From: Halorubrum sp. PV6
Lineage (GTDB): Archaea; Halobacteriota; Halobacteria; Halobacteriales; Haloferacaceae
Direction of reading: 5' to 3'
Length of the DNA stretch: 64,000 nucleotides
NCBI RefSeq assembly: GCF_003990725.2
Contig: NZ_CP030064.1
Location: 496,001-560,000, forward strand
Each line of letters opens with the position of its first letter. Position 1 is the first letter of the stretch. A program made the translations under genes and the position numbers. The notes under the pieces were generated by a model. It was not told the origin of the DNA and ran no database searches. It saw nothing but the letters and a program-made list of their open reading frames with translations. Positions 1 to 64,000 of the stretch are shown in pieces.

Positions 1-1246
1 GCGCGGCGACGACCGCCTCGACGGCCTCGTCGAGGGGCGGTTCGGGCTCCGGCAGGTCTCGCTCTGCCTGCGTGGGAGTCTCGCTCGGGAGGTCGTTCAT
101 CGGGGCGCCGTCGGCGAGGTACTCGGCGTCGACGTCGACGACGACTTCGCTTTCGGCGTCGCCGTCGCCCGCGAACTCGCAGACGTAGTTCCCGTCGGTC
201 ACGTCGCCGATGACGGAGCAGCCGAGGTCGAAGCGGTCGGCGAGCGCCTCGACGCGCGCCACGTCCTCGGGCGCGACCTCGTAGCACATCCGCTCTTGGC
301 TCTCGGCTAAGAGGATCTCCATCGCGTTCATCTTCGGCTCCCGCTGGTGGACGCTATCGAGGTCGATGCGGGCGCCGAGCCCGCCCTTCGCGACGAGTTC
401 GGAGGAGGCGCCGCCGAGCCCGGCCGCGCCGAGGTCGCGGGCCGACAGCACGAGGTTCTCGTCGACCAAGGCCTCGTTGCACTCGATCAGGCGCTTTTCG
501 GCGTAGGGGTCGCCCACCTGCACCGCGGGCCGGTCTTCCGTCTCGGCGTCCTCGGCGAGGTCCTCGCTCGCGAACGACGCGCCGCCGAGCCCGTCCCGGC
601 CGGTGCCGTTGCCGACGAGGAGGAGTTTGTTGCCCGGCTCCTGTGCGGTCGCGGTCACCAGCCGATCCTCGTTCGTGAGACCGACGCAGGCGACGTTGAC
701 GAGGGGGTTCCCCTCGTAGCCGTCGTGGAAGGCGACGCTGCCGCCGACGGTCGGCACGCCGATGCAGTTGCCGTAGTGCGAGATGCCCTCGACGACGCCC
801 TCGAAGAGGTAGCGGGAACGCTCGCGGTCGAAGCCGCCGAAGTACAGCGAGTCGAGCAAGGCGATGGGGTACGCCCCCATCGACATGGTGTCGCGAACGA
901 TGCCGCCGACGCCGGTCGCCGCGCCGTCGAACGGGTCGACGAAGGAGGGGTGGTTGTGGCTCTCGACGCCGAAGGTGACGTACTGGTCGCCGTAGTCGTC
1001 GGCCGAGCGGTCGGCCGCGGGCACGTCGGCGGCGTCCGGTTCGGGGAGGGCGAGGACTGCCGCGTCGTCACCGGGGCCGACGACGACCTGGTCGCCCTCG
1101 CTTTTAAATGCCGACAGCAGGGGTCGCGAGGAGCGGTACGCGCAGTGTTCGCTCCAGAGGTTCTCGAACAGCGCGGCCTCGGCCGCCGTCGGCTCCCGGC
1201 CGAGCTCCCCGACGACGAGCTCGTGGTCCGGATCGGACAGACTCAT
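1..1246 (-). CDS. purL: Phosphoribosylformylglycinamidine synthase subunit PurL, 5' part (runs off the left edge)
   Basis: Catalyses the ATP- and glutamine-dependent conversion of FGAR to FGAM in de novo purine synthesis, together with PurS and PurQ in the archaeal three-subunit enzyme. The visible N-terminal ~415 residues begin [11 protein letters not shown] and carry the small-PurL hallmarks [31 protein letters not shown] and the glycine-rich [14 protein letters not shown] stretch. The frame stays open to base 1, so the C-terminal part lies outside the window. The ATG at 1246 is the natural start, because the family's conserved N-terminus follows at once. It is transcribed away from the tnpB element that sits about 300 bp upstream. 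Family assignment is secure. Confidence 0.95.
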
Positions 1247-1427
1247 TCACTTACGTGGTTATCGAGCCCGTTCTAATGCTTTTCTATGTGCATGTTCGTG
1301 TGGTTTCTCGGGGCCGGCCGCCGAGTCGGCGAGCCGGCGAGCCGCTCGGATCTCGACCTGTCGCCCGGCCGCGAGTTATCGGCGGGCCGCTGCGCGACGG
1401 CTTTTATGGAAGTTGCAAGGATAAAAA

Positions 1428-1447
1428 CTCGCCCTTCAGGGCGGGGA
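1428..1447 (+). repeat. Orphan copy of the tnpB right-end hairpin
   Basis: CTCGCCCTTCAGGGCGGGGA is identical over 20 bases to the sequence just downstream of tnpB (from 2849). It can fold as a CGCCC/GGGCG stem. It lies upstream of the tnpB left-end palindrome, so it is probably not part of the present element. It may be the scar of an earlier, lost element of the same family. Confidence 0.6.
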
Positions 1448-1533
1448 TACAGCCGACAACTCCTACACAACCCACCGTCGATGGCACTGCCGGATATTCC
1501 ACGCTGTAGCCGTTATTTTTAACATACTAATAC

Positions 1534-1549
1534 TCATAAGCATTTATGA
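1534..1549 (+). repeat. Left-end subterminal hairpin of the tnpB element
   Basis: TCATAA-GCAT-TTATGA is a perfect 6-bp inverted repeat with a 4-nt loop, 10 nt before the tnpB start. A small palindrome near the left end is what single-strand transposases of the IS200/IS605 family recognise. It may also lie in the tnpB promoter/leader. Confidence 0.5.
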
Positions 1550-1559
1550 ACACAGTCCG

Positions 1560-2828
1560 ATGTTGGAAACCACCCGAACATATCGAGCGAAAATCGTCAA
1601 TCACCAACAGGTGAGTGACGACCTCGATGACTGCGGGCACTCAGCATCGAAACTGTGGAACGTCGCACGCTACCACATCCAAGAAGAATGGGACGACATC
1701 GGCGAGATTCCGTCCGAAGCCGACCTCAAGCGCGAATTAAAAGACCACGAACGATACAGTGACCTACATTCTCAGTCAAGTCAGCGAGTTCTAGAAGAGC
1801 TTGCTGAGTCGTTCAACGGCTGGTTCAAAAAACGCAAGAACAGCGACACAGACGCGAATCCACCGGGATACCGGAAGCGAGGCGACAATCACCCACGCTC
1901 CACCGTGACGTGGAAGCAAAACGGCATCAAGCACGACCCCAAGCACAACCAACTCCGTCTGAGCAAGGGTTTCAACCTGAAAAACCACCGCTCTGACTTC
2001 ATCCTCGCAGAGTACGAAACACGCCCAGACGTGGCCGTAGAGAACATCCAACAGGTTCGAGCCGTGTGGAACGGCGATCGTTGGGAACTTCACCTCGTCT
2101 GTAAAGTCGAAATTCCCGTAGATGATGCTCCCGGCGACAACACCGCTGGAATCGACCTCGGCATCAAGAATTACCTCACCATCGCTTACGACAACGGTGA
2201 CGCCGAGTTGTATCCGGGGAACGTGCTCAAGCAAGACAAGCACTACTTCACCCGCGACGAGTACGATACAGAGGGCGAGAACGGCCCGTCACATCGTGCG
2301 CTTCGCGCCCGGCAGAAACTCTCGCGTCGGAAAGACCACTTCCTACACTCGCTCGCCAAGCACATTGTAAAGCAGTGTATCGGCCACGAAGTCGGTCGTA
2401 TTGCCATCGGTGACTTGAGCGAGATTCGTGAAGACGAGAACGGAGAGTCACGGAACTGGGGTCGAAGCGGGAACAAGAAACTCCACGGCTGGGAGTTTGA
2501 CCGCTTCACGACGCTCTTGGAGTACAAAGCAGAGGAACACGGAATCCTTGTTGACCGAAAGAGCGAGCGAGATACGAGCAAGACGTGTTCGTGTTGTGGT
2601 CGGAAGCGTGACGCGAATCGAGTGGAGCGTGGCTTGTACGTCTGTGAGTCGTGCGGTGCGACGATGAACGCAGACGTGAATGGTGCGGTGAATATTCGCA
2701 GAAAGATAACTCAGAATCCCCCATCGGTGGATATGAGTAACGGTCGTTTGGCACGGCCAGCAGTTCGCTTGTTCAACCAAACCTCGGGGCGTTTCGCACC
2801 GAGCGAACAGGCGGGTTGTGAACCATAA
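1560..2828 (+). CDS. tnpB: TnpB, RNA-guided endonuclease family protein of an IS1341-type element
   Basis: A 422-residue TnpB/OrfB protein, normal length for the family. The N-terminal helix-turn-helix-like region is followed by the split RuvC nuclease: RuvC-I GIDLGIKN (Asp199), RuvC-II IAIGDLSEI (residues 281-289) and RuvC-III NADVNGAVNI (Asp372). A Cys4 zinc ribbon (TCSCC at 342-346, CESC at 362-365) lies between RuvC-II and III. In canonical TnpB the RuvC-II motif supplies a glutamate just before Asp-Leu, but here that place is Gly284. The catalytic set is therefore incomplete or rearranged. Known TnpBs cut DNA guided by an RNA from the right end, which helps retain the element after transposition. 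The AT content of the gene is clearly higher than in purL, consistent with a mobile origin. Confidence 0.9.
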   Translation: MLETTRTYRAKIVNHQQVSDDLDDCGHSASKLWNVARYHIQEEWDDIGEIPSEADLKRELKDHERYSDLHSQSSQRVLEELAESFNGWFKKRKNSDTDANPPGYRKRGDNHPRSTVTWKQNGIKHDPKHNQLRLSKGFNLKNHRSDFILAEYETRPDVAVENIQQVRAVWNGDRWELHLVCKVEIPVDDAPGDNTAGIDLGIKNYLTIAYDNGDAELYPGNVLKQDKHYFTRDEYDTEGENGPSHRALRARQKLSRRKDHFLHSLAKHIVKQCIGHEVGRIAIGDLSEIREDENGESRNWGRSGNKKLHGWEFDRFTTLLEYKAEEHGILVDRKSERDTSKTCSCCGRKRDANRVERGLYVCESCGATMNADVNGAVNIRRKITQNPPSVDMSNGRLARPAVRLFNQTSGRFAPSEQAGCEP

Positions 2829-2847
2829 TATCCCAACGCTCGGGAAT

Positions 2848-2870
2848 CCTCGCCCTTCAGGGCGGGGAGG
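2848..2870 (+). ncRNA. Probable ωRNA / sense-overlapping RNA 3' hairpin of the tnpB element
   Basis: The stretch just after the tnpB stop forms a CCTCGCCC-TTCA-GGGCGGGGAGG hairpin, typical of the right end of haloarchaeal IS1341 elements. In TnpB systems the guide RNA spans the 3' end of tnpB and this hairpin, and its guide is read from the flanking DNA beyond the right end (here starting near 2871). Halobacterium is known to make such sense-overlapping RNAs. The RNA's 5' end cannot be read from sequence. Confidence 0.6.
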
Positions 2871-2873
2871 ATG

Positions 2874-3251
2874 TCAAAAAAGAGCGGGCAGCGCGCCGTA
2901 GATGACCGCCGCGCCGATGACGCCGACCGCGAGCGACTTCGCGTTCAGCCGCACGGCGCGTCGGCGGTCCGCCGCGAGCGCCTCCGCGTCCTGTACCTGA
3001 TTGGTCCCGTCGCCGACGTCGAAGACCCCGATGCCGGCGAAGCCGACGCAGAACCGCTCGCGGTACTGGAAGTACCCCATCGCGGCGCCGTACAGCGGGA
3101 AAAGCGAGAGGAAAAGCGTCCAGCGGGGCAGTTCCGTCGCGACGATCGCGCCGACGGCGACGACGGCGAGCAGCAGCGACCCGACGCCGAGGAGGAGTCG
3201 CCGTCGCTGTTGAGCCGGTCCGATGTTACACACGCCCGGTTGATACTCCAT
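2874..3251 (-). CDS. Conserved haloarchaeal small membrane protein
   Basis: A 125-residue protein starting MEYQPGVCNIGP. The in-frame GTG further upstream (3296) adds an unlikely arginine/alanine-rich extension. It has about four hydrophobic segments: roughly residues 19-38, 41-60, a shorter one near 62-80, and 104-123. The N-terminal CNIGP motif and the central YFQYRERFCVGFAGIGVF are striking and suggest a conserved domain, but I cannot assign a function. The stop codon lies only 3 nt beyond the tnpB right-end hairpin, so the insertion landed just downstream of this gene. The gene is divergent from the PAS kinase at 3366. Confidence 0.7.
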   Translation of the reverse strand: MEYQPGVCNIGPAQQRRRLLLGVGSLLLAVVAVGAIVATELPRWTLFLSLFPLYGAAMGYFQYRERFCVGFAGIGVFDVGDGTNQVQDAEALAADRRRAVRLNAKSLAVGVIGAAVIYGALPALF

Positions 3252-3365
3252 GCGTTCGGGTGGGGCCGCGGCGACGAAAACACACCGGATCCGCACGCCC
3301 TCGCCGCCGCCCTGCGACGGGTCCTTTTAATACCGAACGGCCGGTAGTTCCGTCCAAGTAGTTCC

Positions 3366-4391
3366 ATGACGGAAGGGCCACCTCGGGACGACGAGTTGCG
3401 GCGCTACGAGCGGATCCTCGACTCGCTCGACGACGCCGTCTACGCCGTGCGTCCCGACGGCACGATCGCGTACGTCAACGAGCGCTACGCGGAGATGAAA
3501 GGCGTGAGCCGTGAGTCGCTGCTCGGGACGGAGATCTACGACTGGGTCTCCGAAGACACCGCGGCGAAGGCCAGGGAGGCCCGCCGCGAGATGGCGTCGA
3601 GCGACCGCGACGTCGGCACCATCGAGTACCAGTTCCTCACGGCCGACGGGGAGCGGTTTCCGGTCGAGATGCGGTTCACCCGGCTGACCGGCGAGGCGGG
3701 CGAGGAACTGAACCGCGTCGGCGTCATCCGCGACATCAGCGGGCGCAAACAACGCGAGGAGACGCTTCGCCGCAAGAACGCCCGGCTCGAAAAGTTCGCG
3801 AGCATCGTCTCACACGACCTCCGGAACCCGCTCAACGTCGCGCAGGGCCAACTGGAGCTCGCCCGCGAGGAACACGACTCCGACCACCTCGACGCGGTCG
3901 CCCGCGCCCACGAGCGGATGGCGGGACTCATCGACGACCTGCTGACGCTCGCCCGCGACGGCGAGGGCGTCGAAGTGACCGAGACGGTCGCGCTCGACGA
4001 GTTCGCGACGGCGTGTTGGGAGGGCGTCGAGACCGGCGCGGCCGCGCTTCGGGTCGAGACCGACCGCACGATCCGCGCGGACCGGAGCCGGCTCCGGCAG
4101 ATATTCGAGAACCTCCTGCGGAACAGCATCGAGCACGCGGGCGAGGACGTGACGGTGACGGTCGGCGATGTCGACGGCGGCTTCTTCCTCGCCGACGACG
4201 GGCCGGGAGTTCCCGAGAGCGACCGCACGAGGGTGTTCGAGGCGGGGTACTCGACGACCGCCGAGGGGACCGGCCTCGGCCTCGAAATCGTCGAGGCCAT
4301 CGCGACCGCCCACGGGTGGGACGTGTGCGTCACCGACGCCACGGACGGCGGCGCCCGCTTCGAGTTCACCGGCGTCGACGTGCTCGACTGA
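3366..4391 (+). CDS. PAS-domain sensor histidine kinase, soluble
   Basis: A 341-residue cytoplasmic kinase without membrane segments. A PAS domain spans about residues 12-125 (SLDDAVYAVRPDGTIAYVNE, then a PAC-type end RVGVIRDISGRKQ). The HisKA dimerisation domain follows with the phospho-acceptor His150 in FASIVSHDLRNPL. A HATPase_c domain has its N box at ENLLRNSIEHAG, and ADDGPGVP and GTGLGLEIV form the ATP lid. It would autophosphorylate in response to a ligand or redox signal sensed by PAS and pass phosphate to a response regulator. No regulator gene is adjacent, so the partner is unknown. Its kinase half resembles the membrane kinase at 29671 (SVVSHDLRNPL). This is typical of orphan haloarchaeal kinases. 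Confidence 0.92.
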   Translation: MTEGPPRDDELRRYERILDSLDDAVYAVRPDGTIAYVNERYAEMKGVSRESLLGTEIYDWVSEDTAAKAREARREMASSDRDVGTIEYQFLTADGERFPVEMRFTRLTGEAGEELNRVGVIRDISGRKQREETLRRKNARLEKFASIVSHDLRNPLNVAQGQLELAREEHDSDHLDAVARAHERMAGLIDDLLTLARDGEGVEVTETVALDEFATACWEGVETGAAALRVETDRTIRADRSRLRQIFENLLRNSIEHAGEDVTVTVGDVDGGFFLADDGPGVPESDRTRVFEAGYSTTAEGTGLGLEIVEAIATAHGWDVCVTDATDGGARFEFTGVDVLD

Positions 4392-4469
4392 CGGCGCCCC
4401 GCGCCCCGCGACCCGGAACGCCGTTCCGCGGTGGCAACGCTGAAAAGGACGCCCCCCGACCGTTCGTCC

Positions 4470-5516
4470 GTGAAACGAATACAGCTCGGAAACACCGTCT
4501 TCGAGGGCGAAAACGACGTGTACTTACTCGACGGCGAGACGACCGCGCTGGTCGACACCGGCGTCGCGCTCCCGGCGGTGCGCGAGGAACTGGAGGCCGG
4601 CCTCGCCGAGCACGGGCTGGCGTTCGCCGACGTGGACGCCGTCGCGCTCACGCACTGGCACCCCGACCACTCGGGGCTCGCCGGCGAGATTCAGGCCGCG
4701 GGCGACGCCGAGGTGTACGTCCACGAGGCGGACGCGGGCTTAGTCGACGGCAGCGAGACCCCGCTTTTCACCGACCCAGACCTCCAGCGCGAGACCTTCG
4801 ACCGGTGGGGGATGCCGGCGGCCGACCGTGAGCGGCTGATGGGCTTCTTCGAGTCGGTGAGCGCCGACCTCGGGGGACGCCCCGCGGACGTGACGACCTT
4901 CGGCGCCGGCGAGACGGTCGCGGTCGGCGGCGTCGCCCTCGAAGCGATGCACCTGCCGGGCCACACCGCCGGGCTCACGGGGTTCGTCGTCGACCCCCGC
5001 GAGGTCCCGGACCACGACCCGGTCGCCGGCGCCGACGCGACCGAAGAGATATTCTCCGGCGACGCCCTCCTGCCGCGGTACACCCCGAACGTCGGCGGCG
5101 CGGACGTCCGCGTCGACGGCCCGCTCGCGGCCTACGCCGAGAGCCTCGCGCGGATCGTCGAGCGCGACTTCGACGCCGCCCACCCCGGCCACCGCGAGCG
5201 CATCGACGAGCCGAGTCTCCGGGCCGCGACGATCCTCGACCACCACCGCCACCGCACCCGCCGCGTGATCGACGTGCTCGCCGATGCCGGCCCCGCGACC
5301 GCGTGGGACGTTTCGGCGGCGCTGTTCGGCGACCTCACCGAGATCCACACCCTCCACGGCCCCGGCGAGGCGTTCGCGCACCTCGATCACCTCGCCGACG
5401 CCGGCGTCGTCGAACGCGACGGAACCGCCTACCGCCTGATCGACGACGACCCCGACGTCGACGCGCTGTTCCCGACGACGCCGCTCGACGACGCCGTCGA
5501 CGGCGCGAGCGCATAA
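4470..5516 (+). CDS. MBL-fold metallo-hydrolase
   Basis: A metallo-beta-lactamase-fold hydrolase with the dinuclear metal motif THWHPDHSG (HxHxDH), a second ligand in MHLPGHTAG and further ligands in FSGDALLPR and AHPGHRE. A C-terminal helical/winged-helix-like part (DHHRHRTRRVIDVLADAGP to the end) matches the glyoxalase II/LACTB2-like subgroup. The GTG at 4470 (VKRIQLGNTVFEGEND) is preferred because family members begin at this point. An upstream GTG at 4431 would add 13 residues. The substrate is unknown; thioesters, acyl compounds or RNA are all possible in this superfamily. It follows the kinase by less than 100 bp and may be cotranscribed with it. Confidence 0.85.
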   Translation: MKRIQLGNTVFEGENDVYLLDGETTALVDTGVALPAVREELEAGLAEHGLAFADVDAVALTHWHPDHSGLAGEIQAAGDAEVYVHEADAGLVDGSETPLFTDPDLQRETFDRWGMPAADRERLMGFFESVSADLGGRPADVTTFGAGETVAVGGVALEAMHLPGHTAGLTGFVVDPREVPDHDPVAGADATEEIFSGDALLPRYTPNVGGADVRVDGPLAAYAESLARIVERDFDAAHPGHRERIDEPSLRAATILDHHRHRTRRVIDVLADAGPATAWDVSAALFGDLTEIHTLHGPGEAFAHLDHLADAGVVERDGTAYRLIDDDPDVDALFPTTPLDDAVDGASA

Positions 5517-5592
5517 CCCCGAAGCGGCGACCGCCCCCGTTTCTCTCCCGCCCCGCCGAAAACTATTCCCGACGAACGGCGTATCCACGGAC

Positions 5593-6558
5593 GTGAAACG
5601 GGAGACCCTCCTCGCGGTCGCGCTGGCCCTCCTCGCGGTCGTCGCGCTCGGCGTCGCCGCCGCGACGCTCGACTCGGCGGTCACCCTCGGCGGCGGCGGG
5701 TTCGGCGGCGCCGGGGGCGACGCGCCGAGCGCCGGCACCGACGCTGCCGACTCCGGGCTCTCGGCGTCGCCCGGCGGCGAGCTGTCGCTCGCGACCCGAC
5801 CGATCTGCTATGCGTTCCTCGGTGAACCGCCGGCGCTTTTCGCGCTGTTCGCCGCGTTCGCCGCGCTCGCGGCGGTCGTCTACTGGGACACGCGCTCGTC
5901 GCTCGCGGCGGTCGCGACCACCGCCGCGATCGGCGCCCCGATCGGCGTCATCTGGTGGGGGTTGGCCACCTGCGGGTCGGCGTCTGAGAGCGAGCCGCTG
6001 ACCTTCGGTATCGTCGGCGCGGCCGAGGGACTCCTCTCCGAGGGTGCGGCCGGCGGCGCGGGCCTCGGTAGCGGCGAGGGGGCGGCCACCGCGTCGGAAC
6101 TGCTGTTCGTGGTTGTCGTGATCGCCGCCCTCGTCGCGAGCGTCGCCGTGTTGCTGCTCGCCGGCGGCGACGACGAGGCGACCGACGCGGCCCCGGCCGC
6201 TGACGACGACCCCGACGAGTCGCCGCCGGATCTCGCCGCGGTCGGACGGACCGCCGGGGCGGCCGCCGATCGGATCGAGTCGTCGGACGCCGACAACGAG
6301 GTGTACCGAGCCTGGCGCGACATGACGGCGGTCCTCGACGTCGACCGCCCCGCCTCCTCGACGCCCGCGGAGTTCGCGAGCGCCGCGGTCGCGGCCGGCG
6401 TCGAGGAGGAGCCGGTCGCCGCGCTCACGGACGTGTTCGAGCGCGTCCGATACGGCGGCGAGGCGCCGACCGCCGACCGAGAGCGGCGCGCGGTCGAGGC
6501 CTTACGCCGGATCGAACGGCGCCACGGCGACCCGAACGAGTCCGGGGGAGATCGGTAG
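5593..6558 (+). CDS. DUF4129 domain membrane protein, first gene of a DUF58-type operon
   Basis: A 321-residue membrane protein. It has an N-terminal signal-like helix, then a Gly/Ala-rich extracellular loop, hydrophobic segments near residues 74-95, 99-118 and 173-193, and a cytoplasmic C-terminal domain of the DUF4129 type (VYRAWRDMTAVLDV ... PAEFASAAVAAGV ... ERVRYGGEAPT). DUF4129 proteins are usually found with DUF58 and MoxR proteins and with transglutaminase-like proteins. A role in cell-envelope assembly or chaperoning is suspected but unproven. The stop overlaps the GTG start of the next gene by one base (TAGTG), so the two are translationally coupled. Confidence 0.85.
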   Translation: MKRETLLAVALALLAVVALGVAAATLDSAVTLGGGGFGGAGGDAPSAGTDAADSGLSASPGGELSLATRPICYAFLGEPPALFALFAAFAALAAVVYWDTRSSLAAVATTAAIGAPIGVIWWGLATCGSASESEPLTFGIVGAAEGLLSEGAAGGAGLGSGEGAATASELLFVVVVIAALVASVAVLLLAGGDDEATDAAPAADDDPDESPPDLAAVGRTAGAAADRIESSDADNEVYRAWRDMTAVLDVDRPASSTPAEFASAAVAAGVEEEPVAALTDVFERVRYGGEAPTADRERRAVEALRRIERRHGDPNESGGDR

Positions 6559-7181
6559 TGCGCCTCGCCGCCCTCGCCGGCGTCGTCGCGGTCGCGGTCG
6601 GGTTCGTCGCCGTGGTGAACCGCTCGATCGCCGCCGCCATCGACCCCTCGGCGACCGTCGTCACGCTCGTCGGAGTGCTCGCCGTCGTCCAGGGGGTTCG
6701 ATACGCGACCGAGCGCCGGGGTCGCGACCGGCGGATCGCCGCCCTCGGGGAGCCGGAGCGCCGGACGCCCGCGACCGTGCCCGGCACCGACCTCGACGAG
6801 CAGATCGCGCAGGCGACGAACGCCTCGATCGGCCGCCACTCCACCCGCCGGACGCTCCGCGAGCGAGTGCGGAGGGTCGCGGTCGCGGCCGTCGCTCGCA
6901 CCCGGAACTGCCCGACGGCCGCGGCCGAGCGCGTCGTCGCGACGGGGGCGTGGACCGACGACCCGGCGGCGGTCGCGTTCTTCGACGACGACGCGGCCTA
7001 CCCGGTCCGGGTCCGCCTCCGAGCCGCGGTTCGAGGGCGCTCGCGGTACCGGTACGGGCTCCGGGCCGCCGTCGACGCGATCGACCGGCTCGACGCGACC
7101 GACTCGGCTGGGGCAACCGACCCGGCCGACGCGGGCGCACCGCAGGGTACGACCGCCGAGTCGTCGGAGGCGACCCGATGA
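6558..7181 (+). CDS. Membrane protein of the DUF58-type operon (DUF7269-like)
   Basis: A 207-residue protein with two N-terminal hydrophobic helices (about residues 3-20 and 29-46). A basic cytoplasmic domain follows, containing STRRTLRERVRRVAV and TGAWTDDPAAVAFF, the latter typical of haloarchaeal proteins that sit between DUF4129 and DUF58 genes. The start GTG overlaps the stop of the preceding gene, and its own TGA overlaps the next ATG (ATGA), so all are one operon. I recognise it mainly by position and the DDPAAVAFF segment; the DUF number is from memory. No enzymatic motif is visible. Confidence 0.75.
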   Translation: MRLAALAGVVAVAVGFVAVVNRSIAAAIDPSATVVTLVGVLAVVQGVRYATERRGRDRRIAALGEPERRTPATVPGTDLDEQIAQATNASIGRHSTRRTLRERVRRVAVAAVARTRNCPTAAAERVVATGAWTDDPAAVAFFDDDAAYPVRVRLRAAVRGRSRYRYGLRAAVDAIDRLDATDSAGATDPADAGAPQGTTAESSEATR

Positions 7182-8596
7182 CCGATACGTCGTCTGACGG
7201 CCCGCCGACTGAGGCGTCAGCGGACGGCCCGCCGACTGAGGCGTCAGCGGACGGCCCGCCGACTGAGGCGTCAGCGGACGGCCCGCCGACCGAGGCGTCA
7301 GCGGACGGCCCACCGACCGAACGGACCCACCGCAGACGAGCAGAGACGGAGCGCTGGCGCGGCGTCGCCGGCGTCGCCCTCGCGCTCGTCGGCGCGGGCG
7401 TGGTCACCAGACAGCCGGCGCTCGTGGTTGTCGGGGCGGTCGGCGTCGGCTACGCGGTGTACGCTCGGATCGGGTCGGCGCCCGCGGCGACGCTCGACCT
7501 CGAGCGACGCGTGAGCGACGACGACCCCGAACCGGGCGACGAGGTGGTCGTCACCGTCCGCGCCCGCAACGTCGGCGACGAGGCCATCCCGGACCTCCGG
7601 CTCGTCGACGGGGTCCCCCCCGGACTGGCCGTGGTCGACGGGCCGGCGCGGATCGCGACCGCGCTCCGACCGGGGGCGACGGCCGCCTTCGACTACACCG
7701 TCCGAGCGAGCCGCGGGGCCCACGAGTGGGAACCCGCGCTCGCGGTCACGCGGGACGCGGCGGGCACCGAAGAGCGGACCACCGCCCTTGCGACGCCGAC
7801 GCGGATCGTCTGTACGCCGACGCTCTCGGCCGGCGGCGACCTCCCGCTGCGCGGGCTGACGACGGTGTCTCACGGCCGCCTCCCGACCGACATCGGGGGG
7901 TCCGGCGTGGAGTTCCACGCCACCCGCGAGTACCGCCGCGGCGACCCGGTCAAGCGAATCGACTGGAACCGGTGGGCGCGGACGGGCGACCTGGCGACGC
8001 TCGAACTCCGCGAGGAGCGGGCCGCGACCGTCGTCCTCCTGATCGACGCCCGCGAGTCGGCGTACGCCGCCAGCGACCCCGACGCCGACACCGCCGTCGA
8101 GGCGAGCGTCGAGGCCGCCCGGCAGGCGTTCTCCGCGCTGGTCGACGCCGGCGACCGGGTCGGTATCGCGGCGCTCGGCCCCCGCGACTGCTGGCTCTCG
8201 CCGGGGTCGGGGACGGCACACGCCGCCCGCGCCCGCGACACGCTGGCGACCGACCCCGCGCTGGCGCCGACGCCGAGCGACGGGTCGTTCTACCGGTCGC
8301 TGTGGCTCCGGCGGTTCCGGCGGCGACTGCCGGGCGACGCGCAGGTGCTCTTCTTCACCCCGCTTGTCGACGACGTGGCCGCGTCGCTCGCGCGTCGGAT
8401 CGACGTCCACGGCCACCTCGTCACCGTCCTCTCACCGGACGTGACTACGGGCGGGACCCTCGGCCGGCGACTCGCCGCGTTCGAACGTCGCGAGCGACTC
8501 CGCAACCTCCGCGGGTCGGGGATCCGGGCTATCGAGTGGGGCGACCGGTCGTTCCCGGTCGCTGTCGCGCGCGCTACCGGGCGGTGGTCGCGGTGA
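7178..8596 (+). CDS. DUF58 domain-containing protein with an N-terminal repeat
   Basis: A 472-residue protein. Residues ~7-48 are a 9-residue tandem repeat (DGPPTEASA). Two hydrophobic helices follow (roughly 63-80 and 82-98), then an extracellular-type beta domain (EPGDEVVVTVRARNVGDE), and then the DUF58 region with its hallmark FHATREYRRGDPVKRIDWN. A von Willebrand-A-like fold follows, with a MIDAS-like start in VVLLIDARES. DUF58 proteins usually work with a MoxR AAA ATPase as a putative metal-dependent assembly chaperone, but no moxR gene lies nearby. ATGA overlaps join it to both neighbours. Confidence 0.88.
   Translation: MTDTSSDGPPTEASADGPPTEASADGPPTEASADGPPTEASADGPPTERTHRRRAETERWRGVAGVALALVGAGVVTRQPALVVVGAVGVGYAVYARIGSAPAATLDLERRVSDDDPEPGDEVVVTVRARNVGDEAIPDLRLVDGVPPGLAVVDGPARIATALRPGATAAFDYTVRASRGAHEWEPALAVTRDAAGTEERTTALATPTRIVCTPTLSAGGDLPLRGLTTVSHGRLPTDIGGSGVEFHATREYRRGDPVKRIDWNRWARTGDLATLELREERAATVVLLIDARESAYAASDPDADTAVEASVEAARQAFSALVDAGDRVGIAALGPRDCWLSPGSGTAHAARARDTLATDPALAPTPSDGSFYRSLWLRRFRRRLPGDAQVLFFTPLVDDVAASLARRIDVHGHLVTVLSPDVTTGGTLGRRLAAFERRERLRNLRGSGIRAIEWGDRSFPVAVARATGRWSR
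7196..7320 (+). repeat. 27-bp in-frame tandem repeat, four full copies plus a partial
   Basis: The unit GACGGCCCGCCGACTGAGGC plus 7 bases begins at 7196, 7223, 7250 and 7277, with a 17-bp partial copy from 7304. Copies are nearly identical; the last ones carry synonymous changes (ACT to ACC, CCG to CCA). It encodes DGPPTEASA at the extreme N-terminus of the DUF58 protein. The length probably varies between strains. Confidence 0.9.
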
Positions 8597-9093
8597 GCCG
8601 ACCGGAGCGGGACGACCGCCCCCCGACCGCCGCCGTCCTCGGCAGCCTCGTCGCCGGGTCGGTCGCGTCGCTGGCGGCGGCGCTCGCCGATCCCCTCGGC
8701 GGCGCGGTCGTGGGGCTCGCCGCGGTCGCCCTCCTCGCCGGCTCGCTCCGACGGGCGCATCGCCTCCTCTCGTGGGGCGTCGGCGTCGGCGTCGTCGGCC
8801 TCGTGGTCGCGGGGTACCGCGGCGGCGCGGTCGAGCCCCTGCTCGCGGCCGGCGTCGGGCTCGCGCTGGCGTGGGACCTCGCGGACCACGGGATCACCCT
8901 CGGCAGGCAGGTGGGACGCGAGGCCCGGACGCGCCGGAACGTCGCGGTCCACGCCGGGACGAACCTGCTCGCGGGCGGGCTCTCGGTCGCGGTCGTCTAC
9001 GGCACCTACTTGACGGCGGCGGGGAACCAGCCGATCGCCGCGCTCGCGCTGCTGCTCTTCGGGGCGGTGGCGCTGGCGTCGGCGCTCCGGTGA
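8593..9093 (+). CDS. Small multi-helix membrane protein closing the DUF58 operon (DUF7519-like)
   Basis: A 166-residue, highly hydrophobic protein with five or six predicted helices. It begins with a GTG that overlaps the DUF58 stop (GTGA). A polar segment, DLADHGITLGRQVGREARTRR, lies between the fourth and fifth helices and matches haloarchaeal proteins found at the end of this operon type. Function is unknown. Operon position suggests a membrane subunit of a complex with the DUF4129 and DUF58 proteins. The family number is from memory; the gene itself is well supported by coupling and composition. Confidence 0.75.
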   Translation: MSRPERDDRPPTAAVLGSLVAGSVASLAAALADPLGGAVVGLAAVALLAGSLRRAHRLLSWGVGVGVVGLVVAGYRGGAVEPLLAAGVGLALAWDLADHGITLGRQVGREARTRRNVAVHAGTNLLAGGLSVAVVYGTYLTAAGNQPIAALALLLFGAVALASALR

Positions 9094-9245
9094 GGACGCC
9101 TCGGCGACCCACCACCGATCGCGGACGCTTTTAAGCCCTCTCGCCGACGCTTCGGTATGCACCTCGAAGCGCCGGAGCCGACCGCCCGGACCGCCCAGCG
9201 TTCCCGTCTCGCCCGAACCGCCCCGGCCCCCTCGCTCTCCCGGCG

Positions 9246-10211
9246 GTGGTCCGCGTGACGGATCTCGTGACGTTCGGCGAGACGATGCTCCGGCTCTCGC
9301 CGCCGCGCGGCGAGCGACTGGAGACCACCGACAGCCTGGGCGTGCAGGCCGGCGGCGCAGAGAGCAACGTCGCGGTGGGCGCCGCGCGGCTCGGCGCCGA
9401 CGCCGTCTGGCTCTCCAGGCTCCCGGACTCGCCGCTCGGGCGGCGGGTCGTCGGCGAACTCCGGAGCCACGGCGTCCGGATGGGCGTCTCGTGGGCCGAC
9501 CCGGAGACGAGTCGGCTCGGCACGTACTACCTCGAACACGGCGGCGAGCCGCGCGGGACGAACGTGATCTACGACCGCGCGGACGCCGCGATCACCGCCG
9601 TCACGCCCGCGGAGCTCCCGACCGGAGCCTTAGAGGCGGCCGAGCGGTTCCACACCACGGGGATCACGCCAGCGCTCTCGGACCGGGCCGCCGAGACGAC
9701 GACGGCCCTGCTCCGCGCCGCGGGCGAGGCCGGCGTGACGCGCTCGTTCGACCTCAACTACCGGGCGAAGCTCTGGGACCCCGCGACCGCCCGCGCCGCG
9801 TACGAAGACCTGTTCGAACACGTCGACACCCTCTTCGTCCCCCTGCGGGACGCTCGCGAGGTGTTAGGTCGCGAGGGCGGTGCAATCGACGTCGCCCACG
9901 GGCTCGCGTCGTCGTTCGACTTCGAGACGGTCGTCGTCACCCGCGGGACCGAGGGGGCCGTCGCCCTCCGGAACGGCGCGGTCCACGAGCAGGGCGTCTT
10001 CGAGGCCGACACCTTCGACGCGATCGGCACCGGCGACGCGTTCGTCGCCGGGTACCTGACGAAGCGGATCGACGGGGGGAGCGTGCCAGACGCCTTGGAG
10101 TGGGCCGCCGCGACCGCCGCGCTGAAGCGCACCGTCGACGGCGACCTCGCGGTGGTCACGCCCGACGACGTCGAGGGCGTCGTCGACGGCGCGGGTGGGA
10201 TCGACCGGTAG
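9246..10211 (+). CDS. kdgK: PfkB-family sugar kinase, probably 2-keto-3-deoxygluconate kinase
   Basis: A 321-residue ribokinase/PfkB kinase. The N-terminal substrate half has [12 protein letters not shown] and the [15 protein letters not shown] substrate-binding motif. The C-terminal signature [20 protein letters not shown] contains the GTGD anion hole and catalytic Asp. The opening resembles haloarchaeal KDG kinases, which phosphorylate 2-keto-3-deoxygluconate in the semi-phosphorylative Entner-Doudoroff pathway. Fructokinase-type activity cannot be excluded from sequence. Three close in-frame starts exist (GTG at 9246, 9255 and 9264); the third (VTFGETM) fits the family core best. It is a monocistronic gene convergent with the pabC-like gene. 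Confidence 0.85.
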
Positions 10212-10289
10212 ATCGATTTATAAATAAACCGCGGTGGCGCGCTCCTCTGGGCGGGCGGGAACGAAGGCGCGTTCGCCTCCATCAGCCGT

Positions 10290-11207
10290 TTATAAGCGCT
10301 CGCCGTCGTAATACTCTTTTTCCACCCGTCGATCGAACAGCCGCGAGAGCAGCGTGGTCAGGGGGCCCGCGACGCCCTCGCCGTGGCCGTCGACCGCGAT
10401 ACCGTCCACCGTGGCGACCGGCCGGACCTCCCACGTCGAGTTGGTGAGGAACACCTCGTCGGCCTCGCGCACCGCGTCTGGCGCGTAGGTCCCCTCCTCG
10501 ACCGGGATCCCCTCCTCCTCGGCGATCTCGATCACCGTGCGCCGCGTCACGCCGGGGAGGATCGGCCCGTCGAGCGAGGGCGTCTTGAGGGCGGTGCCGT
10601 CGGCGAAAAAGAGGTTCGCGGTCGCTCCCTCGGCGACGTTGCCCTCGGGGTCGAGCAGGAGTGCCTCGTCGGCGCCGGTCACGCGCAGTTCCAGTCGCGC
10701 GAGGATGCCGTTGAGGTAGTTGTGCGTCTTCGCGTCGGCCGGGAGCGCCCGCGAGGACGGCTTCCGGGTCTTCGTCGTCTGGAGCGCAGCGGGCCCGTCG
10801 TGGACCGGCTCGGAGCCGACGCCGCCGCGGGGGAGCGGCTTCGCGATCACGACGACGGTCGGGTCGACCTCGGGCTGTGGGTCGAGCGTGCCGGGCTGGA
10901 CGCCGCGAGTGATCGAGAGTTTCAGGTAGGCGTCTTCGAAGTCGTTGGCCGCGAGCGTCTCGTCGACCCGCGATTTTAACGCCGTATCCGCGAGCCCGTG
11001 ATCGAGCCCGAGCGTCTCGCAGGTGTCCGCGAGCCGCGCCGCGTGGTCGTCCCACCGAAAAACCTCGCCGCCGTACGCGCGCATCGTCTCGAAGGCGGCG
11101 TCGCCGTAGGCGAACCCGCGGTCCTCGACGGAGACGGTCGCCGCCGAGGCGGGCACCACCTCGCCGTCGACGTGGTACCGCGGCTCGTCGCCGTCGCCTT
11201 CAGACAT
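10290..11207 (-). CDS. pabC: Class IV aminotransferase fold enzyme, probable aminodeoxychorismate lyase (PabC-like)
   Basis: A PLP enzyme of the branched-chain aminotransferase/ADC lyase fold, about 305 residues. The opening YHVDGEVVPASAATVSVEDR and GFAYGDAAFETMRAYGG are family hallmarks. The likely Schiff-base lysine lies in DAKTHNYLNGI, and the cofactor glutamate and phosphate contacts are in NVAEGATANLFF and TRRTVIEIAEEEG. It is the third gene after pabB and pabA and overlaps pabA by a few bases, so release of pyruvate from aminodeoxychorismate to give p-aminobenzoate for folate is the best guess. A D-amino-acid or branched-chain aminotransferase role remains possible. An in-frame GTG at 11213 is an alternative start. 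Confidence 0.8.
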   Translation of the reverse strand: MSEGDGDEPRYHVDGEVVPASAATVSVEDRGFAYGDAAFETMRAYGGEVFRWDDHAARLADTCETLGLDHGLADTALKSRVDETLAANDFEDAYLKLSITRGVQPGTLDPQPEVDPTVVVIAKPLPRGGVGSEPVHDGPAALQTTKTRKPSSRALPADAKTHNYLNGILARLELRVTGADEALLLDPEGNVAEGATANLFFADGTALKTPSLDGPILPGVTRRTVIEIAEEEGIPVEEGTYAPDAVREADEVFLTNSTWEVRPVATVDGIAVDGHGEGVAGPLTTLLSRLFDRRVEKEYYDGERL

Positions 11208-11847
11208 CCTCACACACCTCCACGAAGTTCGCGACCATCGCCTTTCCCCGCGGCGTCAGGATGCTTTCCGGGTGGAACTGGACGCCGACGTGCGGCTTCT
11301 CGCGGTGGCGCACGCCCATGACGACCTCGCGTTCGTCCTCCGTGCGCGCGGTCTCGACCAGCTCGTCGGGGAGGTCCTCGCGCTCGACACAGAGCGAGTG
11401 GTACCGGCCGACGCGAAGCCGGTCGGGGAGACCGGCGAACACGCCCGCACCGTCGTGGGTGATAGTCGACGGTTTCCCGTGGACGACCTCCGGGGCGTGG
11501 CCCACCGGACTCCCACCGTGTGCACACAGCGCTTGGTGGCCGAGACAGACGCCGAACACGGGCCGGTCCAGCTCGAAGGCGTCGATCGACACCCCGGCCG
11601 CCGCGGGGGTCCCCGGCCCCGGCGAGACGACGACGCCGTCGGGGTCGAGGGCTCGAATCTCCTCGACGCCGACCGCGTCGTTGCGCCGCACCGCGACCGC
11701 GCCGGCGACCTCGCCGACGTACTGGACCAGGTTGTACGCGAACGAGTCGTAGTTGTCGACGACGAGGATCCGAACGTCCGAGTCGCCCGCGCCGGGCCGC
11801 CACCCGGCGGCCGCCCCCGTTGCCGCCCGGTCGGTCTCGTCGGTCAT
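11200..11847 (-). CDS. pabA: Glutamine amidotransferase of aminodeoxychorismate/anthranilate synthase
   Basis: A 215-residue class I glutamine amidotransferase that supplies ammonia to the chorismate-utilising partner. The core starts [20 protein letters not shown]. The nucleophile Cys is in GVCLGHQAL, the oxyanion region in VVSPGPGTP, and the His-Glu pair in [13 protein letters not shown]. The N-terminus has about 25 extra low-complexity residues. Its ATG overlaps the pabB stop (ATGA), implying tight translational coupling and a 1:1 complex. TrpG and PabA cannot be told apart by sequence alone; the neighbouring PabC-like gene favours the folate branch. Confidence 0.9.
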
Positions 11848-13478
11848 CGCTCCTCCTCCACGGCCATCCCGCCGGCCGCGAGCGCCTCGTCGACCGCGGT
11901 CACGAGGGCGCCGGCCTTCGCGAGCGTCTCCTCGTACTCGGCGTCCGGCTCGGAGTCGTGGACGATACCGGCGCCGACGCGCAGGTGGTACTCGGTCGCC
12001 CACCGGACCAGCGTCCGGATGACGATGTTGAGCGTCGCCCGGCCGTCGAAGCCGGCCGCGAGCATCGAGCCGGTGTAGGGGCCGCGCCGCGTCGCCTCCA
12101 GCTCGTCGATGATCTCCATCGTCCGGGGCTTCGGCGCGCCGGTGATCGTCCCGCCGGGGAAACACGCCGCGACGGCGTCCGCGAGCCCGACGTCGCGGTG
12201 CGCCTCTCCCTCCACCAGGCTCACGAGGTGCATCACCTCGCTGTACCGGTCCACCCGGCGGTACTCGGCCACGTCGACCGTGCCGAACCGGGAGACCTTC
12301 CCGAGGTCGTTGCGCTCTAAGTCGACGAGCATGGCGTGTTCCGCGCGCTCTTTCGCGTCGCCGGTGAGCTCCGCCTCCATCTCGGCGTCCTCTGCGGGGC
12401 TCTCGCCGCGCGGTCGGGTGCCGGCGATGGGCTCCGTCACGAGTCGCGCGCCGGCCTCGGCTGTCTCCTCGTCGCCACCTGTTTCGCCTGTTTCCTCGGC
12501 TGGAATCCGCTCTAAGAGCAACTCCGGGCTCGCGCTCACGAGGTCGACTCCGGTCGGCCGCCGCGAGAACTCGATCAGCCCGGAGTACGGCGCCGGGTTC
12601 ACGCTCCTGAGGGCGTCGTACGCCTCGACGGGGTGGACCGCGGCCGGGGCGCGAAGCCGCTGTGAGACGTTCGCCTGGAAGGTGTCGCCGTCGCGGACGA
12701 ACCCCTTCACCCGCCGGACCGCCTCCGCGTACGCCTCGCGGCCCGCGTCGCTCTCGAAGGTCGCCGTCTCGGCCTCCGGGTCGGGAGCCGGGCCGACCGC
12801 GGGGTCGCCGGACTCGATCCGATCGATCAGCGCGCCCGCCCGCGCCGCCCCGTCGTCGAACAGCGCGTCGAGCGCGTCGCGGTCGCCCGCGGGGTCGTCG
12901 AGCCCCTCGGGCACGCGCGGGCAGGCCGTCACCCGGAGTGTGACGGGCTCGCCGCTCCCCGACGAAACCGGGCACTCCCACGCCGCCACGCGGTCGAACA
13001 GGCCCACCGCGAGCCGGGGGAGCCCTCGGTCGTCGACCGCGCCCGGACCCGCCGGCGCCGACGCCGGGAACGTCTCCAGTTCGCGGGCCACGTCATACGA
13101 GAGCCACCCGAACGCGCCGCAGGGGTAGGGGACCGCACAGTCGCCGCGCGCGAGGGTCTCGCCGTCGAGTCGGCCCTCCAAGGCCGCGAGCGTGGGGCTC
13201 GGGCGTCGGTAGTCGCCGGTGTCGGCCTCGTGCGTCGCCATCGCCGCCTCGTCGGAGACGGTGAGTCGCTCGACCGGGTCGACGCCGAAGTACCCCCAGC
13301 CGGGCTGGCCGCCGGTGGTCTCATAACAGAAGCCGCCGGGGCCGTCGCGAGCGCGCCGGTAGGCCGCGAAGGGGTCGTCGACGGCGACCCGGCGCTCGAC
13401 CGGGACGCGGGCGCCCGCGGGCGCCGCGGCGGCGACCTCGCGGAATCGGTCCCGGTCGGTGTGTACCGATCGCTGCAT
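11844..13478 (-). CDS. pabB: Chorismate-binding synthase component I, probable aminodeoxychorismate synthase
   Basis: A 544-residue member of the TrpE/PabB family. The N-terminal half has the FGVDPVERL and [14 protein letters not shown] structural motifs. The catalytic C-terminal half has [54 protein letters not shown] and [10 protein letters not shown]. Classical PabB enzymes carry lysine in PIKGT, while anthranilate synthases have PIAGT; this protein has the alanine form. The linked amidotransferase and PabC-like genes nevertheless point to p-aminobenzoate synthesis. It heads a three-gene overlapping operon. A stretch near residues 330-350 is an acidic, Glu-rich insertion. Confidence 0.82.
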
Positions 13479-13524
13479 GTCTCCCGGTTCGGCGGCGCGG
13501 ACGAAACAGTTGCGGTCGGGGGGC

Positions 13525-14088
13525 TCAGAACTCGCCGGCGCGGTCGATCCACGTCGCGGCCCGCTTTTCGCCGACGCTCGTTCCCTCGGCGACCGCCTCG
13601 GCGTCGGCCGCCGCGAGGTCCGCGACGGTCTCGATGCCGATGTCGGCGAGTCGCTCGGCGTAGGCCGGGCCGATTCCCTTTATCTCCTCGACGCCGACGC
13701 CCGACTCCGCGGCGGGTGCATCGCTCTCGTCGTCGGCTACTTCCTCGCTCTCCGCGGCGGCCGGCTCGTCGTCGGCCGCTTCCTCGGTCTCGTCTGCGAG
13801 TTCGGTCTCGTCGGCCGACTCGTCGTCAGCAGGCTCGGCCGCCTCGTCATCGGCCGCCTCGTCGTCGATAGGCTCGTCATCGATCGACTCACTCTCGTCG
13901 CCCGCGTCCTCCGCTTCGTCTTCGGCGGCGGGGGTTTCCTCGACTGCCGCCTCGTCCGCGTCCTCGTCGTCGCCCGCGTCGGAGCGCTCGGACTCGCGTT
14001 CGACGGTCACTTCCGGGTCTGTCTCCTCGCGCTCTGCGGGGTCGCTCCCGATGCCGAGTTTCGCTTTGATCTTCTGTAGTAGGGCCAT
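13525..14088 (-). CDS. Acidic low-complexity protein with a C-terminal helix-hairpin-helix domain
   Basis: A 187-residue protein. The short N-terminal basic/amphipathic piece [14 protein letters not shown] is followed by ~110 residues of almost pure Asp/Glu/Ala/Ser, and then a helix-hairpin-helix module ([20 protein letters not shown], then [20 protein letters not shown]). HhH modules of this Rad51-N/NusA-like type bind DNA or proteins. The acidic region may mimic nucleic acid or act as a flexible tether. A box A sits 23-32 nt upstream of the ATG at 14088. In-frame codons upstream of that ATG belong to the promoter region and are not coding. Role unknown. Confidence 0.85.
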
Positions 14089-14110
14089 TACGCGAAGGTA
14101 CGACCGTGGG

Positions 14111-14120
14111 ATATTTAAAA
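14111..14120 (-). promoter_or_regulatory. Box A of the HhH protein gene
   Basis: On the minus strand this reads TTTTAAATAT, an excellent haloarchaeal TATA element 23-32 nt before the ATG. This spacing predicts a leaderless mRNA. Confidence 0.75.
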
Positions 14121-14225
14121 GCCGTCGCCGCCGCGAAACGCCTCGCCGCGTCGCGTCCGGCTGCCGCCCGCTCCCGGCGAGGCCGTCCCGCCGGCTTATA
14201 AGCGTCACCGGCGCGAACGACCGGC

Positions 14226-14684
14226 ATGGACGCTCTCAATCCGGTGATGTGGTCGGTCCACGTCGGCTTCGCGGTGCTGTGGACCGGCAGCGTGTTCTTC
14301 GTCGCGACGGCGGTGCTTCCCCCCGCGCTCCGCGGCGAAATCGACGGCGACGCGCTCGGCTCGATGGTCGACCGACTCCGGTGGATCACCCGTATCGCCG
14401 CGCTCGCGTTCCTCGCCTCCGGCGGCCACATGGCCGGCACCCTCTACACGGTCGAGTCGCTCACGAGCACCGGCCGCGGTCACCTCGTCTTGACGATGAT
14501 CGGCCTGTGGTTCCTGATAACCGGCCTCGTTGAGGCCGGCAGCGGGAAACTCACAGACGGTCTCGACGCCGGCAAACTCCGCGAGCCGGCCCGCGACGCG
14601 AAACCCTTCTTCTACGGCGCCGCCGGGCTCTCGGTGGCGCTCGTCGTGACGGCCGGCCTCCTCGCGAGCCCGACGCTGCTGTAA
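14226..14684 (+). CDS. Four-helix membrane protein, CopD-like
   Basis: A 152-residue integral membrane protein with four hydrophobic helices: about residues 9-29, 54-72, 85-102 and 129-149. The histidine-containing first helix (WSVHVGFAVLWTGSVFF) and the ASGGHMAG segment recall CopD/copper-resistance-type or DUF4149-like proteins. The assignment is tentative and metal or haem binding is only an inference. A TTATAA box lies 24-30 nt before the ATG, predicting a leaderless transcript. It is divergent from the HhH gene and convergent with aroE. Confidence 0.7.
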   Translation: MDALNPVMWSVHVGFAVLWTGSVFFVATAVLPPALRGEIDGDALGSMVDRLRWITRIAALAFLASGGHMAGTLYTVESLTSTGRGHLVLTMIGLWFLITGLVEAGSGKLTDGLDAGKLREPARDAKPFFYGAAGLSVALVVTAGLLASPTLL

Positions 14685-14712
14685 CTCGGTTGCGGCCCGC
14701 GACCGCGCCCGA

Positions 14713-15537
14713 CTACTCCAACTCCGCCCGCAGCGCGGCGTTCATCGCCTCCACGGGCGCGTCGGCGCCGGTCCAGATCTCGAACGCTTCCATCCCCTGA
14801 AACAGCAGCATCCACGCGCCGTCTATCGTCGTCGCGCCGGCTTCGGCCGCCTCCCGGAGGAGCCGCGTCTCGATGGGCGCGTACACGGCGTCGAGGACGG
14901 CGAGGTCGCCGTGGAGGTGGTCGGCCGGCACCGGCGTCGTCTCGGGGGCGTCCATCCCCACGCTGGTCGCGTTGACCAACACGTCGGCGCCGGCGACGCG
15001 CTCGCCGAGGTCGTCGAGGCCGGAGCCGGTTGCGCCGGGGACCGCCTCGGCGAGTTCGACCGCTCGCTCGGCGGTGCGGTTCGCGACGTGGATCGCCGCG
15101 CCCGCGTCGGCCAGCGCGAACGCGGCCGCCCGCCCCGCGCCGCCGGCTCCGACCACGACCGCCTCTCGTCCGTCCAACTCCACGCCGTGGTGGGCGAACG
15201 CGCGTTTCACGCCCGCGGCGTCGGTGTTGTGGCCGCGGGGGCGGTCGGCGTCGCCGGACCGGACCGGCTCGAAATCGACCGTGTTGACCGCGCCGATCCG
15301 CTCGGCGAGCGGCGCGGGGTCGACCGCCGTCAGCGCGTCCTGTTTAAAAGGGACCGTGACGTTGAGCCCGGCGACGCCGAGCGCGCCGGCGCCCTCGATG
15401 GCGGCGACGGCGTCGTCCGGGGCCGGCTCGAACGTCAGGTAGCGCGCGTCGATTCCAAGCGTCCCGTAGCCGGCCTCGTGCATCGGCGGCGACAGCGAGT
15501 GGCCGACCGGGTTCCCGATCAGTCCGTACACGTCCAT
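14713..15537 (-). CDS. aroE: Shikimate dehydrogenase
   Basis: A 274-residue enzyme that reduces 3-dehydroshikimate to shikimate with NADPH in aromatic amino-acid and chorismate synthesis. Substrate-site motifs [17 protein letters not shown] and NVTVPFKQ (catalytic Lys) are intact, as is the catalytic Asp in GHNTDAAG. The Rossmann loop [11 protein letters not shown] and the NADP-selecting NRTAERA follow, then NATSVGM and the C-terminal [11 protein letters not shown]. It delivers the shikimate that becomes chorismate, the substrate of the nearby pabB product, but the genes are not in one operon. Confidence 0.96.
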
Positions 15538-15588
15538 GCCCGCTCAGGCGGCCGCGACCGACTAAAGCGGCGTGGTCGGTCGGACGCG

Positions 15589-16716
15589 TCACTTGCCGTC
15601 CGTCTCTCGGTCCGTGTCGATCACGTCTTCGAGCGTCTCCGTGCCCACGTCGCTCGCGAGTTTGACGCCCACGAGCGACACCACGATGCCGCCGACGATG
15701 AACGCCGTGAGCTGCTGGACCGGACTGACGGTGAGACTCCCCATCTCGAACGCGGGAAGGATCGACTCCTGTGCGAGAAAGTAGCCGGCGAACCCGCGGA
15801 CGACGAGCGCGACCGCGGCGATGACGAAGGGGAGGTTGAGGTACGGGGTGCGAATGCCCTCGTCGCGGATCAGCTCGTCGAGCAGTCGCCCGACCGCCGC
15901 GGTCACACCGGCCACGGCGAACCACGGGACCGCGGTGTAGACGAACTCGACCGCCTCCACCAGCGCCGGCGTGTCGGTTAATCCCGACGCGGCGAGGAAG
16001 CCGAAGAAGCCGCCGACCAGCGCGAGTCCGCCCGCGACCACGTACGTCACGATCGACACCTGCCCGGCGTACAGCGCCTCGCGTATCCGCTCCGGCATCC
16101 CCGCGACGGCGCGGTCGATCGCGAGTCCCTTATAAAGGAGCGCCCCGCCGAGCAGCCCGGCGACGCCCGCGATCGCCTCGCCGGCGGAGAACCAGTAGAA
16201 CAGCGCGGGCACCAAGAGGAGCGCGATCCCGAACGGGACGAGGATCGTCGATCGGAGCTGCTCGTCGGCGAGGAACTGCTTGAGCAGGTAGTAGGTCGAT
16301 TCGATGTCGCGGGCCTGCCGCACCACCACCCGGTCGACCGAGTCGACGGGAATACGCGACTCCACGATCGGGAGGACCCGCTCGTCTTCGGCCGAGTCGA
16401 CGACGACGATGGCGGCTCGGGGGTCGTAGCGGTCAACGAGGTCGTCGAGCTGGGCGGCGATCGAGCGGTCGGCGCCGACCGCGCTGTCGCTTTCCGCCGA
16501 GACGACCGCGACGACCGACTCCTCGCGCTCGTCGCGGAGGTCGCGAGCGACTCGCAGCGATTCGAGCAGACAGTTGACGCTGGCGTCTTCGGGGTCGCTC
16601 AGGCCCGCGTCGGTGACGAGCGAGCGGACCGCTTCCCAGCCGGCGACCGGCATCGGGACGTTCGTGGCCCGGCCGATCGCCCCGGAGCGGTCGATACAGA
16701 TGACCAGCGTCGTCAC
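15589..16716 (-). CDS. DUF373 family membrane protein
   Basis: A 375-residue archaeal DUF373 protein. The soluble N-terminal domain (~140 residues) opens with TLVICIDRSGAIGRAT and contains the Rossmann-like segments VAVVSAESDS and AAIVVVDSAEDE. The following part has six or seven transmembrane helices. The family is found across archaea and its function is unknown. The N-terminal domain begins with an Asp-rich VICIDR strand, suggesting nucleotide or metal binding (inference). It lies downstream of sppA on the same strand, with a ~70-bp gap. Confidence 0.88.
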   Translation of the reverse strand: MTTLVICIDRSGAIGRATNVPMPVAGWEAVRSLVTDAGLSDPEDASVNCLLESLRVARDLRDEREESVVAVVSAESDSAVGADRSIAAQLDDLVDRYDPRAAIVVVDSAEDERVLPIVESRIPVDSVDRVVVRQARDIESTYYLLKQFLADEQLRSTILVPFGIALLLVPALFYWFSAGEAIAGVAGLLGGALLYKGLAIDRAVAGMPERIREALYAGQVSIVTYVVAGGLALVGGFFGFLAASGLTDTPALVEAVEFVYTAVPWFAVAGVTAAVGRLLDELIRDEGIRTPYLNLPFVIAAVALVVRGFAGYFLAQESILPAFEMGSLTVSPVQQLTAFIVGGIVVSLVGVKLASDVGTETLEDVIDTDRETDGK

Positions 16717-16784
16717 GTGCCGACACTCGATCCGACCGGATAAAAAGTTCCCCGTCGCTCACCGTCACCCGAGGCCGTCGCCGC

Positions 16785-17720
16785 TCACCGCAGTTCGATG
16801 TCCACGTCGCCGCCCTCGTTCGTGAACACGCTCGCGACGCCGCTGCCGGCCGCGAAGGCGACGCGCTCGGCGCCGATGCCGAGCCGCTCCGCCAGCCCCC
16901 GCTCGGGCGTGAACTCGCGAATCTCGGGCTCGGCGTCGATCAGTTCCGCGAGTCGGTCTTCCACGTCGTCCTCCGTCCCGAGCTCGTCGACGAGGCCGAT
17001 TTCGGCGGCGTCGGTCCCGAGGTACACCCGCGCTTCGGTTTCCCGGATCGCGTCCGGGTCCATGTCTCGCCCCTCGCTGACGGTCTCGACGAACTGCTCG
17101 TAGTAGCCGTCGATGATCCCCTGGAGGTACTCGCGCTCCTCCTCTTCGATCTCGCGGAGCGGCACCCCGGCGTCTTTGTACTCGCCGGCGGTGAACTGCT
17201 CGTAGGAGATGCCGAGCTTGTCGGCCAGCCCGGCCGCGTTCGGGCGAGAGCCGACGACGCCGATGGAGCCGACGAGGCTCGCGTCGCGCGCCCACAGCTC
17301 GTCGCAGCCGCTCGCGATCCAGTAGCCGCCGGACGCGCAGGTGTCGGTGGCGTACGCCAGCGTCGGGCCGTCGAAGTCGGCCGCCGCGCGCCGGATGTCG
17401 TCGCTCGGGAGCACCTCGCCGCCCGGCGTGTTGAGCTCGACGACGAGCGCCGCCGCGTCCTCGTCGTCGTCGGCCGCCTCGATCTGCTCGACCACGTCGT
17501 CGGCGGTCGTCCCGCCGGGGCCCGAGAGCGGCGAGGGACGACCGCTGTTGCGCCGGATCGGTCCGGAGACGCGTACCTTCGCGACGTTGTACTCCTCGCT
17601 CTCGCCGAACCGCCCGCGGGTGAGCCGCGAGACGATTCGCCCGCCCGCCACCGTCGCCGTCGCGCCGACCACGGCGGCCGCGAGGAGAGCCCGCCCGTCC
17701 GACCGCGCATCGCTTGCCAT
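16785..17720 (-). CDS. sppA: Signal peptide peptidase SppA-type serine protease (S49)
   Basis: A 311-residue membrane-anchored protease. An N-terminal helix (LLAAAVVGATATVAGGRIV) anchors it, then comes the ClpP/crotonase-fold S49 domain. The nucleophile Ser is in TDTCASGGYWIASGC, preceded by VELNTPGGEVLPSDDI. The general-base Lys is most likely in AGEYKDAGVPLREI. The family clears cleaved signal peptides from membranes. Archaeal members use the Ser-Lys dyad in a single domain, which matches this length. Confidence 0.92.
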   Translation of the reverse strand: MASDARSDGRALLAAAVVGATATVAGGRIVSRLTRGRFGESEEYNVAKVRVSGPIRRNSGRPSPLSGPGGTTADDVVEQIEAADDDEDAAALVVELNTPGGEVLPSDDIRRAAADFDGPTLAYATDTCASGGYWIASGCDELWARDASLVGSIGVVGSRPNAAGLADKLGISYEQFTAGEYKDAGVPLREIEEEEREYLQGIIDGYYEQFVETVSEGRDMDPDAIRETEARVYLGTDAAEIGLVDELGTEDDVEDRLAELIDAEPEIREFTPERGLAERLGIGAERVAFAAGSGVASVFTNEGGDVDIELR

Positions 17721-17831
17721 ACCGTCGAATGGAGGCCCGGCGGTTTATATGCTATCGCTGCGGGCGTCGGCGGGGCCGTCGCTGGGGACTTTGCGAAAAC
17801 CGCAACCGCAGAGGAAAATTGGCGTCCGAAC

Positions 17832-18755
17832 TTACAGCAGGCCGGTCTTCTGGAGCTTCATCAGGTCCTCGGTGTCGAGGGTCTCGCCCTCCTTGAACTT
17901 CTGATAGATCTCCTCGGCTTCCTCCTTCTCCTCTTCGCGCTTCTCGGCGCGCTCGTCTTTGCGCTCCTTCTCCTCTTCCTTGTCGAGCTCGCGCAGGCGC
18001 TTCTGGACGCGCACGAAGTCCTCGTGGTGCTGGTCGGCGGCCTCTTGGGCCTCGACGAACAGCTCGTGCATCTCGTCGGCCTCGTCGCGGATGTCGTCGG
18101 CCTCGCGGTAGGCCTCGATCATCTGGTTGTGGTGTTCCTGGGCCTTGTCCGCGAGCTCCGTCACCTTCTGGTGGTGCTGGGACGCCTCGGACCGAACCTC
18201 CTCGGCCTCCTCGACAAGGTCGTCGAGCTCGCTGGTGTCGTCGACCTTCTCTTTCTTCTCGGCGAGCTTCTCGCGCTTCTCGTCGATCTTTTCGATGAGT
18301 TCGCGCTCGTCCTCGGCGTCGAGAACCTCCGTCTGCTGGCGGAATTCGAGGTCTTCGATCTCGGATTCGAGCTCCTCGATGGACTTGCCGGAGCCGAGCT
18401 CCATGTCCTGTTTGAGCTCCTCGACCTCGTCGAACAGCTCGTTGGCGTCGGCGTTGAGCTCGTTGCGCTTGTCCTTGTGTTCCTGGACCTGCTCGTTGAG
18501 CTCGTCGCGCTTCTCGCGGTGTTCCTGGGCCTCGTCGACCTTCTCGCGCGTCTTCGCGTTGAGGTCGTCGCGCTTGGAGGCGCGCTCGGAGGCCATCTGG
18601 TTCAGCTCGTTGCGTCGGTCTCGCAGCTGTCCGGCGCGTTTGATGAGCTGGCCCTTCGACCCGTTCTCAAGGTCGTCCTCAGAAAGGTCCACGTTGTCCG
18701 CTCCGTCCATCGCCTCGATATCGTACTGTTCGATGACTTCTTCTTTCGTTACCAT
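17832..18755 (-). CDS. Conserved archaeal coiled-coil protein
   Basis: A 307-residue, almost entirely helical, highly charged protein. Long heptad runs cover roughly residues 38-275 (RDRRNELNQMASERASKR, repeated DELNE/KRNELN units, HHQKVTELADKAQEHHNQM). Only the ends are non-coiled: an acidic N-terminus and a C-terminal EGETLDTEDLMKLQKTG tail. It belongs to a widely conserved archaeal coiled-coil family (COG1340-like) of unknown role; SMC-like or scaffold functions are speculation. The promoter appears unusually distant, with box A about 145 nt before the ATG and an intervening palindrome. Confidence 0.88.
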   Translation of the reverse strand: MVTKEEVIEQYDIEAMDGADNVDLSEDDLENGSKGQLIKRAGQLRDRRNELNQMASERASKRDDLNAKTREKVDEAQEHREKRDELNEQVQEHKDKRNELNADANELFDEVEELKQDMELGSGKSIEELESEIEDLEFRQQTEVLDAEDERELIEKIDEKREKLAEKKEKVDDTSELDDLVEEAEEVRSEASQHHQKVTELADKAQEHHNQMIEAYREADDIRDEADEMHELFVEAQEAADQHHEDFVRVQKRLRELDKEEEKERKDERAEKREEEKEEAEEIYQKFKEGETLDTEDLMKLQKTGLL

Positions 18756-18872
18756 TTTTTATCTCTCCATCACCGCTCCGGGGGTAGCGGGCGCTCGCCA
18801 CTGTGCGTCAAGCCGTACACAAGAGCTCCCGTTCATTTCAGCGTGCGATCCCACCAGCGCCGGAGGCGTTCT

Positions 18873-18910
18873 GGTATCAAACGATACCGCAGGCCGACAT
18901 ATAAATACTT
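18873..18910 (-). promoter_or_regulatory. Promoter and palindromic operator upstream of the coiled-coil gene
   Basis: The minus strand has AAGTATTTATATGT (box A, 18898-18910), followed after a short gap by the perfect palindrome GGTATC-GTTT-GATACC (18873-18888). The palindrome falls where transcription would start, a classic repressor position. This would give an untranslated leader of about 120 nt before the ATG at 18755, unusual among the mostly leaderless genes here. The rest of the 18756-19051 gap shows no gene. Confidence 0.55.
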
Positions 18911-19051
18911 CGGTGGATCGGGTGTAAGACGGTAGCACGGGCCGTCTACTCCCCGATCCGTGATCACCGATCACATACCAACCCGTCAGTAGCGAGCCGA
19001 CAACCGACCGCTCGCAGGTCACGCCGCCGCGCAGCCCGACGCGTTCACGAC

Positions 19052-19753
19052 TCACCCCGCCGACTCGCCAACCGCGTACGAGAGCACGATACCGTCGTCG
19101 AGCCGCTCGGTGTCGACTAATTCGAGCCGCGGGAACGACTCCGTGAACCCCTCGCCGTCGGCGAGCGTCGGGGCGTCGCGCCCGCCGATAACCATCGAGC
19201 CGACGTAGAGGTGTAGCTCGTCGACAAGACCGGCGTCGAAACACGAGTAGATGATCTCGCCGCCGCCCTCGATCATCAGCCGGCCGACGCCCCGCGCTGC
19301 GAGCGCGTCGACGCCGGCCGCGAGGTCGACGTGGTCGCCCCTGGACCCCCCCTTCCCGGTCGGCTCATCGACCACCACCACCTCCGCGCCGGCGTCGGCG
19401 AGGGCCTCGCGCCGGGCGTTGGGCGCCGCCTCGGAGACGAGCAGGTAGGTCGTCGCGGCGTCGTCGAGAATGCGGGCGTCGGTCGGGGTGCGCCCGGTCG
19501 AGTCGACGACGACGCGAGCGGGGTTGCCGGCGCGTCCGTTTCGCAGGCGTTCGACGCGCCGGGCCTCCTCGTCGAGCGTGAGGTGCGGGTCGTCCGCGAG
19601 GACGGTCCCGACCCCGACCAACACCGCGTCCGCGGCCGCCCTGACCCGGTCGACGCGGTCGAAGTCCTCCGCGCCGGAGATCCGTAGCTGCTCCCGGCGA
19701 CGCGTCGCGAGTTTCCCGTCGACGCTCTGTGCGGCGTTGACGACGACGTGCAT
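19052..19753 (-). CDS. 2,5-diamino-6-ribosylamino-4(3H)-pyrimidinone 5'-phosphate reductase
   Basis: A 233-residue RibD-C/dihydrofolate-reductase-like protein. It opens with VVVNAAQSVDGKLATRRREQ, continues with AVLVGVGTVLADDPHLT and RVVVDSTGRTP, and ends with MIEGGGEIIYSCFDAGLVDE and IGGRDAPTL. In archaea this stand-alone reductase makes the ribityl intermediate of riboflavin/F420 precursor synthesis using NAD(P)H. The substrate- and cofactor-binding segments all appear intact. It lies 54 bp downstream of the MFS gene on the same strand and could be read through from it. Confidence 0.92.
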   Translation of the reverse strand: MHVVVNAAQSVDGKLATRRREQLRISGAEDFDRVDRVRAAADAVLVGVGTVLADDPHLTLDEEARRVERLRNGRAGNPARVVVDSTGRTPTDARILDDAATTYLLVSEAAPNARREALADAGAEVVVVDEPTGKGGSRGDHVDLAAGVDALAARGVGRLMIEGGGEIIYSCFDAGLVDELHLYVGSMVIGGRDAPTLADGEGFTESFPRLELVDTERLDDGIVLSYAVGESAG

Positions 19754-19807
19754 ACGAGCCGGTCGTACGGGCGGGAAATGGTCGTTTCGGTCGCGGCGGT
19801 CGACGTC

Positions 19808-21034
19808 TCACTCGGTCGCCCACAGCCCCGCCGCCACGACCGCCGCGAGCGCGAGCGCGGCGGCGAGCAGCCCGAACGCGAGCCGAAACCCGGTCGCGTC
19901 GGCCACGGCGCCGACCGTCGCGGGGGCGAGCGCCCCGGCGCCCATCAGCAGGGTCCGAGTCACGCCGAGGCCACCCCCCGCGAGCCGCTCGGGGAGCGCC
20001 TCGACCAGGTACGCGCCCCGAACCGGGCGGAACCCGTGCGATCCGAGCCCGAAGGCGACGACGAGGGCCCCCAGAACGACGGGCCCGGAGCCGGCGCCGG
20101 CGACGACGCCGACGAGGGCCGCCGCCGCGAGCGAGAGGGCCGCGACCATCACTGGGAACCGCCCGAGCCGGTCGGAGAGGTCGCCGGAGACGAGTTGGAC
20201 GAACGTGACCGCGAACAGCCCCGAATAGAGCAGGTTCGCGGTCGCGGTCGACAGGTCGGCCGCCCGCGAGAGGTACAGCGGGAGGAAGGCAACCGCCCCG
20301 TTGTAGGCGAACGAGAAGGCGATCGTCGCGAGGACGAACGCCGCCAGCCGGCGGTCCTCGAACAGCCCGAGGTAGTCGCGCGCGCTCGGCTCCGGCCCCT
20401 CGCGCTCCGGCCCGCGGTCGGTGCCCTCCGGGAGTCGCTTTGGGACGTGTCCGACGAAGACCGCGGCGAGCCCGATCGCGGCGGCGCCCGTGACGACGAA
20501 CAGCCCGCGCCAGTCCGCGCCCGGCAGCCGCGAGAGCATCGCTTCGAGCGCCGGCGGCGCGGCGAGAACGAGGGTGACGGCCGCCGGCGCCGCGACGCCG
20601 CCGAGCGCGCCGAACGTGTCGTAGGCGCCGAGCGCGCGTCCGGTCCGCGCCGGGTACATCCGCGAGAGCAGCCGCACCGCGACCGTCTTGTGCGCGCCCG
20701 TCCCCGCGCCGATCACGAGCATCGCGACCGCCAGCACCGCAAAGGGGGTGTCGAAGAGCAGCGCGAGGGCGCCCGCACCCGCCACGGCCGCCCCGGTCGC
20801 GATCACCCGGACCGCGCCGACCCGGTCGGCGACGGCGCCGCTCGGGAACTGCAGCAGGGCGTAGACGGCCATGAATCCCGAGAACGCCGCGCCGACGGCG
20901 GCGTTGCTCACGCCGTAGCTCGCCTGTAGCGGCTCGAAGAGCGGGGGGAACGCGTACCGCACGAATTTCCCGAGAAACCAGACCAGCGACGTGAGCACTA
21001 GCACGTCGTACTCCCTGGCCCGCCCGAGGTTCAT
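19808..21034 (-). CDS. Major facilitator superfamily transporter
   Basis: A 408-residue protein with about 12 hydrophobic helices in two halves joined by a charged cytoplasmic loop (GHVPKRLPEGTDRGPEREG). The MFS loop-2/3 motif is seen as PSGAVADRVGAVRV, with the repeat copy SGDLSDRLGRFPV in the second half. The substrate cannot be read from sequence; in this class it may be sugars, organic anions or drugs. A TTATAAAT box 25-32 nt before the ATG predicts a leaderless mRNA. Confidence 0.9.
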   Translation of the reverse strand: MNLGRAREYDVLVLTSLVWFLGKFVRYAFPPLFEPLQASYGVSNAAVGAAFSGFMAVYALLQFPSGAVADRVGAVRVIATGAAVAGAGALALLFDTPFAVLAVAMLVIGAGTGAHKTVAVRLLSRMYPARTGRALGAYDTFGALGGVAAPAAVTLVLAAPPALEAMLSRLPGADWRGLFVVTGAAAIGLAAVFVGHVPKRLPEGTDRGPEREGPEPSARDYLGLFEDRRLAAFVLATIAFSFAYNGAVAFLPLYLSRAADLSTATANLLYSGLFAVTFVQLVSGDLSDRLGRFPVMVAALSLAAAALVGVVAGAGSGPVVLGALVVAFGLGSHGFRPVRGAYLVEALPERLAGGGLGVTRTLLMGAGALAPATVGAVADATGFRLAFGLLAAALALAAVVAAGLWATE

Positions 21035-21058
21035 CGCTCGTGGCTACCCCGGTGACGG

Positions 21059-21066
21059 TTATAAAT
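21059..21066 (-). promoter_or_regulatory. Box A of the MFS transporter gene
   Basis: The minus strand reads ATTTATAA at the canonical distance from the ATG at 21034. The remaining ~170 bp to the sulfatase-like gene hold no recognisable gene. Confidence 0.7.
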
Positions 21067-21238
21067 GACCGGCTCTGTTGGAATGGCGGTGTCCAGATAC
21101 GGATCGAACGGTGAATCGGTGCGTTTTCAAAGCGATTCCCAACCGATTACTTGACGACTGACTCTGGACCCCGCGCAAACGGCAGATGGCGAAAACTGCG
21201 AGCGAGCAGAGTGGGTAGTTCACCTCCCGGCACCGGCG

Positions 21239-22549
21239 TCAGTAGTATCCGAGCGCCGCGAGCTGTTCTTTGGCTTGCTCAGTGGCCTGTCGACCGCCCA
21301 TCGGCTCTCTGACGCCAGCCTCGGGAGCGTCGAACGCGCCGGTGACCGCTGTCGGATCGATCTCTCGAAGCAGCCTGAAATCACCCGCCCCGGAGATGGA
21401 CGCCTCCAACCCCTCGTCGCCCCAGTGATATCGCTTGCGAACCGCTCTCCCCTCCTCGTTCGTGTAGACGGCGTGGCTCGCGGCCGTAAATGGGGTGACG
21501 TCTCCGCAAGCATCTTCGAACCGATCACGCAGATCCGCGGTGACTGGCTGTTTTGACGATACCACTCGCTCCGTGGCGAATGCAGCTCCCGACGGATCGC
21601 CGTCCACGTACGCCTCAACCACAGCTGGGAACTGAGTCAGTGCGGCCGGCTCGTGACACATCTCCCCCGCCGTGCCGCCAGGCGGCCGAACAAGGAGTGG
21701 GACGTGAAGCAGTTCCTCGTGCATCGGGATGATGTGCGAGACGGCATTCGGTTCGTCGGGCAGACGGCCGGGCTCACCGAATCCGTCGCCGTGATCGCCG
21801 CAGACGACGACGAGGGTGTCGTCGAGTTCGCCGCGTTGCCGGAGTGTTTCGATCGTCCGCTTGGCGACGGCGTCGGCCTGCCGTATTCCGCCATCGTAGA
21901 GGGATTCGAGCCCGGCAAGACGCCAGTACGGATGTGTATCGCCATAGAACTGCCACTCCCAACGAACATCGAGGTCCGCCTGCAGCTGTCGGGCCTGCTC
22001 GTCGCCCCACATATCATACTCTTCGCGCGGTTCGAACGGTCGGTGGCTGTCCATCACGTTGAGACACGCCGCCCACTCTCCGTCCTGCTCGGCCGTCCAG
22101 TCGAGCAGCTGGTCGGCATAGTAAAACCCGTCGGGGCCAGGGTTGAGCGACGCCGTGTCGTACGTTTCGTCATACTCGTCCGGGACCCCTGTGACCGTCT
22201 CAAAACACTCCTGAATTCCCGAGCTGCGACCGTTCAGAAACCCGTTTTCGGTGAACAGACCGGTCTCGTACCCGGCCTCGGCGAGCGACTCGAAGACGGT
22301 GTTGCCCGGACGGAGCCTGTCGTGGACAGTCAGCCTGTGCTCGTGGGCTTCGAAGCCGGTGAAAATGCTCACGTGGCTCGGTAGCGACCAGTTCGACGGT
22401 GCTCGAGCCTGGGTGTATGTGATCGATTCCGCTGCGAGTGACTCCAAGAACGGCGTTGTGGGACGGGCAGCGCCGTACAGCGAGCAGTTCTTCGCACGGA
22501 CCGAATCCAACACAACGAGCAATACGTTCGGTGATTCATCACGTCCCAT
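21239..22549 (-). CDS. Sulfatase-like (alkaline phosphatase superfamily) hydrolase
   Basis: A 436-residue protein of the sulfatase/phosphatase superfamily. The metal-binding opening is NVLLVVLDSVRAKNCSLYG, and VVVCGDHGDGFGEPG provides later metal ligands. The place of the formylglycine motif reads SNWSLPSHVSIFTG. Neither C-x-P-x-R nor the exact S-x-P-x-R is present, although a Ser is available. It may therefore act as a phosphotransferase/phosphodiesterase rather than a formylglycine sulfatase. Such proteins are common near haloarchaeal surface-glycan genes. It marks the start of a less GC-rich stretch. Confidence 0.82.
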   Translation of the reverse strand: MGRDESPNVLLVVLDSVRAKNCSLYGAARPTTPFLESLAAESITYTQARAPSNWSLPSHVSIFTGFEAHEHRLTVHDRLRPGNTVFESLAEAGYETGLFTENGFLNGRSSGIQECFETVTGVPDEYDETYDTASLNPGPDGFYYADQLLDWTAEQDGEWAACLNVMDSHRPFEPREEYDMWGDEQARQLQADLDVRWEWQFYGDTHPYWRLAGLESLYDGGIRQADAVAKRTIETLRQRGELDDTLVVVCGDHGDGFGEPGRLPDEPNAVSHIIPMHEELLHVPLLVRPPGGTAGEMCHEPAALTQFPAVVEAYVDGDPSGAAFATERVVSSKQPVTADLRDRFEDACGDVTPFTAASHAVYTNEEGRAVRKRYHWGDEGLEASISGAGDFRLLREIDPTAVTGAFDAPEAGVREPMGGRQATEQAKEQLAALGYY

Positions 22550-22860
22550 ACCTCGGGTGACGGTCGACGCCTATTCATTCTTATCAAATATTATATATTA
22601 TGACACCGTTTCTATCCCGACCCGTCCGGAGCGCTATCGAGAGAACCAGAGCGCGCTGAAGCAGTCCACGGTTCGAGATCACACGCGTCAGTTGGCCTCC
22701 GGAATTAGCGCTCTGTCAATATAACTGACGCCCGCGGAGCGAAGCGGAGTACCACGGCGTAGACTTGAACTATATATTCCACTAGTGGACTTCTGACGCT
22801 TCTATTCTCCTATTATAAGCGTTCAAGGGGCGGTCGCCGAATCACTCTATTGAGTAAGAG
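22550..22860. other. Intergenic stretch with two divergent promoters
   Basis: No gene is seen. An AT-rich block at 22586-22600 (ATATTATATATTATG on the plus strand) is 37-51 nt upstream of the sulfatase-like gene. A TATTATAAG box at 22811-22819 precedes the small gene at 22861. A short palindrome CCACTAGTGG lies between them near 22780. Confidence 0.6.
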
Positions 22861-23079
22861 ATGACCACAGATGCCAACTGGACGTCGGCAAGCGGCGAGA
22901 CGACCGGTCGAAGGTCGACGGGCCCTCCCTACACCGGCTTAGTACATCAAGTTGACAATCGTCCGTCAGGGCCCGACCGGGTTACAGTGTACCCGGCTAA
23001 CGCCACCGACGACGAACGGCTTTCAACGTGGATGACGGTGGACGTCGACTCCGTCGTCAAACCCGAATGCTTCCGATAG
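22861..23079 (+). CDS. Small haloarchaeal protein, DUF7511-like
   Basis: A 72-residue soluble protein. The first ~30 residues are polar and disordered. The core HQVDNRPSGPDRVTVYPANA followed by DDERLSTWMTVDVDSVV matches a small haloarchaeal domain I recall as DUF7511: beta strands around a conserved TW-[IL]-T motif. The 61-residue protein at 57985 has a comparable end (RTTRWITVSEADCV). A TTATAA box lies about 42 nt upstream. Function unknown. Confidence 0.65.
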   Translation: MTTDANWTSASGETTGRRSTGPPYTGLVHQVDNRPSGPDRVTVYPANATDDERLSTWMTVDVDSVVKPECFR

Positions 23080-23248
23080 GTATCCGGATACGGGGCGGCC
23101 GCATCAAGCGACTCCGCCGCCGGGCCCGACATTGGCAAGTCGGATCAGCCCGACTGCCTCCATCGGCGCCAACTCAGATATTCATGCCGACATCGGCGGG
23201 GGTGCCGCTGTCGGTGCTGTCTGCAACCGAGGTGATCTCTCGGGCAAT

Positions 23249-24067
23249 ATGAAACGACGTGAACTCCTTAGTACCACCCTGCACCGCGCCGTGCTCGGGG
23301 CTGCTGTCTCTTCTGTCCTCGAACTGTTCGATCTGTGGTCTGCGTCGATGTCCCTCTTTGCGAGTGAACCAACGCAATCAACGCCCACAGACAACCGAGG
23401 GGTCGTTGCCCGCGAACTGACCCCGGACGGCTACGCGATGACGTACGAGTGGACGGACCGATCCGGGCGCGAGTGGCGTCTGGAGTTCCCTATCGATCGA
23501 TCCGTGCACCGAGAGGCGGCTGACGAGACACACGGTTACTTGAGTGGGTTTGAAGCGGCGAAGGCGAGTGCTCATGCCGAACGACTCACGGAAGCACTCG
23601 CCGACGCACGTACGGGAGGTGAGAGTGCCTGGCGATCGCTTCCCGAGTCGGTCCGTTTTGAAGCGGTGATCGGGCTCGTTCACTCGCTCGAATACGTGAC
23701 AGACGCAGAGTCGACCGGTGCGCCGGATTATGTCCGTTCTGTTGAGGAGACTTTGGTCGATGGGTGCGGTGATTGTGAGGACCTCACGTTTCTACTGGTC
23801 GGACTGCTCTCACAACCGATTTTCAACTACCGAACTGCGATGGTGATCCTCCCTGGTCACATGCTGGCGGCCGTGCACAGAGACGACCTTCCGGCGGCGT
23901 ACGCCGACGCGCCGACACTCCCAGGCGGAACGTACGTTGCGATAGAGGCTGTCAGGTCTCGCCAAATCGGTCGGTTCCAAGACAAACCTGTGCTGGTGGT
24001 GTATGGAAACGGTCTCGAGTACATTGATCAGTCAGCAATCGCCGACGCAGCCGGCGAACTCGTTTGA
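23249..24067 (+). CDS. Transglutaminase-like cysteine protease-fold protein
   Basis: A 272-residue protein. A hydrophobic N-terminal segment (about residues 12-36) suggests a membrane anchor or signal. The catalytic-type Cys lies in DGCGDCEDLTFLLVGLL, and PGHMLAAVHRDD supplies a candidate His. The pattern fits the transglutaminase/bacterial transglutaminase-like peptidase fold, though the third residue (Asp) is uncertain; GTYVAIEAV after the His may carry the equivalent acid. The ATG at 23249 is chosen because upstream in-frame sequence is low-quality. It may act on cell-surface proteins. It lies in the AT-richer accessory stretch, and the partner is unknown. Confidence 0.75.
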   Translation: MKRRELLSTTLHRAVLGAAVSSVLELFDLWSASMSLFASEPTQSTPTDNRGVVARELTPDGYAMTYEWTDRSGREWRLEFPIDRSVHREAADETHGYLSGFEAAKASAHAERLTEALADARTGGESAWRSLPESVRFEAVIGLVHSLEYVTDAESTGAPDYVRSVEETLVDGCGDCEDLTFLLVGLLSQPIFNYRTAMVILPGHMLAAVHRDDLPAAYADAPTLPGGTYVAIEAVRSRQIGRFQDKPVLVVYGNGLEYIDQSAIADAAGELV

Positions 24068-24130
24068 ATATATATTGCTGTATACTACTATCACTCGGGT
24101 TTTTTCTTGATAGCGTCATACCTATTAAAC

Positions 24131-24436
24131 ATGGAGTCGGCAGTCCTGCTCAGATGTTCGCTTTGTGACGCTGTTTTCGCACTCGAAGGCCGTCGGAACG
24201 AGTACTCCAGACAGGACCTGTTCTCGCGGGCAAAAGCTCATCTCCGGGAACATGAGCTTGATGAGCCGAAGACGGCGATTCGAAAGTACGGGATCGTTTC
24301 TGCGGCTACTGAAATCGTCATCCCCCAAGAACGTCATCAGCAACTTCCGACGGAGGAGTGGACGGATCTCGAGGATACGTGGCTCCCGGACGGTGCCCTC
24401 TCTCATGACGACGGATTCCTGTCAGCACACAACTAA
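24131..24436 (+). CDS. Small C2H2-type zinc-finger protein
   Basis: A 101-residue protein with a probable zinc finger. A CSLC pair near residue 10 is followed by AKAHLREHELDE with two His about 25 residues later (C-x2-C ... H-x3-H). The rest is a predicted mixed helix/strand tail ending GALSHDDGFLSAHN. Small C2H2 proteins in haloarchaea are often DNA- or RNA-binding regulators, but no target is evident. The ATG at 24131 is preferred over a TTG at 24107. It follows the transglutaminase-like gene by 63 bp on the same strand. Confidence 0.65.
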   Translation: MESAVLLRCSLCDAVFALEGRRNEYSRQDLFSRAKAHLREHELDEPKTAIRKYGIVSAATEIVIPQERHQQLPTEEWTDLEDTWLPDGALSHDDGFLSAHN

Positions 24437-24730
24437 CCAGTCGAGAGGCATTCGACCAGCTCAGTGCGGCTGTTGAATGCCTACCGACGGACCTCTTAAC
24501 CTCGTCGCGTAGCGGGACCGGGTTACTCTCCGTCATACAGAGTTCCTCGTCGCTCGGCGACTCCCCGGCGCCGAGGTAGGCTGCGACGGCTTCGTCAAGA
24601 GTACGGGCAGGGGAGGCTCGGGAGTTGAGTGAATCTGGTGTGTATACCAAACTCCGCGCTGTATCTCGCACGCCCATTTGAGCGCACAGAAAGTTGTTTA
24701 TTGGATGGGGACATAACACTATATATATAT
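24437..24730. other. Intergenic stretch, possible gene remnant
   Basis: No intact gene is convincing. On the minus strand, about 24480-24620 can be read as TLDEAVAAYLGAGESPSDEE and similar acidic sequence without a good start. It looks like a decayed gene fragment. The right end is strongly AT-rich (a run of TA repeats at 24720-24731) and should be the promoter of the next gene. Confidence 0.4.
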
Positions 24731-25051
24731 ATGAGAAGCCAGATAGACCCTTCCAATTTTGAGAAGCGGTATGAGTCATTTCGTGATGATGATGGTGAAT
24801 GGTCGTTTGAAATTCAAGAATATCACGCCGACCTCAATTTAATCACCCCGTCAGATGTGCCTGCTACCCTCTCCCCAAAGGAAGCATACCGTGCCGCTGT
24901 CTTTCTTGAGGGGTTCATTCAAGAGAAAAAGAGCACAGGTGATTGGTCGGACAGTGTGCTTGATGGGTTCAACAAGTTTGAGTCTACCATAGAAGTCGAG
25001 GCCGTAGCGAAAGCGCTCAGAGAACTCTCGAATCAGAACGAGCCAATTTAA
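24731..25051 (+). CDS. Hypothetical acidic protein of the accessory stretch
   Basis: A 106-residue soluble protein with low GC content compared with the window and no family I recognise. The visible features are a polar N-terminus (DPSNFEKRYESFRDDDGEWS), a middle strand region and a helical C-terminus (TLSPKEAYRAAVFLEGFIQE to the end). Codons often end in A or T, unlike its neighbours, which suggests recent acquisition. The ATG at 24731 directly follows a TATATATATATA run. That is too close for a standard box A of a leaderless mRNA, so the transcript start is unclear. Confidence 0.55.
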   Translation: MRSQIDPSNFEKRYESFRDDDGEWSFEIQEYHADLNLITPSDVPATLSPKEAYRAAVFLEGFIQEKKSTGDWSDSVLDGFNKFESTIEVEAVAKALRELSNQNEPI

Positions 25052-25195
25052 CTCACACGTGAACCGTGCTGAGCGGTTCCCGACCAAGCCGGAAGATGAC
25101 TCTCTGTGAGGTGCGCGCCCGCTATGTATGTATGCTACCTTACCACAACGTAGCACGAGCCAAGTAAGCTGCCCACCGTACGATGAGTTGGGTCG

Positions 25196-26437
25196 ATGAA
25201 CGACGACTGGATGCCAGCCGAACAAGAGAAACAGCTTCGAACGCGGGTGGCACACGACCGAGAGCGATTGCATTTCCAGTTTCGGTGGGATCAACCCGAC
25301 CCCGGCGGCTGGATCCACGATATGCTGGCCTACCACGAAGGCGAGTGGCGACAGTTTGCCGACCCGTCACCGTGGGTGAGCGACGACGGGCACACCGGGT
25401 TCTACGAGGACCGTCTGAGCTTCTTCCTCGACGACGGGAGCGTTCGCGGGTTCGAGGAGTTCGCCGGATGGCTGACGGCTCACGAGGGGATGCGCTCGCT
25501 GCCGAGCGCAGCGTCTGTCGCCGATGTCACGTCCCACCCCCACTACGGCGACCGTCTCGGGAAGTCCGATATCCGGAAGTTCCTTCCACAGGCATGTGCC
25601 GGCGAGTGGTGGGAAGGCGACTGGCGAGAGGTGCGTTCCCCCGGCGAACTACAGGCGATGAAGGCCCACGGCGAGTTTCTCGACCTGCCGATGTGGCGCG
25701 CACACCGGTCCGACCCGGTCGGATACGGGACCGATGCTCACGTTCTCGACTACCGGCACGCCGACGACGGCCGTCGAACCTACACGAGCCAGGAGTGGAC
25801 ATCGGACGCGGGGCCGGAGCTGATGTTTGATCCGGATGTCGTCGACGGGGGCGCACTCGATTACCACGCCGTCTCTGCCGGCGAGTTCCCGGCACAGGGT
25901 TCGGGAACGTACGCGCTTACACCGGACGTGACGGTCCCGTTCGACCCCGGTGTGGCCGAGTGGGAGGGGGCGATGATTCCACGCCGCCCCGTCCGCGAGC
26001 CCACCGGAAGTGCCGCCGATTGGACCGCCTCGGGCACGTGGACCGGAGACGAGTGGGTCGTCACAATGTCACGTCCGTTGGTAACCGATACCCCCTCGGA
26101 CACAACGCAGCTGTCTCCGGGCGAGATCTACCTGTGGGCACCCGCGATTCACCACGGCGCCGGGAAGCGCTGGCACTGGGCTGGCTACGCCCACCGGCTC
26201 GGTCTCGGGGTGACTCCCGAACGGACGGCAGACCTTCCGCCGCCCTTAGTGGCTCACGAGGTTGAGCCCGCGACCGCTGCAGCCGACGTCGACTGGACCA
26301 AAATCCCCGTGCATACGACGCCGCTGGTCTTCCCAGGGATCGCGTCTTGGACGGATCTCGTGAACGGGCAACGGGCTACGGCCATCCGGAACTTGGAGAC
26401 CACGATGTGGAAGCTCCACGGCCGAGCGGCCGAGTGA
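25196..26437 (+). CDS. Possible haem-binding protein of the ethylbenzene dehydrogenase gamma-subunit type (EB_dh)
   Basis: A 413-residue soluble protein with many Trp and His residues. Large beta-rich segments such as WDQPDPGGWIHDMLAYHEG, WTSDAGPELMFDPDVV, TASGTWTGDEWVVTMSRPL and LSPGEIYLWAPAIHHGAGKR recall the EB_dh/DMSO-reductase-like haem-binding domain. In that domain, GTW/GDEWVV strands surround haem b. No signal peptide is visible. If the assignment is right, it is an orphan: no molybdopterin or iron-sulfur subunit lies nearby. The assignment rests on remembered motif style and is moderate at best. Confidence 0.5.
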   Translation: MNDDWMPAEQEKQLRTRVAHDRERLHFQFRWDQPDPGGWIHDMLAYHEGEWRQFADPSPWVSDDGHTGFYEDRLSFFLDDGSVRGFEEFAGWLTAHEGMRSLPSAASVADVTSHPHYGDRLGKSDIRKFLPQACAGEWWEGDWREVRSPGELQAMKAHGEFLDLPMWRAHRSDPVGYGTDAHVLDYRHADDGRRTYTSQEWTSDAGPELMFDPDVVDGGALDYHAVSAGEFPAQGSGTYALTPDVTVPFDPGVAEWEGAMIPRRPVREPTGSAADWTASGTWTGDEWVVTMSRPLVTDTPSDTTQLSPGEIYLWAPAIHHGAGKRWHWAGYAHRLGLGVTPERTADLPPPLVAHEVEPATAAADVDWTKIPVHTTPLVFPGIASWTDLVNGQRATAIRNLETTMWKLHGRAAE

Positions 26438-26531
26438 GCGCGGCGGCGAACACCGTATTCCGATAGGCGTTACAGTCTCCTATAGAGCAGATCGGAGTAA
26501 CAACTAATAGTTGATCACCCGCAATGCGTAC

Positions 26532-26702
26532 ATGAGTCCAGAAATTCATCGGATCACCGATGTACGCTCGAAGAACGTTGTCATCTTCATCGCCGCGATG
26601 TTCGTCGGGGTTATGGCATACACCGGCGAGATCGGGTACACGCCCGTCGTGCTCCTACTGTTGTTGACTGCGGCGGCAATCGGCAGGTACGGCTCGGAGT
26701 AG
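26532..26702 (+). CDS. Small two-helix membrane protein
   Basis: A 56-residue protein starting MSPEIHRITDVRSKN, with two hydrophobic segments (FIAAMFVGVMAYTG and TPVVLLLLLTAAAIG) and a short polar tail. The ATG at 26532 is better than the upstream TTG at 26511. An AT-rich region precedes it. No family or function is recognisable. Confidence 0.55.
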   Translation: MSPEIHRITDVRSKNVVIFIAAMFVGVMAYTGEIGYTPVVLLLLLTAAAIGRYGSE

Positions 26703-26881
26703 AGGTTCGAAGTAATTCCCCGGAGGGCACGCACCCTGTATTGCAGCACGGATGCGAGAAAACATCAGTAAGCGATTATGGTAGTGGATCCAAACAGCTG
26801 GAACCGCCCGGATGCTACCGGTCGCCGACCGCCCCCGTCGCGGCCGACACCGTTTTTCGGCCGCCGCCCGACCGGCTGATC

Positions 26882-27298
26882 GTGTCCGATCCAAGCGCCC
26901 ACCACGTCGGGATCACGGTCGCCGACTTGGACCGCGCCGTCGACTTCTACACCGAGACGTTCGGGTTCGACATCGTCGCCGAGTTCGCGGTCGGGGGCGA
27001 CGCCTTCGCCGAGGCGGTCGCCGTCGACGACGCGTCGGCCGCGTTCGCGCACCTCGACGCCGGCGACATCGTCCTCGAACTCGTCGCGTACGACCCCGCC
27101 GCCCCCGGCGAGGCCCCCGAACTCAACCATCGGGGCGCGACGCACCTCGGCCTCTCGGTCGACGACGTGGCGGCCTTCCACGCCGACCTCGACGACGACG
27201 TGGAGACGCTGAGCCCGCCGCGAACCACGGAGAGCGGGACGACGATCCTGTTCGTCAGGGACCCGGAGGGGAACCTGATCGAAGTGCTCGACGCCTGA
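26882..27298 (+). CDS. VOC family protein (glyoxalase/bleomycin-resistance fold)
   Basis: A 138-residue metalloenzyme-fold protein with two beta-alpha-beta-beta-beta modules. HHVGITVADLDRAVDFYTE opens the first, and HLGLSVDDVAAFHADL opens the second. The terminal FVRDPEGNLIEVLDA supplies the usual metal-ligand Glu. Metal ligands are likely the His in HVGI, the His in HLGL and Glu near the end. It could be a lactoylglutathione lyase-like or methylmalonyl-CoA epimerase-like enzyme, and specificity cannot be read. The GTG at 26882 gives the standard length; in-frame codons upstream look non-coding. Confidence 0.82.
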   Translation: MSDPSAHHVGITVADLDRAVDFYTETFGFDIVAEFAVGGDAFAEAVAVDDASAAFAHLDAGDIVLELVAYDPAAPGEAPELNHRGATHLGLSVDDVAAFHADLDDDVETLSPPRTTESGTTILFVRDPEGNLIEVLDA

Positions 27299-27358
27299 GG
27301 CGGTCGGCCCCGGTCAGTTCACCTCACTCGACTTCACTCGACTTCACTCCACTCCGCT

Positions 27359-29488
27359 TCACTTCACCTTCGTGCCCGGCCCGGCGTCCTCGTAGGTCGT
27401 GAGGAGGTCGGCCTCCTCGCCGGCGGCCAGCACCATCCCGTTGGACTCGACGCCGAACAGCTCCGCCTTCTCCATGTTCGCGAGGACGACGACCTTCGTC
27501 TCGGGGAGGTCGTCCACGTCGTGGAGCTGTTTGAGCCCCGCGACGATCGTCCGGGTCTCCGCGCCGAGGTCGACGCTGAGTCTGAGGAGGTCGTCGGCGC
27601 CCTCGATGCCCTCGGCCGCCTCGATCCGGCCGATCCGGATGTCCAGTTCCTGGAAGTCGTCGAAGCTGATGCGGTCGTCGCTGAGAGGTTCGATGTCGGT
27701 CATGTCGGTGTCGGTGTCGTCGGTGTCGTCTGCGCCTTCGGCCTCGCTGTCCTCGTCGTCCGCCTCGCTGCCCTCGTCGGCTTCGGCCGCCTTCACGCGG
27801 GCCTCCAGCTTCTCGTTTAACGCCTCGACGCGCTCGTCTTCGATCTGTGCGAACAGCTCCGTCGGCTCGGCCAGGTCGCCCGTCGGCCCCTCGCGGGCCG
27901 CCTCGACCGTGACCTCGTGGACCGAACCGTCCTCGCCGAGCTGGTTCCAGAGCCGCTCGGCTTTCTGCGGCGCGATCGGCTCGAACAGGACGGCGATCGC
28001 CTTCGCGACCGCGACGCAGTCGTGGATGACCTGCGCGGCCTCCTCGGGGTCGTCGTCGACGAGCTTCCACGGCTCGCTCCGCTGGATGTACTCGTTCCCG
28101 AACCGCGCGAGGTCGGTCACGGCGTCGCCGACCTCGCGGACGGAGTAGTCGTTGACGGCGGCCTCGAAGTCGGTGATCGCCTCGTCGATCCGCTCGGCGA
28201 CCTCCTCGCTCGTCGCGTCCGCGATGGGCGCCTCGTCGTAGTTGCGGTGCGCGAAGAGCAGCGAGCGGTAGAGGAAGTTGCCGACCGTCCCCACCAGCTC
28301 GGTGTTGACGCGGTCGCGGAACTTCTCCCACGAGAAGTCCACGTCCTGCTGGAACCCGCCGTTGGTCGCGAGGTAGTAGCGGAGCGGGTCGGGGTGGAAC
28401 CCCTCGTCTAAGTACTCGTCGGCCCAGACGGCGCGGTCGCGGCTCGTGGAAAAGCCCTTCCCGCCGAGGGTGACGAACCCGCTCGCCATCACCGCGCGCG
28501 GCTCCGTGTGGCCCGTCGCCTCCAGCATCGCGGGCCAGAAGATCGTGTGGTGTTGGATGATGTCGCGGCCGATCACGTGGACGATCTCGCCGCCCTCGGG
28601 GTGGTCGTCGCTCGCGCCCTCGTTCCACGCGGCCTCCCAGTCGAAGGTCTCGGCGCCGACGCGCTCGGTGTACTGTTTCGTCGAGGAGATGTACTCGATG
28701 GGCGCGTCGACCCAGACGTACAAGACCAGATCCTGCGGGTTCTCCCCCGGCAGGTCGATCCCCCAGTCCATATCGCGGGTGATACACCAGTCTTGGAGCC
28801 CCTGTTCGATCCACTCGCGGGGCTGGTTCCGGGCGTTCGAGGTGCCCTCGAGGCGGTCGAGAAAGTCGGAGAGGTAGTCGGCGAACTCGGAGACCGCGAA
28901 GAACTTGTGGGTCCGCTCGCGGTACTCGGCGGGGTTGCCGGTGATCGTCGACTCGGGGTCCTCGACCTCGCCGGGTTCGAGGTGGCGCTGACACCCCTCG
29001 TCGCACTCGTCGCCGCGGGCGTGTTCGCCGCAGTACGGGCAGGTCCCCTCGACGTAGCGGTCGGGGAGGTACTGGTCGTCGACGGGGTCGTACGCGACCA
29101 TGATCTCCTTTTCGTAGAGGTGGCCCGCCTCGTCGAGGTCGCGGACGAGCTGTTGGGTCACCGCCGTGTTCGTCTCGTCGTGGGTGTGGCCGTAGTTGTC
29201 GAACTCGACGTTGAACTCGGGGAACGTCGCGGCGTACTGCTCGTGCCAGTCGAGCGCGAACTGCTCGGGGGAGACCCCCGCTTGCTCGGCGTTGACCGCG
29301 ACGGGCGTCCCGTGCATGTCGGACCCCGAGACGAACGCGGTCTCCTGCCCGAGCCGTTCGAGCGCGCGGCTGTACACGTCGCCGCCGACGTAGGTGCGGA
29401 GGTGGCCGATGTGGAGGTCGCCGTTGGCGTACGGCAGTCCACACGTCACCACCGCCGGGTCGTCGGTGGGGAAGTCGTCGTGGCTCAT
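27359..29488 (-). CDS. metG: Methionyl-tRNA synthetase with C-terminal tRNA-binding domain
   Basis: A 709-residue class I synthetase that charges initiator and elongator tRNA-Met. The HIGH motif is in NGDLHIGHLRTYVGGD. The zinc knuckle lies around residues 140-165 (CPYCGEHARGDECDEGC). The WITRDMDWG-like region reads CITRDMDWGIDLPGE, and the KMSKS equivalent is GGKGFSTSRDRAVW. After an acidic Asp/Thr-rich linker near residue 590, an EMAP/Trbp111-type OB-fold (ELDIRIGRIEAAEGIEG to the end) enhances tRNA binding. The ATG at 29488 matches the conserved N-terminus; 60 in-frame codons upstream are not coding. Confidence 0.97.
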   Translation of the reverse strand: MSHDDFPTDDPAVVTCGLPYANGDLHIGHLRTYVGGDVYSRALERLGQETAFVSGSDMHGTPVAVNAEQAGVSPEQFALDWHEQYAATFPEFNVEFDNYGHTHDETNTAVTQQLVRDLDEAGHLYEKEIMVAYDPVDDQYLPDRYVEGTCPYCGEHARGDECDEGCQRHLEPGEVEDPESTITGNPAEYRERTHKFFAVSEFADYLSDFLDRLEGTSNARNQPREWIEQGLQDWCITRDMDWGIDLPGENPQDLVLYVWVDAPIEYISSTKQYTERVGAETFDWEAAWNEGASDDHPEGGEIVHVIGRDIIQHHTIFWPAMLEATGHTEPRAVMASGFVTLGGKGFSTSRDRAVWADEYLDEGFHPDPLRYYLATNGGFQQDVDFSWEKFRDRVNTELVGTVGNFLYRSLLFAHRNYDEAPIADATSEEVAERIDEAITDFEAAVNDYSVREVGDAVTDLARFGNEYIQRSEPWKLVDDDPEEAAQVIHDCVAVAKAIAVLFEPIAPQKAERLWNQLGEDGSVHEVTVEAAREGPTGDLAEPTELFAQIEDERVEALNEKLEARVKAAEADEGSEADDEDSEAEGADDTDDTDTDMTDIEPLSDDRISFDDFQELDIRIGRIEAAEGIEGADDLLRLSVDLGAETRTIVAGLKQLHDVDDLPETKVVVLANMEKAELFGVESNGMVLAAGEEADLLTTYEDAGPGTKVK

Positions 29489-29631
29489 GTCGTGTGTATC
29501 GAGGTGTGTGGATACAGGCCTAAAGCCCGCTGGTTCGCCCCCGTCGCGGCGCACGCGCCCCGAGCGCTTCGGACCAGCCTGTGCGACGACGCCGGCCCTC
29601 GAATTATCACTCGCTGTGACTTCGACCCGTC

Positions 29632-29640
29632 TTTTAAATA
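29632..29640 (+). promoter_or_regulatory. Box A of the 7TM histidine kinase gene
   Basis: TTTTAAATA ends 30 nt before the ATG at 29671, a canonical position for a near-leaderless mRNA. It lies in the divergent region with metG. Confidence 0.7.
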
Positions 29641-29670
29641 ACGAGCGGGCGACCGTCCGAGCGAACACGA

Positions 29671-31413
29671 ATGCACTGGCAGACGACCCCGTACGTTTTC
29701 CTCCTCTTTTTCACCTCGCTGACGGCGCTCGCGTCGGGGCTGTACGCCGTGGCCGCGGTCGGTCGGGGCGACCGAACGCCGACCGTCCGGACGTTCATCG
29801 CGCTCTGTGCCGCCGGCTCGCTGTGGGCGGGCACGTACGCCGTCCAGATCGCGGCGCCGACGCTCGACGCGAAGATCGCGGCGTACGGGGCCTTACACCT
29901 CGGTGCGGCGTTCGTCGGCCCGATCTGGCTCGCGTTCGCGCTGAGCTACACCGGCCGCTCTTCGTACCTCACCCGCACCACCGTCCCGGCGCTGCTCGCG
30001 GTTCCGGTGGCGCTACTCGTCGCGTTCCCGACGAACCCCGCGTCGCTGGTGTTGACCGACGTGTCGCTGGTCACGTCGGGTTCGACCGCGTTCCTCGCAA
30101 CCGGCAGCGGGCCGCTGTACCAGCTCAACCTCGCGTACACCTACCTCCTCGTCATCGGCGGCGCGGCGCTCGTCATCGGCGAGTCGATTCAGTCTGGCGG
30201 CCGGGTCCGGCGACAGGCCGGGCTGATGGCGGCCGGGGCCGTCGTGCCGCTCGCCCTGAGCTTCCTCCACCTCTTCTCGCTCGGCCCGTTCGGCGCCGTC
30301 GGCGAGGTGAACCTGACGCCCGTCTCGCTCGTGGTCTCGACGGTGTTCTTCGGCGTCGCGGTGTTCCGATACCGGCTGCTCGACCTGACGCCCATCGCGT
30401 CGCGGGTCGTCCTGACACAGATCGGCGACGGGGTCGTCGTCCTCGACACCGACGGGTCGATAGTCGACGTGAACCCGGCGACGGAGCGGTTCCTCGGCGG
30501 GCGCGACGCGCTGATCGGCACCCCGCTCTCGGACCACGTCCCCGAGTACGCGGGGCTCGACGTGGCGGGCTCGACGCTTGTGACGGTCGAGGCGGACGGC
30601 GAGGAGGCGCACCTCCAGCTGACGCGCTCGCCGCTCGACCGCGACGGGACCCAGTACGGCCACGCCGTCCTCCTCCGGGATGTGACGGAACTCGAACGGC
30701 AGCGCCGGGAGCTCGAACGGAAAAACGAGCGGCTGGACTCGTTCGCGTCGGTCGTCTCACACGACCTCCGGAACCCCCTCGCGGTCATCGACGGGTACGC
30801 CGACCTCGCGCGCGACACCGGCGACCCCGCGCACATCGACGTGATCCAGGACACGGCCGCACAGATGCAGGAGTTCCTCGAAGAGCTGCTCCAGCTCTCC
30901 CAGCGCGGCGACACGGTGACCGACCTCCAGCCGGTGTCGCTCACGGCCGTCGCCGAGGACGTCGGCGACGCCATCGCGGACCCGGACCTGACGGTCGCGG
31001 TCGCCAACGACGTGCGGCTGACGGCCGACCGAGCGCGGCTCAGACAGGTGCTCGACAACCTGTGTCGCAACGCCTGTGACCACGTCGACGGCGCGGTCTC
31101 GCTGACGATCGGCCCCTGTGCGGACGGCTTCTACGTCGAGGACGACGGCCCCGGCATCTCGCCGGCGGACCGCGATCAGGTGTTCGACGTCGGCTACACC
31201 ACCCGAGAGGAGGGGACGGGGCTCGGCCTCTCCATCGTCCGCGACATCGTGGAGGCGCACGGCTGGTCCATCGCCGTCGCCGAGGGGACGGGCGACGGGG
31301 CGCGGTTCGAGGTCACGGGCGTCGAGACGCGAGACGTCGCCGAACCGGGCGCGGACGTCGAGACCGAGCTGGACATCTGCTCGGTGCCGGTCGACCAGCA
31401 GGCGACGGACTGA
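29671..31413 (+). CDS. Membrane sensor histidine kinase with 7TM N-terminal sensor and PAS domain
   Basis: A 580-residue kinase. Seven hydrophobic helices fill residues ~5-235, of the histidine-kinase 7TM sensor type; WLAFALSYTGR and FFGVAVFRYRLLDLTPIA are typical of it. A PAS domain follows (QIGDGVVVLDTDGSIVDVNP), then HisKA with His364 in FASVVSHDLRNPL. The HATPase has DNLCRNACDH, EDDGPGISP and GTGLGLSIV. It would sense a membrane-associated or extracellular signal. No response regulator is adjacent. Its kinase module is similar to that of the soluble kinase at 3366, which suggests duplication with sensor exchange. Confidence 0.92.
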   Translation: MHWQTTPYVFLLFFTSLTALASGLYAVAAVGRGDRTPTVRTFIALCAAGSLWAGTYAVQIAAPTLDAKIAAYGALHLGAAFVGPIWLAFALSYTGRSSYLTRTTVPALLAVPVALLVAFPTNPASLVLTDVSLVTSGSTAFLATGSGPLYQLNLAYTYLLVIGGAALVIGESIQSGGRVRRQAGLMAAGAVVPLALSFLHLFSLGPFGAVGEVNLTPVSLVVSTVFFGVAVFRYRLLDLTPIASRVVLTQIGDGVVVLDTDGSIVDVNPATERFLGGRDALIGTPLSDHVPEYAGLDVAGSTLVTVEADGEEAHLQLTRSPLDRDGTQYGHAVLLRDVTELERQRRELERKNERLDSFASVVSHDLRNPLAVIDGYADLARDTGDPAHIDVIQDTAAQMQEFLEELLQLSQRGDTVTDLQPVSLTAVAEDVGDAIADPDLTVAVANDVRLTADRARLRQVLDNLCRNACDHVDGAVSLTIGPCADGFYVEDDGPGISPADRDQVFDVGYTTREEGTGLGLSIVRDIVEAHGWSIAVAEGTGDGARFEVTGVETRDVAEPGADVETELDICSVPVDQQATD

Positions 31414-31470
31414 GGGCCCGCGCCGAGCGAGTGGGGGCCGACCCCGACGCGGTCGCTCCGTCGTGTCGTC

Positions 31471-32376
31471 TCAGATCAGCTCGCGGACGATGTCCGCGGC
31501 GTCGGCCGCGGTCGGGGCGAGCACGTAGGCGATCGGTTCGACGCCGACGGCGCCCGTCTGGTACAGGACGAGGGTGTCCCCGCCCGTCTCCTCGGCGCTC
31601 TCGACCGCCGCCGCGACCGCCTCGCGCGTCGAGCGCTCGGGGTCGAACGCGACCGTCGGGTGGTCGGCGGCGAGCGCCTCGACGGTTTCGGGCGCGTACC
31701 GGACGTTCACCGCACCGCGGGCGGACGCCCCGGCCTCGCGGGCGGCGAGGAGGACGCTCGCGACGTGCTCGCTCACGCCGAACTCGGGCTCGCCGGGCAC
31801 CATCGCCCGCCCTTTCACGTCGACGAGGCGACCGGGGACGGCCGCCACGTCGTCTATCGTCCGTGCGTCGTCGAGACACTCCGCGACGTTCGCCCCGACG
31901 TTCGGGATGAGCCCGGCGAAGCCGGAGGCGTTCGTGAGCGTCCGGAGTCCGCGCCGGACCGACGAGCGGACCCGCTCGCGCTCGCGGAGGCCGCTGTCCG
32001 GGTCGTGGACGGCGAACTCCACGTCGGCGTCGGCGAGCGCGGGCATCGCCTCCTCGTGGAGGTCCGCGAGGAGGTCGCCCTCTTCGAGCCGCCGGATCAG
32101 CACCTCTATCTCGACGAGCGCGGCGACCGGCGTCAGCTCCTCCGTCGCGAGCCCCTCGCCCACGCGCTCGACGAGCTCGCGGACGCGCTCGTCGGCGACG
32201 ATCCGGTCGTGGCGAGCCACGTCGCCGTGCGCGTACTTCGAGACGGCCGACTGAGAGATGCCGAGCGCCTCGGCGACCTCGTGTTGGGTGAAGCCGCGCT
32301 CGCGGAGGTCCTCGGCCAGCATCGAGCGCACCGTCGGGAGGAACTCGTCGACGACGACCTCCTCGATGAACCTCAT
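31471..32376 (-). CDS. thiR: ThiR-type regulator: HTH fused to a ThiN domain
   Basis: A 301-residue protein. The N-terminal helix-turn-helix ([20 protein letters not shown], residues ~29-48) is followed by a linker with a helical dimerisation-like region. A C-terminal ThiN (thiamine-phosphate synthase-like) domain spans about residues 120-301 ([57 protein letters not shown]). Archaeal ThiR proteins of this architecture are known regulators of thiamine genes, with the ThiN part sensing thiamine phosphate. Its ATG overlaps the dcd stop (ATGA), an odd pairing. No thiamine operon is in the window. Confidence 0.88.
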
Positions 32377-32978
32377 CGCTCGTCCTCGGCGGGCGACGAC
32401 CGCTCGAACTCCGGATCGGCGCCGATCCGAGAGGCCTGCGGGCCGTCTTGGTCTTGGTACTTCGAGCCGCGCTCGACGCCGTAGGGGCGATCGGCGGGCG
32501 ATTTGAGTTCCGTGAAGATGAGCTGTGAGACGCGCATGCCGGGCGTGAGCGCGACGGGGGCGGTGCCGAGATTCGACAGTTCCAGCGTGATCTGGCCGTG
32601 GTACCCCGGATCGACGATGCCGGCCGTGGCGTGGATGACGATGGCGAGCCGGCCGAGCGAGGACCGGCCCTGCACGGTCGCGAGCAGGTCCGGCGGAATC
32701 TCGACGCGCTCCGTCGTGGTGCCGAGAACGAAGTCGCCGGGGTGGAGGATGAACTCCTCGCCCTCGGGGACGCGCGTCTCCGTGACGTACTCGCCGACCT
32801 CGTCGGCCTCGGTCGGGTGGATACACGGGATGTTCGTGCGCTGAAACTCCAAGAAGCGCTCGCCGAGCCGCAGGTCGACGCTCGCGGGCTGGACCTGCTG
32901 GTCGATATCGTCGAGCGGTTCGACCACCAGGTCCCCCTCCGCGAGGCGGTTGAGGATATCTGCATCCGACAGGATCAT
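32373..32978 (-). CDS. dcd: dCTP deaminase
   Basis: A 201-residue trimeric nucleotide deaminase that converts dCTP to dUTP (or dUMP in the bifunctional form) for dTTP synthesis. The start at 32978 ([17 protein letters not shown]) is the family's standard N-terminus. The core has [40 protein letters not shown] and the catalytic Glu in [13 protein letters not shown], then GMRVSQLIF and the flexible C-terminal [11 protein letters not shown] loop that closes on the nucleotide. It is translationally coupled to thiR downstream. Confidence 0.95.
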
Positions 32979-33032
32979 GTCGGGAGAGGCGGTCCCGACC
33001 GGGATAAAAACTCCCAACTCCGCGGGCGCGGT

Positions 33033-33782
33033 TCACACCGCCGCGAGCAGGAGTCCGAACGCGCCGAATATCCCGCCGACGACGCCGGCGACCCCGCGGT
33101 CGAGGTCGTGATACGCCTCCAGCCCGCCGACGACAACGACCCACTGTATCGCGATAACGACGGCCGACGCGAGCAGCAGCGGCCCCCGTGTCGCCGAGAT
33201 TGCGGCGATGAGCTCGTCTGTGACGGCGCCGATCGTGGCCCCGCCGACCGTCGTCGTCGAAAGCGCGTACCAGACCACGGCGACCCCGGCGGCCAGCCGG
33301 ACCACCTCGACGGCGATGGCCCACGCCGCGATGGCGAACGAGTCCCGGAGGGATCCGGTTCCGCCCGCGAGCCGCGTCCCGCCGTGGAGGACGAGCGCGA
33401 AGAGCGCCCACCAAATCGGGACCCCTAACAGTCCGTATCCGACGTACTCGCCGGTCGTGCGCTGGAGCTCTGTGCCCACGTCGATGTCGACCATCGCGGG
33501 CTGGTCACACCGGTCGGCGAACACCGACTCGTCGTCGTCGCCGAACGTCTCGCAGGTCGCCTCGGAGGGTCGCTCCGGGTTCTCGACGCTTACCTCGCGG
33601 TCTATGGTCGCGTCGAAGACGGACCCGAGGGCGACGATCCCGAACGCGGACGCGAACGTGACGAGGACGACGACGCCGAGGGTGAGCGCCTGCCGGCCCG
33701 AGTCGAGCCGGTCGAAACCGGCGCGCGAGCGGTCGAGGAGTCCGGCGACCGCGCTAGCGAACGCGGCAAGTGGGGAGGGCAT
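33033..33782 (-). CDS. YIP1-family-like membrane protein
   Basis: A 249-residue integral membrane protein with five hydrophobic helices: about residues 32-53, 114-135, 146-170, 195-215 and 225-247. An extracellular loop (residues ~55-110) contains two Cys (ATCETFG and ADRCDQPA) that could form a disulfide. The helix arrangement and VGYGLLGVPIWWALFALVLH resemble the haloarchaeal YIP1-like family. Role unknown. It is divergent from polX. Confidence 0.72.
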   Translation of the reverse strand: MPSPLAAFASAVAGLLDRSRAGFDRLDSGRQALTLGVVVLVTFASAFGIVALGSVFDATIDREVSVENPERPSEATCETFGDDDESVFADRCDQPAMVDIDVGTELQRTTGEYVGYGLLGVPIWWALFALVLHGGTRLAGGTGSLRDSFAIAAWAIAVEVVRLAAGVAVVWYALSTTTVGGATIGAVTDELIAAISATRGPLLLASAVVIAIQWVVVVGGLEAYHDLDRGVAGVVGGIFGAFGLLLAAV

Positions 33783-33864
33783 GGCCGACCGTTCGCCACA
33801 ACGGACAAATAGTTTACCACTCTCGCTCTCACTTATTAGTAGCGTCCGCCCGAACGGCTACCAA

Positions 33865-35703
33865 ATGAGCCGAAACGACGAGGTCGCCGCCCGCTTGGAG
33901 GAGTTCGCCGACCGGCTCGAAGCGACGGGCGTCGAGTACAAGCCGACGGCCTACCGCCGCGCCGCCGAGAACGTCCGCGAACACACCGCGCCGGTCGAGG
34001 ACCTCGCGGCCGACGGCGAGGCCGCGGTCGCCGAGATCGACCGCGTCGGCGACGCCATCGCCGCGAAGATAGTCGAGTACGTCGAGACCGGCGAAATCGA
34101 GGAGCTCGAATCGCTGCGCGAGGAGCTCCCCGTCGACATCGGCGCGCTGACCGCGGTCGAGGGCGTCGGCCCGAAGACGGTCGGGAGCCTCTACGAGGCG
34201 CTGGAGATAACCACCCTCGACGAACTGGAGGCGGCCGCGGAGGCGGAAGAGATTCAGACTGTCTCCGGGTTCGGCGCAAAAACAGAAACGAACATCTTGG
34301 AGAACATCCCGTTCGCGCGCGAGGCCCGGAAGCGAACCCGCCTCGGCGACGCCCGGCCCGTCGCCGACGCCGCGCTGTCGCACCTCGACGCGGTCGACGC
34401 GGTCGCGTCGGTCGAGGTGTGCGGCTCGATCCGCCGGTGGAAGGCGACCATCGGCGACATCGACATCCTCGTCGCCAGCGAGGCGCGCGAGCCCATCGTC
34501 GAGGCGTTCACCGACTGGCCCGAGGCGGACGCGACGATAGAGGCGGGCACCGGTAAGGCGAGCGTCCGCGCGAACGGCACCCGCGTCGACCTCCGGATCG
34601 TCGACCCCGACGAGTTCGGCGCTGCGCTCCAGTACTTCACGGGATCGCGCGCGCACAACGTCGCGGTCCGCAACCGGGCCATCGACCGCGGGTTGAAGCT
34701 CAACGAGTACGGGCTCTTCGACGTGAGCGAGGTCGACGAGGCGGCCGCCGAACCCGACGCGGCCGACGCCGACAGCCGGCGCGTGGGCGAGCGCGTCGCC
34801 GGTGCGACCGAGGACGGCGTCTACGAGGCGCTCGACATGGCGCCCGTCCCGCCCGAGCTGCGCGAAGACACCGGGGAGGTCGCGGCGGCCGCGGCCGGCG
34901 ACCTGCCGGATCTCGTCGAGATGAGCGATCTCCACGGCGATCTGCACACCCACACCGACTGGTCCGACGGCGGGTTCTCGATCGCGGAGATGATCGAGGC
35001 GGCCGCGGCGCGCGGCGACGACCTGTACGCGATCACCGACCACGCCGCGGGGCCGGGCGTCGTCGCGAACACCGGCCTCGACGAGGCCGAAATCGCCGAC
35101 CAGGCCGAGGCGGTCGCGGCGGCGGCCCGCCAGATCGACGGGGCAGTCGCGTTCGGCGACGTACAGGACGCGGGCGAGCCGGCCGACGCGGCCGACGCCG
35201 ACCTCGTCGTGTGCCACGGGATCGAGGCCAACATCGACGCCGAGGGCGCGGTCACCACCGACGACGAGACGCTCGCCGCCCTCGACGTCGTCGTCGCGTC
35301 GCCGCACTCCGCGCTCGGACAGGACTCGGCGGCCGCCACCGAGCGACTGATCCGGGCGGTCGAACACCCGCACGTCGACGTGCTCGGCCACCCGACGGGC
35401 CGGCTCATCAACAGCCGCCCCGGTCTCGACCCGGACGTGACGGCGGTGGTCGAGGCGGCCGCGGCCGCCGGCACGGCCATCGAGGTGAACGCGAACCCCG
35501 CCCGGCTCGACGCCGACGGCGACGCGGTCCGCGCCGCCGTCGACGCGGGCGCGAGTATCGCGATAAACACCGACGCACACGCGCCCCGCGAACTCGGATA
35601 CGCCCGCTACGGGGTCCACACCGCCCGGCGCGGCTGGGCCGAGGTCGCCGACGTGCTCAACGCGCGCTCGGTCGCCGACCTCGCCGCGTTCCTCCGCGAG
35701 TGA
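33865..35703 (+). CDS. polX: Family X DNA polymerase / 3'-5' exonuclease PolX
   Basis: A 612-residue repair polymerase. An N-terminal 8-kDa helix-hairpin-helix region (DVAARLEEF-type opening, VEGVGPKTVGSLYEAL, VSGFGAKTETNIL) precedes the nucleotidyltransferase fingers and palm, whose metal Asp residues are in CGSIRRWKATIGDIDILV and RVDLRIVDP. YFTGSRAHNVAVRNRA binds the incoming nucleotide. A C-terminal PHP domain starts DLHGDLHTHTDWSDGG, with later ligands ITDHA, VVASPHSAL, DVLGHPTGR and NTDAHAP. PHP supplies 3'-5' exonuclease and possibly AP-endonuclease activity for base-excision repair. The ATG follows an AT-rich promoter (CTTATTAGTAG near 33831). The TGA overlaps the next ATG. Confidence 0.95.
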   Translation: MSRNDEVAARLEEFADRLEATGVEYKPTAYRRAAENVREHTAPVEDLAADGEAAVAEIDRVGDAIAAKIVEYVETGEIEELESLREELPVDIGALTAVEGVGPKTVGSLYEALEITTLDELEAAAEAEEIQTVSGFGAKTETNILENIPFAREARKRTRLGDARPVADAALSHLDAVDAVASVEVCGSIRRWKATIGDIDILVASEAREPIVEAFTDWPEADATIEAGTGKASVRANGTRVDLRIVDPDEFGAALQYFTGSRAHNVAVRNRAIDRGLKLNEYGLFDVSEVDEAAAEPDAADADSRRVGERVAGATEDGVYEALDMAPVPPELREDTGEVAAAAAGDLPDLVEMSDLHGDLHTHTDWSDGGFSIAEMIEAAAARGDDLYAITDHAAGPGVVANTGLDEAEIADQAEAVAAAARQIDGAVAFGDVQDAGEPADAADADLVVCHGIEANIDAEGAVTTDDETLAALDVVVASPHSALGQDSAAATERLIRAVEHPHVDVLGHPTGRLINSRPGLDPDVTAVVEAAAAAGTAIEVNANPARLDADGDAVRAAVDAGASIAINTDAHAPRELGYARYGVHTARRGWAEVADVLNARSVADLAAFLRE

Positions 35704-36308
35704 TGCCGCCGAACGACGACGGCGTCGACGCCCGCGGCGACGAGCTCGTCGACGAGAGCGCACGGCCCGAGAGCGCGCGCGACGCGGCCGCCCCCGACCC
35801 GCCGCGCGTCCTCGTGGACGTGATGTGCGGGTCGCTCGCGACGCACCTCCGGATGTGCGGGTACGACGCGGCGTACGCGCTCGACCGGGGAATCGAGGCC
35901 GACGACCGGCTCCTCGCGCTCGCGGCCGACGAGGGGCGGCTCCTGCTCACGCGCGACCGCGAGCTCGCGAGCCGGGCCGACGGCGACGGTTCCGGCGCGG
36001 TCCTCCTCACCGAGCGCGACGTGCTCGACCAGCTTCGCGAGGTCGCGGCGGCGGGACTGCCGGTCGAACTCGCCGCGACGCCGACGCGCTGCGGCGACTG
36101 TAACGGGCCGGTCGAGCGCGTCGGCGAGGGCGGGGTCGCCGTGCCACCGGGCGCCCGACCCGACTACGTGCCCGACGACGTTGGCGCGGCGCCCGCGAGC
36201 GACGGCGACGCCGAGCCCCGACCCGCGTGGCGCTGTCGCGACTGCGGACGCTGGTTCTGGAAGGGCGGCCACTGGGAGTCGGTGGCGGCGCGGCTCGATG
36301 ACCTGTGA
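35703..36308 (+). CDS. Mut7-C type RNase domain protein with zinc ribbon
   Basis: A 201-residue protein of the Mut7-C/PIN-like RNase family. About 35 polar N-terminal residues precede the core VLVDVMCGSLATHLRMCGYD and LLLTRDRELASR, which carry the acidic metal ligands. Two CxxC pairs (RCGDCNGPVE and WRCRDCGRWFWKGGHW) form a C-terminal zinc ribbon interrupted by an acidic insertion. Mut7-C proteins are suspected RNases. Its start overlaps the polX stop (TGATG), so the two are cotranslated. Whether they cooperate is unknown. Confidence 0.85.
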   Translation: MPPNDDGVDARGDELVDESARPESARDAAAPDPPRVLVDVMCGSLATHLRMCGYDAAYALDRGIEADDRLLALAADEGRLLLTRDRELASRADGDGSGAVLLTERDVLDQLREVAAAGLPVELAATPTRCGDCNGPVERVGEGGVAVPPGARPDYVPDDVGAAPASDGDAEPRPAWRCRDCGRWFWKGGHWESVAARLDDL

Positions 36309-36379
36309 CCGGTCTTCGACCCCCGACCCGCACCCGCCGAGCGTAATCGGTTTGGCCGGGACGCTCCTACGAGCCGGTA

Positions 36380-37024
36380 ATGAACCGCGAGCAGGCCGTC
36401 GACCGGCTGGAAACCCTCGTCGACCGCGTCGAGACCGAGCCGATGCCGGTCCCCGTCCGCGAGGTGTGGGCGTTCGGCGACGTGGCGCTCGGGCTCGACC
36501 CCGTCGACCGCCTCGACGTGTACCTCACGAAGGACGTGATCATGGGCGGCGACGCCGACGCGGCCGCCGACTTCGCCGCCGAGTACGGCGTGAAGGGGGT
36601 CGGCACCTCCGTCCGCGCCGAGTGGGCGAACGCGCACCCGGACCGCGTGCGAGCGAGCGACAACGGGTACGCCGCGCCCGAGCAGTGTCTCGCCGCCGAA
36701 CTGGTCGCCGCCGACGAGCCGATCCACCTCGAAGTGTGTAACGCGAGCTTCGAGGACAACGTGCGCCAGCGCTTAAAAGGGGCGCTGGCCCGCGACGCCT
36801 ACGAGGAGGTGCTCGACCCGCGCGGCGTCTGTCTGTGGGTCGACGGCACCCGCGACACGGAGGCGTTCGACCGCCTCCGCGACGCCTCGCTCGCGATGCC
36901 GACGCTGGCCGCCGCGCTCGGGATGCTCGGCGCCGACGAGAACGTGGCAAACGAGGCCGCCGACGTGCTCAAACGACAGCGCGCCGAACAGGAGGGGCCG
37001 TCCGTCCGCGGCGACATGGTGTAG
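36380..37024 (+). CDS. Conserved haloarchaeal protein (DUF7095-like)
   Basis: A 214-residue soluble protein beginning MNREQAVDRLETLVDRVE. It contains REVWAFGDVALGLDPVDRLD followed by VYLTKDVIMGG, a pattern reminiscent of a nucleotidyltransferase-like strand with acidic residues, and LGMLGADENVANEAADVLKR near the end. I recall it as DUF7095, with low certainty on the number. No catalytic motif is certain. Spacing from the Mut7-C gene is 71 bp on the same strand, so it may share its operon. Confidence 0.72.
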   Translation: MNREQAVDRLETLVDRVETEPMPVPVREVWAFGDVALGLDPVDRLDVYLTKDVIMGGDADAAADFAAEYGVKGVGTSVRAEWANAHPDRVRASDNGYAAPEQCLAAELVAADEPIHLEVCNASFEDNVRQRLKGALARDAYEEVLDPRGVCLWVDGTRDTEAFDRLRDASLAMPTLAAALGMLGADENVANEAADVLKRQRAEQEGPSVRGDMV

Positions 37025-37143
37025 GCGTCTGCCGGGCTCTCGGCTGTGCCTCGCTATTCGTTGCGGTCGTGTCGGACCGTTCGGAAAAATACGGAAAAAA
37101 CGTCCCTCGGTCATCGAAGACCCTGAGGGCGGCGTCACCTGAA

Positions 37144-37422
37144 TTACTTCGCGCTGGGCTTCGTCTCTTCAGGCGGCGACTGGCCGCCCAGGCGTTCCTT
37201 GTACGTATTCATGCCGATGGCAGCGTTGAGCGGGCATTTCTGCGTCGTGGCGGTGGCTGTGAATACCGCCCCGACCACGACTGCCGCTCCGGCGAGGACG
37301 AGGCCGAGGGTCCCTGCTGACAACGTGACGAATCCGCCAAACGCGGCGATGCCCACGAGAATCAGTATCGGACCGAGTACGAACCGTACGCTCCTGTCGT
37401 ATCCGCCTACATTTTTTTGCAT
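37144..37422 (-). CDS. DUF2892 (YgaP-like transmembrane) protein
   Basis: A 92-residue protein with the classic QKNVGGYDRSVRFVLGPIL opening, two hydrophobic helices (residues ~13-30 and 36-56) and the CPLNAAIGMNTYKER end. DUF2892 proteins are small inner-membrane proteins sometimes attached to rhodanese domains. A GGTAGGAG Shine-Dalgarno-like sequence lies close to the ATG, which is unusual among the leaderless genes here, and a TTTTTAAG box lies ~55 nt upstream. Confidence 0.85.
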   Translation of the reverse strand: MQKNVGGYDRSVRFVLGPILILVGIAAFGGFVTLSAGTLGLVLAGAAVVVGAVFTATATTQKCPLNAAIGMNTYKERLGGQSPPEETKPSAK

Positions 37423-37580
37423 GATTGTTCAGCTCCTACCTTTCATATACGTTCGCTGAGGTATTAACCGTATCTTAAAAACCACCAGTCCATGCGTTTC
37501 CGCTGGTGTGCCACGCAGAATCGATCCAGATCGATTGGTCCAAATCGATTTCGGTGTCCCTGCCACGGCGGATCCTTTCG

Positions 37581-38396
37581 TCAGGCCTCGGTCTCGACCC
37601 GACCCACGGTCACGTCGAACGGAACGCGCTCGACGCGCTCGTACGACTCGTCGTCGATGGCCGCGACCACGTCGCGACCCATCGCGCGCCAGCGCCGGCG
37701 CAGGTCGTCGTACGCGCTCTCGGAGGTCGCCGCGATGAGTTCCTCACGATTGTCGGCGAGCCCCGCCCCAGAGGCTTTCCGCGCCGCGGCGGTCAGCGCC
37801 GGCTCCGCGTACGGCGCCGCGACGCGCTTCTCGTGGACGTACCGCCGCGTCTGTATCCCTTTGAGCCCCGCCGCCGCGAACGCCTCGCGGACCCGGTCGC
37901 CGAGCGCCACGTCGGTGTCGACCCCCTCTAGGTACGCCGCCCGCGCTTCCCGCTCTAAGCGCTCCTCGGCGTCGACGGTCGAGGTCACCGTCACGTCGGC
38001 GTTGTCGGGTTCGACCGCGGCGACCAATCCCGACGAAACCCGCGCGAACTCCCGGACCGCGGCGGTCGGGTCGGGGAGATTGATAAGGAGGGCCTGACAC
38101 ACCGCGAGGTCGACGGCGTCGTCCGGGACGGGGAGCCGCGTCGCGTCGCCGACGGCGTACGGGAGCCCGGTCTCCTCGCGGGCGACGCCGAGCAGCGTCG
38201 GGTCGGCGTCGACGCCGACCACGGTCGCGTCCGGCGGCGTCTCCGCGTCGATGACGCGGGTCAACTCGCCGGTGCCGCAGCCGGCGTCGAGGACGCGGCG
38301 GCGGTCCGCCAACTCCAGGCCGTCGAGCGCCTCCCGGTCGTCGTTCCACATCCCGCGGCGGGTGTGTTCGAGGTACTCCGCGGAGAAGCGTCGCAC
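37581..38396 (-). CDS. Class I SAM-dependent methyltransferase
   Basis: A ~271-residue methyltransferase with SAM motif I RRVLDAGCGTGELTRVI, the acidic loop VVGVDADPTLL and motif II-like DLAVCQALLINLPDP. The substrate is unknown. A GTG at 38396 (VRRFSAEYLEHTRRGMW) is chosen because it falls after the stop of the upstream gene and begins at the conserved helix. Longer in-frame extensions would overlap the neighbour and are Thr/Arg-rich. Confidence 0.82.
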   Translation of the reverse strand: MRRFSAEYLEHTRRGMWNDDREALDGLELADRRRVLDAGCGTGELTRVIDAETPPDATVVGVDADPTLLGVAREETGLPYAVGDATRLPVPDDAVDLAVCQALLINLPDPTAAVREFARVSSGLVAAVEPDNADVTVTSTVDAEERLEREARAAYLEGVDTDVALGDRVREAFAAAGLKGIQTRRYVHEKRVAAPYAEPALTAAARKASGAGLADNREELIAATSESAYDDLRRRWRAMGRDVVAAIDDESYERVERVPFDVTVGRVETEA

Positions 38397-38451
38397 GCCA
38401 CCGGGTTCGACACAGGCGCGAATAAACGTGCGGGACTCGGACCGACCGGAC

Positions 38452-38937
38452 TCAGAGTTCGTCGTCGCCGTCGTCCTCGTCGTCGCCCTCGCCGTCGCCG
38501 CCGAACCCGGCAACGTCCGCGAGGAGTGCCGCCGAGACGCCGGCGCAGTAGCCGACGAACGCCCCGCTCAGCCCGATGAGCGCGAACGACCACGTCACCC
38601 CGGCGAGCGGATCGCCGCCGCTGCCGACGCCGGGGACGCCGAAGACGGACCCGACCGCGACGAGCGCGGCGAACACGCCGGCGGGCACGACGCCCACCGT
38701 CAGACACGCCGGGCCGCCACACCGCGCGTACGCGCCGGCCGCCGCGACGGGAGCCGGGGCGTAAAACACCAAGAGCGGGACGAGCCGGTCGGTCAGCGCC
38801 GCCGCGGACTGGACGTCCGCGAGGTCGGCGACGATGGCGACCACGAGCGACAGCGCCACGACGCCGGCGAACCCGCCGACCATCGTGAGCGCCAACCGGC
38901 GCCGTTGGCCGATGAGTAGCGCCTCCGTGGTGGTCAT
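38452..38937 (-). CDS. Haloarchaeal four/five-helix membrane protein
   Basis: A 161-residue membrane protein starting MTTTEALLIGQRRRLALTMV. Hydrophobic stretches cover about residues 17-38, 50-68, 74-97 and 108-135, and the C-terminus is acidic (GDGEGDDEDDGDDEL). No family function is known to me. A strong TTTTATAT box 22-31 nt upstream predicts a leaderless transcript, which may also carry the methyltransferase downstream. Confidence 0.72.
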   Translation of the reverse strand: MTTTEALLIGQRRRLALTMVGGFAGVVALSLVVAIVADLADVQSAAALTDRLVPLLVFYAPAPVAAAGAYARCGGPACLTVGVVPAGVFAALVAVGSVFGVPGVGSGGDPLAGVTWSFALIGLSGAFVGYCAGVSAALLADVAGFGGDGEGDDEDDGDDEL

Positions 38938-38958
38938 GTTCGTGGATCGGACGCCGAC

Positions 38959-38968
38959 GTATATAAAA
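38959..38968 (-). promoter_or_regulatory. Box A of the 38452-38937 membrane protein gene
   Basis: The minus strand reads TTTTATATAC, centred about 27 nt before the ATG at 38937. Confidence 0.75.
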
Positions 38969-39015
38969 GCGCGTCGGACGCTGGGCCGCTCCGTCGGGCG
39001 CCCGTCAGTCACGCG

Positions 39016-39852
39016 TCAGTCGGCGCGAAGTTCCCGGACGCGGTCGATGTTCCACGCGAAACTCTTCCCGTCCTCGGTGGGCGTCTCCAGCGCGAGCGGC
39101 ACGTCCGCGAGCGCCGGGTGGTTGAGGAACCGCTCCATCCCCGCCTCGCCGATGTGGCCCTCGCCAATGTGGGCGTGCTCGTCTTTGTGGGTGCCGCAGG
39201 CGTGTTTCGAGTCGTTGAGGTGGACGTACGCCAAGTGTTCTAACCCCACCACGTCGTCGAACTCCGCGAGCGTCTCGTCGACCGCCTCGGGCGTCGAGAG
39301 GTCGTAGCCGGCCGCGAAGGCGTGTGCGGTGTCGACGCAGACGTCGATGTCGGTCTCCGTGCGGTCGATGATCCCCGCGAGGTGTTCGAACTCGCCGCCG
39401 AGTTTCGTCCCCGCGCCCGCGTCGCTCTCGATCAGGATCGTGACGCCCTCCGGCACGTCGATGTCGTCTATCACCGAGGCGGCGTTGTCGAGGCCGCCCT
39501 CGACGCCCGCGCCGGTGTGGGCGCCGAGGTGGACGTTGACGTAGGGGATGTCGAGCTTCGCGGCCGCGTCGACCTCCTTTTGCATCGAGTCGAGCGACTT
39601 CTCGCGGAGCCCGTCTTTCGGCGTACAGAGGTTCACGAGGTAGGAGGTGTGGATCACCCACGGCCCGTCGAGGTCGCGCTCGGTCCCCTCACGGAACCTT
39701 TCGGCCTCCTCGTCGCCGATGTTCGGGTCCTGCCACACCTGCGGCGAGTGGGTGAATATCTGTCCGCAGTTGCCGCCGACCTCGACCTGGTTCTCGACCG
39801 CGTTGTCTACGCCGCCCGCGATGGAGACGTGCGCGCCGACCTTGAGACTCAT
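39016..39852 (-). CDS. nfo: Endonuclease IV (AP endonuclease)
   Basis: A 278-residue TIM-barrel AP endonuclease for base-excision repair. It opens [20 protein letters not shown] and carries the trinuclear zinc ligands in [72 protein letters not shown]-type segments and ALETPTED. All blocks are intact and the length is standard. Confidence 0.96.
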
Positions 39853-39944
39853 AGCCGATTCACGCGAGCGTCGGAAAAAGCCCCTTCGGAACCGCCCGGT
39901 TATCGCCGGAACGTGCACGCGCCGAGCCGAACCGCGCGCCGGCG

Positions 39945-40799
39945 TCAGTCGCTCGCTCCGGGACGGGTCCGGACCCACTCGTCGGCTCGGTACTTCGTCT
40001 CGACGAGCTCTTCGGCTCGGGCCAGTTCCGCCTCGGTCCACGACCCGTCGCGGTCGAGGTCGGTCGCCTCGCCGTCCCCGACCACCCACGCGGCGAGCGC
40101 GGCCTCCAGCGCGGCCACCGCGTCTGCCCGGTCGACGGCGGCCAGTTCGTCGATGCCGACCACCCGGTCGCGGAACGCGGCGGGCGTCACGGGCGGGTCC
40201 GCGAACGTCCCGAGGTGTCGCTCTGGCGTCACTGAAAAGGAGAGCGACCCGTGCTGGATCACCGCGTCTCGCTTCCGGTACTGGGCGTTGCCGGCGATCT
40301 TCCGGCGGGCGTCGGGTTCGCCGGCGTCGCCCGCCACCACGTCGTGTGCCGGGTGGAGTTCCCGCAGGTAGCAGGCCGGGTGGTACAGCTCCGGAACCGC
40401 GGTGTCGACGTAGTCGGCGTCGACGCCGAGGCGCTCGAACGCGTCCAGAACCGGCTCACAGAGGCGGTGATAACAGTCCATGAGCGCCCCCGGCACGTCG
40501 GCGGCCGGGACCGCGATCGAGTAGGCCACGTCGCCGTGCGCGTCGTGGTAGATCCCCCCGCCGCCGGTCTGTCGCCGGGTGACGTCGATCCCCTCGCGCT
40601 CGCAGAACCCCCAGTCGACGGTCGCCGGGTCCTGCCGGTAGCCGAGGGTGAGACAGCTCGGCTCCCACCGATACGTTCGCACGGTGGCCGGGCCGCCGGC
40701 GGCCGCGGTCTCCGCTGCGACTTCGTCCAGCGCCATCTGCATCGGGCCGGGCCGCGACTCCTCGCGGATCAGTCGCCAGTCGCCCGCGGGTGCGGTCAT
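39945..40799 (-). CDS. Lipoate-protein ligase A family protein (BPL/LplA/LipB fold)
   Basis: A 284-residue ligase that attaches lipoate or a related acyl group to E2/GcvH lysines. [20 protein letters not shown] opens the catalytic domain. [12 protein letters not shown] is the lipoyl-AMP-binding loop, and [21 protein letters not shown] contains the family's KI(A/S)G-Q motif with the catalytic lysine. The C-terminal ~65 residues form the accessory helical region. Octanoyltransferase activity is also possible in this fold. Confidence 0.9.
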
Positions 40800-40915
40800 G
40801 GTCGCCCTCCGCTCGCCGATCCGAAAGCGGTTGCGCTCGGGCGGTGAGGCTGCCGACGGTGGGCCGCGTCGCGGCCCCGGTCGAACGCGGCACCCTTCGC
40901 CGACACGTCGACTGC

Positions 40916-43195
40916 TCAGTCGGACGCGGCGTCAGCGTCGCTCCCGCCGTCGGCCGCGGTACGCTCGCCGCCGGCGCCGGTCACGGCCCCGTCCGGCGTC
41001 GGTGCCCCGCCGCCGTCTTCAGCCGAGATATCGAACGTCGCGAGGTGGTCCGCCAGTTCCGACGCCCGGTCGGCGAGCCCGTCGGCGCTGTTCGTCACGT
41101 GGCCGAGCGACGCCGTCTGATCCTCGGTGGCCGCCGACACCTCTTCGGCCTCCTCGACGGTCTGTCGGCTGTCGACCACCACCTCGTCGACCATCGTGAC
41201 CACCTCCTGTGCCGAGGCGGCTTGCTCGTCCGTGGCGCGACTGACCTCTTGGATGCTGTCGGCGATCGATTCGACATCTTCGGTGACGTCTTCGAGGGCT
41301 TCGACGCTCCGTTCGATCGTCGCCGCACCGCCTTTCACCTCGGACCGCATCCCGTGGATCTCCCCGACGGCGCTGGACGTCGCCGACTCCACCTCCGAAA
41401 TCCGGTCTTCGATCTCTTCGGTCGCCTCGCCGACGTCCCTCGCGAGCGACTTGATCTCCTCGGCGACGACGGCGAAGCCGTCGCCCGCGTCGCCGGCGTG
41501 AGCCGCCTCGATCGAGGCGTTCAACGCGAGGAGGTTCGTCTGTTCGGCGATGCTGTCGATGAGGTCGACGATCTCACCGATCGCCGTCATCTGCGCGTCG
41601 AGCGATTCGATCTCCGCCGCGGTCTGCTCGCTCGCCGCCTCGATCTCGGTCAACGCCGCGATCGCATCGGTGGCGTTCTCCCGCCCGGTCTGACCGCGGC
41701 CGGCCGCCGCCGTGGCCGTCTTCGTGACCTCGTCCGCCGCCGACGCGACCTCCTCGACGGTCGCCGAGAGGTCGTTCATCTCGTCTGACACCGCTTCCAG
41801 ACGCTCCGTCTGTCTCGTGTTGGTCGTCGCGATACCCTGTACGGAGTCGCTGACCCGCTGACTGGCCGCCTCGACGTCGCGGGTCCTGTCGACGACGGTC
41901 TGCGTCTCGTCGTCGACGGCGGCGGCAAACCGCTGGATCTCCAGGACGGTCGCTTCCATCTCCGCTATCATCTCGTTGAACTGCTCGGCGATGGTGGCCA
42001 TCGCCTCGTGTTCGGTTTCCGGGTCCATCCGGGCGGTCAGGTCGCCGTCGGCAGCCCGGTCCATCACCCGTCCGTACTCGTCGGCGCTGGCCTCTAACGA
42101 CGCCGAGAGGGACTCCAAGCGTTCGATTCGCTCCCGGAGGGCGACGCGCATCTCGTCGAAGGCGTCGTAGACGTCGGCCACCTCGTCGCTCCGCTCGGTC
42201 GAAAGGGTCGCATCGAGGTCTCCGTCCGCGAGCGCCGTCGCTCGGTCTCGGAGTCGCCGCAGCGACCCGATCGTCGACCGGCCGAAGGTGAGCCCGAACA
42301 GCGCGAATCCCAGAAGCGAGACGCCCGTTATCAGTATCAGGCTCTGTCTCACGGCACGCGAGACGGCGTACGCCTCGGATCTGGGCTGCCGGATGAGCGC
42401 CGCCATCTCGGTTCCCTCGACCGGCGCGTAGGCGACGACCGCACCGTCGGCCGTCTCGGAGAGCCCGACCGTCCCGTTGAGCCCGCGTCGCAGGTGCGTC
42501 GCGTCGCCTCCGTACGAATACGCAGAGCCGACCTCGGCCGTCCGTTGCGAGAGTTCGACGCTCCCGTCCTCGTTCACCACCTGCACGTACGACGAGTCCG
42601 AGGCGGTCTCGAACATCGCGGAGCGTTTCGTAACGTTGACCGTGATGACGACCGCGGTCGTCATCTGCTTGGTCGGGGTCGCGAAGGCGATCTGCTCGAC
42701 CCCGTTCCGTTCGTACACCTCCGAGACGGCGACGTTCGTCCAATCGGAAAACGCCAGCCGCTCCGTCTCTCTCGACCCTTGCGCCCACGTATACTGACCG
42801 CGGTCGAACGTGGTACCCTTCCCCGACAGGTTCGTGCTCGCGATGTACCGTCCGCTCGAGAGGTCGACCACGTGGATGGCTCGTGCGTCGGGCGGCAGCG
42901 AGTGGAAGTCGCTCGTGATGATCCCCTGAGCCGCCGCCCCGTCGGTCAGGAGGCTCCGCTGTGAGACCATCTGGGCCGATTGCTTGTACGTCCCGATCCA
43001 CGAGGCCGTCTCCTGTGCCTGCTGTTCGGCCTGCATCGTCAGTTGGGACTCGACAGACTCCTGTACGAGGCCCGAGACGCGCTGATCGGCGTAGAATCCG
43101 ACTCCACCGACGAGCAACGCGAGAAAGACTGTCAGAATAAGGAACTTTCTGAAAATGCTCTGTCGGACCGCCGCCGGAGCGACTGAATCTAGCAT
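40916..43195 (-). CDS. Methyl-accepting chemotaxis (halobacterial transducer) protein
   Basis: A 759-residue membrane transducer. TM1 is at residues ~13-33 ([20 protein letters not shown]), followed by a ~250-residue extracellular Cache-type sensor and TM2 at ~290-310. HAMP regions are linked to long coiled coils, then comes the signalling hairpin with [19 protein letters not shown] and [15 protein letters not shown] at the tip, which binds CheW/CheA. Methylation helices flank it. The C-terminus is Gly/Asp-rich. An AATTAATC box lies ~32-39 nt upstream. The ligand is unknown. Confidence 0.93.
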
Positions 43196-43477
43196 CTGTG
43201 TCGGCCTCTGACAGGAGCCGATTAATTTGCAGCGCTCAAATTATATCCCCTGATATCGCCTATAAATACGTCATACGGCTATATTGGGATATATTGGTCT
43301 CACAATTTCCGCCGAGGTTCGACCCAGGTGACTCTCTCAGTACCGCACATATCCGGATCGATTTCGAACGACACACTCGACAAAGGAGTATATTTCTTAT
43401 ATATCAACCAGCTGTGAACACGCGCAGTCGTCCGACAGCAGGTGGTGACGCTCCGCGGGCGGCGTCGGGCCGGCGTC

Positions 43478-44653
43478 TCAGTCGCTCGCTTGCGACGCCG
43501 CGGCGCCACGAAGCACGGCCGGGGTGACCCGAGACGTGCGGTTCGCCTTGGTCGCTCGGCGCAACTGTACCAGGAAGGTGGTTCCCTCCGGACCCGTTTC
43601 TTCTAGGATTAGTTGCCCGCCGTACAGCTCCACGATGTTGTGGGTCAGGAACAAGCCGTACCCGTGATCGCCCGACTTGGGCGGCTCGAAGAGCCGGGCT
43701 CGTTTCGCTTCCGGAATACCACCGCCGTCGTCACAGATCTCGAGTGTCGTCCACTGGTCGCCGGCGGAGATATCGATCGAGATGGAGACGTGACCGGAAT
43801 TGTGCTCCAGTGCGTTCTCGATCAGGTTCACGACGACTCTATCGAGGAGCCCACCTGCCAACGCATAGGCATCCTCGTCGCCGCGCCGTTCGAGCGTCGC
43901 ATCTCGGTTCGAGCGTCGCAACCAGCCGAGCTCCGTCTCGACGGCGCTAACGACGTCGACGGGTTCGAGTTGGGGGTCGTGGTCGGTCGCATCGAGGATT
44001 TCGCGGATCGATTCGATGAACACGGCGATGTCGTCGCTACTGTGACGGATAATGTCGAGATAGCCCGCGTCTTCCCCACCCACGTCGAAGCGGTCCTCGA
44101 GGAGGCCCGCGTATCCGTTGATCTTCGTGACCTCGTTGAGCACCTCGTGTCTGAGGTACTGGTTGAGATACTCCAGCTGCTCTCGCTCGCGTTTTCGCCG
44201 TTGTGCGAGCTTGTTCTTCCGGTTCCGCTCGCGTTCGCGTTGCTTCGAGATGAGACCCATGACGCCCGTGACCGACCCGGCCGATGCGCCGAACCCGGTC
44301 GAAAGGAGGAGTATCAACCACTGCTCTCCCCGGTCGAACTCCGGTTCGATAACGAACAGGGCGGTGTTCATCGCGATCGCGAACAGCAGGGCACCGCCCA
44401 CCGTCCACGCCACGACGGGCAGACGAAGGTCCGCTTCCGTGTCGGACTCGGAGAGCCACAGCGTCGCCGCCAGCAGGACCACGATCGGGATCGCCAACAG
44501 CAGCACTTCGAGGTAGCCATCGAGGTTCGAGTCCGCGATCTCGCGCGCATCCTGAAACACGTAGAAGAAGACGAGGTACGCCAGCGTGAACACGCCGCAC
44601 AAGCCACCCATCAGTCGCGTCGTAGAAATCGGCGGTTGGTGATCGTTGTGCAT
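43478..44653 (-). CDS. Membrane sensor histidine kinase
   Basis: A 391-residue kinase. Four hydrophobic helices cover residues ~10-140, then a charged basic stretch (SKQRERERNRKNKLAQRRK) leads to the dimerisation domain with the probable phospho-His in NQYLRHEVLNEVTKINGYAG. The HATPase has NLIENALEHNSG, CDDGGGIP and DHGYGLFLTHNIVELYGG. It lies just downstream of the transducer's start region but is transcribed independently, with a 282-bp AT-rich gap. The last residues run into a variable Ala/Ser tail. There is no adjacent response regulator. Confidence 0.9.
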   Translation of the reverse strand: MHNDHQPPISTTRLMGGLCGVFTLAYLVFFYVFQDAREIADSNLDGYLEVLLLAIPIVVLLAATLWLSESDTEADLRLPVVAWTVGGALLFAIAMNTALFVIEPEFDRGEQWLILLLSTGFGASAGSVTGVMGLISKQRERERNRKNKLAQRRKREREQLEYLNQYLRHEVLNEVTKINGYAGLLEDRFDVGGEDAGYLDIIRHSSDDIAVFIESIREILDATDHDPQLEPVDVVSAVETELGWLRRSNRDATLERRGDEDAYALAGGLLDRVVVNLIENALEHNSGHVSISIDISAGDQWTTLEICDDGGGIPEAKRARLFEPPKSGDHGYGLFLTHNIVELYGGQLILEETGPEGTTFLVQLRRATKANRTSRVTPAVLRGAAASQASD

Positions 44654-44803
44654 CCTACCCGGTTGGCGGATCGACCGAGGCGGTGTTTATCATTACTATG
44701 ATTGATATATACGTCTCCGTAGGAGGGGACGGGGGTCATAGCAACGGTTATCGCTTTTTGCCAAGCAGTCCGTCGTGTGACCTCGACACCCGTACCGCCG
44801 ACC

Positions 44804-45358
44804 ATGTCCGAAGACACGCCGTGGCCGTCGCGTTCGCTCGTACTTCTGTGTGGTGTCAGTTTACTCGCCTTCGCCGGGGGGCTCCTCGTCACCGAGTGGT
44901 TCGGCGAAATCGGGACCGACATCGACCTGAAACCGTTCTTCATCCCGTATCTGCTCATCGCAGCGGTCCGGTTCGGTCTCCCGACGCTCGCCGTGGGGTT
45001 CGGAGCGGCCGTCGGAGAAGGCGTGTTAGACGTCTTCGAGGGCTACGAACTCGACGACCCCGTCGGGTTCGTCGGATACGTCCTCGGGTTCGTCATCTTC
45101 GGGTGGTACCTCCACCGAGTCGCGGACGACCCGTCGTCCCGGCGCGGGCTCGCAGTCGCAGCGATTCTCGGCGCGTTCGTCCAGGCGTTCTTCGAGAGCT
45201 TCGCCTTCTTCCTGTTCGAACCGGCGGCCGGAACGCGACAGGCCGCACTGAGTCTCGTCGGCAACACGCTCTCGCACGGGATCCTCCTCGGTGCCATCCC
45301 GCTGCTCTTCTTCGTCCCACTCGCCCGAGCGCACATCCGCACTCGGCTGCGTCCGTGA
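44804..45358 (+). CDS. Polytopic membrane protein, transporter-like
   Basis: A ~184-residue hydrophobic protein with about five helices; FFIPYLLIAAVRFGLPTLA and VGYVLGFVIFGWYLHRVAD are characteristic. The pattern of short loops and conserved small residues resembles ECF-type S components or similar, but no substrate motif is recognised. The ATG at 44804 (MSEDTPWPSR) is chosen; a GTG at 44777 would add 9 residues. It is divergent from the kinase at 43478, across a short AT-rich promoter region. Confidence 0.65.
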   Translation: MSEDTPWPSRSLVLLCGVSLLAFAGGLLVTEWFGEIGTDIDLKPFFIPYLLIAAVRFGLPTLAVGFGAAVGEGVLDVFEGYELDDPVGFVGYVLGFVIFGWYLHRVADDPSSRRGLAVAAILGAFVQAFFESFAFFLFEPAAGTRQAALSLVGNTLSHGILLGAIPLLFFVPLARAHIRTRLRP

Positions 45359-45475
45359 TGCGACGCCGATTCGGCGTGTCGCCCCGATATCCACATTTGC
45401 TATCGCGGTATGCAATTTATTAACGGGCGTTCGGAACGCGCGTCCCTTTTAGGAATCCCCGGAGTAGGGGCGCGT

Positions 45476-46390
45476 ATGGTTCGAAACGTCGCCGGCGACA
45501 TGGCCGCGCTCGACCCCGAGGACTTCTATCTCCTCTCGGGCGTCGAGCAGGGGATGCGTTTCTCGGAGTGGGTCCGGCGGGACAAGATCCCGGAGTACGC
45601 AAACCTGACGCGCGAGGAAGTCGACTACCGGATCGACCGGTGTCTCGACCGCGAACTCATCCAGCGGAAGACGATCCAGTACGAGGGGTATCAGCTCACC
45701 TTCGAGGGGTACGACGCGCTGGCGCTCCGCACCTTCTCCGAGCGCGAGACCATCGACGGCGTGGGCTCACCCCTGGGGTTCGGCAAGGAAGGCGACGTGT
45801 ACGAGGCGCAGTCGTTCAAGCCGCTCGCCTTGAAATACCACCGCGAGGGGTACACCAACTTCCGCGAGGTGAACCGCGAGCGCGAGTACACCGCCGACCG
45901 CGACCACGTCTCGTGGCTCTACACCGCGCGCAAGGCGGCCGAACGCGAGTACGAAGCCATCGAGGAGCTGTACCCCACCGTCTCGGTCCCCCGGCCGGTC
46001 GATCACAATCGCCACGCCATCGTGATGGACAAGTTCGACGGCGTCGAGCTGTCGCGCGCGAAACTCGACCCGGAGCAGGCCGTCGGCGTCCTCGACTTGG
46101 TCCTCCGCGAACTGGTAACGGCCTACGACCTCGGCTGGGTCCACGCCGACATGTCCGAACACAACGTCGCGGTCGCGGAAGGCGGGATCACCATCTTCGA
46201 CTGGCCGCAGGCGGTCCCGGTCGACCACGAGAACGCCCGCGAGTTCCTCGAACGCGACGTGGGGAACCTCCTGCGCTACTTCGGACGGAAGTACCCGCAC
46301 GAAGTCTCGCGAGACGCCGACATCGAAGGCATCGCCGCCGCTATCGCCGACGGGACGTTCGACAGCGTTCGGTCGTTCGACGCGGAGTAA
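45476..46390 (+). CDS. rio2: RIO2-type serine/threonine protein kinase
   Basis: A 304-residue atypical kinase needed for small-subunit ribosome maturation in archaea. An N-terminal winged helix (residues ~1-85, DMAALDPEDFYLLSGVEQG) binds RNA. The RIO domain has the glycine loop LGFGKEGDVYEAQ, the ATP lysine in ALKYHREGYTNFREV, the catalytic loop WVHADMSEHNVAV and the metal-binding IFDWPQA. A TTTTAGG box lies about 25 nt before the ATG. It precedes the iron locus but is not part of it. Confidence 0.95.
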   Translation: MVRNVAGDMAALDPEDFYLLSGVEQGMRFSEWVRRDKIPEYANLTREEVDYRIDRCLDRELIQRKTIQYEGYQLTFEGYDALALRTFSERETIDGVGSPLGFGKEGDVYEAQSFKPLALKYHREGYTNFREVNREREYTADRDHVSWLYTARKAAEREYEAIEELYPTVSVPRPVDHNRHAIVMDKFDGVELSRAKLDPEQAVGVLDLVLRELVTAYDLGWVHADMSEHNVAVAEGGITIFDWPQAVPVDHENAREFLERDVGNLLRYFGRKYPHEVSRDADIEGIAAAIADGTFDSVRSFDAE

Positions 46391-46516
46391 ATCGTATAGC
46401 GCGATACGAAACTGCCACCCCGCTGCTCGCGTAACGTCTCCCGCTCGCCGAACCCGCCTTTCGCCGCCACGGCGTCTCCGTGGCGCTCTCTGACCACCAC
46501 TGCCTCTCGAATTGTT

Positions 46517-46530
46517 TTAGGGCTGCCTAA
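46517..46530. promoter_or_regulatory. DtxR/SirR-like iron operator 1
   Basis: TTAGGGCTGCCTAA is a palindrome of the form TTAGG-N4-CCTAA with one mismatched half-site base. It lies upstream of the flavoprotein/permease/ATPase operon, with a second copy 36 bp downstream. Archaeal DtxR-family iron repressors bind such sites. Confidence 0.75.
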
Positions 46531-46552
46531 GATTCGAAACCCTCTTAATCAT

Positions 46553-46566
46553 TTAGGGTGGCCTAA
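46553..46566. promoter_or_regulatory. DtxR/SirR-like iron operator 2
   Basis: TTAGGGTGGCCTAA ends 6 bp before the ATG at 46572, where transcription would begin on a leaderless mRNA. Binding here would block initiation when iron is plentiful. Confidence 0.78.
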
Positions 46567-46571
46567 ACCGT

Positions 46572-46649
46572 ATGGACCGAGAGGCCGACCGACTCGCCGG
46601 CACGCGTCGCGATCCGGTCGCTGCCGTCGCCATCGGAGGAGAAGCGTGA
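46572..46649 (+). CDS. Possible 25-residue leader peptide of the iron operon
   Basis: An ATG just after operator 2 opens a 25-codon frame (begins MDREADRLAG, ends IGGEA). Its TGA overlaps the GTG start of the flavoprotein gene (GTGA), and a GGAGGA Shine-Dalgarno-like sequence precedes that GTG. Leaderless transcription from the operator-proximal promoter would translate this peptide first and reinitiate on the flavoprotein. It is a small frame that could occur by chance, so coding status is uncertain. Confidence 0.45.
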   Translation: MDREADRLAGTRRDPVAAVAIGGEA

Positions 46650-47632
46650 GCGGCGCCGAAAGCGACGTGGTCGTGGTCGGCGCGGGGCCCGCCGGCTGCG
46701 CGGCCGCGGTGTTCGCCGCGCGCGACGGCCTCGACGTCGTCGTCTTCGACCGCGGTCGGTCGTCGCTCGCGCGCTGTGCGCACCTGTCGAACTATCCGGG
46801 CTTCCCCGCCGGCATCGACGTCGGGACGCTGTCGGACCTCATGCGCGAACAGGCCGAGCGAGCGGGGTGTACGGTCGTCGACGACCTCGTCGAATCGGTC
46901 GACCGCGCGGGGGACGACGCCGACCGCCCCGAGGATCAGAGCGGGCGGTTCGTCGTCACCCCCCAGGAGGGCGCACCCGTCACCGCCGCCCGAGTGGTCG
47001 CCGCGACGCGCTACGACGGCGAGTACCTCCGCGGCCTCGACGACGACGACGCGCTGTTCGCACGTCGGGACCGCGGCGAGGAGACGGAGGAGACGTTCGA
47101 CCGCGAGTACGCCGACCGCGACGGGACCACCGCTATCGACGGGCTCTACGTCGCCTCGCCGTCCGACGCCGACCGGCAGGCGATCACGGCCGCGGGACAG
47201 GGCGCCCGCGTCGGAAAGCGGGTCGTCGCCGACGCGCGGGTCGACGAGGGCTGGTGGCCCGCGGCGGCGGAGGGAAGAGACTGGGTCCGCCGCGAAGCCG
47301 AACTCGGCGACGAGTGGAGCGACCGCGAGCGGTGGGTCGAGTGGTTCGACGCCACCCACGCCGACGGGCCGGTCGACCCGGACTCGGAGCGGTTCGCACG
47401 GGTCCGCGATGCCGCGGTCGAGGCCGAACGCTCCTCGCACGTCGACGCAGACGAGGAGGCCGCCCGCGCGGCGGCCGGACACCGAGCCCTCGCCGCACAC
47501 CTCGATCCGGAAGCGGTCGTCGCGGCGCACGGGGCGGACGCGCTGCTCGACGCGATGGACGACGAGGCGGTCGCGGCGCACGCGGCCGCCGGCGGGCGAA
47601 CCGTCGAGCGCGACGAGGAGGCGACGCGATGA
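46646..47632 (+). CDS. FAD-only thioredoxin-reductase-like flavoprotein of the iron locus
   Basis: A 328-residue protein. The dinucleotide motif is DVVVVGAGPAGCAAAVFAAR, followed by HLSNYPGFPAG, a thioredoxin-reductase hallmark. The second FAD contact is GLYVASPSDADRQAITAAGQ. The usual NADPH-binding Rossmann insert and the CxxC redox pair are missing: only ~60 residues separate the two FAD parts. About 130 residues of helical, charged sequence follow, rich in Trp near the start. It is the first substantial gene of the operon, coupled by ATGA to the permease. A role in ferric-siderophore reduction or release is an inference from context. Confidence 0.8.
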   Translation: MSGAESDVVVVGAGPAGCAAAVFAARDGLDVVVFDRGRSSLARCAHLSNYPGFPAGIDVGTLSDLMREQAERAGCTVVDDLVESVDRAGDDADRPEDQSGRFVVTPQEGAPVTAARVVAATRYDGEYLRGLDDDDALFARRDRGEETEETFDREYADRDGTTAIDGLYVASPSDADRQAITAAGQGARVGKRVVADARVDEGWWPAAAEGRDWVRREAELGDEWSDRERWVEWFDATHADGPVDPDSERFARVRDAAVEAERSSHVDADEEAARAAAGHRALAAHLDPEAVVAAHGADALLDAMDDEAVAAHAAAGGRTVERDEEATR

Positions 47633-48828
47633 GCGGCGACGAGCCGACCGCCGGCGGCGCGACGGGGTCGGTCGACTACGGGGGCTCGGCTCGGCGACCG
47701 GCAGAAGGGGGGCGACTCGGGTGGCTGTTCGACCCGCGGCTCCTGCTGGTCGCCGGGGGGAGCGTCGCCGTCGTCGCGCTCGCCGGACTCGTCCAGGTGA
47801 GCTTCGGGACGTACTCGATGACGGTCGGCCAAGCGTGGCGGGCCGTCCTCGACCCCGCCGTGCTACTCGATCCGCGGTGGCTGCTCAACTTCCTCGTCGG
47901 CGAAGAGCTGATGCGCGCGATCACGGGCTTTCAGGGCGCGCTGCCAGAACTGACCCGCGAGACGCTTGTCGTCTGGAACATCCGCCTGCCGCGGGTGCTG
48001 GTCGGGGCCATCGTCGGGATGAACCTCGCCGTCTCCGGGGCCATCTTCCAGGCCGTGACGCGGAACGAGCTCGCGAGCCCGTTCATCCTCGGGGTCTCCT
48101 CCGGCGCCGGGCTGATGATCCTCCTCACGCTCGTCGTGTTCGGCGGGCTCTCGGCGTTCCTACCGCTGATCGCGGCGGTCGGCGGGTCAGTCGCGTTCCT
48201 GCTCGTGTACGCCATCGCGTGGAAGAACGGGACGAGCCCGGTCCGCCTCGTCCTCGCGGGCGTCATCGTCGGCACCGTCTTCAACAGCCTCCAAACCGGC
48301 CTCTTCTTCTTCGCCGACGACATCAGCGTCGTCCAGTCGGCGATCCAGTGGACCACCGGATCGCTCACGGGGACCGACTGGGAGCAGGTGCGGATGGCGC
48401 TCCCGTGGACGCTCGTGGCGCTCGTGCTGTCGCTCGCGGGCTCACGGCAGCTGAACCTCCTCCTCCTCGGCGAGCAGACGGCGAAGGCGCTGGGGATGTC
48501 CATCGAGCGAGTGCGGTTCGCGCTCTCGGGGGTCGCCGTGCTCGCGGCGGCCGCCAGCATCGCGGTGGCGGGTATCGTCAGTTTCGTCGGGCTCATCGTC
48601 CCGCACGTGGTTCGGACCCTCGTCGGGAGCGACTACAAGCGGGTGATCGTCGGCTGCCTGTTCGTCGGCCCGGCGCTGCTGGTCGGCGCCGACGTGGGCG
48701 CGCGCCTCGGGATGGGCGCGATTACGGGCGCCGACGCGCAGGTTCCGGTCGGAATCGTCACCGGGCTGGTCGGCGGCCCGTACTTCCTGTACCTGATGCG
48801 GCGACAGCAGAACGTAGGTGACCTCTGA
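47629..48828 (+). CDS. FecCD-family iron/siderophore ABC transporter permease
   Basis: A 399-residue membrane protein of the BtuC/FecCD class. About 60 polar N-terminal residues precede ~9-10 hydrophobic helices. Landmarks are WNIRLPRVLVGAIVGMNLAV, GAIFQAVTRNELASPFILGV, the coupling-helix LLLLGEQTAKALGMSIERVR and GIVSFVGLIVPHVVRTLVG. It would form a homodimer channel energised by the ATPase encoded next. The TGA directly abuts the next ATG. Confidence 0.93.
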   Translation: MSGDEPTAGGATGSVDYGGSARRPAEGGRLGWLFDPRLLLVAGGSVAVVALAGLVQVSFGTYSMTVGQAWRAVLDPAVLLDPRWLLNFLVGEELMRAITGFQGALPELTRETLVVWNIRLPRVLVGAIVGMNLAVSGAIFQAVTRNELASPFILGVSSGAGLMILLTLVVFGGLSAFLPLIAAVGGSVAFLLVYAIAWKNGTSPVRLVLAGVIVGTVFNSLQTGLFFFADDISVVQSAIQWTTGSLTGTDWEQVRMALPWTLVALVLSLAGSRQLNLLLLGEQTAKALGMSIERVRFALSGVAVLAAAASIAVAGIVSFVGLIVPHVVRTLVGSDYKRVIVGCLFVGPALLVGADVGARLGMGAITGADAQVPVGIVTGLVGGPYFLYLMRRQQNVGDL

Positions 48829-49716
48829 ATGTCGATAGAACGCGTGAACGCGACGGACCGGGACGAATCGGGCGGCTCGAACGACATCGCAGGGTCTCAC
48901 GGACCGGACGACGCGGCGACGGACGCGAGCGACCTCGACGGCCAGTCGCTCGTGTTGGGCTATCCGTCGGCCCCGGAGCCCGTGATCGACGGCGAGTCGA
49001 TCGCGGCCGAGCCGGGCGCGGTGACGGCGCTCGTCGGGCCGAACGGGTCCGGGAAGAGCACCCTCTTGAAGGGGCTCGCGAACCAGATCGCGCCCGACGA
49101 CGGCTCCGTGCTGCTCGACGGGCGCGACGTTCACTCGATGGACACGAAGGCGCTCGCCCGGAAGCTCGGGCTGCTCTCGCAGGAGAGCACCTCGCCCGAC
49201 AGCATCACCGTCGAAGAGCTCGTCTACCACGGGCGATACCCACACCGGGGGTTCTTCGAGCGAACGACCGAGGCGGACACCCGAGCCGTCGAGCGCGCGA
49301 TCGATCTGGCGGGCTGTGGCCACCTCAGAGACCGCGAGGTCGGCAGCCTGAGCGGCGGGCAAAAACAGCTCGCCTGGATCGCGATGGTCCTCGCGCAGGA
49401 CACCGACGTGCTCCTCCTCGACGAGCCGACGACGTTCCTCGATCTGCACCACCAGATGGAGGTGATGGAGATAATCGAGACGCTGCGTTCGGACAGCGAG
49501 GTCACCGTCGTCGTCGTGCTCCACGACCTCGAACAGGCCGCCCGCATCGCCGACCGCGTGGTCGCGCTCAACGACGGCGAGATCCGAGCGCGCGGCCCGC
49601 CGGAGGAGGTCGTCACGGAGGACCTCCTCTCCGAGGTGTTCCGCGTCGACGCCCACGTCGTCGACACCGACCAGGGGCCGCGCGTCACGCCGCTGCGGGC
49701 CAGACACGGGGAGTGA
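48829..49716 (+). CDS. Iron/siderophore ABC transporter ATP-binding protein
   Basis: A 295-residue FepC/FhuC-like ATPase. Walker A is GPNGSGKST, the Q loop GLLSQESTSPDS, the signature LSGGQKQLAWIAMVLAQ, Walker B DVLLLDEPTTFLDL and the switch His VVVLHDLEQAARI. A ~40-residue polar N-terminal extension is unusual. No intergenic space separates it from the permease gene. Confidence 0.95.
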   Translation: MSIERVNATDRDESGGSNDIAGSHGPDDAATDASDLDGQSLVLGYPSAPEPVIDGESIAAEPGAVTALVGPNGSGKSTLLKGLANQIAPDDGSVLLDGRDVHSMDTKALARKLGLLSQESTSPDSITVEELVYHGRYPHRGFFERTTEADTRAVERAIDLAGCGHLRDREVGSLSGGQKQLAWIAMVLAQDTDVLLLDEPTTFLDLHHQMEVMEIIETLRSDSEVTVVVVLHDLEQAARIADRVVALNDGEIRARGPPEEVVTEDLLSEVFRVDAHVVDTDQGPRVTPLRARHGE

Positions 49717-49755
49717 CGCAGTTCGGCGCCCGGTGCCGTTCAGGGCCGCCAGTCT

Positions 49756-49769
49756 TTAGGTAGACCTAA
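49756..49769. promoter_or_regulatory. DtxR/SirR-like iron operator 3
   Basis: TTAGGTAGACCTAA is a strong TTAGG-N4-CCTAA palindrome, upstream of the binding-protein gene. Confidence 0.78.
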
Positions 49770-49791
49770 AAATCGGAGCCGTTAAGTTGTT

Positions 49792-49805
49792 TTAGGGTAG
49801 CCTAA
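49792..49805. promoter_or_regulatory. DtxR/SirR-like iron operator 4
   Basis: TTAGGGTAGCCTAA lies 36 bp after operator 3 and ends 4 bp before the ATG of the binding-protein gene. The same 36-bp spacing is seen in the first pair, suggesting paired repressor binding. Confidence 0.8.
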
Positions 49806-49809
49806 AAAT

Positions 49810-51057
49810 ATGCCCAACGACGAAGTACCCGCAGCGTCGACCCGCAGAGCGTTCGCGAAGTACGGTGGCTCGGTCGCCCTCGGCGGCCTCCTCGCCGGCT
49901 GCTCCGGCGGTTCCGGCTCCGACTCGCCGGACGCCGACGAAAACGAGTCGGCACCCGCAGACGACGGTTCGGGCGACTCTTCGGACGGTTCGTCGGGCGA
50001 GAGCGAGGACGCAGCGGACGAGCGGTACACGGCGTCCATCTCGCCCATGGGCGAGGTCGCGTTCGAGTCGGCGCCGGAGACCGTGTTCACGCGTCTGACC
50101 CACCACGCGGGCATGGCGTTCGCGCTGGGGCGGGGAGACGACGTGACCGCGCTCCACGCCCCCGACTACTACGACGGCCTCTGGAACCAGTTTGTCGAGC
50201 GGCTCCCCGGCGTCTCGCTCGACTGGTCGGGGCTGTACTCCTCGTGGCAGCCGGACAAAGAGAAGCTCTACGCGCTCGACAGCGACGTCCACCTCGCCGA
50301 CCCCGCGTGGATCACCCGGCAGGACGCGTGGAGCCCCGAGGACATCGACGAGATCGCCGAGCGTGTCTCGCCGTGGTTCGGCAACTCGCTGTCCGACCGC
50401 CACCAGGACCCGACGGGCGAGTGGGCGGGCGACTACCAGTACTACGGGCTCTGGGAGCAGTTCGAGATCGTCGCCGACGCGTTCCGAGAGCGCGAGCGCT
50501 ACGAGGCGCTCGCGGCGGTCCACGACGACCTCCTCGCGACGATCGAGGAGGGCCTGCCGCCGGAGTCGGAGCGCCCGACCGCGGTCATGATCGCCGCCCA
50601 CGACATCGAGAGCATCTACGCGTACACCCTGAGCAACCCCGGCTTCCTCACGTCGCACACGCGCCCGCTCGGCCCGCACGACGCGTTCGAGGGGAGCGTC
50701 GAGTCGGGGACGATCGTCGACTTCGAGACGATGCTCGAAGCCGACCCGGACGTCATCCTCTACCTCGGCGGCTTCGAACCGGGAACCGACATGGCCGGTC
50801 GCCGGGCGGCCTTCGAGGAAGACCCGGTCGGCTCGGAGATAACGGCGATCAAGAACGACCGGATGCACCCACAGGGCGCCCGGTATCAGGGCCCCGTCCT
50901 GAATCTCTTCCAACTCGAGATGACCGCGAAGCAGTTATACCCCGACGAGTTCGGCGCCTGGCCGCGCTACGAGGAGGGGCCGTACCCGGAGATACCCGAA
51001 GCGGAACGGCTGTTCGACCGCCAGCGCGTCGCGGACGCCATCAACGGGGACCTGTAG
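49810..51057 (+). CDS. Tat-lipoprotein iron/siderophore substrate-binding protein
   Basis: A 415-residue periplasmic-binding-protein-type receptor. The N-terminus has a twin-arginine motif TRRAFAKYGGS followed by a lipobox LLAGC, so it should be exported folded and lipid-anchored. An acidic Ser/Asp linker (~40 residues) follows, then the mature type III binding fold: YTASISPMGEVAFESAPETV, FETMLEADPDVILYLGGFEP and RMHPQGARYQGPVL. It delivers iron-siderophore or haem to the FecCD permease encoded upstream. It starts a second operator-controlled unit. Confidence 0.92.
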   Translation: MPNDEVPAASTRRAFAKYGGSVALGGLLAGCSGGSGSDSPDADENESAPADDGSGDSSDGSSGESEDAADERYTASISPMGEVAFESAPETVFTRLTHHAGMAFALGRGDDVTALHAPDYYDGLWNQFVERLPGVSLDWSGLYSSWQPDKEKLYALDSDVHLADPAWITRQDAWSPEDIDEIAERVSPWFGNSLSDRHQDPTGEWAGDYQYYGLWEQFEIVADAFRERERYEALAAVHDDLLATIEEGLPPESERPTAVMIAAHDIESIYAYTLSNPGFLTSHTRPLGPHDAFEGSVESGTIVDFETMLEADPDVILYLGGFEPGTDMAGRRAAFEEDPVGSEITAIKNDRMHPQGARYQGPVLNLFQLEMTAKQLYPDEFGAWPRYEEGPYPEIPEAERLFDRQRVADAINGDL

Positions 51058-51231
51058 ATGCGCGCCCGCGAGTGGGCCGTCGCGGCGAGGTACGGCGACC
51101 CGGAGGCGTACGACCTGCCGACCCTCCGGACGTTGCGGGTCGAACGGAGCGACGACGGCCTCGCGTTCGCGGCCGTCGACAGCGACGAGCCGTTCATCGC
51201 GGCGGAGAAGCCGGTCCGGGTGCGTCGGTGA
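51058..51231 (+). CDS. Small protein (57 aa) coupled to the binding-protein gene
   Basis: The ATG follows the binding-protein TAG immediately (TAGATG). The product is a 57-residue soluble polypeptide beginning MRAREWAVAARYGDPEAYDL, with a two-strand pattern near LRTLRVERSDDGLAFAAVDS. Its TGA overlaps a following GTG (GTGA). Codon composition (G/C-ending third positions) fits real coding. No family is recognised; conservation downstream of iron-receptor genes would settle it. Confidence 0.6.
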   Translation: MRAREWAVAARYGDPEAYDLPTLRTLRVERSDDGLAFAAVDSDEPFIAAEKPVRVRR

Positions 51232-51377
51232 GCGCGTTCGGGCTCGGTGACGAGGCGGCGGAACCGGCCGGAGCCGGGCCGACGGCGGACCGAAGCGACT
51301 ACCACGGTTCGCGGCCCCCGACCGGTATGGCTATCGACAGCGACGACTCGCGGCTCGGACGGGGGGACGACCGATGA
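51228..51377 (+). CDS. Possible 49-residue protein linking the small protein to the second flavoprotein
   Basis: A GTG overlaps the preceding stop, and its own TGA overlaps the ATG of the next gene (ATGA at 51374-51377), forming an unbroken translational relay. The sequence is Gly/Asp-rich and disordered-looking (start MSAFGLGDEAAEPAG), so a folded function is doubtful. It may serve mainly for coupling. An alternative is that the flavoprotein is translated from its own ATG and this frame is incidental. Confidence 0.45.
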   Translation: MSAFGLGDEAAEPAGAGPTADRSDYHGSRPPTGMAIDSDDSRLGRGDDR

Positions 51378-52186
51378 GCGAGGACGGAGCGCCAACGCGC
51401 GTCGCGTCCCCGACCGACGGCGACCCCGACTCGTACGAGTCACGCGACGTGGTCGTCGTCGGCGGGGGCGTCGCCGGCCTCTCGGCGGCCGTGTTCACGG
51501 CTCGACAAGGGCTCGACACGCTCGTCGTCGACTCGGGCGAGTCGATACTCCGGCGGAACGCGCACTTGGAGAACGTTCCGGGGTTCCCGCTCGGCGTCAA
51601 CGCGCGCCAACTCCTCGACCTGTGTGGCGAACAGGCCGAACACGCCGGCGCGGACCGGCTCGACGCGCGGGTCACCCAACTCGCCACCGTTGCTGATTCG
51701 GGCGACGACGCGACCGACGGCCCTCGGTTCGTCGTCCACACCGACGGCGGCGACCGGATTCGAACCCGGTTCGCCGTCGCCGCGACGAAAAACGAAGTGG
51801 GCTACCTCGACGGGATCGACGGGGTCGGCATCCTCGACCGCGGAAAGTCGTACGTCGACGCGGACGAGCGCGGTCGGACCGGCGTCGACGGACTGTACGC
51901 GGCGGGGCGGCTCGCGGAGAAACCGCATCAGGCGGCGGTGTGTGCGGGTCACGGCGCCGAGGTCGGCGTCACCATCCTGGAGGCGGCCGACCGGGGCTTC
52001 TACCACGACTGGGTCGCGCCGGACGGGTACTTCACCGACCGCGACCGGCCGGTCCCGCCGGGCTGTGAGGAGATCGACGCCGACGAGCGCCGCGAACGCG
52101 AAGCGGCCTCCCGCGAGGCGATGCGCGAGCGGTTCGCGGCGCCCCACCCCGACCCGCAGGAGACGCATCCGAGCGTCGAGGAGTGA
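51374..52186 (+). CDS. Second FAD-only thioredoxin-reductase-like flavoprotein of the iron locus
   Basis: A 270-residue paralogue of the 46646 product. DVVVVGGGVAGLSAAVFTAR binds the ADP part of FAD, AHLENVPGFPLG matches the thioredoxin-reductase loop, and GLYAAGRLAEKPHQAAVCAG is the second FAD motif. There is no CxxC and no NADPH domain. The C-terminal ~70 residues (FYHDWVAPDGYFTDRD ...) are unlike thioredoxin reductase. Electrons, if it is redox active, must come from a partner such as ferredoxin or from a substrate. Its placement at the end of the binding-protein operon mirrors the first copy at the start of the permease operon. Confidence 0.8.
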   Translation: MSEDGAPTRVASPTDGDPDSYESRDVVVVGGGVAGLSAAVFTARQGLDTLVVDSGESILRRNAHLENVPGFPLGVNARQLLDLCGEQAEHAGADRLDARVTQLATVADSGDDATDGPRFVVHTDGGDRIRTRFAVAATKNEVGYLDGIDGVGILDRGKSYVDADERGRTGVDGLYAAGRLAEKPHQAAVCAGHGAEVGVTILEAADRGFYHDWVAPDGYFTDRDRPVPPGCEEIDADERREREAASREAMRERFAAPHPDPQETHPSVEE

Positions 52187-52211
52187 GTCTTTATTTAAAA
52201 ACGAGCCGACG

Positions 52212-53345
52212 CTACTCGTCGCCCTCGGCGTCCCCGCGCTCACCGCCTTCGGTATCTCCCCGCCCGTCGCCATCGGCATCCCCGCGCTCGTCGGCCGCCT
52301 CGATCCGGACGAGGTCGGCCTCGACGTCCTCCACGAAGGCGCCCTGCCCGCCCACGGTGACGCGCTCGCCCTCGTCGCTCTCGACGACCAGCGAGTGTTC
52401 GACGGGGAACTCGTTCGTCGTCGGCTCCACCATCCCCTGTTTCGACTCCACGACGCGCCCGGTGATCTCGACCGGCTCGTCGGCGGCCGTCCACCGCCCC
52501 CCGACGGTGACGCGGGGGGTCTCCCCGTCGCGGAGCCGCAGCGTGGCCTGAAAGACGGTGTGTCTGAAGTTCGCGTACTCGGTGGGGAGCGCGGCCGGCG
52601 CGGCGGTCGCGACTTCGGTCGCCGCCGGCCAGTAGTTCCCGAGGAACGACCCGACGATCACCGGGGCGAGCTGCTCTTGCGCGAAGTGGATCGCCTGTCG
52701 GTCGGTGTCGGCCCGGCGCAGGAGCGCCGGGGGCGCGACGACGCCGGTCGCGGAGTCGACCGTGAGCAGCGTCGGCATCGCCTCTCCCCACGCCCGAACC
52801 ACGTTCGCGACGCCGTCGACACCGCCCTCCACGTCGTCGGGCACGTCGTCGCCGGAGACGATGAGGAGCACGAGCACGCCCCGGTCGACGGCCGCGGCGA
52901 GCGCCTCGCGGATCTCGGGGAGGTGCTCTCCGGCGATCGAAAGCGCCACCTCGGAGTCCGCGTCCGCGAGCAGCGAGCGGATCCGCTTCATCACGGTGAC
53001 GCGGGACTTGATGACCTCGAACTGCTCCGTCTCTCGCTCGGTCCGCGAGAACCGCTCTTCCAGGCCGGGCCGGATCGCGTCCACGTCCGACCGGAGGCGG
53101 TTTATCACCTCGTCGGGCGGGTTCGCGCGGATCGTCGTCGGTACGACGTGGTCGTTCACCTCGACGAAGCCGCGCTCCGCCAGCGACTCGCTCACGCTGT
53201 AGACGTAGCGTTTCGACACGCCGGCGGCGTCGGCGACCGTGCTCGCCTTCGCCTCGCCGTGGGCCAACAGACTGAGGTAGGTGTCGACTTCCTTATCAGA
53301 GAGTCCGAACCGGCGGAGGAGGTCGTTCAGCGTCCGATCGTCCAT
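52212..53345 (-). CDS. TrmB-family transcriptional regulator
   Basis: A 377-residue sugar-responsive regulator. An N-terminal winged helix (FGLSDKEVDTYLSLLAHGEA, STVADAAGVSKRYVYSV) and a coiled-coil dimerisation helix (DAIRPGLEERFSRTERETEQ) precede the ligand-binding domain (SEVALSIAGEHLPEIREAL, DTDRQAIHFAQEQLAPVIV). The C-terminus is an extra beta domain plus a Gly/Asp tail. TrmB proteins control sugar metabolism and transport. It lies downstream of the GH13 gene on the same strand with its own TATA box. Confidence 0.92.
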   Translation of the reverse strand: MDDRTLNDLLRRFGLSDKEVDTYLSLLAHGEAKASTVADAAGVSKRYVYSVSESLAERGFVEVNDHVVPTTIRANPPDEVINRLRSDVDAIRPGLEERFSRTERETEQFEVIKSRVTVMKRIRSLLADADSEVALSIAGEHLPEIREALAAAVDRGVLVLLIVSGDDVPDDVEGGVDGVANVVRAWGEAMPTLLTVDSATGVVAPPALLRRADTDRQAIHFAQEQLAPVIVGSFLGNYWPAATEVATAAPAALPTEYANFRHTVFQATLRLRDGETPRVTVGGRWTAADEPVEITGRVVESKQGMVEPTTNEFPVEHSLVVESDEGERVTVGGQGAFVEDVEADLVRIEAADERGDADGDGRGDTEGGERGDAEGDE

Positions 53346-53370
53346 ATACCGGCACTGGGTCAGGCACTCA

Positions 53371-53378
53371 CTTATAAG
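53371..53378 (-). promoter_or_regulatory. Box A of the TrmB gene
   Basis: CTTATAAG lies 26-33 nt before the ATG at 53345, giving a leaderless transcript independent of the GH13 gene. Confidence 0.72.
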
Positions 53379-53408
53379 AGGCGGACCGACCGCGCGCCGG
53401 GGCCCGCG

Positions 53409-55691
53409 TTATCGGAGTACCGCGACGCCGTCGAGCGCGACCGTTTCGTCGGCCGCCTCGATGTCCGCCGGCGCGCCGCGTCCGTCCGCGAACAGGACGG
53501 TCTCGTATCTCGCCGGTACCGTCACGGTCGCCGGTCGGTCGGCGAAGTTGAGGACGACGAGCAGCGAGTCTGAATCGCCACCGGCGTCGACGCTTTGATC
53601 TCCGGGCTCCGTGACCGGTTCCGCGGCGGTTCGCTCGTACGCCGCCACGCGCTCGGCGTCGCCGTCGACGACCGACACGTCGGCGGCGCGGCCCTCGAAG
53701 TCGACGGCGCCGTCGCGGAGGAGCGGCTCGCGCTCGCGGAGCGCGGCGAGGGCGCGGTGGAAGTCGGTGAGACCGTTGTCGCCGTCGTGCCACCGGATCG
53801 GCCCGCGGTACGTCTCGTTGCCGCGCTCCTGTCCGGCGTAGACCAGGGGCGCGCCGGGGAGCGTGAACGTCGCCGCGGCGGCCGCGAGAAGGGCCGCACG
53901 CCCGTACTCGGCGAGGTAGCGCTCCTCGTCGTGGTTCTCGACGTATCGCATCTGGCGGGTCGGGTCGCCGAAGCCGAGCCACGCCGCGCGGTCGAACGCG
54001 TCGGCGAGCGCGTCCGCCGGCGCGTCGCCGGCGCCGATGGCCCGGAGCGCCTCGTACACCGAGGTGTCGTAGTGGATGTCGAACTGCCCCTCGCCGTAGA
54101 AGGGGTCGTGGGGGAGCGTCTCGTCCAGGAGGAGACAGTCGTCGGGGACGCGGTCGGCCACCTCCTTCCAGAACCCGTGCGGGACGCCCCACGCCACGTC
54201 GGCGCGGAAGCCGTCGACGACCGCGCTCCACTCGTCGACCACGTCTAAGAGCCACTCGCGGACGGCCGGGCTGTCGAAGTTGAGGTTCGGGATCCGCCGC
54301 CAGTTGAAGTAGTACTCGGGCATGTCGCCGTCTTCGAGCTCCGCCCAGTCGGTGTCGGTCACGTCGAAGGCGCCGTCCGTCCGCCGGTAGTGGTCAGCGT
54401 AGGCGTCGACGCCGGCGGCGTGCATCTGGAAGGCGGGGTGGTCGCGGGAGGTGTGGTTGATGACGAGGTCAAAAATAACCTTGATCCCCGCCTCGTGGCA
54501 GGCCTCGACGAGCGACGCGAACGCCTCGCGGTCGCCCAAGTCGGCGGCGGTGTCGTAGTAGTCGGTGACGTGGTAGCCGTGCTCGGTCGGCGAGGCGAGC
54601 ACAGGGGTGAGCCAGAGGGCGTCGACGCCGAGGCTCTCGATGTAGGGGACCCGCCGTTCGATCTCGCGGAACGTCGTCGGCAGCGTGTCGCCGGCGAACG
54701 AGCGCACGAAGGCCTCGTAGATCGTCGGCGAGTCGGCCCAGTCGGGGAGCGCGTGGGGGTCGGAGACGGTCACGTTGCCCGCCTCGTCGCGTTCGATCGC
54801 CACCGTCTCCGCCGCCCCGTACCGGTCCGCGTGCGGGACGGCGTGGACGCGGAGCGCGCCGTCGCTGGGCAGGTCGGAGAGCGGGATCGACAGGCCGCCC
54901 TCCGCCGCCAGCGACTCGATCCGCTCGACCGTCTCGGGGGACGCGTCGCGGTCGTCGACGAGGTACTCCACGTCGACCGGGGACGCGCCGCCGGTCCGTC
55001 CCGACTCGTCGTTGAGGGACGGCGGCGCCGACGCGTCGGCGGCGATCCGGACGACCGGCGCTGCGGTGTCGCCCTCGTCGACGGTCGCCGACAGCGAGAG
55101 GCGCGGTCGCCCCGGCCCCGGCACCGTCACCTCGTCGCGGTGGCCGTTGCCGAGGTCGTCGTTGGCGACGAAACTGAACCCGTGGCGTCCGGGGGGGATC
55201 TGCACGTCACACGCCCAGTCGTCGCCGTCGCGGGTCGGGCGGTCGCGCGCGAGCAGGCGGTCGTTGTGCGGCCACAGCAGGGAGACGCGGTCCACGTCGG
55301 CGTCGTCGACCGGGAGGTCCGTCGCGGGGACGCGGAGTTCGACCGGTCGCCGCTCGTCGGGGAAGGCGCGCACCCGCTGTCGGTGGGTCCCGTCGGGCGC
55401 GTCGAGAGTTACGACGTACGTGCCGGGGGCGTCGGGGCGGAGGTGGACCACCGGGGCGTCGTCGCGGCTCGTCTCCCCGGCGAGCAGCACCGGCTCGTCG
55501 GCCGCGCTCGCGCTTCGGGGGTCGTCCCCGGCGCTCGCGTCGCTCTCGGGCGTGTCCCCGGCGCCCGCGTCGCTCTCTGGCGGCGCGCTCCGAAGCGTCC
55601 ACTCGTAGGTTCCCTCCGGATCGGGGTTTCGAGGCGCCAGCTCGACCGATTCGCCGACGCTCGTCGCGCGCGGCGGGCCGGGTTCGTGCAT
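53409..55691 (-). CDS. GH13 alpha-amylase-type glycoside hydrolase
   Basis: A 760-residue enzyme, probably cytoplasmic, as no signal peptide is visible. The N-terminal ~300 residues hold beta domains and an acidic repeat (SDAGAGDTPESDASAGDDP). The (beta/alpha)8 domain has DALWLTPVLASPTEHGYHVTDYYD, region I IKVIFDLVINHTS, the nucleophile Asp in DGFRADVAWGVPH, the acid/base Glu in LLLDETLPH and the transition-state Asp in YVENHDEERY. It resembles cyclomaltodextrinase/neopullulanase-type enzymes that trim maltodextrins. It is divergent from the glucoamylase gene and followed by trmB. Confidence 0.9.
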   Translation of the reverse strand: MHEPGPPRATSVGESVELAPRNPDPEGTYEWTLRSAPPESDAGAGDTPESDASAGDDPRSASAADEPVLLAGETSRDDAPVVHLRPDAPGTYVVTLDAPDGTHRQRVRAFPDERRPVELRVPATDLPVDDADVDRVSLLWPHNDRLLARDRPTRDGDDWACDVQIPPGRHGFSFVANDDLGNGHRDEVTVPGPGRPRLSLSATVDEGDTAAPVVRIAADASAPPSLNDESGRTGGASPVDVEYLVDDRDASPETVERIESLAAEGGLSIPLSDLPSDGALRVHAVPHADRYGAAETVAIERDEAGNVTVSDPHALPDWADSPTIYEAFVRSFAGDTLPTTFREIERRVPYIESLGVDALWLTPVLASPTEHGYHVTDYYDTAADLGDREAFASLVEACHEAGIKVIFDLVINHTSRDHPAFQMHAAGVDAYADHYRRTDGAFDVTDTDWAELEDGDMPEYYFNWRRIPNLNFDSPAVREWLLDVVDEWSAVVDGFRADVAWGVPHGFWKEVADRVPDDCLLLDETLPHDPFYGEGQFDIHYDTSVYEALRAIGAGDAPADALADAFDRAAWLGFGDPTRQMRYVENHDEERYLAEYGRAALLAAAAATFTLPGAPLVYAGQERGNETYRGPIRWHDGDNGLTDFHRALAALREREPLLRDGAVDFEGRAADVSVVDGDAERVAAYERTAAEPVTEPGDQSVDAGGDSDSLLVVLNFADRPATVTVPARYETVLFADGRGAPADIEAADETVALDGVAVLR

Positions 55692-55794
55692 ACCTGCCTC
55701 CGACGGCGACCCGGCTTGAGCGTTTCCGTCCGTACAATAAATGAATAATAATTACACCAAAACTTCATACATAGCGGTGTCGTGTGTCCCCGTA
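55692..55794. promoter_or_regulatory. Divergent promoter region of the GH13 and GH15 genes
   Basis: The ~100-bp gap is AT-rich around 55735-55775 (AATAAATGAATAATAATTACA). It must hold promoters for both amylolytic genes and is the likely TrmB control region. I did not find the classical TACT-N7/8-GAGTA TrmB site in it. Confidence 0.55.
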
Positions 55795-57900
55795 ATGCAA
55801 CTCCGCGACGCGCTCGACGACTACAAGCGCAACACCGGGCACGCCACCCGGTTCCCCGGCGAACGCCGGACCGTCACGGGACGGTTTTCGGGCGGTGAGG
55901 GGCGACTCGTTCACGTCGACGCCGACGGCGAACTGCGCGACTTCGGCTACCCGCTGACCGGGCAGACGGGGCTGGTCCGCTCTCGGATCGGGCTCGCGGT
56001 CGGCAACGACGTCACGTGGCTCGACGAGGCGGCGACCGAGCAGCGCTACGTCGACGACACGACGCTGATAGAGACCGTCCACGACACCGACTGGGGGACC
56101 GTGACGCGGTACGACGCGACCATCGGCGACGCGCACCTCACGCGCGCGAGCATCGACGCGGACGACGGGCACTCGAACGTCGACCCCGAGGAGCTCTCGC
56201 TCGTCGTCTACGCCCGGTTCGCGCCGGACGGACGCGACGACCGAGTCGGCCAACTCCGATACGACGACGCCATCGAGGTGTACCACGCCGACGAGCACGA
56301 CTTCCTCGCGAGCGCCACCGGCTTCACCGACTTGCGCGGCCAGCTCCCGGCGACGTTCCCCGAACTGCTCGACGACGCGCCCACCGACCTCCCGCGGGAC
56401 CGCGACGGCGACCGCTACGAGGAAGAGCGGCTCTCCGGCGAGGTCATCGTCGACGCGCCCTTCGAAGACGGCGTCGCGACCGTCGGCAGCCTGCTGACCG
56501 ACCGCGCGGAGACGAGCCGCGACGACGCCCGCGACCTGCTCGCGGCGCTGTTCGAGGACCTCGACACCCCCGACGCGCTCGCCGCGGCCGCGGGCGACAC
56601 GATCCCGTCGCCCCCCGAGTCGGTCCCGTCGCGGGAGTCGGTCGTCGCCGACCTCCGCGTGCTCTCGCTGCTCTCGGCGGAGTCGGGCCTCCGGATCGCC
56701 GGCCCCGACTTCGACCCCTTCTACGCGACCTCCGGCGGCTACGGCTACACGTGGTTCCGCGACGACGCCGAGATATCGACGTTCGCGCTCGGCGCCGACG
56801 ACCGGCTGGGACTCGGGCTCGACGACTGGCACGCGCGCTCGGCCGAGATGTACGTCGCCACCCAGCGCCCCGACGGCTCGTGGCCCCACCGCGTGTGGCC
56901 GCGGAACGGGGCGCTCGCTCCCGGCTGGGCCAACGCGCGCATCGAGGACGGCCCCGACGTGGACTACCAGGCCGACCAGACCGGCAGCGTCATCGCGTTC
57001 CTCGCGCAGGCCCGCGAGGCGGGCGTCGAGGTAGAAGGGCTCGACCGGACGCTCGTCGCGGCGCTCGCCGGGCTCGACGAGACCCTCGCGGCCGACGGGC
57101 GCCCCGTCGTCTGTCAGAACGCGTGGGAGGACAGCGCCGGCCGCTTCGCGCACACGACCGCGACGTTCCTCGAAGCGTACAGCGAACTCGCGCTCCACGG
57201 CGACGGGCTGACGGCCGACGCCCTCGACGACGGCGCGGTCGACACCGACGCGCTCCCGGCGGACCTCCCGGCGCACGCCCGCGACCAGGCGACGCGCGTG
57301 TACGACGCCCTCGACGACCTGTGGGTGCCGGAGCGGGGCTGTTACGCGCTCCGCGAGACGCCCGAGGGGGAGATCGACGACCGGCTCGACTCCTCGACGC
57401 TGGCGCTGGCGAGCGCGCATCGGTCGTTCGACGCGCTCGGCGGCGACGCCGGCACGGTCGACGACGACCGGCTCGACCGACTGGTGTCACACGTCGAGAC
57501 GGTCGTGGACGGGCTCGCACACGAGAGCGACGAGATCGAGGGCCTGATCCGGTACGAGGGCGACGGCTGGCGCCGGGCCGGCCAGTACTCCGAGAAGGTG
57601 TGGACCGTCTCGACGGCGTGGGGCGCGAACGCCTGCGCCGAACTCGCGGTGCTGCTCGCCGACCGCGACGACCCGCGGGCGACGGCGATGGCCGAGCGCG
57701 CCCGCGACCTGCTCGGACACGTCTCGCCGGGCGGATCGCTCTGTGAGCCGACGACGTACCTCCCCGAGCAGTTCTTCGACGACGGGACGCCGGACAGCGC
57801 GACCCCGCTCGGGTGGCCCCACGCGATCCGACTGGCGACCGTGGCGCTGCTCGACGACGAACTCCCGAAGACCGCGGGCCGGGTCGCGGCCGACGACTGA
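55795..57900 (+). CDS. GH15 glucoamylase-type glucan hydrolase
   Basis: A 701-residue enzyme. The N-terminal ~270 residues are a beta-sandwich domain beginning MQLRDALDDYKRNTGHATRF; the (alpha/alpha)6 catalytic barrel follows. GYGYTWFRDDAEISTFAL, RPDGSWPHRVWPRNG and YQADQTGSVIAFLAQ are GH15 motifs. The catalytic acid is likely the Glu in CQNAWEDSAG or in ARIEDGPD, and the base Glu lies near the QYSEKVWTVSTAWG end. No signal peptide is seen, so it acts inside the cell, releasing glucose from oligosaccharides made by the GH13 enzyme. Confidence 0.9.
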   Translation: MQLRDALDDYKRNTGHATRFPGERRTVTGRFSGGEGRLVHVDADGELRDFGYPLTGQTGLVRSRIGLAVGNDVTWLDEAATEQRYVDDTTLIETVHDTDWGTVTRYDATIGDAHLTRASIDADDGHSNVDPEELSLVVYARFAPDGRDDRVGQLRYDDAIEVYHADEHDFLASATGFTDLRGQLPATFPELLDDAPTDLPRDRDGDRYEEERLSGEVIVDAPFEDGVATVGSLLTDRAETSRDDARDLLAALFEDLDTPDALAAAAGDTIPSPPESVPSRESVVADLRVLSLLSAESGLRIAGPDFDPFYATSGGYGYTWFRDDAEISTFALGADDRLGLGLDDWHARSAEMYVATQRPDGSWPHRVWPRNGALAPGWANARIEDGPDVDYQADQTGSVIAFLAQAREAGVEVEGLDRTLVAALAGLDETLAADGRPVVCQNAWEDSAGRFAHTTATFLEAYSELALHGDGLTADALDDGAVDTDALPADLPAHARDQATRVYDALDDLWVPERGCYALRETPEGEIDDRLDSSTLALASAHRSFDALGGDAGTVDDDRLDRLVSHVETVVDGLAHESDEIEGLIRYEGDGWRRAGQYSEKVWTVSTAWGANACAELAVLLADRDDPRATAMAERARDLLGHVSPGGSLCEPTTYLPEQFFDDGTPDSATPLGWPHAIRLATVALLDDELPKTAGRVAADD

Positions 57901-57984
57901 CGGGAGCCGCGGCTGTGTCTCAGCACGCAGCAATCGACAGCGAACGACGACACGCACGCCCGGACCGGCGTAACGACGCCGGCG

Positions 57985-58170
57985 TCAGCGCCACTCGGAC
58001 ATCGGCACGCAGTCCGCTTCGCTGACCGTGATCCAGCGCGTCGTCCGCTCGTCGGGCGCCAACGCCCGTTCGAAAAACGTCACCTCGCCGCCGTCAGAGT
58101 CGCCGTCGTCGGTCCGCTTACAGACGAGCTCAGGCCGTTCGGCCCGGACGCGCGTCGATGACGTGGACAT
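57985..58170 (-). CDS. Small haloarchaeal protein resembling the 22861 protein
   Basis: A 61-residue soluble protein with two Cys, ELVCKRTDDGDSDGGEVTFF and a terminal TTRWITVSEADCVPMSEWR block. The [TS]-x-W-[IM]-T-V core is shared with the small protein at 22861. A TTATTATTC-like box lies ~25 nt upstream of its ATG. Function unknown. Confidence 0.65.
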   Translation of the reverse strand: MSTSSTRVRAERPELVCKRTDDGDSDGGEVTFFERALAPDERTTRWITVSEADCVPMSEWR

Positions 58171-58296
58171 ACGTCACGGTTCGTCCCCGATCGAATAATA
58201 AGTGTTGGTTTCAGTTCGGGATCGGCGAAACAACCGTCCTCGCCGCCGGGGCGTTTTCGTCGCCACGAGCACGGTCGCCGGGCGATTTCGCTCGGC

Positions 58297-59115
58297 TTAC
58301 AGCCTGACGGGGACGCCGTGCTCGTCGAGGTACTCTTTCGTCTCCTCGATGGAGTAGTCGCCGAAGTGGAAGATGGAGGCCGCGAGCCCGGCGTCGGCGT
58401 TCGCCTCGGTGAACACCTCGCGCATGTCCTCCGGGCTGCCGCAGCCGGACGAGGCGATGACGGGCGTCGAGACGGCGTCGCAGACGGCCGTCATCAGCGG
58501 GATGTCGTAGCCGTCCTTCGTCCCGTCCATGTCGATGGAGTTGACGAACAGTTCGCCCGCGCCGCGCTCCTCGGCCTCCTTCGCCCACGAGACCGCGTCG
58601 ATGCCGGTCCCCTCGCGGCCGCCCTTCTTCGTACACTCGAACCACACCGTCTCGCCGTCGTCGTCCTCGTAGAAGTGCTCGCCCTCGTCGTCGTGTCGAC
58701 GCCGCGCGTCGACGGAGATGACGATACACTGGCTGCCGAACGCCGCGGCGCCCTCCTCGATGAGCTCGGGGCGCTCTAAGGCGCCGGTCGTGATCGAGAC
58801 CTTGTCCGCGCCGGCGCGAAGCGTCTCCTTGATGTCGGCTTTCGTCCGGATGCCGCCGCCGACCGTCAGCGGGATGAAACACTCGTCGGCGACCGCGTTT
58901 ACCACGTCGAGCATCGTCTCGCGGCCCTCGGCGCTCGCGGTGATGTCGAGGAAGACGAACTCGTCGGCGCCCGCGGCGTTGTACTTTTTCGCCAACTCGA
59001 CCGGGTCGCCGGTGTACTCCAAATTCTCGAAGTTCACGCCCGTGTACACCGCCGCGTCCCCGTCGTCGTCGAGGTCGACGTCGATACAGGGGATGATCCG
59101 CTTCGTGAGTCCCAT
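58297..59115 (-). CDS. hisF: Imidazole glycerol phosphate synthase subunit HisF
   Basis: A 272-residue (beta/alpha)8 cyclase that, with HisH, makes imidazole glycerol phosphate and AICAR in histidine synthesis. Catalytic Asp residues lie in [14 protein letters not shown] and IVISVDARR. Phosphate loops are [13 protein letters not shown] and [24 protein letters not shown] and [12 protein letters not shown] are also standard. It carries a short acidic insertion ([15 protein letters not shown]) around residue 140, typical of halophilic homologues. Confidence 0.97.
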
Positions 59116-59143
59116 TCGTTACCGACCCGTTCGTGACGACCGA

Positions 59144-59152
59144 GGTTAAAAG
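59144..59152 (-). promoter_or_regulatory. Box A of hisF
   Basis: The minus strand reads CTTTTAACC, about 29-37 nt before the ATG at 59115. Confidence 0.65.
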
Positions 59153-59204
59153 CCGTGGGGTCGCGGCCGGGGGAGACGCTCCCGGCGGCGTTTAAGTTCG
59201 GTCG

Positions 59205-60218
59205 TCACTCCTCGCCCGTCCGCCGGTCGTACTTCGCGACGGCCCGGTCGGCGCGCTTCGAGATGCCGTTCGGGTTCCGCGCCGGCGTTCGGTCGCGGCT
59301 CCGCGCCACGAGCCCGTCAGAGCTCCCGCCGACGAGGCCGAACAGCACGTCCCGGCCGGTGGCGACCCATCGCGAGGGGGTCGAGTCGCCGCGGACCACG
59401 TCGCCGGCGGCGCCCACCGCGTCCGTCGCCGCGTGGCTCCCCGCGCGCGCGACGACGGTCGGGCGAACCCCGTAGTTCTTTAAAAGGCGGTACGCGAGCG
59501 CCCGGTACTTCCATCCCCACTCGCTCGCCGTCCGCCCGCCGTCGGCGGCCTTCGCGGCGACGAGCGCCTTGTCGGCCGCCATCCCGTCGCGCCACGCGAC
59601 GCCGTGGTCCATCTGTGCCAGACGGTGGGCCGCGTCGCGCGCCCCGCCGGTGTGGAGGTACTCGTCGAAGCCGTCGAGGTCCCGGAGCGTCTCGCGACGG
59701 AACGCGACGTTTCCGCCCTCGAAGTAGGTCACGTCGGTGCCGGCTATCGTCCGGCGCTCGGGGGCGTCTCGCCCTTCGCCGTCGCGCGCCCGCTCGGTGC
59801 TTGTGGGCGTGCCATCGGCGGCGGGCGCCTTTTCGGTGGCGGGCGCGCCGTCGTCACGGGCCGCCTCCGGCGACTCGATCGGCGTCACCGGGCCCGTCAC
59901 GGCGTCCGCCTCGGCGAGGCCGGCCCGCACGGCGTCGAGCCACTCGGCGGTGATCCGGTTGTCGTAGTCGACGAGCGCGACCGCGTCGCCGCTGGCGACC
60001 TCGATGCCGGCGTTGCGGGCGACGTTGACCGTGCGATCCGATATCTCGACCAACACGTCCACGTCGTCGCGGTCCCGCACCATCCCGGTGGTGCCGTCAG
60101 CGGAAGGGCCGTTGGCCACGATCACCTCCGCCTCCGGTGCGTGCGCTGCCAACGCGTCGAGGCAGCCGGCTAACCGGTCCCGCCCGTTGAGGGTGGGAAC
60201 GACGACCGAGAGGTCCAT
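59205..60218 (-). CDS. Family 2 glycosyltransferase
   Basis: A 337-residue GT-A glycosyltransferase. DLSVVVPTLNGRDRLAGCLD opens the fold. ALVDYDNRITAEWLDAV is the DxD-like metal region, and TYFEGGNVAFRRETLRDLDG followed by FDEYLHTGGARDAAHRL is the acceptor-side motif. A polar insertion (residues ~118-155) of Ala/Pro/Asp/Glu interrupts the domain. No membrane helix is evident. It may act in surface-glycan or lipid glycosylation. Confidence 0.88.
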   Translation of the reverse strand: MDLSVVVPTLNGRDRLAGCLDALAAHAPEAEVIVANGPSADGTTGMVRDRDDVDVLVEISDRTVNVARNAGIEVASGDAVALVDYDNRITAEWLDAVRAGLAEADAVTGPVTPIESPEAARDDGAPATEKAPAADGTPTSTERARDGEGRDAPERRTIAGTDVTYFEGGNVAFRRETLRDLDGFDEYLHTGGARDAAHRLAQMDHGVAWRDGMAADKALVAAKAADGGRTASEWGWKYRALAYRLLKNYGVRPTVVARAGSHAATDAVGAAGDVVRGDSTPSRWVATGRDVLFGLVGGSSDGLVARSRDRTPARNPNGISKRADRAVAKYDRRTGEE

Positions 60219-60241
60219 GTGACAGAGTGTCGGGTCCAGGG

Positions 60242-60250
60242 ATTAAAAAG
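60242..60250 (-). promoter_or_regulatory. Box A of the GT2 gene
   Basis: The minus strand reads CTTTTTAAT, 24-32 nt before the ATG at 60218. Confidence 0.7.
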
Positions 60251-60340
60251 GGCTCCGTGCTGGCCGCAGCGCTATCGGTCGCCGGAGCGCGGTTCACCCG
60301 ACGAGCGGTCGTTCGGACGGCCCGTCGGTTCGGGGGTCGC

Positions 60341-60613
60341 TCAGACGGTCAGGTAGTACACCTGCTTGCGCGCGTCCTTGAAACTGTAGCGGGAGTCGAC
60401 GAGACCCTCCTCTTCGAGGCGGTTGAGCGCGTAGCGGACGGTGCGGTCGGGAAGCAGCGACTCGTCGGCGAGGCCGCCCTGCGAGAGCGGGGCGTCGCCT
60501 TCGAGCACCTTCGCCACGAGTTTGGCGCTCGGGGGGAGTTCGCGTAAGCGGTCGCGGTACTCGGACTCTGAGAGACGGTCTTGGTCAGCAGTTTCCGCGG
60601 GACTGGTACTCAT
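60341..60613 (-). CDS. Small winged-helix (MarR-like) transcriptional regulator
   Basis: A 90-residue protein with a winged-helix DNA-binding domain: helices LPPSAKLVAKVLEGDAPLSQ and GGLADESLLPDRTVRYALNR, then the wing GLVDSRYSFKDARKQVYYLT. This compact architecture is widespread in haloarchaea. It is divergent from the methyltransferase region and may regulate it or itself. Confidence 0.85.
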   Translation of the reverse strand: MSTSPAETADQDRLSESEYRDRLRELPPSAKLVAKVLEGDAPLSQGGLADESLLPDRTVRYALNRLEEEGLVDSRYSFKDARKQVYYLTV

Positions 60614-60850
60614 ACTCTTGTGTCACCCTTGGCTTATTGGTAAAGGTTGGCTACATATTGGGCAATCCGATTGGGATAATATAATGTGTTAATATCACGA
60701 CTCGGACCGCCGGGGCGCCGGTCGGCCGGCCACCTCGCGACGCGACTGCGCGCTCGGGTCGCCGACGGCGTTCGGGTCCGCCTCCGCGACCGTGTCTTCC
60801 CCGACCGCATCCAGTACGGTTTTGTCGGTCGGGAGTTCAGTACGGATAAC

Positions 60851-61576
60851 GTGAAGGGACAGGACTGGTACCAGGCCGACGAGGTCGCGGAGGAGTACGA
60901 GGACGTACGGTTCTCCGGCGGCGGTGAGCTCATCGACCAGCGCGAGAAGGAGGCGGTCCTCTCCGCGCTCGGACCGATAGAGGAGGGCCACCGCGTGCTG
61001 GAGGTCGCCTGCGGGACCGGCCGGTTCACGACGATGCTCGCGGACCGAGGCGCCGACATCGTCGGCATCGACATCTCCCGCGAGATGCTCGAACAGGGCC
61101 GGCAGAAGACGGCGAACGCAGGGCTCTCGGGCACCGTGGAGTTCGTTCGCGGCGACGCTTCTCGGCTCCCGTTCCCGGACGATCACTTCGACTCGGTGGT
61201 CGCGATGCGGTTTTTCCACCTGATGGAGGATCCGATCCCGTTCCTCTCCGAACTCTGTCGCGTCAGCGCGAATCAGGTGTTTTTCGACACGTTCAACAGC
61301 CGCAGCCTGCGGACGCTGTACACGTGGCTGCTCCCGATGGGGTCCCGGCTCTACGCCGAAGAGCAGGTCGTCGACATGCTCTGCGCGGCCGACATGACGC
61401 TCGCCGGCGAGAACCACGACTTCGTGCTGCCGTACGGCTTCTACCGCGAACTCCCCGGCCCGGTCGCGAAGCCGTTCCGGCTGGTCGACAGCTGCATCGG
61501 CAACACGATCCCCGGCGACTACGTGGCGTCCGTCTCCTACTGGGACGCGCGCGTCCCCGCGAGCGACGAGACGTAG
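60851..61576 (+). CDS. Class I SAM-dependent methyltransferase
   Basis: A 241-residue methyltransferase starting VKGQDWYQADEVAEEYEDVR at a GTG, the family's usual N-terminus. It has SAM motif I RVLEVACGTGRFTTMLADRG, IVGIDISREMLEQG, RGDASRLPFPDDHFDSVVAM and a C-terminal substrate domain. A frame open from a GTG at 60686 would add 55 Arg-rich residues and looks less likely. However, the nearest AT-rich promoter (60674-60686) lies before that GTG, so the start is uncertain. The gene is near the GT2 gene, so glycan or lipid methylation is possible. Confidence 0.82.
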   Translation: MKGQDWYQADEVAEEYEDVRFSGGGELIDQREKEAVLSALGPIEEGHRVLEVACGTGRFTTMLADRGADIVGIDISREMLEQGRQKTANAGLSGTVEFVRGDASRLPFPDDHFDSVVAMRFFHLMEDPIPFLSELCRVSANQVFFDTFNSRSLRTLYTWLLPMGSRLYAEEQVVDMLCAADMTLAGENHDFVLPYGFYRELPGPVAKPFRLVDSCIGNTIPGDYVASVSYWDARVPASDET

Positions 61577-61722
61577 TGTAGATAGCGACGGTCAGATAGC
61601 GACGGTCGCGTCGTAGACAACGGCGCAGTCGCGCTGCGGGTCGGTCCTCACGGCCGGCATCCGTGCCTCGTATTCTGCGTTCGGTCGGTGGCTCCCGCGC
61701 CGTTCGGCCCAAATCGCTCGGA

Positions 61723-62100
61723 TCAGTACGTGTGGATGACTTCGCCACACCGCAGGCATTCGATCGTGTCGCTCCGGAAGAGCCGCTCTTGTTTCTCCGT
61801 CGGGCCGTTACACTCCGGACAGACGCCGAGGTTCCGACCGTCGGCGACGCGGGCCGACAGGTCCAGGAACTGATTTTTGAGCGTCTCTATCTGTTCGGAC
61901 TGTTCTTCGACGACCGACTCGAGCTCGGCTATCGTCTCCTCGCGTTCTTCCACCGCGGACGCGAGCTCCTCGACTCGGTCCTCGTACGTGTCGAGCGCCT
62001 CCACGTCGAGGGCCGCCGCCTCGGTCTCCGCTTCGAGTTCGGTCGCGGCGTCGCTTTCCTCGGTCGTCTCGGTCTCGGTCTCGGTCTTGTCGTTGGCCAT
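61723..62100 (-). CDS. Coiled-coil zinc-ribbon protein divergent from archaerhodopsin
   Basis: A 125-residue protein. The N-terminal ~30 residues are Thr/Glu-rich, and residues ~38-85 form a coiled coil (DTYEDRVEELASAVEEREET, IAELESVVEEQSEQIETL). A C-terminal Cys4 zinc ribbon follows, with CPEC at 94-97 and CLRC at 115-118. The family is not known to me. It is divergent from the rhodopsin gene, and its upstream region has the same ATACCTTACTA element at the same distance from the start, so coregulation is likely. A role as regulator or assembly factor for the rhodopsin is an inference. Confidence 0.75.
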   Translation of the reverse strand: MANDKTETETETTEESDAATELEAETEAAALDVEALDTYEDRVEELASAVEEREETIAELESVVEEQSEQIETLKNQFLDLSARVADGRNLGVCPECNGPTEKQERLFRSDTIECLRCGEVIHTY

Positions 62101-62141
62101 ACAGTCCCTACGGATTCCAGGGTGGTTTGCTTTCGGGTCAC

Positions 62142-62152
62142 TAGTAAGGTAT
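62142..62152 (-). promoter_or_regulatory. bop-type upstream activator element of the zinc-ribbon gene
   Basis: Read on the minus strand this is ATACCTTACTA, extended as ACCTTACTAGT. It lies 42-52 nt before the ATG at 62100. It matches the ACC-N2-ACTAG core of the bop upstream activator consensus of Halobacterium, as I remember it. Confidence 0.65.
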
Positions 62153-62281
62153 GTGCCCGCACCCTAACGAGCGATCGGTCGGCAAGAAGGCTCGTACTGG
62201 CCGATCGATGGCAGATCCTGCGACCCGGGAGCCCCTCTGGCGGTCGGTGAGTGCGGCCCCCCGACGACGAATCGGCGGCGG

Positions 62282-62292
62282 ATACCTTACTA
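62282..62292 (+). promoter_or_regulatory. bop-type upstream activator element of the rhodopsin gene
   Basis: ATACCTTACTA lies 48-58 nt before the ATG at 62340 and is an exact 11-bp inverted copy of the element at 62142-62152. A box at 62311-62320 (GATTCAATAG) sits between it and the start. Bat-type activators control bop genes through such sites in Halobacterium. Confidence 0.7.
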
Positions 62293-62339
62293 TGCTGTGT
62301 CGAAGTTGATGATTCAATAGTCCATACGATAAGGTGCGC

Positions 62340-63116
62340 ATGGATCCGACAGTACTACAGGCTGGGTTCGACCTCCTCAACGACGGTCGACCCGAAACGT
62401 TGTGGCTAGGCATCGGGACGCTACTTATGCTCATCGGGACCTTCTACTTCATCGCCAAAGGGTGGGGCGTCACCGACAAAGAGGCCCGTGAGTATTACGC
62501 GATCACAATCCTCGTGCCGGGCATCGCGTCGGCCGCGTACCTGTCGATGTTCTTCGGTATCGGGCTCTCAGAGGTCGAAGTCGTCGGCCGCGGAACGCTC
62601 GATATCTACTACGCACGATACGCTGACTGGCTGTTCACCACGCCGCTGCTCCTGCTCGACCTCGCGCTCCTCGCGAAGGTCGACCGGGTCACCACCGGCA
62701 CGCTCATCGGCGTCGACGCGCTGATGATCGTCACCGGCCTCATCGGTGCCCTGTCGCAGACGATGCTGGCGCGGTACACCTGGTGGCTGTTCAGCACCAT
62801 CGCGTTCATCTTCGTGCTGTACTACCTCCTCACGAGCCTCCGCAGCGCGGCGAAACAACGCTCCAAAGAGGTGCAGACCACGTTCAACACGCTCACCGTG
62901 TTGGTCGCGGTCCTCTGGACGGCGTACCCCATCCTGTGGATCATCGGGACTGAGGGCGCGGGCGTCGTCGGCCTCGGCGTCGAGACGCTCGGCTTCATGG
63001 TCCTCGACGTGACTGCGAAGGTCGGATTCGGCTTCATCCTCCTCCGCAGCCGTGCCATCCTCGGCGACACCGACGCGCCGGAACCGTCTGCCGCCGAGCC
63101 GTCGGCCGCCGACTAA
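62340..63116 (+). CDS. bop: Archaerhodopsin/bacteriorhodopsin-type light-driven proton pump
   Basis: A 258-residue seven-helix retinal protein, nearly identical in many blocks to Halorubrum archaerhodopsins. The retinal Schiff-base lysine is Lys227 ([12 protein letters not shown]). The pump residues are all present: Arg93 and Asp96 ([11 protein letters not shown], equal to bacteriorhodopsin Arg82/Asp85), Asp107 (LLLLDLALL, equal to Asp96), and Glu205/Glu215 of the release group. It should therefore pump protons outward in light to support ATP synthesis. The ATG at 62340 matches known precursors (MDP...); the GTG at 62334 is less likely. The acidic Pro/Ala/Glu/Ser tail is typical. Confidence 0.97.
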
Positions 63117-63182
63117 GGGATCCCTCCCTCCCTCGCACCGACTACTCGAACTGCGATCACCGTTTTCCGACGTTTCCAACAC

Positions 63183-63407
63183 ATGTCCGACGACGCAAAC
63201 GAAACCGTTGCCGTACTGAACACGGGCTCCGTCGTCGGGATCGTCGTCTGCTTCGTACTCGCGGCAGCCGCGCTGTTCGCGCTGCCGACGCTGCAGCGCT
63301 ACGGTGTCGGCTTCACCGTCGCGTTCTGGTCCGTCTCCGCCGTCGAACTGTTCACGGCCCTCGGGATCATCTACTTCATCCTCAACTTACACGAGGAACG
63401 CGGGTAG
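63183..63407 (+). CDS. Small two-helix membrane protein downstream of the rhodopsin
   Basis: A 74-residue protein with two hydrophobic helices (about residues 15-35 and 44-67), a polar N-terminus and a short charged end (NLHEERG). It follows the rhodopsin gene by 66 bp on the same strand and could be cotranscribed. The linkage suggests an accessory membrane protein for the pump, but nothing in the sequence proves it. Confidence 0.65.
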   Translation: MSDDANETVAVLNTGSVVGIVVCFVLAAAALFALPTLQRYGVGFTVAFWSVSAVELFTALGIIYFILNLHEERG

Positions 63408-63533
63408 TTCGGTCCCGAGCCGCCGGCGGCGATCACGAGACGCAGCCGACTCTCCCGGCGCGTTCGCCACGCAAACCCCGACACCGCTCTCAGTCACAGC
63501 CGCCTTTGTGTCCCACCGACCGCGACGTCGACG

Positions 63534-64000
63534 TCACTCCCGCGGCGGCCTCGCCTCCTCGCGCGCGGCCACCGACGGCGTGGTCTCGGCGAGGGCGCGT
63601 TCGAAGTGATCGGCGCTCACGGCGATGTCGTCGCTCGCGGCCGCGCTCCCGTCGACTATCGTCTCCTCTATCGCGAGCATCGCGGCCTCCCGGACCAAGG
63701 CGGCGATGTCGCCGCCGCTGTACCCCTCGGTCCGCGCGGCCAGCGCGCCGAGGTTGACCCCGGCGGCCGTCGGGGTGTTCCGGGTGTGGATCGCGAGGAT
63801 CTCCCGACGCGCCGCCTCGTCGGGCAGCGGGGTTTCGACGGCCTTCTCGATCCGGCCTGGCCGCAACAGGGCGCTGTCGATGGAGTCCGGCCGGTTCGTC
63901 GCGGCGACGACGACCACGTTCGTCAGCGGTTCGAGCCCGTCGAGTTCCGTCAGCAACTGCGAGACCACGCGCTCGCCGGCGCCGGTATCGTCGCCGCGTC
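63534..64000 (-). CDS. CDC48/p97-type AAA ATPase, C-terminal part (runs off the right edge)
   Basis: The visible ~155 residues are the end of an AAA domain. RGDDTGAGERVVSQLLTELDG and VVVAATNRPDSIDSALLRPGRI hold sensor 1 and the arginine fingers (second region of homology). PLPDEAARREILAIHTRNTP and GYSGGDIAALVREAAMLAIE form the sensor-2 small domain. The C-terminal tail is short and Ala/Glu/Pro-rich. The Walker motifs lie beyond the window edge. Haloarchaea have several paralogues, so the exact member cannot be named. Confidence 0.93.
   Translation of the reverse strand, partial: RGDDTGAGERVVSQLLTELDGLEPLTNVVVVAATNRPDSIDSALLRPGRIEKAVETPLPDEAARREILAIHTRNTPTAAGVNLGALAARTEGYSGGDIAALVREAAMLAIEETIVDGSAAASDDIAVSADHFERALAETTPSVAAREEARPPRE

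Follow-up and report, generated by a model that had tools for sequence, protein, structure and literature searches.

The closest described counterparts of the arrangement reported here are the coupled leaderless ORFs of mycobacteria. In mycobacteria, a leaderless transcript opens with a small ORF, the TGA of this ORF overlaps the RTG of the annotated gene, and the layout is sometimes more conserved than the peptide (Shell et al. 2015, PMC4633059). Mycobacterial MIRU elements also carry a coupled ORF (review PMC12548453). In Haloferax, termination-reinitiation acts at ATGA and GTGA overlaps with a strict distance dependence (Huber et al. 2019, PMC6728339; 2023, PMC10666635). A gap of ~20 nt almost abolishes this coupling, and 15 nt of the upstream gene suffice for coupling in E. 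coli (PMC10666635). SD motifs in haloarchaea serve reinitiation and hardly new initiation (PMC6728339), and haloarchaeal BRE and TATA motifs have been described (PMC4983044).

The Halorubrum locus resembles the mycobacterial systems (PMC4633059) in that a mini-ORF TGA overlaps the downstream start and the peptide is less conserved than the layout. It differs in being archaeal and in that the same frame bridges back to the upstream gene, so that two predicted transcripts would lead to one junction; its frame conservation, moreover, was measured over 23-27 loci. MIRUs are repeated and apparently mobile (PMC12548453), whereas the Halorubrum spacer sits at one locus. The ATGA/GTGA overlaps are shared with Haloferax, yet the Haloferax studies concern pairs of ordinary genes (PMC6728339, PMC10666635), and six terms for a bridge or for upstream mini-ORFs are absent from PMC10666635. 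Searches of open-licence PMC papers found no report of an archaeal bridge ORF of this kind.

The locus lies in a 64,000-nt window, the whole stretch of DNA analysed, from a 3.04-Mb haloarchaeal genome whose closest named relatives are Halorubrum. The gene order is first flavoprotein, permease, ATPase, receptor (PF01497), 57-aa ORF, 49-aa ORF and second flavoprotein, after which a TrmB-type regulator is encoded on the opposite strand. Domain searches placed the second flavoprotein in the thioredoxin-reductase type. The features are as follows.

46516-46531 and 46552-46567: twin palindromes before the first-flavoprotein unit
46572..46649, + strand: 25-codon mini-ORF behind the twin putative iron boxes, with a leaderless-type ATG; its TGA overlaps the first-flavoprotein GTG (GTGA)
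46646..47632, + strand: first flavoprotein (domain searches)
49755..49770, + strand: iron-box-like palindrome TTTAGGTAGACCTAAA upstream of the receptor, 0 mismatches
49791..49806, + strand: second iron-box-like palindrome TTTAGGGTAGCCTAAA, immediately before the receptor ATG
49810..51057, + strand: receptor, a substrate-binding protein (Peripla_BP_2, the 'iron receptor'; Pfam PF01497, E 2.9e-11)
51055-51057, + strand: receptor stop codon TAG
51058..51231, + strand: conserved 57-aa small protein gene (homologues and codon positions); its ATG at 51058 abuts the receptor TAG
51228..51377, + strand: 49-aa 'bridge' ORF, from GTGA (51228-51231) to ATGA, with frame retained and sequence not
51288..51301, + strand: conserved BRE/TATA-like block GACCGAAGCGACTA within the bridge ORF, with AA at -34/-33 and TA at -27/-26 from the mini-ORF ATG
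51327..51377, + strand: leaderless-type mini-ORF of 16 codons, MAIDSDDSRLGRGDDR; its TGA overlaps the flavoprotein ATG, and it is present in 27/27 loci with the block
51374..52186, + strand: second flavoprotein, a TrxR-like FAD protein of 270 aa, starting at ATGA (51374-51377)

A preliminary description had pointed to a relay of three junctions (TAG/ATG, GTGA and ATGA), and its coordinates proved exact. The junctions of the locus are of the type associated with coupling, that is, a stop/start overlap of 4 or 1 nt or a gap of a few nt. The accompanying argument that three such junctions are improbable by chance was rejected, since 4-nt overlaps are common in haloarchaea; in Haloferax volcanii they occur in 354 of 2,511 co-directed pairs (PMC10666635). 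In 464 kb of the host genome, 44% of 267 start codons are followed by A. A 377-codon open frame (50244-51377) that overlaps the receptor gene has the 49-aa frame as its last part, so the openness of the 49-aa frame in a single genome says little. What raises the locus above chance is conservation, not the rarity of its junctions.

A full-length ORF of 57 or 58 aa was found at a comparable place in 28 of 52 Halorubrum genomes (the host's own and 27 others, with 67-79% identity). In the measured loci the receptor stop and the start of this ORF are -1 to 0 nt apart, and the ORF's own stop lies within (A/G)TGA in 28/28. In 22 equal-length aligned sequences, mean pairwise differences per codon at positions 1/2/3 were.094/.077/.256, so that third positions were ~3 times more variable than first or second; the flavoprotein, as a control, gave.069/.039/.263. 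A search with a 25-member profile detected relatives in 78/392 genomes and 27/95 genera of the order. The codon positions thus bear out the earlier proposal that this ORF is of the translated type, and by this measure it is a genuine protein gene under purifying selection.

The 57-aa protein and the 25 members had 0 matches in Pfam, NCBIfam and PDB. An AlphaFold2 model built from 14 sequences contained a helix and three strands, in agreement with the strand-like sequence described earlier, with a pLDDT of only 67. A Foldseek search with this weak model gave no match at E ≤ 0.001, and because of the low pLDDT and the lack of a match no fold is claimed. Like the zinc-finger u-proteins of Haloferax (PMC10716476), the protein is haloarchaeal, uncharacterised and shorter than 70 aa; unlike them, the protein in the window contains neither cysteine nor a C(P)XCG motif, and a u-protein identity was dropped. 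The gene had been described as coding for a small protein overlooked through length cut-offs. It is real, but a relative is annotated as 'hypothetical protein' in 8 of the 10 RefSeq plasmid records that hold one.

We propose that the 57-aa ORF is a real gene and that the 49-aa ORF is probably not a protein gene but a translated spacer, which would sustain translational coupling and hide a leaderless promoter. A spacer of the bridge kind lies before the flavoprotein in 23 of 28 Halorubrum loci. The bridge counts leave out the other five: two loci with no spacer, in which the flavoprotein ATG lies on the 57-aa stop (L015, L023), and three with no flavoprotein next door (L017, L019, L025). The part of the bridge ahead of the mini-ORF, its upstream half, has a length divisible by 3 in 22/23 loci, compared with 11/20 for a control spacer between the ATPase and receptor genes. 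This control was drawn from 31 tried loci, of which 20 were used and the others dropped where the ATPase stop or the receptor start was not found automatically.

Parsimony counts of length changes were made on two trees, each built from one gene. On the flavoprotein tree, the upstream half underwent 11 length changes, of which 1 was off a multiple of 3; the mini-ORF underwent 11 with 0 out of frame, and the control spacer 11 with 5 out of frame. On the receptor tree the corresponding figures (changes/out of frame) were 14/1, 12/0 and 14/8. The two trees disagree, so the numbers of independent changes are approximate, and recombination may inflate them. In these counts the L014 mini-ORF has a length of 48 nt; a point change makes it one codon short and gives a TGATG junction. 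An unbroken chain between the 57-aa stop and the flavoprotein was present in 21/23 loci. On the sequences compared, the spacer retains its reading frame and two overlapping junctions while its amino acids drift.

The most conserved stretch of the spacer is the block GACCGA[AC]G-N4-T[AT], which is followed by an ATG at exactly 39 nt in 27/27 loci. One of these, with an altered flavoprotein motif (L016), was recovered through the block search, and in four (L064-L067) the 57-aa gene is lost or broken. The mini-ORF that opens at this ATG has 15-24 codons and ends on the flavoprotein start in 27/27 loci, through ATGA in 26/27 and TGATG in L014. Across 52 Halorubrum genomes, the combined block and ATG pattern gave 31 hits, 26 at this spacer, and the reversed control gave 0. 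A mobile, MIRU-like element had been considered and was dropped, the pattern being essentially single-copy per genome in the 52 genomes. The AA and TA of the block fall where haloarchaeal BRE and TATA elements belong. Starts of 267 genes in the host genome were enriched in A at -34/-33 and in T at -29 to -27, and this profile and the 39-nt spacing both fit the distance of a leaderless promoter with its TSS on the AUG. The spacer therefore appears to hold an embedded leaderless promoter, which we treat as a candidate. SD-like runs near the flavoprotein ATG are weak: matches of at least 5 nt were found in 12/27 loci (shuffled, 10%) and of at least 4 nt in 26/27; in the window, no SD-like run of 4 nt precedes this ATG.

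In the proposed mechanism, the flavoprotein would be translated mainly by termination-reinitiation. On a long, iron-regulated receptor transcript, ribosomes ending the 57-aa gene would reinitiate at (A/G)TGA, translate the bridge ORF and reinitiate once more at the flavoprotein ATGA. A second transcript would start at the internal promoter; ribosomes loading on its leaderless AUG would translate the mini-ORF of 15-24 codons, which shares the bridge's frame, and would reinitiate at the same ATGA. Since coupling in Haloferax is all but lost with a gap of ~20 nt, coupled genes that lie 105-215 nt apart should become uncoupled if the spacer were left untranslated, and it would therefore have to stay translated. 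That the bridge is in fact translated is suggested by the conservation of its frame. We lean towards the broader view that the frame is selected for being translated, not for its content, and forms a ribosome bridge with an embedded promoter through which iron-regulated and independent leaderless transcripts feed one flavoprotein start; receptor stubs, described below, would then point to a general route by which leaderless operons withstand the loss of genes.

The strongest alternative is that only the internal leaderless promoter and the mini-ORF matter, with an upstream half of the bridge that is ordinary intergenic DNA, open by chance. The retention of the mini-ORF junction in 27/27 loci, including the four with the 57-aa gene lost or broken, would follow from this, and so would the loci in which the upstream half has failed. 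The preliminary description had expected no frameshift or stop in the 49-aa frame of close relatives, an expectation that did not hold: L011 carries a frameshift and L013 an in-frame TAG, and in L064 the start junction is lost, the 57-aa remnant ending in CGATAA with the chain to the bridge broken. Against this alternative stand the length changes of the upstream half, of which only one (out of 11 on the flavoprotein tree, out of 14 on the receptor tree) shifted the frame, its lengths, which are multiples of 3 more often than those of the control spacer (22/23 compared with 11/20), and the (A/G)TGA kept at every 57-aa stop; we consider the alternative unlikely.

A functional small protein or regulatory peptide encoded by the 49-aa ORF, as put forward earlier, is very unlikely. 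The peptide does find the window itself and 12 others of its genus (13 rows) at E 1.3e-4 or better, and a core around DRSDYxGSRAPTGMAIDSDDSRL is common to one clade. However, this conserved core coincides with the promoter-like block, over which differences at codon positions 1/2/3 were.311/.259/.173; third positions are thus the least variable, the opposite of coding constraint. The remainder of the ORF is flat (.151/.214/.183 in 4 sequences,.372/.347/.370 in 8 and.433/.383/.367 in 3), as is the mini-ORF (.127/.155/.128 in 9 sequences), although these flat signals come from short sequences and the first ten mini-ORF codons lean mildly to the third position (.081/.117/.183). Between clades the peptide is almost wholly different. 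The codon positions of the 49-aa ORF gave no signal of amino-acid-level selection, and on this evidence it is no ordinary protein gene. Peptide matches in 42/97 genomes at E ≤ 0.1 were rejected as evidence; beyond the 13 rows, they look like composition matches.

The receptor and first-flavoprotein transcription units each have a pair of TTTAGGnnnnCCTAAA palindromes ahead of them, spaced by 36 nt. We take palindromes of this type to be DtxR-family iron boxes. At ≤2 mismatches the window contains 4 matches, where 0.13 were expected, and exact sites number 11 genome-wide, five of them clustered at C1:175882-184893. A palindromic, putative iron box before a transcription unit is the arrangement of a DtxR-type regulon; regulators and a ferR signal are mentioned in PMC11349517. 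The palindrome search of the window found no iron boxes ahead of the second mini-ORF, the one before the second flavoprotein, so flavoprotein synthesis from that promoter may be iron-independent.

The first flavoprotein is preceded by a comparable mini-ORF, which looks like an in-frame remnant of a deleted receptor gene. In four loci (L041, L044, L046, L048) a receptor gene of 420-423 aa precedes the first flavoprotein with an ATGA junction, and the window's mini-ORF at 46572-46649 resembles the start and end of that gene. A different stub, of 27 codons, occupies this place in L049; it too is of the leaderless type, lies behind twin putative iron boxes and is still coupled to the first flavoprotein. 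The two stubs would represent two separate in-frame internal deletions of a receptor gene, each sparing the start and the coupling junction. By analogy the second mini-ORF might also be a decaying receptor-gene stub, but it lacks iron boxes, occurs in 27/27 loci across the genus with fixed promoter spacing, and in no relative was a full gene seen between block and flavoprotein, which makes this reading scarcely credible.

Returning to the proposed translated spacer, natural deletions around the bridge were found in several genomes. In G018 the start of the 57-aa ORF has been fused to the bridge by a deletion, and the resulting frame of 51 codons still ends on the flavoprotein ATGA. In G033 (L068) the frame continues into the flavoprotein itself, a natural fusion in which a single frame of 287 codons takes in the start of the 57-aa ORF, the promoter block and the flavoprotein. 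The 57-aa ORF of G029 is cut in frame to 28 codons; its link to the bridge is lost (TAA), and block and mini-ORF remain. They also remain in G005 and G037, two genomes with a truncated 57-aa gene and, within the stretch read, no receptor ahead of it. In three loci (L069, L070 and L077, in genomes G036, G019 and G039) the flavoprotein ATG lies directly on the receptor stop TAG. As far as genome comparison goes, these deletions agree with the reading of a retained frame and retained coupling.

If the proposal is correct, some 'small proteins' from ribosome profiling or conservation screens in leaderless organisms would be translated spacers, recognisable by a simple signature in which indels come in multiples of three and the amino acids are unconstrained. 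It would also offer a testable account of how haloarchaeal operons gain internal promoters or lose genes while downstream coupling is kept.

The surroundings of the 57-aa family outside Halorubrum were counted in 60 loci (L098-L156 and L083). Directly upstream of the relative lies a receptor (substrate-binding-protein) gene in 32/60, an XdhC gene in 9/60, a 142-aa gene in 3/60 and a flavoprotein gene in 1/60; in 15/60 no recognised gene is found there, and a CbiX gene is near 2 of those 15. The earlier suggestion of a small iron-locus component was too narrow as to iron, given the loci that follow XdhC. The mix of receptor, XdhC and other neighbours makes the family a general companion of metal- or cofactor-related loci, and not an iron-only part. 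Judged from these neighbours, the most likely role of the 57-aa protein is that of a small soluble accessory, still putative, at metal- or cofactor-import loci. The family is a compact, unnamed target with ties to transporters of the iron-siderophore type as well as to XdhC-type loci, which serve molybdenum-hydroxylase maturation.

XdhC/CoxI genes followed by the 57-aa family were seen in L145, L146, L148-L151 and L154-L156, and these neighbours suggest a link of the family to molybdenum-hydroxylase maturation. In L129, L140 and L141, a conserved protein of ~142 aa with no Pfam match is followed by the 57-aa relative and adjoins an aldehyde dehydrogenase.
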